A stretch of DNA of 39,481 nt from an uncultured Alphaproteobacteria bacterium (lineage in GTDB: Bacteria; Pseudomonadota; Alphaproteobacteria; Parvibaculales; Parvibaculaceae), in NCBI GenBank assembly GCA_903889655.1, contig CAISYL010000076.1:1-39481 (forward strand), in the 5' to 3' direction. Positions 1-39,481 of this stretch are shown here, piece after piece. Below the pieces are notes generated by a model. That model saw only the letters and a program-made list of their open reading frames with translations, was not told the origin of the DNA and made no database searches. The position numbers were made by a program, and so were the translations under genes. Every line of letters begins with the position of its first letter. The first letter of the stretch is position 1.

Positions 1-721
1 CTGTCCGCTTGTCAGCATTCTGGAACTCGAAGACCGCGCCGAAGCTGATGCATGGATCGAACTCTTTCTACGCGCGCCTTTCGACGATCTCATTCTTCTG
101 ACCGGCGAGGGCTTGCGTAAATTGCTGCGTCTTTGCGAGCGCGACGGCCGCGAAGCGGCTTTCCGTGACGCAATGACAAGGACGCGCACCATCACGCGCG
201 GTCCCAAGCCTGCCCGCGTACTGCGCGAGTTAGGCCTTGCGCCGAATCTTTCGGCGCCGGAACCGACGTCGAAAGGCGTGCTCGACGCATTGGCGGATGA
301 GGATTTGCGTGGGCGACGCATCGGCGTGCAACTCTATCCCGGCAAAGGCGGGTTACCGCTCGTCACGACGCTGCGTGAACGTGGCGCCGACGTTTTTCCA
401 GTAACGCCCTATCGATATGCCTCGCAGTCGGAAACGGGGCGCGTCGCGGACGCGATCCGCGCAATGGCGGCAGGCAAGATCGGGCTTGTCGCTTTTACCA
501 GCACGCCACAGATCGAGCGGTTCGCCGCCGTCGCCCGCGAATACGGGGTCGAACGCGAACTTGCAGAGGGTCTGGCACGAACGCCCGTCGCGTCCATTGG
601 CCCCGTCGTCGACAGGACGCTTGAAGCGCACGGTGTCACGCCAGCGATCCGTCCCACTGCGAGCTTTCATCTGAAGCCTTTGGTCCGCGCTATCGTTGCA
701 TGGAGGACAGGATGCGATTGA
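1..721 (+). CDS. hemD: Uroporphyrinogen-III synthase (HemD/HEM4 family), 5' end outside the window
   Basis: The frame is open from base 2, so the start lies upstream of the window and about 239 residues are visible. Family-type segments are LLTGEGLRKLL, the TRGPKPARVLRELGL stretch and FTSTPQIERF in the second lobe, typical of the two-lobed HEM4 fold that cyclises hydroxymethylbilane to uroporphyrinogen III for haem and sirohaem. The stop at 719-721 lies inside mobB, so the two genes are translationally coupled. With mobB and mobA downstream, this copy may serve a sirohaem/molybdenum pathway such as nitrate assimilation rather than being the housekeeping hemD. That is inference, because the upstream genes are not visible. 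Family assignment is fairly sure; gene symbol less so. Confidence 0.8.
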   Translation, partial: CPLVSILELEDRAEADAWIELFLRAPFDDLILLTGEGLRKLLRLCERDGREAAFRDAMTRTRTITRGPKPARVLRELGLAPNLSAPEPTSKGVLDALADEDLRGRRIGVQLYPGKGGLPLVTTLRERGADVFPVTPYRYASQSETGRVADAIRAMAAGKIGLVAFTSTPQIERFAAVAREYGVERELAEGLARTPVASIGPVVDRTLEAHGVTPAIRPTASFHLKPLVRAIVAWRTGCD

Positions 722-1212
722 TCGGCTTCGTCGGTTCAAGCGGCAGCGGAAAGACGACGCTGATCGCCAATCTCCTGCCGCGGCTGCGGGCGCGAGGGCT
801 GCGCGTGTCGACCGTCAAACATGCGCATCATGGATTCGACATCGACCGGCCCGGCAAGGACAGTTTCCTCCATCGCGAGGCGGGCGCGGAAGAGGTGATG
901 ATCGCCTCGGGCGGACGCTGGGCATTGCTGCGCGAAGAACGAGCGGGAGAAGAACCCCCGCTTCAGGCGCTTCTCAAGCGCATGACACAAGTCGACCTGG
1001 TGCTTGTGGAGGGGTTCAGGCATGAAGCCATTCCCAAAATCGAAGTGTGGCGCCACGCTGTCGGCAAGCCGCCTTACTGGCCGGACGACAAAAGCATTGT
1101 CGCGGTTGCCAGCGACGACGATATCGCCGTGGGTCGATTGCGGTTGAAGCTCCGGGATATCGACCGGATCGTCGATTTCATCCTCTCGCGCGCAATGGCG
1201 GAAGCGGCATGA
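712..1212 (+). CDS. mobB: Molybdopterin-guanine dinucleotide biosynthesis adaptor protein MobB
   Basis: The 166-residue protein begins MRLIGFVGSSGSGKTTL, a P-loop at residues 8-15. It continues with the family segments VSTVKHAHHGFDIDRPGKDS and LVLVEGFRHEAIPKIEV. MobB binds GTP and assists MobA in attaching GMP to molybdopterin in the cytoplasm. An ATG at 700 is in frame, but GGAGG at 702-706 sits 5 nt before the ATG at 712, so 712 is the better start. It overlaps the hemD-like stop by 10 nt and its own TGA overlaps the mobA ATG (ATGA), which indicates one transcription unit. Confidence 0.92.
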   Translation: MRLIGFVGSSGSGKTTLIANLLPRLRARGLRVSTVKHAHHGFDIDRPGKDSFLHREAGAEEVMIASGGRWALLREERAGEEPPLQALLKRMTQVDLVLVEGFRHEAIPKIEVWRHAVGKPPYWPDDKSIVAVASDDDIAVGRLRLKLRDIDRIVDFILSRAMAEAA

Positions 1213-1832
1213 ACCCGGATATTCCGCTGACCATTCTCGCGGGAGGACAATCGCTCCGGATGGGCGTGGCGGATAAATGTCTTGTCCCGCTCGGCGATAA
1301 GACAATCCTCGAGCACATACTGAACGTCATGAGACCGCAGACGCATGCGATCCTCATCAACACCAACAGCAACCCCGTCCTCTTCGCGCACTTTGGCTTG
1401 CCGATCCGACCGGACGATCTTCCAGGACGCCTCGGCCCTCTCTCCGGCCTGCTGACCGGCATGCGCTGGGCGCAGGAAATCGGCTGTTCGCATGTCGTGA
1501 CGGTTCCCGCCGATACACCTTTCCTGCCTCGAGATCTGATCGAAAAACTCGCAAATGCCAAAGCAGGAAAAGAGATCGTCATCGCGTCGGACCGCGCATA
1601 TCCGCAGCCGACTATCGGCCTTTGGCCCGTCGCGCTGGCCGAACGGCTGGAAAGGGATCTGATGGCCGGTATACGGAAGATGAGCCATTGGCTCGAGGAC
1701 TTCCGTATCTCGCACGCGGAATGGCCGATGGCGGACGGGCCGTTTTTCAACGTCAACAGCGAAGCCGATCTGCGACAGGCAAGTCTCCTGATGGAATGTT
1801 CCACCCGATTGCCGACTGTCCCGGCACTTTAA
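1209..1832 (+). CDS. mobA: Molybdenum cofactor guanylyltransferase MobA
   Basis: This 207-residue protein transfers GMP from GTP to Mo-molybdopterin, giving the MGD cofactor used by DMSO reductase-family enzymes such as nitrate reductases and formate dehydrogenases. The N-terminal nucleotidyltransferase signature LAGGQSLRMGVADKCLVPLG (about residues 9-28) is intact. So are the PGRLGPLSGLLTGM loop and the metal-binding PADTPF segment. The length is normal for MobA. The ATG at 1209 overlaps the mobB stop; longer in-frame starts upstream would run through mobB and are rejected. No terminator is evident downstream, and 244 bases of non-coding sequence separate it from the sensor kinase. Confidence 0.93.
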   Translation: MNPDIPLTILAGGQSLRMGVADKCLVPLGDKTILEHILNVMRPQTHAILINTNSNPVLFAHFGLPIRPDDLPGRLGPLSGLLTGMRWAQEIGCSHVVTVPADTPFLPRDLIEKLANAKAGKEIVIASDRAYPQPTIGLWPVALAERLERDLMAGIRKMSHWLEDFRISHAEWPMADGPFFNVNSEADLRQASLLMECSTRLPTVPAL

Positions 1833-1995
1833 TCCCAACCCCTTTTCAACCGCTATACATTATCCATAATCTGACGAGTCGCCTCGGCCTATTTTCCGGT
1901 CATAGGTGCAGGAGACGGCTGCCCAGCAATGGCCCCCTAGCCCCATTCCGACAAACCTCGTTGGCCAGCGCGGCGGGCTTCAAAGCAACGGATAT

Positions 1996-2011
1996 TTAAC
2001 CTCGCTTTAAC
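1996..2011 (+). promoter_or_regulatory. CtrA-type binding box TTAA-N7-TTAAC
   Basis: The sequence reads TTAA (1996-1999), seven bases, TTAAC (2007-2011), an exact match to the full consensus of the alphaproteobacterial cell-cycle regulator CtrA. It lies 65 bases before the TTG start of the sensor kinase, a plausible promoter position. The match is seen directly; CtrA binding is inferred. Confidence 0.5.
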
Positions 2012-2076
2012 CAATTAATAACGTAATAGACCGGTCTTCCGCGCAAGGCATGGGCATGTTTTGAAGGTGGGTTCCG

Positions 2077-3936
2077 TTGTCGAAACAAATCCGATATTTG
2101 CCGGGCGCGTGGCCTGAGCTGAAAGCCATCGCCCTTGTCTGGATTGTGGGTGTGGCGATCGCGGCCACCCTCTTCCTTTTCATACATGGCCACTATCAGA
2201 CCATCGAGCGCCAGCGCTTCCAGCGCGACGCCGTCTATTACAGCACGCTTGTGACCGAGACTCTCGACCGGCAGGTTAATTCGCTGAAGTCCCTGCGGGC
2301 CTTCGTCGCCTCCCGCGACGTGACGCGCTGGGAATTCTCAGCCTTTGCGGGACAGACCCTGCCGACCAGCCACGGCTTCAAGGCGGTCCTCTGGGTCCCC
2401 GTCATTTCCAACACTGCCCGCAAGAGTTACGAGCAGAAATTCCAGCGTGACGGCCTCTATGGTCTGCGCATCCGCGAAATGAACGCCGCCCGCGAATATT
2501 CCATCGCTGCGGCGAGACCCGCCTACTTCCCGGTCACCTTTGTCGATCCTCTGGAAGGCAATCAGGATCTCATCGGCCTCGATCTCGCGACGGATCCCGA
2601 TTACCGCGATCTGCTCCAGCTGGCGGAACGGACAGACGGCCTTGCGGTATCTCCGCTGAAACGCGGCGCCTCCGGAAAGCATGCCGGCTCCTCCCTGCTC
2701 GTCGCGTTTCCCCTCCGCGCGTCGACGGACACCGCGGCGGCCAACAAGGAGAAGCCCGGACTGAAGGGTTTCGCCATCGGCATTCTGGACGTCGACGAAC
2801 TCGTCAAGTCGATCCTCCCGAGGACCGCACCCGTCGAGATGGAAGTCCGACCGGCGGAGGCCGGCTCGAGCGCGGCACCGGCCGACGCATGGCTCGCACA
2901 ATCGGCCTTTTCCCAATCGCAGGCCTTCGATGTCGCGAACCGGCATTTCGCTCTCTATGTCCGCTCGTCCGGCGAGACCGATGCGGCGACCGGTATCATG
3001 GTCGCATTGGCGTCAGCGCTTGGTGTGCTTCTGCTGACCGGGCTTTTGGCGCAGCACCTTCATAACGCGACGATCCATCATCAGGCCGTCGAACGCGCCG
3101 TCGTCGCACGCACCGCCGAATTGAATGCCGCGAATGCGGCGTTGCGCGACGAAATCGCAATGCGTCGTGAGGCGGAAGCCTCGCTTCGTCTCTCGAAAGA
3201 AAAGACGGAAGCCGCCGACCGCGCCAAATCGCAATTCCTCGCCAGAATGAGCCACAAGCTCAGGGCACCGCTCAATACGATCATCGGATTGTCGGACGAT
3301 ATGGTCCGCGAAGTCGAAGCAGGAAACGGCGCGGCGCGCATCCGCGGTTACGTCGAAAACGTCAACACAAGCGGCCTGACCTTGCTGCAACTGGTCAACG
3401 AACTGCTGGATCTCTCACAGCTGGACTCAAAGCTGATGCCGCTGAACGACGCGCCCGTCTCGGTCGCCGACGTCATCCGAGCAGCCAGCGGCAAGGTCAA
3501 GGCGCAAGCCAGATCCGCTGGGGTCTCGTTGACGACCCATTGTCCCGACGATCGTCTTTTCATACGGACCGACGAGCGCCTGCTCACCAAGGCCCTGGTC
3601 AATCTTCTGTCCAATGCCATTCAGTTCACGCCGTCTGGCGGCGATGCCGAACTCTTCGCCCGCCAAAATCGGGACGGATCGATCAGTCTCGTCATGAGAG
3701 ATACCGGTGTCGGCATTCCCTCCGACAAGATCGAGCAGGTGCTGGAGCCCTTCGTGCGCCTGCCCTCATCGCTGCCGCGCGAGCATGACGGAGCCGGGCT
3801 CGGTCTTTCCTTCGTCAATCGCGTGGCGCAGGTCTTCAGGTTCGACCTCTCCATCGAGAGCGAGAAAGGCGCCGGCACGCGCGTAACCCTGACCTGTCCG
3901 CCGGAGCGCGTCATCGACAAGACGCAGGCCGCCTGA
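2077..3936 (+). CDS. CHASE-domain sensor histidine kinase (orphan, PleC/DivJ-like DHp)
   Basis: A 619-residue membrane kinase. A transmembrane helix lies at about 17-37, a periplasmic CHASE-type sensor region at about 45-300, a second helix at about 304-325 and a coiled coil at about 335-385. HisKA follows at about 386-450 and HATPase at about 495-608, with N-box NLLSNAIQFTP, G1 DTGVGI and G2 GAGLGLS. The phosphoacceptor is His393, but the next residue, usually acidic, is Lys394 (SHKLRAPLN). The start is TTG at 2077, with AAGGTGG at 2064-2070 six bases before it. No response regulator is adjacent, and the stop overlaps the next gene (TGATG). The DHp region resembles the PleC/DivJ/PdhS group by eye, and a CtrA-like box lies upstream. 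The ligand is unknown. Confidence 0.85.
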   Translation: MSKQIRYLPGAWPELKAIALVWIVGVAIAATLFLFIHGHYQTIERQRFQRDAVYYSTLVTETLDRQVNSLKSLRAFVASRDVTRWEFSAFAGQTLPTSHGFKAVLWVPVISNTARKSYEQKFQRDGLYGLRIREMNAAREYSIAAARPAYFPVTFVDPLEGNQDLIGLDLATDPDYRDLLQLAERTDGLAVSPLKRGASGKHAGSSLLVAFPLRASTDTAAANKEKPGLKGFAIGILDVDELVKSILPRTAPVEMEVRPAEAGSSAAPADAWLAQSAFSQSQAFDVANRHFALYVRSSGETDAATGIMVALASALGVLLLTGLLAQHLHNATIHHQAVERAVVARTAELNAANAALRDEIAMRREAEASLRLSKEKTEAADRAKSQFLARMSHKLRAPLNTIIGLSDDMVREVEAGNGAARIRGYVENVNTSGLTLLQLVNELLDLSQLDSKLMPLNDAPVSVADVIRAASGKVKAQARSAGVSLTTHCPDDRLFIRTDERLLTKALVNLLSNAIQFTPSGGDAELFARQNRDGSISLVMRDTGVGIPSDKIEQVLEPFVRLPSSLPREHDGAGLGLSFVNRVAQVFRFDLSIESEKGAGTRVTLTCPPERVIDKTQAA

Positions 3937-5075
3937 TGGATACGCGACGATTGAGTTCTTCCGCCGGCCGCCTTGCTCTGCCGGCACTCGTCATCCTTCT
4001 GTCCGGATGTGCGCACTCGCCGGCGACGGTCGCCACGCCGGCGCCCGAGAGCCCGCAGCCGCCGGCTCCCTCTGCCGCCGAAGTGACGGAGGCGCAGAAG
4101 ACGCTGAACGCCCTGGGCTATGACGTCGGTACCGCCGATGGCGTGCTCGGCCCGCGCTCCGTCGCCGCCATTCGATCCTTTGAAAAGGATCAGCACCTAC
4201 CGGCAGACGGAAATCTCTCGGCGGATGTGATGGCGCGGCTGAAGGTTGCTCGCGGAAAGCTCCCCAAGGATACATCGCCCCGCTTTGAAGTCGGCGAAAC
4301 GATCTATTACAGCGATGGCGCTGCCGAGAAGGTTCTGGACGTCGCCAACGAAATCAGCATCGAGGTCGACGGTCGCGAGCATCGTCGGAAACCGGAGAAT
4401 TTTCTGCTCTTCGCCGAAGACGGCGCCCGGTCCGACGCCCCGGACGCTTTTCTGCAGCCCCTGAGAACGGGCCGGAAAGACGACTACAGGATTTATCGGC
4501 ACGTCGGAGAACAGGAGCAGACATCCACCGTCTCCTGCATGGTCGGACGCTTGCGCCTCCGTAGCGTCCCCGCCGGTAAATTCAAGGCGATCGATGTTGC
4601 GTGCCGCGAGACGGGCGATGCGGCGCCGCGCGTCGAGAGAGAATGGGCTTATGCACCTGCCCTTCGCCAGGTCATACGCGAAACGATGAGGATCGAAGGT
4701 AAGCGAACCGACATTCGCGAATTGGTAGCCATCCGCCCCGATACAGCCAACTGGCCCATGGCCGCGCGTACCGGTTTCGACTGGGCCGTGGTCAACGCGC
4801 TCGAAAGCAGCACGCGTACTTCGCCCATCGCCTGGTCGAGTACGGGTGTCGACGAGCGCTTCTCGATCCGCGTCGATCATGCGGTCGTGAAATCGGCCCT
4901 GCCATTGCCCGCCGGCCAGACCATCAAGCAATGCCTGCGCTATCAATTGCAGAGAACGGATCCCGCCGGCACCGGCCGCCTTTATCCGGGCCTCGCCTGC
5001 CAGTCGAGTGCCGGCGAATGGCTGATCCCCGCCCGGCAACCCTATGTCTTCGCCCGCCCGCCGAAGGGGCTCTGA
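3936..5075 (+). CDS. Lipoprotein with peptidoglycan-binding domain
   Basis: 379 residues. The N-terminus is a lipoprotein signal with lipobox LSGC at residues 22-25, so Cys25 would be lipidated. A Pro/Ala-rich linker (about 28-47) follows, then a PG_binding_1-type repeat at about 48-105 with the ALGYDVGTADGVLGPRSVAAI pattern. The remaining 270 residues match no family I recognise; they contain a short alternating segment (EISIEVDGREHRRKP) and several Cys. The ATG overlaps the kinase stop, so the two are probably co-expressed and may act together at the envelope. It ends 13 bases before the convergent transporter gene. Confidence 0.75.
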   Translation: MDTRRLSSSAGRLALPALVILLSGCAHSPATVATPAPESPQPPAPSAAEVTEAQKTLNALGYDVGTADGVLGPRSVAAIRSFEKDQHLPADGNLSADVMARLKVARGKLPKDTSPRFEVGETIYYSDGAAEKVLDVANEISIEVDGREHRRKPENFLLFAEDGARSDAPDAFLQPLRTGRKDDYRIYRHVGEQEQTSTVSCMVGRLRLRSVPAGKFKAIDVACRETGDAAPRVEREWAYAPALRQVIRETMRIEGKRTDIRELVAIRPDTANWPMAARTGFDWAVVNALESSTRTSPIAWSSTGVDERFSIRVDHAVVKSALPLPAGQTIKQCLRYQLQRTDPAGTGRLYPGLACQSSAGEWLIPARQPYVFARPPKGL

Positions 5076-5088
5076 AGGCGTTCTCTTC

Positions 5089-6975
5089 TTAAGCCGGGTT
5101 TTCCTGTGTCTCCGCAGTCGCGCCGATGATTGCCGCCATCGCGCAGGATATGGCGGCGGCGAGCGCCAGATAGAATGCTGGCGCCAGAATGTCGCCGCTT
5201 CGCGCGATCAACCAGACGGCGACCATGGGCACCGTGCCGCCGAAGATCGACAGCGCGAGATTGTAGCCGACCGACAACCCCGAACAGCGCACATGCTTGG
5301 GGAAAGCCTCGACCATAAAAGCCGGGCTCGCGCCGGTGAAGCAGGCCATCAGCATCGCAAAACCTGCTTGCCCCGCCAGGATTGCAGGAATGGTCGCATG
5401 GCTCATCAGCCAGAAGATCGGCCAGGCGAAGACGACGATCCCCGCCGTGCCGAGAAGCAGCATCGGCTTGCGCCCGATCCGGTCGGAGAGGATGCCGGCC
5501 AGCGGCGTCAGGACCATCAGCAGAGCGAGCGCCACGCTGTTGAGCGCCAGCGCAGTCGCTTGCGGGATATGGTCGATCTGCTTCAGCCATGTCGTCACAT
5601 AGACGAAGCACAGATAGAAGCCGATGCCGTTCGCAAGGTTGAGGCCGACGACCTTCAGGATTGTCCGCCACTGCGTCCGGAAGGCCTCGACGATGGGCGA
5701 GCTTCGCGCCTCTTCATTCGCGACGACGGCCTCCTCCGGCGGCAAACGCCTGCGGACCACATAGACGACAATGCCGATCAGCAGGCCGGTCAGGAAAGCC
5801 ACACGCCAGCCCCAGGCGGCCGACGCATCCGCCGAGAGAAGCGACGTGACCGTCGCGCCAACCGCCGAACCGAGCAGCAATCCGCCAAAGGCACCGAAGG
5901 GCGCGAAACTGCCGACGCGACCGCGCCGTCGCGGCTGCGCCTCCTCGACCAGCAGCACCATCGAAGTCGTGTATTCGCCGCCAACGGCAAGCCCCTGCAC
6001 CAGCCGAAGCAGGATCAGCAGCACCGGCGCGAAGACGCCGATCTGCTCATAGGTCGGCAGCAGACCCATCAGGAAGGTCGGCACCACCATCATCAGCACG
6101 GAAGCGATGACGGCCGTACGGCGTCCGAGCTGGTCGCCGACATGTCCGAACAGAAGTCCGCCCATGGGTCGCGCGACGAAGCCGACGGCAAAGACACCGA
6201 AAGATGCCAGCAGCGAAACGGCGGGATCGTGCGACGGGAAAAACTGATGGCCGATCGCCTCGGCAAAGAAGCCGTAGACGCCGAAGTCGTACCACTCCAT
6301 GACGTTTCCCGCGAGACCGGCCAGCACCGTACGGCGCTCGCCTGCCTTCAATTCGATACTCATGGTCTCGGCGGTGCGCGCGATCTCGCCGCCGATGAGA
6401 TCCATCCGGCGCAATTGATGAATGCGCGGCCGGGCCCTTTCGAGCTCCTTCGGCATCAGGATGCGATCGAAGATCGAGCAGGCATCGGCAAGTGCAACAA
6501 GCGCTGCGTCACGCGGATCGGGAATGTCGTCGTTGAAAAGGAGCGCGAGAATACGGCGTTTGGCCTCCGGCCGCTCCTGCCCGTCGACGAGCGGATAACG
6601 CCGTCCCTTCAGTACCCAGAGATAGGCCTGATCTTCCTGCCGGAGAATGCCACCCTGGCAAAGCTGCCGCACGGCGGCGTCCCGAATGGCAAGCCCTCTT
6701 ACCGATAGCCGCGCGATCCACGCCTTCGCATCGAGCCGCAAGGGCTCGGCTGCGATCTCCGCCAGAACGCCGTCGAGAACCGCATCTCCCGTCGGGGCCG
6801 TATCGACCGCCCACAAGGCCCGCAGATCGGAATCGATCCTGTTCCGGAGCGACAGATCCATCAGCGCTGCGCCAGCGACACCGCAATTGAGCTGGATATC
6901 CGGCACCTTGTCGAACTCGCCGCCGCCATCCTCGAGGGCCAACAGCAGAAATTCCTCAACGAGACTGATCGACAT
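5089..6975 (-). CDS. GPP34 (GOLPH3/Vps74-like) domain fused to an MFS metabolite:H+ symporter
   Basis: One uninterrupted 628-residue protein. Residues about 5-200 look like a GPP34 domain: LVEEFLLLALED at the start, then LNCGVAGAALMDLSLRNRI, APTGDAVLD, a GGILR segment and the DPRDAALVALADA helix. Residues about 215-620 form a 12-helix MFS transporter of the ProP/MHS type, with GNVMEWYDFGVYGFFA in helix 1, GDQLGRRTAVI in the loop after helix 2 and RLVQGLAVGGEY in helix 4. The substrate cannot be told. An ATG at 7041 is in frame but lacks a ribosome site and would add 22 residues ahead of the domain; 6975 is preceded by a G-run. An internal ATG at 6363 could yield the transporter alone. The fusion is unusual. 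Each half is well supported; functional coupling is inferred. Confidence 0.85.
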   Translation of the reverse strand: MSISLVEEFLLLALEDGGGEFDKVPDIQLNCGVAGAALMDLSLRNRIDSDLRALWAVDTAPTGDAVLDGVLAEIAAEPLRLDAKAWIARLSVRGLAIRDAAVRQLCQGGILRQEDQAYLWVLKGRRYPLVDGQERPEAKRRILALLFNDDIPDPRDAALVALADACSIFDRILMPKELERARPRIHQLRRMDLIGGEIARTAETMSIELKAGERRTVLAGLAGNVMEWYDFGVYGFFAEAIGHQFFPSHDPAVSLLASFGVFAVGFVARPMGGLLFGHVGDQLGRRTAVIASVLMMVVPTFLMGLLPTYEQIGVFAPVLLILLRLVQGLAVGGEYTTSMVLLVEEAQPRRRGRVGSFAPFGAFGGLLLGSAVGATVTSLLSADASAAWGWRVAFLTGLLIGIVVYVVRRRLPPEEAVVANEEARSSPIVEAFRTQWRTILKVVGLNLANGIGFYLCFVYVTTWLKQIDHIPQATALALNSVALALLMVLTPLAGILSDRIGRKPMLLLGTAGIVVFAWPIFWLMSHATIPAILAGQAGFAMLMACFTGASPAFMVEAFPKHVRCSGLSVGYNLALSIFGGTVPMVAVWLIARSGDILAPAFYLALAAAISCAMAAIIGATAETQENPA

Positions 6976-7095
6976 GTTCGCCCCCCGGCCATTTCCGGAA
7001 AGTCTATCCTGTCGGGCAGGTTCCGTCTCCTCCTCGCGCATGGGAAAGACTGGGCGAAAATCGCCTCTCTCGTCCGCTGTCCTGCGGGGGGATAC

Positions 7096-7127
7096 AAAAA
7101 GGGCGCCAGCCGAAAACGGTGGCGCCC
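7096..7127 (-). terminator. Intrinsic terminator after the RidA gene
   Basis: Read on the minus strand, GGGCGCCA pairs perfectly with TGGCGCCC (7120-7127 with 7101-7108) around an 11-base loop and is followed by TTTTTG. It lies 17 bases past the RidA stop, so the transporter gene beyond it probably needs its own promoter. Confidence 0.85.
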
Positions 7128-7144
7128 CTGTTTCGAGCTACAAA

Positions 7145-7492
7145 TCAGATCGCCGCCGTGACCTGAACTTCCGCTTTCCATTCCGGCTTGACCAGCGGCG
7201 ACTGTACGCAGGCACGCGCCGGTAGGTTCTGCGGATCGACCCAGGCATCCCACACTTCGTTGAAGACGCCATAGTCGTTCATGTCGGCAAGCCAGATCTG
7301 CACGAAGATCAGCTTCGACTTGTCGGTGCCGGCTTCGGCGAGCAGCGCGTCGATCTGCGCGAGGATCTGTTGTGCCTGGCCGCGGATCGCCACCGACGCA
7401 TCCTCCGCTACCTGTCCGGCAAGGAAAACGCGATCTCCATGCACGACCGCCTCGCTCAACCGCTTGCCTACGCCCAATCGCCGGATCGTCAT
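7145..7492 (-). CDS. RidA family protein (YjgF/YER057c/UK114)
   Basis: With the start at 7492 the protein has 115 residues, the usual size for this family. Typical segments are VFLAGQVAEDA, the ILAQIDALLAEAGTDKSKL helix, and PARACVQSPLVKPEWKAEVQ with the conserved Arg of the active-site pocket. RidA enzymes hydrolyse reactive enamine/imine intermediates from PLP enzymes; non-archetypal subgroups may do other chemistry, and this one resembles the YoaB-like group. GGAG sits 6 bases before the ATG at 7492. In-frame ATGs at 7504 and 7513 are possible but have weaker sites. The gene is bracketed by two terminators, so it is probably monocistronic. Confidence 0.85.
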   Translation of the reverse strand: MTIRRLGVGKRLSEAVVHGDRVFLAGQVAEDASVAIRGQAQQILAQIDALLAEAGTDKSKLIFVQIWLADMNDYGVFNEVWDAWVDPQNLPARACVQSPLVKPEWKAEVQVTAAI

Positions 7493-7576
7493 GCCCTGCT
7501 CCATCCTGTTCATCGCCGTCTCTGCGGCGCGCTCTGATAGCAGTCCGGCACACCGCCACGCAACGATAAAGCAGAT

Positions 7577-7608
7577 AAACAAAAAGGCGGTCCGCAAGGA
7601 CCGCCTTT
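7577..7608 (-). terminator. Intrinsic terminator after the HU gene
   Basis: A perfect 11-bp stem (AAAGGCGGTCC at 7583-7593 with its complement at 7598-7608) and a 4-base loop are followed on the minus strand by TTTTTGTTT. It lies about 60 bases beyond the HU stop. Confidence 0.9.
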
Positions 7609-7669
7609 CGCGACAGCTTGAACTGTCGTGTCTAATGATCGTCCGCTGAGCGGCGACCGGGAAAAGCGA

Positions 7670-8023
7670 TCAGATCGCTTCCTTCAGATCCTTCGCGACG
7701 CGGAAGGCAACCTTCTTCGACGCCTTGATCTTGATCTGCTCGCCCGTCGCCGGGTTGCGGCCGATACGCGCGGCGCGCTTGCGAACCTGGAGAATGCCGA
7801 GGCCCGTGATGCGAACCTTGTTGCCCTTCTTCAGGTTCTTCACCGTGAGCTCGACGAAATCGTCGAACAGCGCGGCGGCTGCCTTCTTCGACATTTCGTG
7901 CTTCTCCGCGAGTTCCGCGATGAGCTTCGACAGCGGGATGGTGACTTGCGCCGTCGCCGCCTTTGCCGTCGCCGCTTTGGCTGCGGGTTTCGCTGCGGGT
8001 TTTGCTGCTGCTTTTGTAGCCAT
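7670..8023 (-). CDS. HU-family nucleoid protein with N-terminal Ala/Lys/Pro-rich tail
   Basis: 117 residues. Residues 1-27 are a low-complexity tail built from KPAAK and KAATA units, resembling a histone H1 tail. The HU fold fills residues about 28-117: SKLIAELAEKHEMSKKAAAALFDDF, the GLGILQVRKRAARIGRNPATG beta-arm, and a helical C-terminus. HU proteins bend and compact DNA as dimers; standard HU is about 90 residues, so the tail is an extension. The gene stands alone: a terminator follows and a divergent gene starts 216 bases upstream. AAGGA about 12 bases upstream may be the ribosome site. TTGGCG about 50 bases upstream could be a -35 element, but I see no convincing -10. Confidence 0.93.
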   Translation of the reverse strand: MATKAAAKPAAKPAAKAATAKAATAQVTIPLSKLIAELAEKHEMSKKAAAALFDDFVELTVKNLKKGNKVRITGLGILQVRKRAARIGRNPATGEQIKIKASKKVAFRVAKDLKEAI

Positions 8024-8035
8024 GATTCGTGATTC
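8024..8035 (-). promoter_or_regulatory. Two GANTC sites abutting the HU start codon
   Basis: GATTCGT occurs twice in tandem (8024-8030 and 8031-8037), placing two GANTC motifs directly against the HU ATG. GANTC is the target of the CcrM methyltransferase, which works with GcrA in many alphaproteobacteria. The sites are seen; methylation control is inferred, and they may simply be leader sequence. Confidence 0.3.
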
Positions 8036-8239
8036 GTCCTTGGTGGAACCTGACGCTATCTTTCACAAGTTTGGGGGAAACGCCAAGAGTTTGCTGTGCC
8101 CCAATGCTTTTTTCGTCCCGCAACGCGGCTTTATGCACAGATTTCGACATGAAAGCGTCGAAAAAGCCCGTCAGCATTGGACATATTGCACCCGCGTCCC
8201 TACTTTCACGACACGCCGCCATTCGAAAAGTGCCGTCTC

Positions 8240-8890
8240 ATGAGCCTCAAAGCAGCGATTCTCCCCGTCACACCATTCCAGCAGAACTGCACTCTGCTCT
8301 GGAACGAGGAGACGATGCGCGGCGCCGTCAGCGATCCGGGCGGCGATCTCGACAGGATCATGCACACGGTCGAAGAGGTCGGCATCACGCTCGAAAAGGT
8401 TCTTCTGACGCATGGCCATCTCGATCATGCGGCTGCGGCGGGCGATCTCGCCCGGCGTCTGGAGATACCGATCGAAGGCCCGCACCGCGACGATCTCTTT
8501 CTGATCGAGGCACTGCCTGCGCAGGCAAAACAATATGGCTTTCCGGATTGCGGTGCGTTCCTGCCCGACCGCTGGCTTGAAAATGGCGACACGGTCGATG
8601 TCGCGGGGCTGACCTTCGACGTGCGCCACTGTCCTGGCCATACGCCGGGTCATGTGATTTTTTTCCACGCACCGTCACGGCTCGCGATCGTTGGCGACGT
8701 GCTGTTCCAGGGCTCCATCGGCCGCACGGATTTTCCGCGCGGCGACTATAACGCGCTTGTTACATCCATCCGCGAACGTCTCTGGCCGCTGGGCGACGAC
8801 GTGACTTTCGTTCCTGGGCATGGACCGCTCTCGACCTTCGGCGCGGAACGGCGCAGCAATCCCTTCGTCGCCGATAATATGTTCGGTTGA
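8240..8890 (+). CDS. Metallo-beta-lactamase fold hydrolase, YcbL-type (glyoxalase II-like)
   Basis: 216 residues, matching the length of E. coli YcbL rather than GloB. The metal-binding motif HGHLDH is at residues 58-63. Later ligands fit CPGHTPGH, the VGDVLFQGSIGR segment (bridging Asp) and the C-terminal PGHGP. The family hydrolyses thioesters such as S-lactoylglutathione in the cytoplasm; the actual substrate is not decidable here. The chosen ATG gives the family-typical N-terminus (MSLKAAILPVTPFQQN); an earlier in-frame start at 8177 adds unrelated sequence. It is followed 24 bases later by mazG and is probably co-transcribed with it. Confidence 0.88.
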   Translation: MSLKAAILPVTPFQQNCTLLWNEETMRGAVSDPGGDLDRIMHTVEEVGITLEKVLLTHGHLDHAAAAGDLARRLEIPIEGPHRDDLFLIEALPAQAKQYGFPDCGAFLPDRWLENGDTVDVAGLTFDVRHCPGHTPGHVIFFHAPSRLAIVGDVLFQGSIGRTDFPRGDYNALVTSIRERLWPLGDDVTFVPGHGPLSTFGAERRSNPFVADNMFG

Positions 8891-8914
8891 ACGGACGGAG
8901 CCGGAGAAGCGACC

Positions 8915-9736
8915 GTGAGCACAGACAATCCCTCCGACCCGCGCCGTATCGAGACCCTCCTCGCGATCATGGCGCGATTGCGGTCGCGCGACGGCGGTTG
9001 CCCATGGGATATCGAACAGACTTTCGCGACCATCGCGCCCTATACGATCGAGGAAGCCTATGAGGTCGCCGATGCGATAGAGCAAGGCGACATGCGGGAA
9101 CTGCGCGAGGAACTCGGCGACCTTCTTTTTCAGGTCGTCTTCCATGCGCAGATGGCAAGCGAGACCGGCACCTTCACCTTCGACGATGTCGTGCAGGCGA
9201 TCTGCGAAAAGATGATCCGCCGTCATCCTCATGTCTTTGGCGACGAGACCGCGCGCTCCGCCGGAGCCGTCAAAGGTCGTTGGGACGAAATCAAGGCTGA
9301 GGAAAAAGCGGCCAAGGGAAAGCCGGCGCAGCAGAGCATCCTCGACGACGTACCGCTCGCCCTTCCCGCCCTGACCCGCGCAGTTAAATTGCAGACCCGC
9401 GCCGCGCGTGTCGGTTTCGACTGGCCGAGCACCGCGGAGGTCCTCGACAAGCTCAACGAGGAAATGCTGGAGCTCTCCGAGGTGCTCGCGCAAGGCGGCG
9501 ATCCAGATCGCCTCGAAGACGAATTCGGCGATCTCCTCTTCGTCTATGCCAATCTGGCACGTCATCTGAAAGTCGATCCGGAAGCCGCGCTTCGCCGCAC
9601 CAACGCGAAATTCAGACGCCGCTTCGGTCAGATCGAAGAAAAACTCGCAGCCCGGGGATTGTCGCCGGAACAGTCCACGCTCGAGGAAATGGATACATTA
9701 TGGACTGAAGCGAAGATTTCAGAGCGCGAATCCTAA
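8915..9736 (+). CDS. mazG: Nucleoside triphosphate pyrophosphohydrolase MazG
   Basis: 273 residues with the two tandem MazG folds of the long form. The first has DGGCPWDIEQT, EEAYE at 46-50 and EELGDLLFQ at 65-73, carrying the Mg-binding acidic residues. The second has EEMLELSE and DEFGDLLFVYANLARH. The enzyme hydrolyses NTPs and dNTPs to monophosphates and pyrophosphate, cleaning the nucleotide pool. The start is GTG at 8915, with GGAGAAG a few bases upstream. In many alphaproteobacteria mazG is next to hflX; here a diguanylate cyclase and a phosphatase gene lie between them. Confidence 0.94.
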   Translation: MSTDNPSDPRRIETLLAIMARLRSRDGGCPWDIEQTFATIAPYTIEEAYEVADAIEQGDMRELREELGDLLFQVVFHAQMASETGTFTFDDVVQAICEKMIRRHPHVFGDETARSAGAVKGRWDEIKAEEKAAKGKPAQQSILDDVPLALPALTRAVKLQTRAARVGFDWPSTAEVLDKLNEEMLELSEVLAQGGDPDRLEDEFGDLLFVYANLARHLKVDPEAALRRTNAKFRRRFGQIEEKLAARGLSPEQSTLEEMDTLWTEAKISERES

Positions 9737-9811
9737 GCTGAAATGATGATTACTTAATTCGACATTTAAGAATGGGCACGATGCTGACCGCTTCACAGTA
9801 GTTGGCGTGTC

Positions 9812-11668
9812 ATGTCCATTCGTCTTCGTATCTGGTTTCTCCAAGGCGGCTTCATCGTTGCGCTCGCGGCGTTCAGTGTCCTGCTGCACTGGGCATTCCT
9901 CTCCTATGAAAATCGGGTGAGCGAAAATCGCGCGGCATTGACTGCTGTGGCCGAGGCGCAGGCGACGCTGTCCGCGCTCAAGGATGCAGAGATGACCCAG
10001 CGCGCGTTTTTAATAACGGGCGAGCGCCAATCACTCGACGCCTATGAAGCTGCACGGCAAGATCTTCAGTCGGGCATTCTCGAATTGAGAGCTCTTGCAA
10101 ATGCCGAAGCCCGTCCCGTCTATGAAGCCGATACGCTATCGATGATCGCATCGAGCCGTCTGGTGCGGCTCGAGGAAGGCATCCGGCAACGCAAGCTTCA
10201 TCGTTTGACGCCGGCCGGACTCCAGATCGCCGTCGACGTGAACGACGCCGACGCTACGCAGACCCATGCGGCCATTGACAACATCATCTCCACGCAGCAG
10301 TCGCGGGTAATCGAAACGCGCGAGCAGCTCGACGCGGGCAGCAGCCGCGTCCTCGAAGTCATTAGACTCGGTATCGCCACGGTCGTTCTGATTGCGATCT
10401 TCCTCGTCATCGTGACCTACGGCTTCGTCTCTCGTCCCCTGCGTGCACTCGCGGTGGGCCTCGACAGCATCAGCCGCAACGAAAGTCCGGGCGCTATCGC
10501 CATTCCCGGTGGCGACGAACTGAGCCTGGTGGCGGAAGCATTCAATCGTCTGGCGGACGATCTGCGTCGGGCCGAGAAAACGCGGCATGAAACCGAAGGT
10601 GAGCTCAGCCGCAGCAATGATCAACTCATTGCGCGAAATGCCGAAGTGACTGCCCGCACCCGCTCGATCGACCTTCTCGGTCGCATGGCTTATCGCCTGC
10701 CCGGCTGCACAAACACCGGCGAATTCGCGGCTCTTGTGGAACGCTTTGCACCACAACTCTTTCCAGGCATTCCCGGCGCGCTCTACATTCTGTCCGGCTC
10801 TCACACGATGCTGAACGATATGGCGCAATGGGGTAACCCCAAGGGAGCGCTACCGGAATTCGGTCCACAGGACTGCTGGGGGCTACGCCGCGGCCAGGCG
10901 CATGAAATCGAGAACGTATCCGTCGACGTCGTCTGCAACCATGTCAGGCGCGAATCCGTGCTCGGTTATCGCTGCATTCCGCTGGTCGCCCAGAGCGAGA
11001 CCGTCGGCCTCCTTTATCTGGAGCGCACCGATGAGACAGTGCCATGGGCCATCGAAGAACATGATCTGCGTGTGCTCGCCGAGACGTTGGCACTGGCCCT
11101 CGTCAACCTGAAGCTGCGCGAATCCTTGCACGAACAATCCATCCGCGATCCGCTGACGGGTCTCTTCAACCGCCGCTATCTGACGGAAGCGTTGGAACTC
11201 GAAGAGGCCCGCGCGGACCGCAAGGAGACTTCGATCGCCGCGATCATGATCGACATCGACCACTTCAAGAGATTCAACGATGAATTCGGGCACGACGCAG
11301 GCGATGCGGTGTTGCGTTGCCTCGCCGATACGATGACGCATCATGTCCGGGCGGGCGATGTGATATGCAGGTTCGGTGGCGAGGAGTTCATTATCGTCCA
11401 GCCCGGCGGCACGCTCGACCGCGCCAGCGCCTGCGCCGAAGAGCTGCGCCAGGCGGTCGAAGCGCTAGCCCTCATGCATCATGGAAAGTCTCTCGGACGC
11501 GTCACTATTTCGCTAGGCGTGGCGGTGCTGCCCGATTGCGCATCGACGACGAAGGACCTGCTGGAAGCCGCCGACCACGCCCTTTATGCGGCGAAACATG
11601 CGGGACGCAATCGCGTCGAAACTGCGGCTCGAACAATGATCACGCAGCAGACCGCGCTCGCATCCTGA
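9812..11668 (+). CDS. Membrane diguanylate cyclase: CHASE3-HAMP-GAF-GGDEF
   Basis: 618 residues. A transmembrane helix at about 11-31 is followed by a CHASE3-type helical sensor (about 35-180, with the DAEMTQRAFLITGE signature) and a second helix at about 183-205. Next come HAMP (about 206-255), a GAF-like region (about 290-435) and GGDEF (about 440-605). The active site is GGEEF at 522-526. RAGD at 513-516, five residues before it, is an intact inhibitory I-site, so the enzyme should make c-di-GMP and be product-inhibited. There is no EAL domain. The stop abuts the convergent phosphatase gene with no spacer. The signal is unknown. Confidence 0.9.
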   Translation: MSIRLRIWFLQGGFIVALAAFSVLLHWAFLSYENRVSENRAALTAVAEAQATLSALKDAEMTQRAFLITGERQSLDAYEAARQDLQSGILELRALANAEARPVYEADTLSMIASSRLVRLEEGIRQRKLHRLTPAGLQIAVDVNDADATQTHAAIDNIISTQQSRVIETREQLDAGSSRVLEVIRLGIATVVLIAIFLVIVTYGFVSRPLRALAVGLDSISRNESPGAIAIPGGDELSLVAEAFNRLADDLRRAEKTRHETEGELSRSNDQLIARNAEVTARTRSIDLLGRMAYRLPGCTNTGEFAALVERFAPQLFPGIPGALYILSGSHTMLNDMAQWGNPKGALPEFGPQDCWGLRRGQAHEIENVSVDVVCNHVRRESVLGYRCIPLVAQSETVGLLYLERTDETVPWAIEEHDLRVLAETLALALVNLKLRESLHEQSIRDPLTGLFNRRYLTEALELEEARADRKETSIAAIMIDIDHFKRFNDEFGHDAGDAVLRCLADTMTHHVRAGDVICRFGGEEFIIVQPGGTLDRASACAEELRQAVEALALMHHGKSLGRVTISLGVAVLPDCASTTKDLLEAADHALYAAKHAGRNRVETAARTMITQQTALAS

Positions 11669-12487
11669 TCAGGCCGTCCTGATCGCCTCGCAGAGCCGGG
11701 CCCAGCTCTCCGGGTCCCGCGCCACGAGATGCGGGCCCGCCAGTATGCGCGGCGCATAATCGCCGCCGCTCGCCATGTCGCGTACGACGCCGCCCGCTTC
11801 GCGGACGATCAGCGATCCAGGCACATGGTCCCAGGGCATCATTCGGAAATAGGTGACGAGGTCTTTCCGTCCGCGAGCGACGGAGGTGTAATCGACAGCG
11901 GAACAGAAGTCATTGACCTCGCGTCCAACATGCGCGGCAAAACCTTCGACGCGGGCCCGCCAGTCAGGCGGCATGAACCGCGTATTGAAGGCGCCCGCGA
12001 CGTCGTGCAATTCCATCGGCGCGCGGCCGGACCTCAGCCGCTCGGTTCGTCCTGCGGAGTGCCACCACGCGCCGCTGCCGTGCTCGGCAATCGCGAGTTC
12101 GTCCGAGACCGGCAGATAGATCCACGCCTGCTCCGCGATGCCGCCTCTCACCAGCGCCACCATCACGCCGAATGTTTCGCGTCCGGCGATGAAATTGCTC
12201 GTGCCATCCACCGGGTCGACCGTCCAAACAGGTCCATCGCTTTCGATCAGATTCATGCGCGCCGGCTCGCCGGCAACGGCTTCCTCGCCGAGCACGCGCG
12301 AACCTTCGACCAGCGCCTCGAGCCGAGGTGTCAGCCATAGTTCGGCTTCCCGGTCGGCGATCGTGACGAAGTCACCCTTCGATTTTTCCTCGATTTCGCC
12401 TTCCTTCAGCAGCCGGAAACGCGGCATGATCTCGCGCGCGGCGACTTCTCGCATCAGCGCGGCGACATCGTCGATGAGGTTGCTCAT
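11669..12487 (-). CDS. Inositol monophosphatase family protein
   Basis: 272 residues, the standard size. Metal-binding motifs are GEEA at about 67-70, WTVDPVDGTSNFIAG with Asp91 and Asp94, and WDHVPGSLIVREAGG at about 219-233, where Asp220 is the last metal ligand. The HVPG after WD departs from the common xAAG. The family covers inositol, histidinol, fructose-1,6-bisphosphate and 3'-phosphoadenosine phosphatases; a HisN-like or generic sugar-phosphatase role is possible and sequence alone does not settle it. The ATG at 12487 follows the hflX stop by two bases, so it belongs to the hfq-hflX unit. Confidence 0.85.
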   Translation of the reverse strand: MSNLIDDVAALMREVAAREIMPRFRLLKEGEIEEKSKGDFVTIADREAELWLTPRLEALVEGSRVLGEEAVAGEPARMNLIESDGPVWTVDPVDGTSNFIAGRETFGVMVALVRGGIAEQAWIYLPVSDELAIAEHGSGAWWHSAGRTERLRSGRAPMELHDVAGAFNTRFMPPDWRARVEGFAAHVGREVNDFCSAVDYTSVARGRKDLVTYFRMMPWDHVPGSLIVREAGGVVRDMASGGDYAPRILAGPHLVARDPESWARLCEAIRTA

Positions 12488-12489
12488 TC

Positions 12490-13926
12490 CTATTCGGCTG
12501 CGTGAGCGAGCGCGGCGTCGATGCGTCCCTTGAGGGCCGGAAAACGTTTCTCCAGCCGCCCGAATTCCGCATCCGCGAGAACGACGTCGAGGGTCGTCGA
12601 TCCATCCTCATTGCTGGCGCGCTTGCGCACCTGGCCATTCTGATGGAGCCAGGCCATCGCTTCGCCCTCGTCGGGCTGAAGCGTGACGCGCAGCGGTGTT
12701 CCCTTGTCGACGACCAGCCTGTCGATGAGCGCGAGAAGCTCGTCCGTGCCCTCCCCCGTCAGCGCCGAGACGGCAACCGTCAACGGGTCGCGCGAGGCCG
12801 AATTGAGCATCGCCTCGCGTGCTTCGGGTTCGAGACGGTCGATCTTGTTCAGAACCTCGACGATAGGCCGCTGAGGCCCTTCGGCCTTCTCGCCCGTCAG
12901 GCCGAGAGATTTGAGAACCTGCTCGACGTCGTGCTTCTGAATGTCGCTTTCTTCATGCGAAGCATCGCGCACATGGAGAACGACTTCAGCTTCGAGCACT
13001 TCTTCCAGCGTGGCGCGGAAAGCGGCGACGAGATGCGTCGGCAGGTCGGAAATGAACCCGACGGTGTCCGATAGAATAATCTTGCGTCCGCTCGGCAGCG
13101 TCACCGAGCGCATCGTCGGATCGAGGGTCGCGAAGAGAAGGTTCTCCGCGAAGACACCCGCCTCGGTCAGTCGATTGAAGAGCGTCGATTTGCCGGCATT
13201 GGTATAGCCGACCAGCGCGACCACCGGGTAAGGCACCTCGCGCCGGGTCTTTCGATGCAGCTCGCGCGTGCGTTTCACCGTTTCGAGCTGGCGCTCGATC
13301 TTGATGATGCGCTCCAGGATGACGCGCCTGTCCGCCTCGATCTGCGTTTCACCCGGGCCACCGAGAAAGCCGAAACCGCCGCGCTGGCGCTCTAGATGGG
13401 TCCAGCTCCGCACCAGCCGGCTCTTCTGATAGTTGAGATGCGCCAGTTCGACCTGCAACACGCCTTCCCGCGTATGGGCACGCTCGCCGAAAATTTCGAG
13501 GATGAGGCCGGTGCGGTCGAGAATCTTGACCGACCAAGCCTTTTCGAGATTGCGTTGTTGAACGGGCGAGAGATGTCCGTCCACGATGACGAGCTCGACC
13601 TCAAGCTCCTCCATCAGTCCCTTCAACTCGTCGACCTTGCCCTCTCCGATCAGCGTCGCCGGCCGGGGATCGGAAACCACCGCCACCACATTGCCGACCA
13701 CATCGAGATCGATGGCGGCGGCAAGCCCCAGCGCCTCGTCAAGTCGGGCCGTTTGCGAGCGGAAGGGTTTCCCTTTCCGCTTCGCGTCGAGCTCCGTGGA
13801 TTTGAGCCAAGGCACCAGCACGAAGGCACGGGTTCTCTTCCGGCGCGCATCGTAACCGGATGCGCCCGCTGAATGCGAACCTTCGCGGCGCTTCGTATCG
13901 CCGCCTGTTTCAGTCTGGTCGGTCAA
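12490..13926 (-). CDS. hflX: Ribosome-associated GTPase HflX
   Basis: 478 residues from a TTG start at 13926. The N-terminal HflX domain includes ATLIGEGKVDEL, VDGHLSPVQQRNLE and the GGPGETQIEADRR linker. The GTPase domain has G1 GYTNAGKST at 240-248, G3 DTVGF at 287-291 and G4 NKID at 358-361. HflX splits stalled or hibernating 70S ribosomes, especially under heat stress. The frame stays open upstream through hfq to 14055, but that part is not HflX-like. The TTG lies 8 bases after the hfq stop, with AAGG six bases ahead, and is my preferred start. The order hfq-hflX is conserved in proteobacteria. Confidence 0.92.
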   Translation of the reverse strand: MTDQTETGGDTKRREGSHSAGASGYDARRKRTRAFVLVPWLKSTELDAKRKGKPFRSQTARLDEALGLAAAIDLDVVGNVVAVVSDPRPATLIGEGKVDELKGLMEELEVELVIVDGHLSPVQQRNLEKAWSVKILDRTGLILEIFGERAHTREGVLQVELAHLNYQKSRLVRSWTHLERQRGGFGFLGGPGETQIEADRRVILERIIKIERQLETVKRTRELHRKTRREVPYPVVALVGYTNAGKSTLFNRLTEAGVFAENLLFATLDPTMRSVTLPSGRKIILSDTVGFISDLPTHLVAAFRATLEEVLEAEVVLHVRDASHEESDIQKHDVEQVLKSLGLTGEKAEGPQRPIVEVLNKIDRLEPEAREAMLNSASRDPLTVAVSALTGEGTDELLALIDRLVVDKGTPLRVTLQPDEGEAMAWLHQNGQVRKRASNEDGSTTLDVVLADAEFGRLEKRFPALKGRIDAALAHAAE

Positions 13927-13934
13927 ATAGGGCC

Positions 13935-14183
13935 TTAAGCCTCCTCGCCATTCGCTCCCGGCTCGAAAAGCTGCACGGGTTGCGATGGCATTATCGTCGA
14001 TATGGCGTGCTTGTAGACCAATTGCGAGTGGCCATCCCGACGCAGCAACACACAAAAGTTGTCAAACCAGGTTACGACGCCCTGAAGCTTCACGCCGTTC
14101 ACAAGAAAGATGGTGAGGTTCGTCTTGTTCTTGCGAACATAGTTCAGGAACGTGTCCTGCAAGTTATGGGTCTTTTCTGACAT
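13935..14183 (-). CDS. hfq: RNA chaperone Hfq
   Basis: 82 residues. The Sm1 motif spans [20 protein letters not shown] and the Sm2 motif YKHAIST is intact, so the hexameric ring should form and bind sRNAs and A-rich sequences. The C-terminal tail is short ([14 protein letters not shown]), normal for alphaproteobacteria. The start [14 protein letters not shown] is the canonical Hfq N-terminus; an in-frame ATG at 14228 would add 15 unrelated residues. The leader carries two inverted repeats, one over the start codon. It is the first gene of hfq-hflX-phosphatase. Confidence 0.96.
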
Positions 14184-14237
14184 GGGTAAACCCCATTTGT
14201 AGATTTGGCCGGGTCGGCTCGGCCGCACCGGCCGACC
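14182..14237 (-). promoter_or_regulatory. Two inverted repeats in the hfq leader
   Basis: A GC-rich hairpin at 14212-14237 pairs GGTCGGC with GCCGACC, then CGG with CCG, around a 5-base loop with one bulge. It lies about 30 bases before the hfq ATG. A second, small repeat ATGGG-N5-CCCAT (14182-14196) covers the G-run that would serve as ribosome site and the first two bases of the start codon. No U-tract follows, so neither is a terminator. Translational control is inferred. Confidence 0.4.
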
Positions 14238-14301
14238 TCGATGGCTTTGCCTCTGCCCCAGCGGAGCGAAAGGTGCGGACCTCCCTACAATCTGTTCTTT
14301 T

Positions 14302-14329
14302 TATATAATGCTGCAAGTGCGAAAACACA
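14302..14329 (-). promoter_or_regulatory. Possible sigma-70 promoter for hfq
   Basis: On the minus strand TGTGTT (14324-14329) and TATATA (14302-14307) are 16 bases apart, inside an unusually AT-rich patch between dat and hfq. The -35 match is weak. The implied leader would be about 110 bases and would contain both inverted repeats. Confidence 0.25.
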
Positions 14330-14383
14330 TTCCGGGGGCGCCCGACGCATGTTTTTTCCCAAAATCCGGGGAGAAACCTCGAT

Positions 14384-15241
14384 TCAGGTCAGCAAGCCGA
14401 CCTTTGCATAGGCTTCCCGCAGCCGGAGCGTGATCGATCCGGGCACCCCGTTCCCGATCATGGCATCGTCGATCCGCACCACCGGAATGATGACGGCCGA
14501 CGAGGCGCTGACGAAGGCCTCCCGGGCGGTCTTCGCTTCCTCCACCGTAAATGGCCGCTCGATCACCTCGATCCCCTCCTGCTCCGCGGTCTCCAGCAGC
14601 ACCGTCCGGGTAATGCCGGTCAGGATGTCCGGCCCGGTGGAACGCGTTATCAGGCGCCCCTCCTTGTCGACGATCCAGGCATTGGTCGAAGACCCCTCGG
14701 TGACGAAGCCGTCGGCGTCGACGAGCCAGGCTTCATAGGCACCCGCTTCTCTCGCCGCCTGTTTGGCGAGGATATTCGGCAACAGCGCGATCGATTTGAT
14801 GTCACGTCGCGCCCAGCGGAGGTCAGGCATAGTGACGACCGCGACGCCCTTTTCGACCGCCTGCTCGATCCGCGCCGTATTGAGACGCTTGGCCGTTACG
14901 ACGAGCGCCGGCATCACCGGCTTCGCCGGAAAAGGATGATCGCGCGGCGCCTCGCCCCGCGTCACCTGCAGATAGACGAGCCCGTTCTCGACATGGTTCC
15001 GCCGCACCACTTCCCGCATCACATGGCGCAATGCCGAGAGGGACATCGGCATCGCGATCCGCAATTCGCCGAGCGATCGCTGCAACCTCGCGAGATGCAG
15101 CGCCTCGTCCATCAGGCGCCCGTCGCGAATGCCGCAGACTTCATAGACGCCATCCGCGAACTGATAGCCGCGATCCTCGATATGGACGCTCGCATCCGCG
15201 TGGCGGACATAGCGGCCGTTGACATAGGCGATGCGTGACAA
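14384..15241 (-). CDS. dat: D-amino acid aminotransferase (PLP class IV)
   Basis: 285 residues from a TTG at 15241, matching the size of known D-alanine aminotransferases. Class IV features are YVNGRYV near the start, the IEDRGYQFADGVYEV segment and RRDIKSIALLPNILAKQ, whose Lys is the PLP Schiff-base residue. ADGFVTEGSSTNAWIV and the TGITRTVLL phosphate-binding turn follow. It interconverts D-amino acids and 2-oxo acids, supplying D-Glu/D-Ala or degrading them. The frame is open to 15301 but that would overlap ntrX; AGGA precedes the TTG. It follows ntrX by 25 bases, a neighbour commonly seen in alphaproteobacterial ntr clusters. Branched-chain aminotransferase is a less likely alternative. 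Confidence 0.85.
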   Translation of the reverse strand: MSRIAYVNGRYVRHADASVHIEDRGYQFADGVYEVCGIRDGRLMDEALHLARLQRSLGELRIAMPMSLSALRHVMREVVRRNHVENGLVYLQVTRGEAPRDHPFPAKPVMPALVVTAKRLNTARIEQAVEKGVAVVTMPDLRWARRDIKSIALLPNILAKQAAREAGAYEAWLVDADGFVTEGSSTNAWIVDKEGRLITRSTGPDILTGITRTVLLETAEQEGIEVIERPFTVEEAKTAREAFVSASSAVIIPVVRIDDAMIGNGVPGSITLRLREAYAKVGLLT

Positions 15242-15266
15242 GAGCGGTTCCTGCTGCGGCGGGCGT

Positions 15267-16661
15267 TCAGAGGGGCATATCGGGGCGCGTCGTCGTGGCA
15301 ACGCCGAGCGACTTCAGCTTGCGATGAAGCGCCGACCGCTCCATACCGATGAAGGCCGCCGTGCGCGAGATATTGCCGCCGAAGCGGCTGATCTGCGCCA
15401 TCAGATATTCCCGTTCGAAAGTCTCGCGCGCCTCGCGCAGCGGGAGCGCCATGATGTGTTCGCCGCCCGATCCGTTGACCGTGATCTGCGCCGAAGAGCC
15501 GACTTCCGACGGCAGCATATCCGCCGTCACGACGGCACTCGAATCGCCCGTTGTCAGAATGAGCAGGCGCTCCACATTGTTGCGCAACTGGCGGACATTG
15601 CCCGGCCAGTCATGCGCCTGCAGCGCCGCCATGGCATCTTCCGAGATGCGGCGCGGCGGCAAACCGGTCGCCCGCGAAATCTGCGCCATGAAATATTCGA
15701 CCAGCATCGGAATATCTTCCCGGCGTGCCGAAAGCGGCGGCACCTGGATCGGCACCACGTTGAGCCGGTGGTAGAGATCTTCGCGGAAACGGCCCTTTGA
15801 GATTTCCTCCTGAAGATCGCGGCTCGACGAGGAAACAACCCGGACGTCGACCTTGACCTTCGGTCCGCCGCCGACGCGCTCGAAGGTCTGGTCGACCAGC
15901 ACACGCAGGATCTTGCTCTGCGTCTCGATCGGCATCTCGGCCACTTCATCGAGGAAAAGCGTGCCGCCATGCGCCTGCTCGAACACGCCGACCTTGCGCG
16001 GACCCGTTGCGGACGCCTCCGTACCGAAGAGTTCAATCTCCATGCGTTCCGGCGCCATGGTGGCCGTATTGATCGCGATGAAGGCGTGGTCGGAACGCCG
16101 CGACCGCGCATGCAGAAGACGCGCGACGATCTCCTTGCCGGACCCCGACGGTCCGGTGATGAGAACCCGGCTGCCCGTCGGCGCGACCTTGTCGATGGTC
16201 TGGCGCACATGGGCGATTGCCGACGACAAGCCGACCAGCGTCGTATCGTCGCCGATGCGCGTCCGCAGTTCGTCGTTCTCGCGACGAAGCTTGTAGGCCT
16301 CGATGGCGCGCCGGACGATGAGAATGAGCCGATCGGCCTTGAACGGCTTCTCGATGAAGTCGTAGGCGCCCTTCTTGATCGCCGAGACGGCGGTCTCGAC
16401 GTTGCCATGTCCGCTGATGATGACGACCGGCAGATCGGGATGCCGTTCGTGAATGACGTCCAGCACCTCGAGCCCGTCGAGACGACTGCCCTGAAGCCAG
16501 ATGTCGAGCACGACGAGGCCCGGCCGCCGCGCCTCGATGGACGTGAGCGCGCCGTCGCTGTCGCCCGCGACACGCGTGTCGTATCCCTCGTCGTTCAGGA
16601 TTCCCGCAACGAGTTCACGGATATCCGCCTCGTCATCGACAATGAGAATGTCAGATGCCAT
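15267..16661 (-). CDS. ntrX: Response regulator NtrX
   Basis: 464 residues. A receiver domain (1-120) has the phosphoacceptor Asp53 in VVLDIWLQG and Lys105. An AAA+ domain (about 140-370) has Walker A GPSGSGKE at 170-177 and a Walker B-type TLFLDEV. A Fis-type helix-turn-helix at about 415-455 has NISRTAAFIGMERSALHRKL. The loop that should read GAFTGA is instead LFGTEASATGPRKVG (211-225), so contact with sigma-54 is unlikely to be canonical; this agrees with NtrX proteins of other alphaproteobacteria. It is the partner of NtrY in nitrogen and redox/respiration control. The ATG lies within the end of ntrY (11-base overlap). Confidence 0.94.
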   Translation of the reverse strand: MASDILIVDDEADIRELVAGILNDEGYDTRVAGDSDGALTSIEARRPGLVVLDIWLQGSRLDGLEVLDVIHERHPDLPVVIISGHGNVETAVSAIKKGAYDFIEKPFKADRLILIVRRAIEAYKLRRENDELRTRIGDDTTLVGLSSAIAHVRQTIDKVAPTGSRVLITGPSGSGKEIVARLLHARSRRSDHAFIAINTATMAPERMEIELFGTEASATGPRKVGVFEQAHGGTLFLDEVAEMPIETQSKILRVLVDQTFERVGGGPKVKVDVRVVSSSSRDLQEEISKGRFREDLYHRLNVVPIQVPPLSARREDIPMLVEYFMAQISRATGLPPRRISEDAMAALQAHDWPGNVRQLRNNVERLLILTTGDSSAVVTADMLPSEVGSSAQITVNGSGGEHIMALPLREARETFEREYLMAQISRFGGNISRTAAFIGMERSALHRKLKSLGVATTTRPDMPL

Positions 16662-18966
16662 TCACCGCCTCGTTCTCTGTCGTCTTGCCGTTCGCTTCGG
16701 AATGCTCGCCCGCGCTGCTGAGACGCGGAAAGACGAGCCTGACGCGAGCCCCCGTTTCCCACCCCTCCGATGCCGGCGCATCGTCGAGCAGAAGGGTCCC
16801 GCCATGGTCTTCCATTACCTTGTTGACGATCGCGAGACCGAGGCCGGTACCTTTCGCCCGCGTCGTCATGTAGGGCTCCGTCAGGCGCCCGCGATCCGTC
16901 TGGGGCAGACCGCAACCTGAGTCCGTGACGACGATGGAAATGGTCTCCGGCGCTTCATCGAGCGCGACCTGAATGCGGCCCAGACCTCCGGAGTCCGCGT
17001 CCTTCGCCGGCGCGCTCTCGTCCTCCGGCTTGGCCGTTTCCTGACCGCGGATCGCTTCCGCCGCATTCTTCAGAATATTGGTGAGCGCCTGACTGACGAG
17101 GCGTCCGTCGCAATCGAGCAGCACCGGGTCGGACGACATATCGAGCGAATATTCGATTTCCGGATGCGCCACGCGCTGAAGGAACACGGCCTGCCGCACG
17201 ATCTCATTGATCTCGATCGGCTTGATATGGGCCGTCGGCATCCGCGCGAAGGACGAAAATTCGTCGACCATACGGCCGATATCGTTCACCTGTCGGATGA
17301 TCGTATCCGTACATTGCTGGAAGACTTCGGGGTCGGTCAGAATTTCCTTGCTGTATTTGCGACGAAGCCGCTCGGCCGAAAGCTGGATCGGCGTCAGCGG
17401 ATTCTTGATCTCGTGCGCGATGCGCCGCGCGACATCCGCCCAGGCAGATGTGCGCTGCGCGCGAACGAGTTCGGTGATGTCGTCGAAGGTCAGCACGAAT
17501 CCGCCGAGACCGGAATCCGTCACTTCACTCGTCATGCGGATATTGAGCGTCCGCTCATTGCCGCCGCGCGTGATGATGACCTGCGCCTGCGCACGACGAT
17601 CCGGATGGCCTTGCGCCTCGTGAACGACTTCCGCCATCTCGGGGATGGCGACGGCGACGTCACGGCCAACCATCTCTTTTTCAGTCTTGCCGAAAAAGCG
17701 CAGCGCCGCCCTGTTGGCGTGATTGATATGGCCTTCATAATCGAGACCGAAGACACCGGCGCTGACACCGGAAAGCACCGCTTCCGTAAATTGCCGACGT
17801 TGATCGAGCTGGTGGTTCGCCTCGACGAGATCGTTGCGCTGACTTTCAAGCTGGCTCGTCATGCGGTTGAAGGCGTCGCTTAGGACATCGAGTTCGTCGC
17901 CGGTATCGCCGGGCTCGACGCGCGCACCGAGATCGCCGGTACTGACGCGCTCGGACGCTTCAACAAGCTTTCCGATGGGATCGACGATGCGGTTGGAGGC
18001 CCAGAGGCCAAGCCAGATGGCGGCGAGCAGCGTGACCAGCGCGACGGCAATATAAATGAGCGCGAAGGTCACCTGAAAGCTGATGCGTCGCTTCTCGAGA
18101 TTCTGATACTCGTCCACCGCTTCGCGTGTCTGCGCGAGATGCTCGAGCACCCGCGCATCGACGAAGCGGCCGACATAAAGATAGGTGTCATCCAGCGAAC
18201 TCAGTTTGACGAGAGCCCGGATCTGGTTGTGTACCTGCACGGTCCAGAGCACGGCTTCGCCCTTGTTGGCTTGCGCGAATTGATCGGGCGTCGGCAGGCC
18301 CATATCAGGCGCCACGCTGGCCGTCACCTTGGCAAGCAAGCGCCCTTGCGAATTGATGAGATAGGCGGCCGGCAGCGAGCGGAGTGCCGCCTGCGTCGCC
18401 ACAAGCTGCTGGAATCGCTCGGGACTCGAGGCGAGATAGGGCGCCGCCCGGTCGAGATCGGTCGCCATCGCCAGCACGTCGCCGCGCAACACGTGGTGGT
18501 GCTCGTCCAGATAGGCCTCGGCGACCGTCTGGGCGTTCGAAATGATGGTCTGGGTTCGCTCGCTGAACCAGGCGTCGAGGCCCCTGTTGAGCGTCACCGC
18601 CGCGAAGACAGCGACGATGATCGCCGGCATGACGGCGACGACGGCGAACATGGCGACGAGGCGTGCATGGAGCTTTGCACCCGCCGTTCCGCTGACCCTG
18701 GCGATGATGAGCCGCACCACCCGCCAGCAGATCAGAGCGAAAAGGATCAGGACGACGGTGAGGTTGCTCAGCAGCAGAGTGATGACGAGCACCCGGCCCG
18801 GACGAAGCGGCGTCAGCCCGGTCAGGGTCAGATAGGTAAAGGAGCCAAGCAGCATCGCCGCAATGACGAGCCCGACGGCGAGCGCGCCCGAGAAGCCGCG
18901 GCGGGACATGAATCCCCACAACCGGCTGTCCCAGCTTTTCCTGCCCAGATGCTCAGTCACTGCCAT
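16651..18966 (-). CDS. ntrY: Membrane sensor histidine kinase NtrY
   Basis: 771 residues from ATG 18966. Transmembrane helices lie near 24-48, 59-82, 104-126 and 296-324, with a periplasmic sensor between the third and fourth. HAMP (about 325-378) and PAS (about 390-500) precede HisKA with [19 protein letters not shown], phosphoacceptor His518. HATPase has NILKNAAEAI, DSGCGLP and GTGLGLAIV. An acidic/Ala insertion (about 635-665) lies between the N-box and G1 box. It phosphorylates NtrX. A TTG at 19029 would add 21 residues and cannot be excluded; the ribosome site before 18966 is weak. The upstream 248-base region is shared with the divergent fadL-type gene. Confidence 0.93.
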   Translation of the reverse strand: MAVTEHLGRKSWDSRLWGFMSRRGFSGALAVGLVIAAMLLGSFTYLTLTGLTPLRPGRVLVITLLLSNLTVVLILFALICWRVVRLIIARVSGTAGAKLHARLVAMFAVVAVMPAIIVAVFAAVTLNRGLDAWFSERTQTIISNAQTVAEAYLDEHHHVLRGDVLAMATDLDRAAPYLASSPERFQQLVATQAALRSLPAAYLINSQGRLLAKVTASVAPDMGLPTPDQFAQANKGEAVLWTVQVHNQIRALVKLSSLDDTYLYVGRFVDARVLEHLAQTREAVDEYQNLEKRRISFQVTFALIYIAVALVTLLAAIWLGLWASNRIVDPIGKLVEASERVSTGDLGARVEPGDTGDELDVLSDAFNRMTSQLESQRNDLVEANHQLDQRRQFTEAVLSGVSAGVFGLDYEGHINHANRAALRFFGKTEKEMVGRDVAVAIPEMAEVVHEAQGHPDRRAQAQVIITRGGNERTLNIRMTSEVTDSGLGGFVLTFDDITELVRAQRTSAWADVARRIAHEIKNPLTPIQLSAERLRRKYSKEILTDPEVFQQCTDTIIRQVNDIGRMVDEFSSFARMPTAHIKPIEINEIVRQAVFLQRVAHPEIEYSLDMSSDPVLLDCDGRLVSQALTNILKNAAEAIRGQETAKPEDESAPAKDADSGGLGRIQVALDEAPETISIVVTDSGCGLPQTDRGRLTEPYMTTRAKGTGLGLAIVNKVMEDHGGTLLLDDAPASEGWETGARVRLVFPRLSSAGEHSEANGKTTENEAVNGI

Positions 18967-19156
18967 GCCCAGTTGGGGCCCTCGTCCCAGCGGACTGGCG
19001 AAGCGCTGTGACTTACAGCTCTCGCTCAATAGCCGCCTGTGCCATAAGCGCCACGCAAATCAACGGCGCGGCGCATCTTGGCCCGCCAAACGCGGCCCTT
19101 CAACAACAATGTGGCCTGTTTACAATACCCATTGATGCACAATTTTTAATATAGAA

Positions 19157-19185
19157 TTGACCCTATCTGTTTACTTGTGTTTAAG
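19157..19185 (+). promoter_or_regulatory. Possible sigma-70 promoter for the FadL-type gene
   Basis: TTGACC (19157-19162) and TTTAAG (19180-19185) are separated by 17 bases in an AT-rich patch. A transcript would start about 20-25 bases before the ATG at 19215, leaving room for the GAGGAAG ribosome site. The -10 element matches only partly. Confidence 0.3.
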
Positions 19186-19214
19186 TGACGTCCTCAACGA
19201 TGAGGAAGTCAAAG

Positions 19215-20513
19215 ATGGTTCGATACTCTATCGAAGGAAAAACGGCGGCGGCATTCCATGGACGTATAGGCATTGCCGGGCTTGTCTCTTTCGCCCTGAT
19301 CAGTCCGGCCGCGGCGACCACCGGTTATTTCGAGCATGGCTACGGTATTCAGTCCGAAGGCCTCGGCGGCGTCTCCATCGCCTATCCCAAGGACAGTCTG
19401 GCCATTGCCACCAACCCGGCGACCTTGTCCGCCCTCGGCGACCGCCTCGATCTCGGCGCCGAACTCTTCATCCCGAAGCGCGGCGCGGAATTCAGCAATA
19501 CGACCGGCGGACTCGGCCTTTTTGACGGCAGCTTCAGCGGCAACGGCAAAAGCTCCTTCGTCATCCCCCAATTCGGCTACACGCACCGCCTGAGCAGCCA
19601 ATGGTCCGCCGGCGTCGCCGTTTATGGCAATGGCGGTATGAATACGTCCTACGAAAAGAATCCTTATTTCGGGTCATCCGGTACGGCCGGAGTCAACCTG
19701 TCACAGCTCTTTGTTGCTCCGACCCTGTCCTACGAATTCGCGCCGGGGCATACAATTGGAGCCTCCGTTAAACTGGTCGATCAGTTTTTCGAAGCGCGTG
19801 GGCTCGGTCTTTTTGGCCTCTTCTCATCGAGTCCTTCAGCGCTCAGCGATAACGGCAAGGACAGCGCATACGGCATCGGCGGAAGCGTCGGCTACTACGG
19901 CCAGTGGACGCCCGACTTTTCAGTTGGTGCCTTCTGGCAGTCCAAAGTCTATTCCCAGCGCTTCCAGAAATATGAGGGGCTCTTTGTCGGCCATGGCGCT
20001 TTCGATATCCCGTCGACTTACGGCATCGGCCTCGCCTACAAGATCTTTCCGGATCTCGACATTGCCGCCGACCACACCCGCATCGAATACGGCGATGTGG
20101 ATTCGGTTGCCAATTCCGTGGGTGAACTCTTTACCTACGGCCATACGCTTGGGTCGGACAACGGGCCGGGGTTTGGCTGGCGCAACGTGACGGTCGTGAA
20201 GGCCGGCCTCAATTATCGGATCGATCCGGAGTGGCAGGTGCGAGCAGGCTGGGCCTATTCGACCCAACCCGTGCCGAGCGACCAGACCCTCTTCAACGTC
20301 CTTGCACCCGGCGTCGTTCAGCACCATTTCACGGCGGGCGCAACATGGTCGACCCCATTGGGCTTCGACATCAGCAGCTTTGCGCTTTACGCGCCGCGTA
20401 CGGAGGTCACCGGCACTGGCGTCATCCCCGCCGCGTTCGGAGGCGGCGACGTGAAAGTCCATCTCAGCGAGTTCTCCGTGGGTCTCGCCTTCGGATGGAA
20501 GTTTGCAGAGTAG
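19215..20513 (+). CDS. Outer membrane hydrophobic-compound transporter, FadL/OmpP1/TodX family
   Basis: 432 residues. A signal peptide ends near SPAAA, and the mature protein begins TTGYFEHGYGIQSEGLGGVS, the N-terminal plug pattern of this family. It is followed by DSLAIATNPATLSALGDR, the conserved NPA segment. The rest is alternating beta-barrel sequence with YGIGLAYKIFPDLDIAADHTRIEYGDV and a C-terminal VGLAFGWKF. FadL-type channels pass long-chain fatty acids, alkanes or aromatics. The start at 19215 has GAGGAAG six bases upstream; ATG 19200 and GTG 19185 have poorer sites. It is followed 9 bases later by the YeeE/YedE pair. The gene lies between ntrY and ntrC, which are normally adjacent, suggesting an insertion. 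Confidence 0.88.
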   Translation: MVRYSIEGKTAAAFHGRIGIAGLVSFALISPAAATTGYFEHGYGIQSEGLGGVSIAYPKDSLAIATNPATLSALGDRLDLGAELFIPKRGAEFSNTTGGLGLFDGSFSGNGKSSFVIPQFGYTHRLSSQWSAGVAVYGNGGMNTSYEKNPYFGSSGTAGVNLSQLFVAPTLSYEFAPGHTIGASVKLVDQFFEARGLGLFGLFSSSPSALSDNGKDSAYGIGGSVGYYGQWTPDFSVGAFWQSKVYSQRFQKYEGLFVGHGAFDIPSTYGIGLAYKIFPDLDIAADHTRIEYGDVDSVANSVGELFTYGHTLGSDNGPGFGWRNVTVVKAGLNYRIDPEWQVRAGWAYSTQPVPSDQTLFNVLAPGVVQHHFTAGATWSTPLGFDISSFALYAPRTEVTGTGVIPAAFGGGDVKVHLSEFSVGLAFGWKFAE

Positions 20514-20522
20514 GAAGCCTGA

Positions 20523-20945
20523 ATGGATATTTTCGCGACAGCAACCATCGGCGGTGCACTCATCGGCCTGGCAGCGGCGGGCCTGTTATTGGTCGACGGT
20601 CGCATTGCTGGCATCAGTGGCATTTTTGCAAATGCGGTGACGGGCCAATCCGGGCTATGGCGCTGGACCTTCCTCGTGGGGTTGATCGCAGCGCCATTGC
20701 TTGCGCCCTTCGTCCATATCGAAGTTCCGGTCCCGCATCATCAAGCGGGACTCTACATGCTGGCCATCGCCGGCCTTCTGGTCGGCGTCGGCACGCGCCT
20801 TTCCGGTGGCTGCACAAGCGGTCATGGCGTATGCGGATTGTCGAACCTGTCGCTGCGGTCGCTGGTCGCGACGACGACATTCATGATCGTCGCCGCGCTC
20901 ACCGTCTATGTCGTCAGACATCTCGGCCTGCCTGTGGGAGCGTGA
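20523..20945 (+). CDS. YeeE/YedE family inner-membrane protein, first half (PmpA-like)
   Basis: 140 residues with about four hydrophobic helices. The family signature [23 protein letters not shown] is at about 87-109, with Cys residues lining the presumed pore. YeeE/YedE proteins transport sulfur species such as thiosulfate; in many proteobacteria the protein is split into two half-size subunits, as here. It lies 9 bases after the FadL-type gene and one base before its partner, so it is probably co-transcribed with both. The sulfur species carried is not evident. Confidence 0.85.
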
Positions 20946-20946
20946 C

Positions 20947-21429
20947 ATGAGCATCTCAAGCAAACGGTCCGTCGCCACTGCGATCTTCTCGGGAGTTTCC
21001 GGACTCGTTTTCGGTCTGGGCTTGATCGTCTCGCACATGATCGATCCTCAGCGGGTGGCCGATTTTCTCGACATTGCCGGGAACTGGAATCCGGCCCTCG
21101 CCTTCGTCATGGGAGGCGCAATCGTCGTCGCCGCGCCGGCCTTCGCCTATGCGCGTCGCCATTCGCTGTCGCTCATCGGAAATCCGATCAGCCTGCCGAA
21201 CCGCTTCAACATCACACCGCGACTGGTGGGCGGTGCCGCCCTCTTCGGGATCGGCTGGGGATTGAGCGGTATCTGCCCGGGTCCGGCAATCGTCCTTCTC
21301 GCGAATCCGACGCCGCAGGCGATTATCTTCATCGCCGCCCTCGTTGTCGGTATATGGCTGACCGACACGGTCCTTGCCGTTCGTTCTTCCACACCCGACG
21401 AAGCGGTTCCTCAAGCCTCAGGCGACTGA
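20947..21429 (+). CDS. YeeE/YedE family inner-membrane protein, second half (PmpB-like)
   Basis: 160 residues with hydrophobic helices and the second-half signature GIGWGLSGICPGPAIVLL at about 101-118, which contains the conserved Cys. The N-terminus (SGLVFGLGLIVSHMIDPQRVADFLDI) is typical of the PmpB type. It should pair with the preceding protein to form a full YeeE-like transporter. The stop TGA (21427-21429) directly abuts the reverse-strand stop of ntrC at 21430, so there is no intergenic terminator. Confidence 0.85.
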   Translation: MSISSKRSVATAIFSGVSGLVFGLGLIVSHMIDPQRVADFLDIAGNWNPALAFVMGGAIVVAAPAFAYARRHSLSLIGNPISLPNRFNITPRLVGGAALFGIGWGLSGICPGPAIVLLANPTPQAIIFIAALVVGIWLTDTVLAVRSSTPDEAVPQASGD

Positions 21430-22872
21430 TTACTTCAGGCCACGGATCACCTGCACGTCGAGGTCCTTCAGCTTCTTGCGAAGCGTATTCCGGTTGATGC
21501 CGAGAAGATGCGCCGCCTTGATCTGGTTGCCGCGCGTGGCAGCCAGCGTCATACCGAAAAGCGGCTTCTCGACTTCCCTCAGAATGCGATCGTAGAGACC
21601 GGGCGGTGGCAACGCGTCGCCATGCTGGGCGAAGAGCCTGTTGAGCGAACGCTCCACTGACGAAGCCAGCGGCTCATCGGTCGGAGCCTGCTCCAGCGGC
21701 CGGCCGAAATCGGGCTCCGCAAGCTCGGTCTCAAGCACCGAGGCGCCGATCATTTCCTCCGTATAGAGGGCAGCGAGGCGGCGCACGAGGTTTTCAAGCT
21801 CGCGCACATTGCCCGGCCAGCGATAACGCTTCAGAAGCTCCATGCCCTCGGCATCGATGGTCTTGGGCGGCAGCCCCTCCTCCTCGGCCTGATTGAGGAA
21901 ATGCCGGACGAGATCCGGAATATCTTCAGTCCGCTCCCGCAATGGGGGCAATCGGATCGGTACGACATTGAGACGGAAGAACAGGTCTTCGCGGAAGAGA
22001 CCGAGATTGATGAGCTGTCGCAGGTCGCGATTGGTCGCCGCGACGATGCGCACATCGGTCTTGATCGGCGTGCGCCCGCCGACGGTCGTGTATTCGCCCT
22101 GCTGCAACACGCGCAGAAGCCGCGTCTGGGCTTCCATCGGCATGTCGCCGATTTCGTCGAGAAAGAGCGTACCGCCTTCCGCCTGTTCGAAGCGGCCGGT
22201 CGCCCGCTGGCTGGCGCCGGTGAAGGCGCCCTTCTCATGGCCGAAAAGTTCGCTCTCGATCAGCTCGCGCGGAATTGCCGCCATGTTGATCGCAACGAAG
22301 GGCCCGTTGCGGCGCTTGCCGTAATCGTGCAGCGCGCGGGCGACAAGTTCCTTTCCGGTGCCGCTCTCGCCCGAGATCATGACGGTGAGATCGGTCTGCA
22401 TCAGGCGCGCAAGCACACGATAGATGTCCTGCATCGCCGGCGAGCGGCCGATGAGCGGCATCTTTTCGTCTTCCTGCGCATTCTGGCGCGGCACCGCACT
22501 TTCGCGCGGCGCCGTCATCGCCCGGTCGACGACGCGGATCAGCTCGTTGAGATCGAAGGGCTTCGGCAGATATTCGTAAGCCCCGCGCTCCGCCGCCGTG
22601 ATCGCCGTCTTCAGCGTATTTTGCGCGCTCATGACGATGATCGGAAGCTCCGGCCGAGCACGTTTGATACGGGGGATCAGGTCGAAAGCGTTCTCGTCCG
22701 GCATCACGACGTCGGTGATGATGAGATCTCCGTCTCCTTGCGCCACCCAGCGCCACAGCGTCGCGGCGTTGCTGGTCGCGCGCACGTCGTAGCCAACCCG
22801 GCCCAGCGCCTGGTTGAGGACGGTGCGGATCGCCGCGTCGTCGTCTGCGAGAAGAATCGTGCCGCTCGGCAT
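21430..22872 (-). CDS. ntrC: Nitrogen regulator NtrC (sigma-54-dependent activator)
   Basis: 480 residues. The receiver domain has Asp54 in [10 protein letters not shown]. The AAA+ domain has Walker A GESGTGKE at 168-175, an intact GAFTGA loop at 215-220 and Walker [12 protein letters not shown]. The C-terminal Fis helix-turn-helix reads [20 protein letters not shown]. It activates sigma-54 promoters for nitrogen assimilation when phosphorylated by NtrB. It begins 12 bases after ntrB. Unlike the NtrX in this window, every residue needed for sigma-54 contact is present. Confidence 0.96.
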
Positions 22873-22884
22873 GGAAGAAAACTC

Positions 22885-24009
22885 CTACTTCGAATTGGCG
22901 GGCGTGAAGGCCTCGCCGGTGTGCATGGGCAACAAAACGCGGAAAACGGTGCGGCGTGGCTGGCTGTCGCATTCGACGATGCCGCCATGGTCGCCGATAA
23001 TCTTAGCGACAAGCGCGAGGCCGAGGCCGGTTCCCGACGATTTGGTCGTGACGAAAGGATCGAAGAGATGCGGCAACAGATCGTCCGGGACGCCGGGGCC
23101 GTCATCGATGACGCAGATTTCGAGCGGCAGGCTGACGCGGTCGCGACTGCCCGGCATTGAAAGGCGAACGCCAGGCCTGTAGGCCGTCGTCAGCACGATC
23201 TCTCCATCCGGCTTGCCGATCGCCTCGGCGGCGTTCTTGACGAGGTTCAGGAAAACCTGAATGAGCTGGTCCTTGTCGCCAAGCACCGGCGGCAGCGAGG
23301 GATCGTATTCCTCGGCAATCTTGATGCCCTTGGCGAAGCCGGTCTGCGCAAGTTGCTTCACATGCCCGAGCACGAGATGAATGTTCACCGGCTCGCGGGG
23401 CACGGGCCGTTCGTCGGAAAAAACCTCCATCCGGTCGACGAGCTTGCAGATGCGATCGGTCTCGTCGCAGATGAGCCGCGTCAGCGTGCGGTCCTCGGCC
23501 GGCGCATTCAACTCCAGAAGCTGCGCCGCGCCGCGAATACCAGACAACGGATTCTTGATCTCATGCGCGAGGATCGCCGCCATGCCCGTAACCGACCGCG
23601 CCGCGCCGCGATGCGTCAGTTGCCGATCCATCTTGTGTGCCATCGTGCGCACCTGAAGGATCAGCAGAACATGCCCCGGATATTCGGCGACCGGCGTCAC
23701 CTGAATGTCGACGGCACGATCGCCCGCCCGCGGCGTGCCGATCTCGACACCGTATTCATTGACCGAGACGCCGTGCTCCTGCACCTGGGAGATAAGCGCG
23801 AGAACGGGGCTCCCGAACGCGACGAAGTCGTTGAGCGAGTGGCGCAGCAGCACCGGTGCGCTCGCCGCGAAGAACTGCTCGGCGCTGTCGTTGACATACT
23901 CGATCCGCATGTCGCGATCGATCATCAGCACGGGATGCGGCATGGCGTTGAGGATCGCCGTCGAATCCGGCTTCAGGCCGGTTGCCGTCTGGAACGCGGT
24001 ACGCGCCAT
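22885..24009 (-). CDS. ntrB: Nitrogen regulation histidine kinase/phosphatase NtrB
   Basis: 374 residues and soluble. An N-terminal PAS domain (about 15-120) is followed by HisKA with [20 protein letters not shown] (phosphoacceptor His149) and HATPase with [18 protein letters not shown] and GTGLGLALV. NtrB phosphorylates NtrC under nitrogen limitation and dephosphorylates it when PII binds. The ATG at 24009 overlaps the dusB stop (TGATG); a GTG one codon earlier is also possible. The dusB-ntrB-ntrC order is the classical nifR3-ntrBC operon of alphaproteobacteria. Confidence 0.96.
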
Positions 24010-25025
24010 CACGCAGCCTCTCTCTCACTGACGAATTTCTCGGCGGCGGCTTCATAGAAGCGCGCCATCCGGTCGAGCACCGCTTCGGGCTCATGCATGC
24101 GGACGATTTCGGTCTTCGTCGCCATCGCCTCTTCGGGCAGCGCGCGCGAGGCTTCTTCGAGGTACCAGACGAGATGCTTGCGGGCGACGCGCAGGCCCAG
24201 CCCCTCACCGTAATGCGCGAGCATGTCGCGATAATGCGCTTCGACGATCCGGCCCTGCTCGGCCCAGGACGGTGCCGCGAGCTTCTCTCCGGTCGCGAGG
24301 TAATGCGCGACCTGCGCGAGGAACCAGGGCCGCCCCTGCGCGCCGCGCCCGATCATGACGCCATCGGCGCCGGACGCATCGAGAATGGCGCGGGCGTCCT
24401 CTTCGCTGATGACATCGCCATTGGCGACCAGCGGGATCGAGACGGCTTCCTTGACCCTCGAGATGAAACTCCAGTCGGCCCGGCCTTTGTAGAACTGGCA
24501 GCGTGTACGGCCATGAACCGTGACCATCTGCACGCCCGCCGCCTCGGCCCGCCGTGCGAGCTCCGGCGCATTGCGCGTCGCGTCGTCCCAACCGGTTCGC
24601 ATCTTCAGCGTCACCGGAACCGAAACTGCCTGAACCGTTGCCTCAATCAGCGTCAGGGCATGGTCGAGGTCGCGCATCAGCGCCGAGCCCGAGAGGCCAT
24701 TGGTTACTGCTTTGGCAGGGCAGCCCATATTGATGTCGATAATGTCCGCACCGGCCGCCTCCGCCATAACGGCGCCTTTGCCCATCCAATGGGCCTCCCG
24801 GCCCGCCAACTGGATTGTCAGCGGCTCGACCTCGCCCGCGCCCGCTGCACGTCGAACCACGTCAGGCCGCGCTCTTACGAGCTCATCGCTCGCCACCATC
24901 TCGGAGACGACGAGGCCCGCGCCAAGCCGATGTGCGACCCGCCGGAAAGGCAGATCGGTCACGCCGGCCATGGGCGCCAGCAGAACCGGTGTCCGAAGAC
25001 GATGGGGACCGACCGTGATGGACAA
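24009..25025 (-). CDS. dusB: tRNA-dihydrouridine synthase DusB (NifR3)
   Basis: 338 residues. It has the FMN-binding TIM barrel signature [15 protein letters not shown] at the start, [20 protein letters not shown] with the catalytic Cys, and [12 protein letters not shown] and [12 protein letters not shown] for flavin contacts. The [13 protein letters not shown] segment follows. It reduces uridines in the tRNA D-loop with NADPH. The start is TTG at 25025 with no strong ribosome site, but it places the conserved LLAPMAG at the usual distance. It is the first gene of dusB-ntrB-ntrC, divergent from ispDF across 119 bases that must hold both promoters. Confidence 0.94.
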
Positions 25026-25144
25026 AATTTAGGCACCAATTCGAGTTGCACAATCTTTAGTCAGTCTAGCGTCGACTTTTGTGCGCTGCAAGAGGATTTC
25101 ATTTCCACTTGCACCCGGTCGGTCCCGGCGCGTAAACGAGCCTC

Positions 25145-26314
25145 ATGACTGTAGCCGCGCTCATCGTGGCGGCGGGCCGGGGAACACGCGCCGGCCCCGG
25201 CGCGCCCAAGCAATACCGCCTGTTGGCGGGCCAGCCGGTATTGCGCCGGACGCTCGCGGCCTTTGCCGCTCATCCCGGCATCGACCGGGTTCTGGCCGTC
25301 ATCCATCCCGACGATCGTAACGCCTATGACGAAGCGGCGGGCGGCCTGCCGAAGCTGCTGCCACCTTGTCCGGGTGGCCCGACCCGGCAGTCTTCCGTCC
25401 TCGCCGGACTGGAGGCGCTGGCGGTACACGCGCCCTCGCGTGTCCTCATCCATGACGGAGCGAGGCCGCTCGTGACCTCCGCCATCATCGGTCGCAGCAT
25501 CGATGCTCTGGAGGCCCATGCCGGTGCGCTCGTTGCCATTCCGCTCACCGACACGATCCGGCGAACCACGGGCGGCCTTGCCGGCGAAACGGTCCCGCGT
25601 GACGGTCTCTGGCGAGCGCAAACGCCGCAGGCCTTCCGTTTCGACGCTATTCTGGCCGCGCATCGGGCGGCGGCAGGCGGCGAATTGACCGACGATGTGG
25701 CGGTCGCCGCCGCAGCCGGGCTCGACGTCGTGACGATCGAGGGGGACGAAACCAACATGAAGATCACCAGCGCCGGCGATCTCGCCCGCGCCGAACGCCT
25801 GCTGGGGAGCACCGCGGAGTTTCGCACCGGCACCGGCTTCGACGTCCACCGTTTCGGCGATGGCGACCATGTGATGCTCTGCGGCGTCCGCGTTCCGCAT
25901 ACGCATGGTCTGATCGGACATTCGGACGCAGACGCCGGACTTCACGCCCTGACCGATGCGATCCTCGGCGCGATCGGCGAAGGCGATATCGGCCAGCATT
26001 TCCCTCCCAGCGATCCGCAATGGAAGGGCGCGTCCTCCGACCGCTTTCTCGCTCATGCCGCCAAGCTCGCGCGTCATGCCGGGGCAAGCATCGTCAATGT
26101 CGACGTGACCTTCATTTGCGAGCGCCCGAAGATCGGCCCGTGGCGCGACACGATGCGCGCCCGCGTCGCCGAAATTCTCGAGATCGACATGTCGCGCGTC
26201 AGCATCAAGGCAACGACGACCGAGGGCCTCGGCTTCACCGGCCGCAACGAGGGCCTTGCCGCGCAGGCACTCGCCAATCTCCGTTTCGACGCCAGCACCT
26301 CTACCGACATATGA
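25145..26314 (+). CDS. ispDF: Bifunctional IspD/IspF isoprenoid enzyme
   Basis: 389 residues covering two steps of the MEP pathway. The IspD half (1-225) has [19 protein letters not shown] and IHDGARPLV, and forms CDP-methylerythritol. The IspF half (about 228-385) starts at [20 protein letters not shown] and carries zinc ligands in GFDVH and [19 protein letters not shown]. The [19 protein letters not shown] segment follows. It makes the cyclic diphosphate. The fusion is normal in alphaproteobacteria. IspE, the intervening enzyme, is not in the window. The stop overlaps the pgpA start (ATGA). Confidence 0.96.
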
Positions 26315-26808
26315 GCATTTTCACGCCGATCCCCCCGCCCCTGCGCTTTGCCGATCCGGTGACGCTCGTTGCGACGTGGTTCGGCTCCGGCCTGCTGCCG
26401 AAGGCGCCCGGCACATGGGGCTCGCTCGCCGCGCTGCCCCCGGCATTCCTGCTCGCATGGTTCGGCGGCCCTGCCGCGCTCGTGATGGGCGCCGCCCTCG
26501 CCTTCGTCCTCGGCATTCCCGCGGCGGCGCGCTACGCCAGGGCGCTGGGCAAGGACGACCCATCGGAAATCGTGATCGACGAAGTCGCGGCGCAATGGCT
26601 GGTGCTCGCCGCGCTGCCGCTGACGCCACTCGCCTGGTGCGCGGGCTTTCTTCTCTTCCGCTTCTTCGACATCGTGAAGCCCTGGCCGGTGAACCTCGTC
26701 GACCGCAGCCTCAAGGGCGGCCCCGGCATCATGGCCGATGACATGGTGGCCGCCGCCTATGCGATCCTCGTCGTTGTTCTTCTCCGCCATTTCACCGGAG
26801 TGTTTTGA
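26311..26808 (+). CDS. pgpA: Phosphatidylglycerophosphatase A
   Basis: 165 residues with about four hydrophobic helices. Family motifs are [19 protein letters not shown], the catalytic acidic segment [23 protein letters not shown] and [13 protein letters not shown]. PgpA removes phosphate from phosphatidylglycerophosphate in the inner membrane to give phosphatidylglycerol. It overlaps both neighbours by 4 bases and 1 base (ispDF stop/ATG; its TGA with the next ATG), so the three genes are translationally coupled. Confidence 0.94.
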
Positions 26809-27302
26809 TGTCGTTGTTTCCACGCCCGCTGATGCAACGCGCCGAACTCCTGCTCGGCGATTGCCGCGACGCAAAGATCAAGATTGCGACGGCAGAATCC
26901 TGCACGGGCGGTCTCATCGCGGCGCTGCTCACCGAAATTCCTGGCTCCTCAGATGTCGTGGAACGCGGCTTCGTCGTCTATTCGAATGAGGCAAAACGCG
27001 ATTCGCTCGGCGTACCGGGCGACCTCATCGCCGATTTCGGCGCCGTGAGCGAGCCCGTCGCACGCGCGATGGCGGAAGGCGCTCTCAACAATTCGCGGGC
27101 GCAGATTTCCGTTTCAGTAACAGGCGTCGCGGGCCCCGGCGGCGGCACGGCGCTGAAGCCCGTCGGCCTCGTCCATTTCGGCGCGGCACGGCGCGGCCGC
27201 AACATCGTTCACGAGGTCCATCGCTTCGGCGATATCGGCCGCGAACAGATCCGCCTCAAAAGCGTCGAGATCGCGCTCGAATTGCTGCGCCGGATGATCT
27301 GA
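26808..27302 (+). CDS. pncC: CinA C-terminal-type amidohydrolase (NMN amidase PncC)
   Basis: 164 residues, only the C-terminal domain of CinA. Motifs are KIATAESCTGGLIAALLTEIPGSS with the catalytic Ser, VVYSNEAK, and VSVTGVAGPGGGTALKPVGLV. Proteins of this type deamidate nicotinamide mononucleotide to nicotinate mononucleotide in NAD recycling. The N-terminal molybdopterin-binding-like domain of long CinA is absent, normal for the short PncC form. The ATG overlaps the pgpA stop. It ends 75 bases before the ArsR-type gene. Confidence 0.92.
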   Translation: MSLFPRPLMQRAELLLGDCRDAKIKIATAESCTGGLIAALLTEIPGSSDVVERGFVVYSNEAKRDSLGVPGDLIADFGAVSEPVARAMAEGALNNSRAQISVSVTGVAGPGGGTALKPVGLVHFGAARRGRNIVHEVHRFGDIGREQIRLKSVEIALELLRRMI

Positions 27303-27367
27303 ACCCGCGCACCCATCACTTAAGCGTTTACTGAAGTTTCTCTTGCGCTGCGATGCCCTTTTTGATA

Positions 27368-27385
27368 CTTAAGCATATGCTTAAG
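27368..27385 (+). promoter_or_regulatory. 18-bp perfect palindrome over the arsR-type start codon
   Basis: CTTAAGCATATGCTTAAG is a perfect palindrome whose centre contains the ATG at 27377. The left arm with its flanking base (ACTTAAGC at 27367) recurs at 27318-27325, 49 bases upstream. The dyad symmetry fits the dimeric winged-helix protein it overlaps, so self-repression is likely but inferred. Confidence 0.6.
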
Positions 27386-27712
27386 CAATCGAAGTCCCTG
27401 GACAGCGTTTTCGTCGCTCTCGCCGATCCGACCCGCCGCGCCATGATCGAGCGGCTGTCGCGCGGGCCCGCAAGCGTGAGCGAGCTGGCGAAACCTTTGA
27501 AGATGTCGCTTCCCGGCGTCGTCCAGCATTTGCGTCTTCTCGAACAGAGCGGAATCGTCGTCAGCCGGAAGGTTGGACGGGTTCGCACCTGTCGGATCGA
27601 TCCCGGGCGACTCGACGTCGCGCAAGCCTGGCTGGAAAAGCAGCGTCGGTTCTGGGAAGAGCGGTTCGATCGGCTGGATGCGTTCCTGTTGAAAGGTGAG
27701 GCAAAAAAATGA
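27377..27712 (+). CDS. ArsR-family winged-helix repressor
   Basis: 111 residues. The N-terminus VFVALADPTRRAMIERLSRGPASVSELA and the recognition region KMSLPGVVQHLRLLEQSGIVVSRKVGRVRTCRI are characteristic of ArsR proteins that sit beside SRPBCC (AHSA1) genes. No metal-binding Cys pair is seen, so it is unlikely to sense metals. An earlier ATG at 27353 is in frame but gives an atypical N-terminus. The ATG at 27377 lacks a clear ribosome site, so the mRNA could be leaderless or short-leadered. Its stop overlaps the next start (ATGA). Confidence 0.9.
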   Translation: MLKQSKSLDSVFVALADPTRRAMIERLSRGPASVSELAKPLKMSLPGVVQHLRLLEQSGIVVSRKVGRVRTCRIDPGRLDVAQAWLEKQRRFWEERFDRLDAFLLKGEAKK

Positions 27713-28173
27713 GCGGGCAGAAGCTTGATCTCGAGATTTCCCGTTTTCTGGCCGCGCCACGCGCTCGCGTCTGGCAGGCATGGACCGATCCGGCGATCTT
27801 GCGGCAATGGTGGTGTCCGCGTCCCTGGACGACGGAAGTGCGCGCGTTCGACCTCTGGCCCGGCGGCGACTTCCACACCTTCATGAGTGGACCCGATGGC
27901 GGCACGAGCGACAATCCCGGTTGCTTCCTCGAGATCGTTCCCGGGGAACGGCTTGTCTTCACCTCGATGCTGACAGGCGGCTGGCGTCCCGCGACACCCT
28001 GGCTCGGAATGACGGCGATCTTCACCTTCGCAGACGAGGGCAACGGCACGCGCTACGTTGCGCGATGCCTGCACAAGGATATGGCGGACAGCCGCAAGCA
28101 CGAAGAGATGGGGTTCTTTGAAGGCTGGGGCACCTGCGTCACCCAGCTCGAAGAGATCGCCAAGACGCTGTAG
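27709..28173 (+). CDS. SRPBCC/AHSA1 family protein
   Basis: 154 residues. The START-like fold shows ISRFLAAPRARVWQAWTDPAILRQWWCP at the start and GEFxE-like FLEIVPGERLVFTSM in the middle. The C-terminal helix reads MGFFEGWGTCVTQLEEIAKTL. These proteins have a deep hydrophobic cavity; the ligand is unknown. It is translationally coupled to the ArsR-type regulator, a widespread pair, and is presumably its target. It ends two bases from the convergent ratA-like gene. Confidence 0.9.
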   Translation: MSGQKLDLEISRFLAAPRARVWQAWTDPAILRQWWCPRPWTTEVRAFDLWPGGDFHTFMSGPDGGTSDNPGCFLEIVPGERLVFTSMLTGGWRPATPWLGMTAIFTFADEGNGTRYVARCLHKDMADSRKHEEMGFFEGWGTCVTQLEEIAKTL

Positions 28174-28175
28174 CG

Positions 28176-28643
28176 CTATTCCGCGACGAGCTGTTGCTTG
28201 CCGTACAGCGCATCGGCGCGATCGATGAAGGCTTGCATCATGCGTGCGAAAGCCTTGGCGAAGACGTTGTTCATCAATGTCTGTAACGTCACACTGCGAA
28301 ATTCGAAATCGATGAAGAAATGAATGCGCGAGCCGCCCTGGGGCAAGGCCTCGAATTCCCATTTGTTCGAAAGATGCCGGAACGGACCCTTCACGTATTG
28401 CACGTCGATCTTGCGCTCGGCCGGATCGAGCACGACGCGGCTCGTGAACTGCTCACGAAAAACCTTGTACGCGATGATGAGATCGGCGGTCACGATTTCG
28501 GTCGCGCCATCCTTTTCGCGTTGGCGGATGCGCGCACCAGCACACCAAGGCAGAAATTCCGGATAACGTTCTATACCGGCCACCAGTGCGAACATCTGGT
28601 CCGCCCCATAAGGCACGTCGCGGGTCTGGTGAGCGGCGGGCAT
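28176..28643 (-). CDS. RatA/COQ10-like SRPBCC protein
   Basis: 155 residues of the polyketide cyclase/START fold, with the family pattern MFALVAGIERYPEFLPWCAGARI and FRHLSNKWEFEALPQGGSRIHFFIDFEF. Eukaryotic COQ10 binds ubiquinone; E. coli RatA was reported as a ribosome association toxin, but in alphaproteobacteria a quinone-binding role is at least as likely. No RatB-like antitoxin is beside it. The start lies 7 bases after the lipA stop, so it is probably co-transcribed with lipA; this pairing is common in alphaproteobacteria. Confidence 0.88.
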   Translation of the reverse strand: MPAAHQTRDVPYGADQMFALVAGIERYPEFLPWCAGARIRQREKDGATEIVTADLIIAYKVFREQFTSRVVLDPAERKIDVQYVKGPFRHLSNKWEFEALPQGGSRIHFFIDFEFRSVTLQTLMNNVFAKAFARMMQAFIDRADALYGKQQLVAE

Positions 28644-28650
28644 CTGAGAC

Positions 28651-29634
28651 CTATGAACGCGCGAGCTTTGCGTTACGGGCGTCGCGAAGCAGCGCGAAAT
28701 CCGAATCCGCGTGATAGGACGAGCGCGTCAGCGGGCTCGCCGACACCAGATGAAAACCCTTGGTGCGCGCGATCGTTTCATAGGATTTGAATTCATCCGG
28801 CGTGACGAACCGGTCGACCGCCGCGTGCTTGCGCGTCGGCTGAAGATACTGCCCGATGGTCAGGAAATCGATATTCGCCGAGCGCATGTCGTCCATGACC
28901 TGCAGCACTTCCTCACGCGTCTCGCCAAGACCGACCATAATGCCGGACTTGGTGAAGATCGACGGATCGATCTCCTTCACGTGCTGAAGCAGGCGCAGCG
29001 AATGGAAATAGCGCGCGCCGGGACGGATCGTCGGATAGAGCCGCGGCACCGTTTCGAGATTGTGATTGAAGACGTCGGGTTTGGCCGCCACGACCTTTTC
29101 CAGCGCGCCGTCCTTGCGCAGAAAATCCGGCGTCAGGATTTCGATTGTGGTCGCCGGCGAGCGGCGGCGGATCGCCTCGATCACCTCGACGAAATGCTGC
29201 GCACCGCCATCCGTGAGATCGTCGCGATCGACCGACGTGATGACGACATGCATCAGACCGAGCTTCTCGACCGCATTGGCGACATGCTCCGGCTCGTCCC
29301 TGTCCAATGCGCCCGGCAGGCCGGTTTTCACATTGCAGAACGAACACGCGCGCGTGCAGGTGTCGCCCATGATCATCATCGTCGCGTGCTTCTTCGACCA
29401 GCATTCGCCGATATTGGGGCAGCCGGCTTCCTCGCAAACGGTGACGAGATTGTTGTCGCGGACGATGCGTTTCGTCTCGGTATAGACCGGCGATCCGGGT
29501 GCCTTGACGCGGATCCATTCCGGCTTGCGGAGCATGGGCGTGTCGGGGCGATTGGCTTTTTCAGGGTGCCGCGGACGCGATTTCTCGCTGGTCGCGGCGG
29601 CGCCGTCTTCAAGCGTGTTGATGATCGTGGCCAT
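28651..29634 (-). CDS. lipA: Lipoyl synthase LipA
   Basis: 327 residues, a radical-SAM enzyme that inserts two sulfurs into protein-bound octanoyl groups. Both iron-sulfur clusters are accounted for: Cys67, Cys72 and Cys78 (auxiliary cluster) and Cys93, Cys97, Cys100 (CTRACSFC, radical-SAM cluster). The C-terminal RSSYHA, whose Ser ligates the auxiliary cluster, is present. Its likely clients, the lipoyl domains of PdhB and PdhC, are encoded a few kilobases upstream on the same strand. The upstream gap of 112 bases contains a GANTC cluster. Confidence 0.97.
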
Positions 29635-29694
29635 ACGCCAAATCCCGGTACAGGTCGTCCCGCCTCTCCAGCAACATGGATAGACAGGAAAGCC

Positions 29695-29727
29695 GATTCA
29701 AGCAAATCCGCCATGAATCCGGATTCA
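29695..29727 (-). promoter_or_regulatory. GANTC cluster with a 14-bp palindrome upstream of lipA
   Basis: Three GANTC motifs (29695-29699, 29715-29719, 29722-29726) fall within 32 bases, the last two forming the perfect palindrome TGAATCCGGATTCA (29714-29727). It lies 60-93 bases before lipA and just past the end of the PAS_5 gene. GANTC is the CcrM methylation target. Regulation is inferred. Confidence 0.3.
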
Positions 29728-29746
29728 CTGGAACTATGTTAGCCGC

Positions 29747-30235
29747 TTATTCCAAAAGATCGAAAAAGCCGCCCAGCATCTGGTTCTGCCCCTCATTTGT
29801 CCTCATCGGCAGGTAGGAAGCCTCAAAATCCGCGTGCTCGAGGCCGAGGCCGATCAGCCGCCCGCGTAGAAAGGCGGGCCGGCCGGACCGAAAAACACGC
29901 CCATGAAAGGCGACCTGTTCCGCCGCCATCCGCGCGCCATAACATTCGGTGAAACGACGGCCCGTGAAGACCGTCTGCAAGCGCTGTTCGGTTTCATGGC
30001 CGACCAGGCGGTAGAGCAAATTGCCGTCGCTCTCCACCGGCTCGACAATGAACACGCCGCCGAGGACCTGTCTGAAATCGAAGGGATTGATGGCGCTCCG
30101 TCGCACGATGCCGTCGGGATCCATCCGAGAGCGCCAATAATCGAGAAGCAACCGGTTCTTCGAGTGAACGGGTGTGTCGACTTCGACGACGTCGCAATCG
30201 ATCTCTTTCGGTCTGGCCGCATCAACGCCAAGCAT
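29747..30235 (-). CDS. PAS_5 family protein
   Basis: 162 residues of the small PAS-like family (PF07310) common in alphaproteobacteria. Typical features are LLLDYWRSRMDPDGIVRRSAINP near the start, FDFRQVLGGVFIVEP and LLYRLVGHETEQRL in the core, and YLPMRTNEGQNQMLGG near the end. The molecular role is unknown; a PAS fold suggests ligand or redox sensing, but no output domain is attached. GGAGG lies seven bases before the ATG. It follows the sulfatase gene by 61 bases and precedes lipA by 112. Confidence 0.8.
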   Translation of the reverse strand: MLGVDAARPKEIDCDVVEVDTPVHSKNRLLLDYWRSRMDPDGIVRRSAINPFDFRQVLGGVFIVEPVESDGNLLYRLVGHETEQRLQTVFTGRRFTECYGARMAAEQVAFHGRVFRSGRPAFLRGRLIGLGLEHADFEASYLPMRTNEGQNQMLGGFFDLLE

Positions 30236-30296
30236 CGGACATCCTCCCGATGTCTATACTGGAGCGACGAGGTTAATCGATCGTGACTTACGTAGC

Positions 30297-31826
30297 TTAT
30301 GTCAATCCAAGCCGCACGAATTGACTGTCCGGAACCTCGAGTTCTTGAAAAATGCAGCGAAGTCTTTCGGTAAACTCCACCTCGATGGCCGCGCCCGCAA
30401 GATTACGCGTTTCGCCGGGATCTTCGTCGAGGTCGTAAAGATGATTGCCGGTGAACTTCGTCGCAGCCCAGAAGGGCACCTTATCGCCCTGCCGCCAGTC
30501 CTGCCGGATCACCGGCACCGGGCTCCCCGGCATGCGCGCGAGATAGGCACGATCGTCCGGCAACGGAAGCTCCTGCTCACGCGTCAGAAAATGCGTCGGC
30601 ATGGTCGACCAGCGGTTCGACAGCATCGTGAGCGGCGCATTGGCCGCCTTGGGTGCGCGGGCATATTTATAGCGCTTGTCCACGAGATGAACCTCGCGAC
30701 CCCAGACGCCGGTAAGCAGCCACTCGCGAATGTCTCTCGCCTCGCCGCGCAGCAACGGCAGCAGCGAGCGCCCATGCGTCTTCTGCCGCACCTCGACACC
30801 GAAGACATCGGCGAGCGTCGCGAAGAGATCGACGCTGGTCGTCAGCGCATCACAGGTTCCGGGCGCCACACCTGGGTGAGCGATCAGCAGCGGAATATGT
30901 CCAAGCGTCTCGTAGACCGGCACGCCCGGCTTGCCCCAGATATCTTTCTCACCGAGATAATGGCCGTGGTCCGTACAAAGAATGAAGATCGTGTCGTCCC
31001 ACAGCTTGTGGCGATCGACGGCATCGAGAATTTTCCCGAACCAGTGGTCGATCATCGTCAGCTTGCCACCGTAGCAGGCGCGAATCTGACGCGCCTGTGC
31101 CTCCGTCAGGACACCCTTGGCGATCGCGCCCTGCATATAGGGCGGCCATATGATCTTCGGGCCGTCCCAGTCCGGGTCGTACATCGACGCATAGGGTTCC
31201 GGCGTGTCGAAGGGCTCATGCGGATCGAACTCGTCCACGAAAAGCAGGAACCGCTTGTGATAACCGGCGTTCTCGTCGATCCATTTCGCCGCCGACGCCA
31301 TCGTGCGAGGCCCCGGAAAGTCCGCCTCGCCGCGAAAATAGCCGCGTGAATCGTCATAGGGCATCGGCGGACGGAAAAGGCTCGGCGCGCCTGTCCAGCT
31401 CGGATCGGGTCGCGTCTTCCACGGGTCGCCTTCGTGCCCGCGCTGATAATCCCAGGCCGTGAAATCGACGTGGAAATTCTCGCCACCCGTTTCGAAGAGA
31501 TGCGGGTGATCGGATATGAGCTGCGTGACGACGCCCGCCTTGCGGAGCTCATAGGTGATCGCGTCTTCCCATATCTCGACCGAGCCCCAGGGCTTCCAGA
31601 GGAAGTCGAGCGCGCCGCACAAAATATCGTGGCGCGCAGGCATACAAGGCAGCGAGCCCGTGTAGTGCCTGTTGAAGCGCGTGGCACGGGCGGCAAAGCG
31701 ATCGAGGTTCGGCGTAGCGAATTCGGTGCCGCCATAGGCGCCAAGCATGTGCCGGTTGAGGCTGTCGAGCAGGATGACGATGACGTTCTTCGGGACGCCC
31801 CGTTCCTGCGCGGCCTCACCGTTCAT
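30297..31826 (-). CDS. Sulfatase (alkaline phosphatase superfamily), formylglycine type
   Basis: 509 residues. VIVILLDSLNRHMLGAYGG at the N-terminus provides the first metal ligand, Asp21; the usual second Asp is Ser. The formylglycine motif CMPAR is at 61-65, so Cys61 would be converted by a formylglycine-generating enzyme. Later ligands fit CTDHGHYLGEKDIWGK. LYDLDEDPGETRNLA near the end is typical of sulfatases and phosphonate monoester hydrolases. No signal peptide or membrane helix is visible, so it seems cytoplasmic. The substrate is unknown. The ATG overlaps the terC stop (ATGA). The open frame continues upstream inside terC and that part is not real coding. Confidence 0.88.
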   Translation of the reverse strand: MNGEAAQERGVPKNVIVILLDSLNRHMLGAYGGTEFATPNLDRFAARATRFNRHYTGSLPCMPARHDILCGALDFLWKPWGSVEIWEDAITYELRKAGVVTQLISDHPHLFETGGENFHVDFTAWDYQRGHEGDPWKTRPDPSWTGAPSLFRPPMPYDDSRGYFRGEADFPGPRTMASAAKWIDENAGYHKRFLLFVDEFDPHEPFDTPEPYASMYDPDWDGPKIIWPPYMQGAIAKGVLTEAQARQIRACYGGKLTMIDHWFGKILDAVDRHKLWDDTIFILCTDHGHYLGEKDIWGKPGVPVYETLGHIPLLIAHPGVAPGTCDALTTSVDLFATLADVFGVEVRQKTHGRSLLPLLRGEARDIREWLLTGVWGREVHLVDKRYKYARAPKAANAPLTMLSNRWSTMPTHFLTREQELPLPDDRAYLARMPGSPVPVIRQDWRQGDKVPFWAATKFTGNHLYDLDEDPGETRNLAGAAIEVEFTERLRCIFQELEVPDSQFVRLGLT

Positions 31827-32557
31827 TTTGCAGCCTGTTTCGCATTGCGCCGCTTCGACGCCCAGAGATTGAGCGACTCGACGCCGATGGAGAAGGCCAC
31901 CGCAAAGTAGAGATAGGCTTTCGGGATGTGGAAGTGGAGCGCATCGGCGACCAGCGAAACACCGATCAGGATCAGGAAGCTCAGTGCCAGCATCTTGACC
32001 GTCGGATGCGCGTCGACAAAGCGGCTGAGCGGCTCGGCGGCAAAAACCATCACGCCGACGGCGGAGAGAACGGCAAACGCCATGATCTCGAAGTGATCCG
32101 ACATGCCGACGGCGGTCATCACGGTGTCGAGCGAGAAAATGATGTCGATCAGGCCGATCTGCGCGACGACCGACCAGAGGCCTGGCGCCTTGCTCATATC
32201 CTGATGACCGCCCTCTTCGGTACCTTCGACGGAGTGGTGAATTTCGATGGTCGACTTGGCGATCAGGAACAATCCGCCAACGAAGAGAATGATGTCGCGC
32301 CACGAGATGCCGAGTTCCCCGATTGTGAAGATCGGCCGGCTAAGTGTGACGATCCATGCAACCGATGCGAGCAGCCCCAGTCGCGTGATGAGGGCCGCTG
32401 CCAGACCGAGGCGCCGTCCCTTCTTCTGCTTTTCGGGCGGCAGCCGCGAGGCGAGGATGGACAGGAAAATGAGGTTGTCGACGCCCAGAACGATCTCCAG
32501 GATCGTCAACGTCAGCAGGCTGGCCCAGTTTTCCGGGCTGGAAATAAGTTCGAACAT
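31823..32557 (-). CDS. TerC family membrane protein
   Basis: 244 residues with about seven hydrophobic helices. The paired acidic motifs of the family are TILEIVLGVDNLIFLS (about 18-33) and DIIFSLDTVMTAVG. TerC-type proteins are linked to metal handling, notably manganese, and to tellurite resistance; in Bacillus subtilis they help metallate secreted enzymes. The gene lies 8 bases after lpd and overlaps the sulfatase gene, so it should be transcribed with the pdh genes. The sulfatase needs a divalent metal, so a metal-supply link is conceivable but unproven. Confidence 0.9.
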   Translation of the reverse strand: MFELISSPENWASLLTLTILEIVLGVDNLIFLSILASRLPPEKQKKGRRLGLAAALITRLGLLASVAWIVTLSRPIFTIGELGISWRDIILFVGGLFLIAKSTIEIHHSVEGTEEGGHQDMSKAPGLWSVVAQIGLIDIIFSLDTVMTAVGMSDHFEIMAFAVLSAVGVMVFAAEPLSRFVDAHPTVKMLALSFLILIGVSLVADALHFHIPKAYLYFAVAFSIGVESLNLWASKRRNAKQAAK

Positions 32558-32565
32558 GATGCGAG

Positions 32566-33966
32566 CTAGATGTGGAGTGCGCGACCGAACGCGTCAAGCA
32601 CCGACTCGTGCATCGTTTCGCTCAGGGTGGGGTGCGGGAAGATCGTCTGCATCAGCTCTGCTTCGGTGGCTTCAAGGGTCCTTGCGACCGTATAGCCCTG
32701 AATGAGTTCTGTCACCTCCGCCCCGATCATGTGGGCGCCAAGCAGTTCGCCCGTTTTGGCGTCGAAGATCGTCTTGACCAGGCCGTCCGGCTCGCCGAGC
32801 GCGATCGCCTTGCCGTTGCCCCTGAAGGGGAACCGGCCAACCTTGATCTCCCGACCGCCTTCCTGTGCCTTGGCCTCGGTGAGGCCGACACTGGCAATTT
32901 GCGGGTAGGAATAGGTACAGCCCGGCACTTTTGTGACATCCAGCGGATGGAGCCCCTTGCCGCCCGCGAGATGTTCCACGGCCAGCACTCCCTCATGCAT
33001 CGCCTTGTGGGCGAGCCAGGGTGCGCCGACGAGGTCCCCGATGGCATAGATGCCTTTGACGCCGGTCTCCAGCCACTGGTTGACGACGACATGGCCCCGA
33101 TCGACCTTCACACCTGCCTGTTCGAGCCCGATATTCTCGACATTGCCGGTGATGCCCACCGCCGATATGACCCGCTCGGCCGTGACCTGCTGCGGCTTTC
33201 CGTCCTTGGTCGTGATCGTCGCGGTGACGCTGTCGGTGCCCTTGTCGAGCTTCTCGACCTTGGCCGAGGTCAGGATGGTCATGCCGAGCTTCCTGAAAGC
33301 CTTGGTGGCGAGATCGGAAATCTCGGCGTCCTCGACCGGCAGGATGCGGTCCATCACCTCGACCACCGTCACCTCCGCGCCGAAGGCACGGTAGAAGCTG
33401 GCGAATTCGATGCCGATGGCGCCGGAGCCGATCACCAGCAGCGACTTGGGCATCGAAGGCGGCACCATCGCCTCACGATAGGTCCAGACGAGCTTGCCGT
33501 CGGGCTCGAGCCCCGGCAACGTCCGTGCTCGCGCGCCGGTTGCCAGAATGATGTTCTTCGCCGTGAGCTCGCTCTTGCCGGCCTTGCCGTCGACCGCCAC
33601 CTTGCCGGGGCCGGCAAGCCTCGCCGTTCCCTCGATGACATCGACCTTGTTCTTCTTCATCAGGAATTTGACGCCGTTCGACAACGTCTCGGCGACTTTC
33701 CGGCTGCGCTTCACCACGGCGGCGGCATCATAGGAGATATTGTCGGCCTTCAACCCGAACTCTTCGAGCCGATGGAGCGAATGATAGATTTCGGCCGAAC
33801 GCAGCAGCGCCTTTGTGGGAATGCAGCCCCAGTTGAGACAGATGCCGCCCAGTGCTTCGCGCTCAACGATGGCCGTCTTGAGCCCGAGCTGCCCTGCGCG
33901 CACCGCCGCGACATAGCCGCCCGGGCCGGACCCGATGATGACGAGATCGTAATTGGTATCGGCCAT
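32566..33966 (-). CDS. lpdA: Dihydrolipoamide dehydrogenase (E3)
   Basis: 466 residues. The FAD dinucleotide fold is VIIGSGPGGYVAA at 9-21. The redox disulfide is Cys43-Cys48 in GGICLNWGCIPTKALL. The NAD fold is VIGSGAIGIEFASFY. The FAD signature GIYAIGDLVGAPWLAHKA and the catalytic dyad region FPHPTLSETMHE near the C-terminus are intact. It reoxidises the dihydrolipoyl groups of E2. It lies 12 bases after pdhC in the pdh operon. Confidence 0.97.
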   Translation of the reverse strand: MADTNYDLVIIGSGPGGYVAAVRAGQLGLKTAIVEREALGGICLNWGCIPTKALLRSAEIYHSLHRLEEFGLKADNISYDAAAVVKRSRKVAETLSNGVKFLMKKNKVDVIEGTARLAGPGKVAVDGKAGKSELTAKNIILATGARARTLPGLEPDGKLVWTYREAMVPPSMPKSLLVIGSGAIGIEFASFYRAFGAEVTVVEVMDRILPVEDAEISDLATKAFRKLGMTILTSAKVEKLDKGTDSVTATITTKDGKPQQVTAERVISAVGITGNVENIGLEQAGVKVDRGHVVVNQWLETGVKGIYAIGDLVGAPWLAHKAMHEGVLAVEHLAGGKGLHPLDVTKVPGCTYSYPQIASVGLTEAKAQEGGREIKVGRFPFRGNGKAIALGEPDGLVKTIFDAKTGELLGAHMIGAEVTELIQGYTVARTLEATEAELMQTIFPHPTLSETMHESVLDAFGRALHI

Positions 33967-33978
33967 CGTTGAGTTTCC

Positions 33979-35301
33979 TTAGAGCAGCATCGAAGGCGGA
34001 TATTCGACAAAGGCCTTGAAGGCTTCGAGGAATTGCGCGCCCAGTGCACCGTCGATGGCGCGGTGATCGCACGACATGGTCACCGTCATGACGGTCGCCG
34101 TCTCGATCTTGCCGTTGTGAACGACGGCCCGCTCCTCGCCCTTGCCGACGGCGATGATCGCGGCCTGCGGTGGGTTGATGACGGCTGTGAAATTCTTGAT
34201 GCCGAACATGCCGAGATTGGAAATCGAGAAGCTTCCGCCTTCGAACTCTTGCGGCTTCAGCTTCTTGTTTCGCGCCCGTTCGGCAAGCTCCTTCGCCTCG
34301 GCGGAAATTTCGGCGAGGCCTTTCGTCTCCGCATTGCGGATGATCGGCGTGATGAGCCCGCCTTCGAGTGCCACGGCAATGCCGATATCGGCATGTTTGT
34401 GTTTCAGCAGCGATGTGCCGGCAAAGCTGACATTCGCATTCGGCACCTTCATCAGCGCGAGCGCAGAGGCGCGGATCAGGAAGTCGTTGACCGAGAGTTT
34501 GACGCCGCCGCCGGCATTGTCGTTCAGGTGCTTTCGCACACGAAGCAACTCGTCGAGTTCGCAATCGATGGTGAGGTAGAAATGCGGGATCTCCTGCATC
34601 GCCTGCGCCAGACGCCGCGCGATGGTGCGCCGCATACTGTCGAGCGGCACCTCCTCGTAGGAATCCTTTTCGTAGAAGGCTCGTGGATCGATCGACGGTC
34701 CGACGGCCGTCGGCGTAGCGCTGCCCGGCGCAGTGCCATGCGCCGTCGCCGTACCGGGCTTCGCAGCCTCGACATCGGCCTTGACGATGCGCCCGCGCGG
34801 CCCTGAACCCGCGACGGCCGAGAGATCGACACCCTTCTCCCTCGCAATCCGCTTCGCCAGCGGCGACGCGAAGATGCGGCTACCGGTCTGATCGTGCCGC
34901 GGTGGCAACGCCGCTGCGGGCGGCGCCGGCATTGCCTTCGCTTCCGTTGCCGTCGCGGGATTTGAGGGCGGTGCCACGGGCTTGGTTTCCTGTTTGGGCG
35001 CCTCGGCTTTCGCCGGCACGGGGGGTGCCGCCGCATCCTTCAACGCGCCCGCATCCTCGCCTTCACCGAGCAGCATGGCGATCGGCTTGTTGACCGGCAC
35101 GTTCTCGGTGCCTTCCGGCACGAGAAGCTTGCCGATCCGGCCTTCATCGACCGCCTCAACTTCCATCGTCGCCTTGTCGGTCTCGATTTCCGCGATGACG
35201 TCGCCGGAGACGACCTTGTCGCCCTCCTTCACATGCCATTTCGCGAGCTTGCCCTCTTCCATCGTCGGCGAAAGTGCAGGCATCAGAATGGGTATCGGCA
35301 T
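33979..35301 (-). CDS. pdhC: Pyruvate dehydrogenase E2 (dihydrolipoamide acetyltransferase)
   Basis: 440 residues. One lipoyl domain (1-80) has the modified Lys in [16 protein letters not shown] Pro/Ala-rich linker (about 85-140) and a peripheral subunit-binding domain with [29 protein letters not shown] (about 143-171) follow. The catalytic domain ends with the active-site segment [16 protein letters not shown]. It transfers acetyl from lipoyl to CoA. Only 3 bases separate it from pdhB. The lipoyl domain closely resembles that of PdhB even at DNA level. Confidence 0.97.
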
Positions 35302-35304
35302 GGT

Positions 35305-36708
35305 TCAGACCCCCTGGCGGTAGCAGACGGCTTTGACCGCCTCCACCACTTCATCCGCGCTCGGCAGCGTCAGCTTCTCGAGATTGGCCGCATAAGGCAT
35401 CGGCACATCCTTCTGCGTCACGCGAAGGATCGGCGCATCGAGCCAGTCGAAGGCTTTGGCCTGCACCTGCGCCGCGATCTCTGCGCCGATGCCGCAGACC
35501 GGCCACGTCTCCTCCACGGTGACGAGCCGGTTCGTCTTCTTGACCGAGGCAATGATCGTATCGATGTCGAGCGGCCGGATCGTGCGCAGGTCGATGATTT
35601 CGGCGTTGATGCCATCCGCTTCGAGTTTGGCCGCCGCGTCGAGACAGTAAGTGAGCCCGTGGCTGTGCGAGACGAGTGTTACATCCGTGCCTTCCTTCAG
35701 CACACGCGCCTTGCCGATCGGCAGCACATAGTCGTCGAGCTTCGGGACGTCGAAGCTCTTGCCATAGAGAATTTCATTTTCGAGAAAGATCACCGGATTG
35801 GGATCGCGGATCGCCGCCTTGAGAAGACCTTTCGCATCCGCCGCCGAATAGGGCGCGATGACGGTGAGCCCCGGAATATGTGCGTACCAGGACGAGTAAT
35901 CCTGGCTGTGCTGCGCGGCCACACGCGCCGCTGGACCGTTCGGTCCGCGGAACACGATGGGCGCGCCCATCTGTCCGCCGGACATATAGCGCGTCTTCGC
36001 AGCCGAATTGATGATCTGATCCATCGCCTGCATGGCGAAGTTGAACGTCATGAATTCGACGATGGGACGAAGCCCCGCGAAAGCAGCACCCACACCGAGC
36101 CCGGCAAAACCGTGTTCGGTGATCGGCGTGTCGACGACCCGCGTCGCGCCGAACTCTTCCAGCAATCCCTGCGTGACCTTATAGGCGCCCTGATATTGCG
36201 CGACTTCCACGCCCATCACGAAAACGCTCGCGTCGCGGCGCATCTCCTCGGCCATCGCGTCGCGCAAAGCCTCGCGGACGGTCTGCGAGACGAACTCTGT
36301 GCCGGCCGGAATGTCGGGATCGCCCTTGACCTCGATCCGCGGCGTTTCCGGCTCGGCTTTTGTCTTCTCGCCGCTCTCGCGGCTCGTCGCCTCGCCCTGA
36401 CCAGGCCCCGTCTTCGGCGCCGTGGCCGTCGGCGCCTTCGGAGCCTGAACGTCGGTGGTGCTTTCACCCTCGCCGGCCAGCACCGCAATCACCGTGTTGA
36501 CCTTTACATTCTCGGTTCCAGCGGGAATGACGATCTTCGCGACCTTGCCTTCGTCGACCGCCTCGACTTCCATCGTCGCCTTGTCGGTCTCGATCTCGGC
36601 GATGACGTCGCCCGAACGGACCTCGTCGCCTTCCTTGATCATCCACTTCGCCAGCGTGCCCTCTTCCATGGTCGGAGAAAGAGCCGGCATCAGAATGTTC
36701 GTCGCCAT
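35305..36708 (-). CDS. pdhB: Pyruvate dehydrogenase E1 beta subunit with N-terminal lipoyl domain
   Basis: 467 residues, longer than a plain E1 beta (about 330). Residues 1-80 form a lipoyl domain with [15 protein letters not shown]. After a charged linker (about 82-130) the transketolase-like E1 beta begins at [19 protein letters not shown]. It has [22 protein letters not shown], the [22 protein letters not shown] segment and [30 protein letters not shown]. It joins PdhA to decarboxylate pyruvate with thiamine diphosphate. A lipoyl-bearing E1 beta is a known alphaproteobacterial trait. It is 2 bases after pdhA. Confidence 0.97.
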
Positions 36709-36710
36709 GA

Positions 36711-37796
36711 TCAGGCCCCCACCGCCGCGTGATCTTCCTTCGCGAGCACGTCCGTCCAGAGTTCCGCCGGATCGGGTTCCGGGCTCTGCTGCGCGAATTC
36801 GGCGGCCTCGTTGATGATCGCGCGGATGTCTTTGTCGATGTCCTTCAATTCGTCCTCGCTCATGCCCGCGTCGAGCAGCCGGTGACGCACCTGCTCGATC
36901 GGATCGTGCTCCTGGCGCATCTTGTTGACTTCTTCCTTGGCGCGGTATTTAGCCGGATCCGACATCGAATGGCCGCGATAGCGATAAGTCATCATCTCGA
37001 GGATGTAGGGGCCCTTGCCTGCGCGGCACCATTCCATCGCCTTCAGCGCGGCTGCGCGCACCGCGCGTACATCCATGCCGTCGACCTGCTCGCCCGGAAT
37101 GTTGAAGCTGACGCCGCGCTTGGAGAGATTCGTCTGCGCCGAAGCGCGCGCGACGGAGGTGCCCATCGCATATTGATTGTTCTCGATCACATAGATGACA
37201 GGCAGCGACCATAGCTCCGCCATGTTGAAGCTCTCATAGACCTGCCCCTGGTTCGCCGCGCCGTCGCCGAAAAAGGTGAGGCTGACATGATCGTTGCCGC
37301 GATATTTGTTGGAGAAGGCAAGCCCCGTGCCGATCGGCACTTGCGCTGCGACGATGCCGTGACCGCCGTAAAAGCATTTCTCGACGCTGAACATATGCAT
37401 CGAGCCGCCCTTGCCTTTCGAATAGCCCCCCGAGCGTCCGGTAAGTTCCGCCATGACGCCCTTTGGGTCCATGCCGCAGGCGAGCATGTGTCCGTGATCG
37501 CGGTAGCCGGTGACGATCTGATCGCCCTGCCTTGCCGCCCCCAGCAGGCCGACGACGACCGCTTCCTGACCGATATAGAGATGGCAGAAGCCGCCGATGA
37601 GCCCCATGCCATACATCTGGCCCGCCTTCTCTTCGAAGCGCCGGATCAGCAGCATCTCGCGATAGGCCTTGAGGTCCTCGTCGCGTGAAAGACCTGCCGG
37701 CTCGTCGCTCTTCGTCGCCTTCTTGCTGGTCGTGGATTTCTGGAGGGCGGGCTTGGCGTCTGCCTGCTTCGCAGGCCTTTTTGGTTTGGTGGCCAT
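36711..37796 (-). CDS. pdhA: Pyruvate dehydrogenase E1 alpha subunit
   Basis: 361 residues. A Lys/Ala-rich N-terminal extension (1-38) precedes the conserved start [19 protein letters not shown]. The thiamine diphosphate motif is [20 protein letters not shown] to ENN. The regulatory loop YRGHSMSDP is present, although bacterial enzymes are not normally controlled by phosphorylation. It is the first gene of pdhA-pdhB-pdhC-lpd-terC-sulfatase, all within 12 bases of each other. The 172-base upstream gap holds a 19-bp palindrome. Confidence 0.97.
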
Positions 37797-37928
37797 GTTT
37801 TTTCCGCTTCACGTTTCAGAGGCAGAACCCGCAAGCCGTCGAATGGATGCGGCGCTCGCGGATGTACCGTCGAGACAGGATACTAGACGTGGACCGTAAA
37901 TGTTTGATTTCAAAGCAGAAAGCGATAG

Positions 37929-37947
37929 TTAACCGAATTTCGGTTAA
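37929..37947 (-). promoter_or_regulatory. 19-bp palindrome upstream of pdhA
   Basis: TTAACCGAA and TTCGGTTAA flank a single central base, a perfect dyad 133-151 bases before the pdhA ATG and about 20 bases past the ftsB stop. The one-base centre rules out a hairpin loop without losing pairs, so a dimeric-protein binding site is likelier. It does not match the enterobacterial PdhR box, and its TTAA spacing (11) does not fit CtrA. Confidence 0.5.
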
Positions 37948-37968
37948 TCTCTCTGCGTCGCCAAGGAC

Positions 37969-38325
37969 TTAACGAGACGGAACGGCCGCGCCGGTTGCCG
38001 GGCGCTCGCGGAATATCACGATGTCGTTCGGATTGGCGAAGCCGAGCGTTGCCCGGGCGCGTTCGTCGAGAAGGTCCGGATCGAGGCTGCTCGTCCGGAG
38101 CAACGCCACCTGCCTGTCGAGCTGTTCACGCGCGCCACGCACTTCGGCAAGCTGCTGGTCAAGCGTATCGACGCGGTTCTGAAGGCTTAGCCAGGCAATG
38201 AAGCCGTGACGCCCATAGACGGCGTGATAGGCGAAATAACTGATGACGATGATGCAGACGAGCGGCACCAGCGCATGCCGCAAGCGCAGCGGTTCTCTCG
38301 TTCGAATCAAGCCCATCTCTTTCAT
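37969..38325 (-). CDS. Septum formation initiator FtsB/DivIC family
   Basis: About 118 residues. A single transmembrane helix (LVPLVCIIVISYFAYHAVYG) is followed by a coiled coil, LQNRVDTLDQQLAEVRGAREQLDRQVALL. The short C-terminal motif is LDPDLLDERARATLGFANPNDIVIF. This is the standard FtsB/DivIC layout, which links FtsL and FtsQ in the divisome. The start is uncertain: ATGs at 38325 and 38316 and a GTG at 38355 are in frame, none with a strong ribosome site. It lies directly upstream of pdhA, a usual alphaproteobacterial arrangement. Three GANTC motifs surround its start. Confidence 0.87.
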   Translation of the reverse strand: MKEMGLIRTREPLRLRHALVPLVCIIVISYFAYHAVYGRHGFIAWLSLQNRVDTLDQQLAEVRGAREQLDRQVALLRTSSLDPDLLDERARATLGFANPNDIVIFRERPATGAAVPSR

Positions 38326-38352
38326 GAAAGCTAAAGAATCACAGTCGGATTC
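38304..38352 (-). promoter_or_regulatory. GANTC cluster at the ftsB start
   Basis: GANTC motifs occur at 38304-38308, 38336-38340 and 38348-38352; two lie 11-27 bases upstream of the ATG at 38325. In Caulobacter, division genes are controlled through such sites by CcrM and GcrA. The motifs are seen; control is inferred. Confidence 0.3.
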
Positions 38353-38438
38353 CACTCGTCAACAACTCTTGCGAGCAGTCGAGGCAGCCGCTGGCGCCGC
38401 GTTGCAGATCGGACTCACATGCTCGGAGCAGCCCACAT

Positions 38439-38472
38439 AAAAAAGGACTGCGTCGCCTTGGCGACGCAGTCC
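38439..38472 (-). terminator. Intrinsic terminator after the DUF1329 gene
   Basis: A perfect 12-bp stem (GGACTGCGTCGC at 38445-38456 with its complement at 38461-38472) and a 4-base loop are followed on the minus strand by TTTTTT. It lies 28 bases beyond the stop of the DUF1329 gene and separates it from ftsB. Confidence 0.93.
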
Positions 38473-38500
38473 AGTTTAACGGCAAGACCGTGGAGGGAAC

Positions 38501-39481
38501 TTACCGCACACCCAATTGCCGGATGGCGTTCGGCGTATAACGGCTCGGGTCGAGTTCGTCGGCGAAGTAGTTGATCGCCGGCTCTTCGTTCTGCATGCCG
38601 AGCGCGAGATAACGGCCCGCCTGTAGATCGTAGACGACTTCGGTTCCCGCATTGCAGAGCGGCACGTTGTAGCGCTGGATCTGCTGCATTTCCTGAACGC
38701 GCCAGAGTTCGCCACGGCCGTCATAGAGTTCGGCGCCCGAAACCTGCCACGCATCTTCGTCATTGTGATAGACGCGACGCGCATAGACGTGACGCGTGTT
38801 CGGACGCAGCTTCGCTTCGAAGTTCCAGGTGCGATGGACTTCGTAACGGATCACATCCTGGTTGAGATGTCCCGGCTTCAGGAAGTCCTTGTACTTCGTC
38901 GCTTCCGCCTTGTAGTCGTTGGCGGCGATGAGCTGCGGCTTCTTGTCGATGATCGACCAGTCGTAGCGGTCGAGCGCGCCGTTGAAGCCGTCGAAAGCGT
39001 CCGACGTCGACAGACCGTCCGAGTTCGTGCCCGGATTGTCATACGAGATGTTCGGCGCACGACGAACGCGGCGGGTGCCGGGGCTGTACTGCCAGGCCTG
39101 ACGGCCGCCATTGATGGTCGCGTTGAGGGCATCGTAAACGAGAATGACGTTACCCGCTTCACGCGCCGGCGCGATCGTGTTCGAGAGATAGTAGAGCGAG
39201 ATATTGTTGAGCTCTTCGGCACGCTTCTTGGTCGGATCGGACCAGGGGAAGAGCGCTTCGTCCTGCACGATCGTCAGCGTGTAGTCGCCGCTGCGCGTGA
39301 CCGGCGCCGCCGCAAACTGACGCGTCACCTTGTAGGAGCGATAGCGCAGCGTGTGGTTCCACATGATTTCGAACGCGTTGTTCGGGATCGGGAACGGGAA
39401 GCCCATGATTGCGCCTGCAACGCCCGAACCGCCACCGACGAGTTCGCCGACCTTGGCGTTGTTCTTCGTCGCCGCGTAAAC
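38501..39481 (-). CDS. DUF1329 protein (outer membrane/periplasmic), 5' end outside the window
   Basis: The frame stays open to the window edge, so about 326 C-terminal residues are visible. The family signature GFPFPIPNNAFEIMWNHTLRYRS lies near the visible start, followed by YSPGTRRVRRAPNISYDNPGT. HVYARRVYHNDEDAWQVSGAELYDGRGELWRVQE comes towards the end. DUF1329 proteins have a LolA/LolB-like fold and usually accompany DUF1302 proteins and RND-type exporters in hydrocarbon or sterol-handling gene sets. Its partners would be upstream, outside the window. An in-frame ATG at 39406 falls in the middle of the domain and is not the start. Confidence 0.9.
   Translation of the reverse strand, partial: VYAATKNNAKVGELVGGGSGVAGAIMGFPFPIPNNAFEIMWNHTLRYRSYKVTRQFAAAPVTRSGDYTLTIVQDEALFPWSDPTKKRAEELNNISLYYLSNTIAPAREAGNVILVYDALNATINGGRQAWQYSPGTRRVRRAPNISYDNPGTNSDGLSTSDAFDGFNGALDRYDWSIIDKKPQLIAANDYKAEATKYKDFLKPGHLNQDVIRYEVHRTWNFEAKLRPNTRHVYARRVYHNDEDAWQVSGAELYDGRGELWRVQEMQQIQRYNVPLCNAGTEVVYDLQAGRYLALGMQNEEPAINYFADELDPSRYTPNAIRQLGVR

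Follow-up and report, generated by a model that had tools for sequence, protein, structure and literature searches.

A GOLPH3-like GPP34 domain fused to an MFS transporter in Alphaproteobacteria and its possible link to partner switching

The fusion gene and its two halves

The stretch of DNA analysed here (the window) comprises 39,481 nucleotides of an alphaproteobacterial contig (CAISYL010000076.1) and contains a gene in which a GOLPH3-like GPP34 domain and an MFS transporter are encoded in one frame, downstream of a RidA-type gene (Table 1). The frame from 5089 to 6975 has no internal stop. As listed, the open reading frame reaches a further upstream ATG at 7041; the start at 6975 is supported by the relatives, since in most of them an in-frame start codon lies close, by a few residues, to a conserved SLIEEFLLL stretch, and at L034, L035, L039 and L042 an alternative start 10-20 residues earlier is possible. 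Two signalling genes, a CHASE-domain histidine kinase (2077-3936) and a CHASE3-HAMP-GAF-GGDEF diguanylate cyclase (9812-11665), are found near the fusion; nothing ties either of them to it.

Table 1. Features of the fusion locus, in window coordinates
Feature	Position	Strand	Details
GPP34::MFS fusion gene	5089..6975	minus	628 aa; ATG at 6975, stop 5089-5091
GPP34 (GOLPH3-like) domain, residues 5-200	6376..6963	minus	Pfam 130.9 bits; GOLPH3/Vps74 fold match, Z 16.4-17.8
Short helical connector, residues 201-222	6310..6375	minus	Alignment; helix 193-222 in model
MFS transporter, nearest to MHS (metabolite/H+ symporter) type, residues 223-610	5146..6309	minus	TIGR00883 below cut-off; MFS fold
RidA-type gene (Ribonuc_L-PSP), upstream of fusion	7145..7597	minus, same strand	Ends 169 bp before fusion start

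The assignment of the N-terminal part to GPP34, made in a preliminary description of this DNA, holds against the profile: PF05719 is matched with an E-value of 8.6e-38, above the Pfam cut-off of 29.1 bits. In a phmmer search of the domain against PDB chains, GOLPH3 and Vps74 came out on top (E 9.2e-6 to 4.8e-5). A fold search with the full-length model returned MFS chains, so the GPP34 domain was modelled and searched separately. The resulting AlphaFold2 model of residues 1-210, built without templates from 12 fusion sequences (mean pLDDT 77.8), matched five GOLPH3/Vps74 entries at the Z-scores of Table 1, the next fold following at 2.8; at the level of prediction, this agrees with the GOLPH3-like fold that had been proposed. 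The full-length AlphaFold2 model (11 sequences, mean pLDDT 71.4) is of moderate confidence and too weak for an interface to be read from it. Its transporter part adopts an MFS fold (Z up to 38), and a single helix, residues 193-222, runs from the GPP34 domain towards the transporter. Within the connector, the basic residues R214-R215 precede the first membrane helix. By the usual MFS topology, the GPP34 half should be cytosolic, with a single helix between it and the first membrane helix.

The C-terminal part scores 118.5 bits with Sugar_tr and 108.6 bits with MFS_1 (cut-off 33.4) in Pfam. Its best NCBIfam match is TIGR00883, with ProP and TcuC scoring next; the alignment covers residues 223-610 and model positions 1-399 of 400, at 379.1 bits and thus below the curated cut-off of 443.45; all of the 25 NCBIfam models listed score under their own cut-offs. 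By this criterion, MHS is the nearest subfamily, and the protein is not assigned to TIGR00883 as a member. Judged by its modelled fold, the MFS half is an ordinary symporter.

According to the accessible part of PMC4414131, the PI4P pocket of GOLPH3 is formed by W81, R90, R171 and R174. A low-identity alignment places V24, A34, L95 and R98 of the window protein at these positions. Low-identity alignments likewise put no tryptophan at the W81 equivalent and no arginine at the R90 equivalent in any of 58 GPP34 domains, a tryptophan one position before the W81 equivalent being found in three of them, none a fusion. The R171 position is an arginine in 4 of the 58 domains and in none of the 13 fusions, and the R174 position is arginine or lysine in 42 of the 58 domains, including all 13 fusions. 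Because the W81 and R90 equivalents are missing throughout, the canonical pocket is, as far as these alignments indicate, unlikely to serve a PI4P-like function, and PI4P binding through that pocket was set aside as unsupported. Other basic positions are widespread: R125, K139 and R141 are basic in 13/13 fusions, and among the 58 domains R125 is found in 48, K/R139 in 51 and R141 in 53. An N-terminal arginine cluster that binds COPI is a feature of GOLPH3/Vps74 in the same part of PMC4414131; such an arginine tail is absent from the fusion, where the GPP34 domain begins at residue 5. The earlier suggestion that the domain binds lipid or regulates transport has to be divided: the pocket residues do not support PI4P-like sensing, whereas a role in regulating transport is consistent with the genes around some relatives.

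Spread and evolution of the fusion

The GPP34::MFS fusion was found at 13 loci, namely in the window, in G031 from the same genus (L165; 72% identity) and in 11 relatives (L033-L043, with L043 truncated by the contig end); the 11 are a lower bound, as the loci were chosen by six peptide patterns among the best 80 of 125 confirmed relatives. The record labels of L033-L043 include Methylocystis/Methylocystaceae, Caulobacteraceae, Rhodospirillales, Hyphomicrobiales and others. The record of L035 (CALQFM020000034.1) is titled Candidatus Kuenenia stuttgartiensis, a planctomycete, and appears identical to a contig of G300 from the class of the window; the title probably reflects a mislabelled bin. 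The three Methylocystaceae fusions (L037, L038 and L043) follow a beta-carbonic anhydrase gene, identified by Pfam in the L038 copy.

That a sequencing or assembly error has merged two separate genes is hardly conceivable: the same junction occurs at 12 further loci, nothing was found in favour of an error, and the recurrence in G031 and L033-L043 excludes chance or a local sequencing error. The continuous frame noticed in the preliminary description is thus a genuine fusion.

In a tree of 58 GPP34 domains, the 13 fusion domains form one clade (support 100/99). L188 was left out of this tree; the short contig G401:C8 (L161) and the partial matches G297:C1:645765 and G103:C202 had been removed ahead of all counts. 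For three close pairs (L037, L038, L043), the GPP34 half has dN of 0.072-0.132 and dS of 1.08-1.55, and the MFS half dN of 0.039-0.047 and dS of 0.88-1.08, which corresponds to dN/dS of 0.065-0.085 and 0.044-0.048, respectively (Nei-Gojobori count). Five wider pairs gave 0.13-0.24 for the GPP34 half and 0.13-0.25 for the MFS half, with dS near saturation; in the wider pairs, the rate of change of the GPP34 half equals or exceeds that of the MFS half (window and G031: dN 0.351 versus 0.184).

The fusion is rare in the genome samples: two of the 40 genomes sampled from the family have it and, besides G000 (the genome of the window), one of 385 genomes of the class sample (G300), where every GPP34 frame longer than 400 aa was scanned. 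Stand-alone GPP34 genes are present in four of the 40 family genomes (G000, G014, G030 and G031), and G033 has a match below the cut-off. With G000 included, GPP34 is carried by 29 of the 385 class genomes and by four of 299 in the phylum sample, three of the latter above the cut-off. The view that bacterial GPP34 proteins are mainly stand-alone and actinobacterial is too narrow in the light of these 29 genomes and of at least five architectures.

GPP34 is modular in this class, being fused to MFS, to cytochrome P450, to a membrane domain or to a domain of ~200 residues, besides the stand-alone forms; in the tree, each of the four fused types lies on one side of a supported branch. GPP34-P450 fusions were recognised with Pfam at L149-L153, and a sixth, shorter locus (L154, the same as L203) has no P450 match, its domain grouping in the clade of the GPP34-P450 domains. 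In this set (L198-L203; for example L198:5382-7484, minus strand), the five fusions and the shorter protein belong to one clade, and all six have a neighbouring gene that falls into one cluster, of the MMPL family (Pfam, L198 copy only); a LolA-like neighbour occurs in three of them (Pfam, L199 copy only). Membrane domains with 4-5 hydrophobic stretches are attached at L161-L163; those of L185, L192 and L161 are C-terminal and have recurrent histidines (LFAHTGFR and a C-terminal H), and they gave only weak Pfam matches below the cut-off, one of them to cytochrome b561. The ~200-residue domain at L157-L160 has no significant Pfam match, and nor does the C-terminal one at L190, L197, L207 and L209 (WEWRAFW...DRYLLI...DNIKMRKN); three of these four loci have a common neighbour of the chromate-transporter type (Pfam, L197 copy only). 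Long N-terminal parts at L148/L191, L155/L211 and L156/L204, which have no Pfam match besides GPP34, may be read-through of the open frame, and in the tallies below these loci belong to the 33 for which no partner domain was recognised.

Partner-switching genes around GPP34

Genes of partner-switching type are encoded near a part of the GPP34 genes. With HMMs that were built from the GPP34 loci themselves, STAS was found at 20 of 59 GPP34 loci and RsbW-like proteins at 15 of 59 (14 without L033), compared with 0 of 69 for both at loci of unfused MFS homologues, which span a wider taxonomic range and 685,024 bases (782,480 for the GPP34 loci). L188, on the same contig as L035, is included in the tally of 59 and left out of the distance tallies. 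A same-strand STAS domain lies within 152 bp (domain edge to edge) at 11 of the 33 loci where no fusion partner was recognised, as well as at the fusion L039; STAS is the tightest neighbour of GPP34. Among 17 sequences of neighbouring STAS proteins, 15 have the serine motif SSAG[LI]R and one has SSLGVR; we take this stretch to be the loop of the phosphorylated serine in SpoIIAA/RsbV. ATPase boxes were recognised by eye in nine neighbouring RsbW sequences.

A survey with PF13581 covered 25 genomes that had been picked for carrying GPP34, with G138, G153, G163, G206, G256, G266, G349, G616 and G553 as carriers outside it. Ten of the 34 strong RsbW-like genes (at least 64 bits, a threshold chosen after viewing the list) lie within 5 kb of GPP34, compared with 0.165 expected; the calculated probability overstates independence, because the ten are distributed over five groups at the family level, f1 accounting for four and f39 for three. 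In eight genomes (G000, G014, G030, G031, G077, G204, G300 and G384), the sole strong RsbW-like gene adjoins GPP34, and in 15 of the 25 surveyed genomes no strong RsbW-like gene lies beside it.

The arrangement varies between the fusion loci. RsbW, STAS and SpoIIE all lie within 6 kb of the fusion at 4 of 13 loci (L034, L036, L039 and L042). At L039, one unbroken same-strand run comprises SpoIIE, RsbW, a hybrid kinase (HK/RR), a response regulator (RR), STAS, a Na/Pi cotransporter, a second STAS and GPP34::MFS. The stop codon of the fusion is overlapped by the start of an RR-SpoIIE gene at L036 (TGATG), an RsbW domain starts 27 bp past the last codon of the fusion at L042, and the set is at least 3.6 kb away at L034. 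L041 has STAS only, on the opposite strand. Neither RsbW nor STAS was found at 7 of 13 fusion loci, which are the window (HMM scan of its whole length), L165 of G031 (in the DNA examined), L035, L037, L038, L040 and L043, with L037 and L043 on short or cut contigs; without L033 the count is 8 of 13. The L033 match to RsbW (E 1e-15, 554-aa frame, opposite strand) was, in our judgement, a histidine kinase and was discounted. Two matches in the window to PP2C (15270-16661 and 21433-22884) comprise only 117-135 residues near the frame start and were read as receiver domains, because the query protein also contains a receiver.

In G000 (C138), a stand-alone GPP34 gene is divergent from an RsbW-like HATPase_c_2 gene. 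Next come STAS, a membrane protein that belongs to no Pfam family, a Na/Pi cotransporter and another STAS, whose serine motif the motif search did not resolve; the stretch examined contains no SpoIIE. STAS and RsbW are absent from the surroundings of the 12 GPP34 loci whose partner domain is a P450, a membrane domain or of unknown type, and the HMMs detected neither at L212-L215 (Chroococcidiopsis and Streptomyces plasmids, one genome of the same class and one of the same phylum). An extension of the association to other phyla was dropped on account of L212-L215, and the claim is limited to the alphaproteobacterial sample. The link between GPP34 and partner switching is partial and lineage-limited, since many fusion loci, the partnered GPP34 loci, L212-L215 and the 15 of 25 genomes are without it. 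Among those neighbours that were scanned with Pfam, there is no sigma-factor gene.

A possible control element of transport and its alternatives

The fusion, the predicted folds, the conservation, the single clade, the gene linkage and the STAS and RsbW motifs are directly supported. Since GPP34 and STAS or RsbW are encoded together, with GPP34 standing alone and in part fused, we take GPP34 as a target of partner switching: with a probability of about 0.4, a partner-switching system controls the transporter by way of this domain, which would act in the cytosol as a module for docking or gating. Such control could proceed in the following manner: The N-terminal GPP34 domain, cytosolic by the usual MFS topology, would be the control element of an MFS metabolite symporter. 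In a fair share of the relatives, a partner-switching module is encoded together with GPP34, whether the latter is fused or stands alone; it consists of an RsbW-like kinase, a STAS protein that has the serine motif and a SpoIIE phosphatase to which a receiver or cNMP-binding domain is joined, and in some relatives a Na/Pi-type transporter is added. STAS (or RsbW), depending on its phosphorylation state, would dock on GPP34 beneath the membrane, and docking may open, close or stabilise the transporter. In the window genome (G000), the fusion may be served in trans by the one such module found elsewhere, beside a stand-alone GPP34 gene; the fusion would then represent the controlled transporter and its docking domain merged into one chain. 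From gene order we infer the role of partner switching; the contact of GPP34 with STAS or RsbW, the direction of control and the substrate are inferences as well. The regulatory reading gains support from the gene context, with the caution that the window locus and most other fusion loci do not have that context. In a broader and doubtful form, bacterial GPP34 would be a client domain of sigma-factor-independent partner switching, in which a phosphorylation-controlled STAS protein binds GPP34 and gates transporters post-translationally, in trans or built in; the GOLPH3 fold would then have served originally for signal-controlled docking to membrane-proximal parts of membrane proteins, and sorting in the Golgi would be a later use of it.

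Other roles of the domain are conceivable. Rather unlikely, in our estimate, is that GPP34 binds an anionic bacterial lipid at a site other than that of PI4P and tunes or positions the transporter by the state of the membrane, the link to partner switching being confined to some stand-alone proteins. The predicted GOLPH3 fold and the basic residues R125, K139 and R141 would suit such a role, as would the fusions of GPP34 to cytochrome P450s, where membrane binding would make sense (bacterial cytochrome P450s are mostly soluble). However, the W81 and R90 equivalents are missing, an MFS protein requires no membrane anchor, and complete partner-switching sets accompany four of the 13 fusions. GPP34 might instead clasp basic residues next to the membrane, either in its own transporter or in a partner one, in the manner of GOLPH3, which binds membrane-proximal basic residues of client tails (accessible part of PMC8421267), and thereby aid folding, oligomerisation or stability without any signalling. 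This is unlikely: R214 and R215 before the first membrane helix are indeed conserved in at least 90% of 11 fusions, and in the model one helix connects the GPP34 domain to that membrane helix, but an adjacent basic pair, within the 14 positions before the GNxxEW motif, is also present in 35 of 69 unfused homologues, for which reason the arginine pair was rejected as a hallmark of the fusion. Furthermore, the linkage to STAS and RsbW is left unexplained by a clasp, and the moderate confidence of the model permits no interface to be read.

It is very unlikely that GPP34 is a mere passenger without effect on transport. The rarity of the fusion in the family and class samples and the faster change of the GPP34 half in several pairs would be in keeping with neutrality, whereas dN well below dS in the GPP34 half and the maintenance of the fusion, in a single clade, among alphaproteobacterial bins of various names speak against it.

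Several known systems come close to the fusion or to its gene neighbourhoods. The eukaryotic PI4P effectors GOLPH3 and Vps74, known from Golgi sorting in animals and yeast, where they bind the cytosolic tails of glycosyltransferases, belong to the same PF05719 family and have the fold predicted for the window domain; in contrast to them, the window protein is without the W81/R90 equivalents and the COPI arginine tail, and it is fused to a transporter. The MHS transporters (TIGR00883) are the nearest subfamily of the transporter half and share its MFS fold, from which the window protein differs by a score under the curated cut-off and by the extra N-terminal GPP34 domain. In SulP/SLC26 transporters with a fused STAS domain, a transporter is likewise combined with a cytosolic domain tied to partner-switching proteins, but there STAS itself is fused, whereas in the present case it is GPP34 that is fused, with STAS encoded as a protein of its own near some relatives (accessible part of PMC8256260). 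By analogy, the SulP-fused STAS domain may be the nearest functional counterpart (PMC8256260, same part) and GOLPH3 on membrane-proximal basic tails the nearest molecular one (PMC8421267, same part). RsbU/RsbW/RsbV modules resemble the neighbourhoods of GPP34 genes in having a SpoIIE phosphatase, a HATPase_c_2 kinase and a STAS protein with the serine motif; the latter differ by the presence of transporters and GPP34 and by the lack of a sigma-factor gene among the Pfam-scanned neighbours.

A bacterial GPP34 protein like the window domain is SCO4440 of Streptomyces coelicolor, studied together with SCO4439, which has a carboxypeptidase domain, in wall-deficient cells; in the accessible part of that paper (PMC12402492), GOLPH3-like proteins are said to be undescribed in prokaryotes, and there is no transporter or partner switching. 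A search of the open-access literature found neither a paper describing a GPP34-transporter fusion nor one that connects GPP34 with STAS or partner switching, and no molecular function established for any GPP34 protein of prokaryotes, in agreement with the preliminary statement that no role of this architecture has been described; InterPro may have a listing of GPP34 with MFS. The name 'Gpp34' is also used in the literature for an unrelated insecticidal protein. The gene context that links GPP34 with partner switching is new, and the data suggest that a transporter of known type carries a domain newly recognised as a candidate regulator.

The fused transporter provides the GPP34 domain with a measurable output, transport, and the adjacent partner-switching genes name candidate binding partners; what a bacterial GOLPH3-like domain does can therefore be put to a direct test. 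If true, the proposed control would add a route by which partner switching acts directly on transport, and it would hint at a job of the GOLPH3 fold before the Golgi existed.

A further component may accompany some of these systems. At three loci with GPP34 and partner-switching genes, a frame of 247-275 aa lies beside the Na/Pi cotransporter (L166:12096-12836, L194:5824-6597 and L195:7300-8124). The encoded protein belongs to no significant Pfam family and has two hydrophobic stretches in the L166 copy; it is possibly a sensor.
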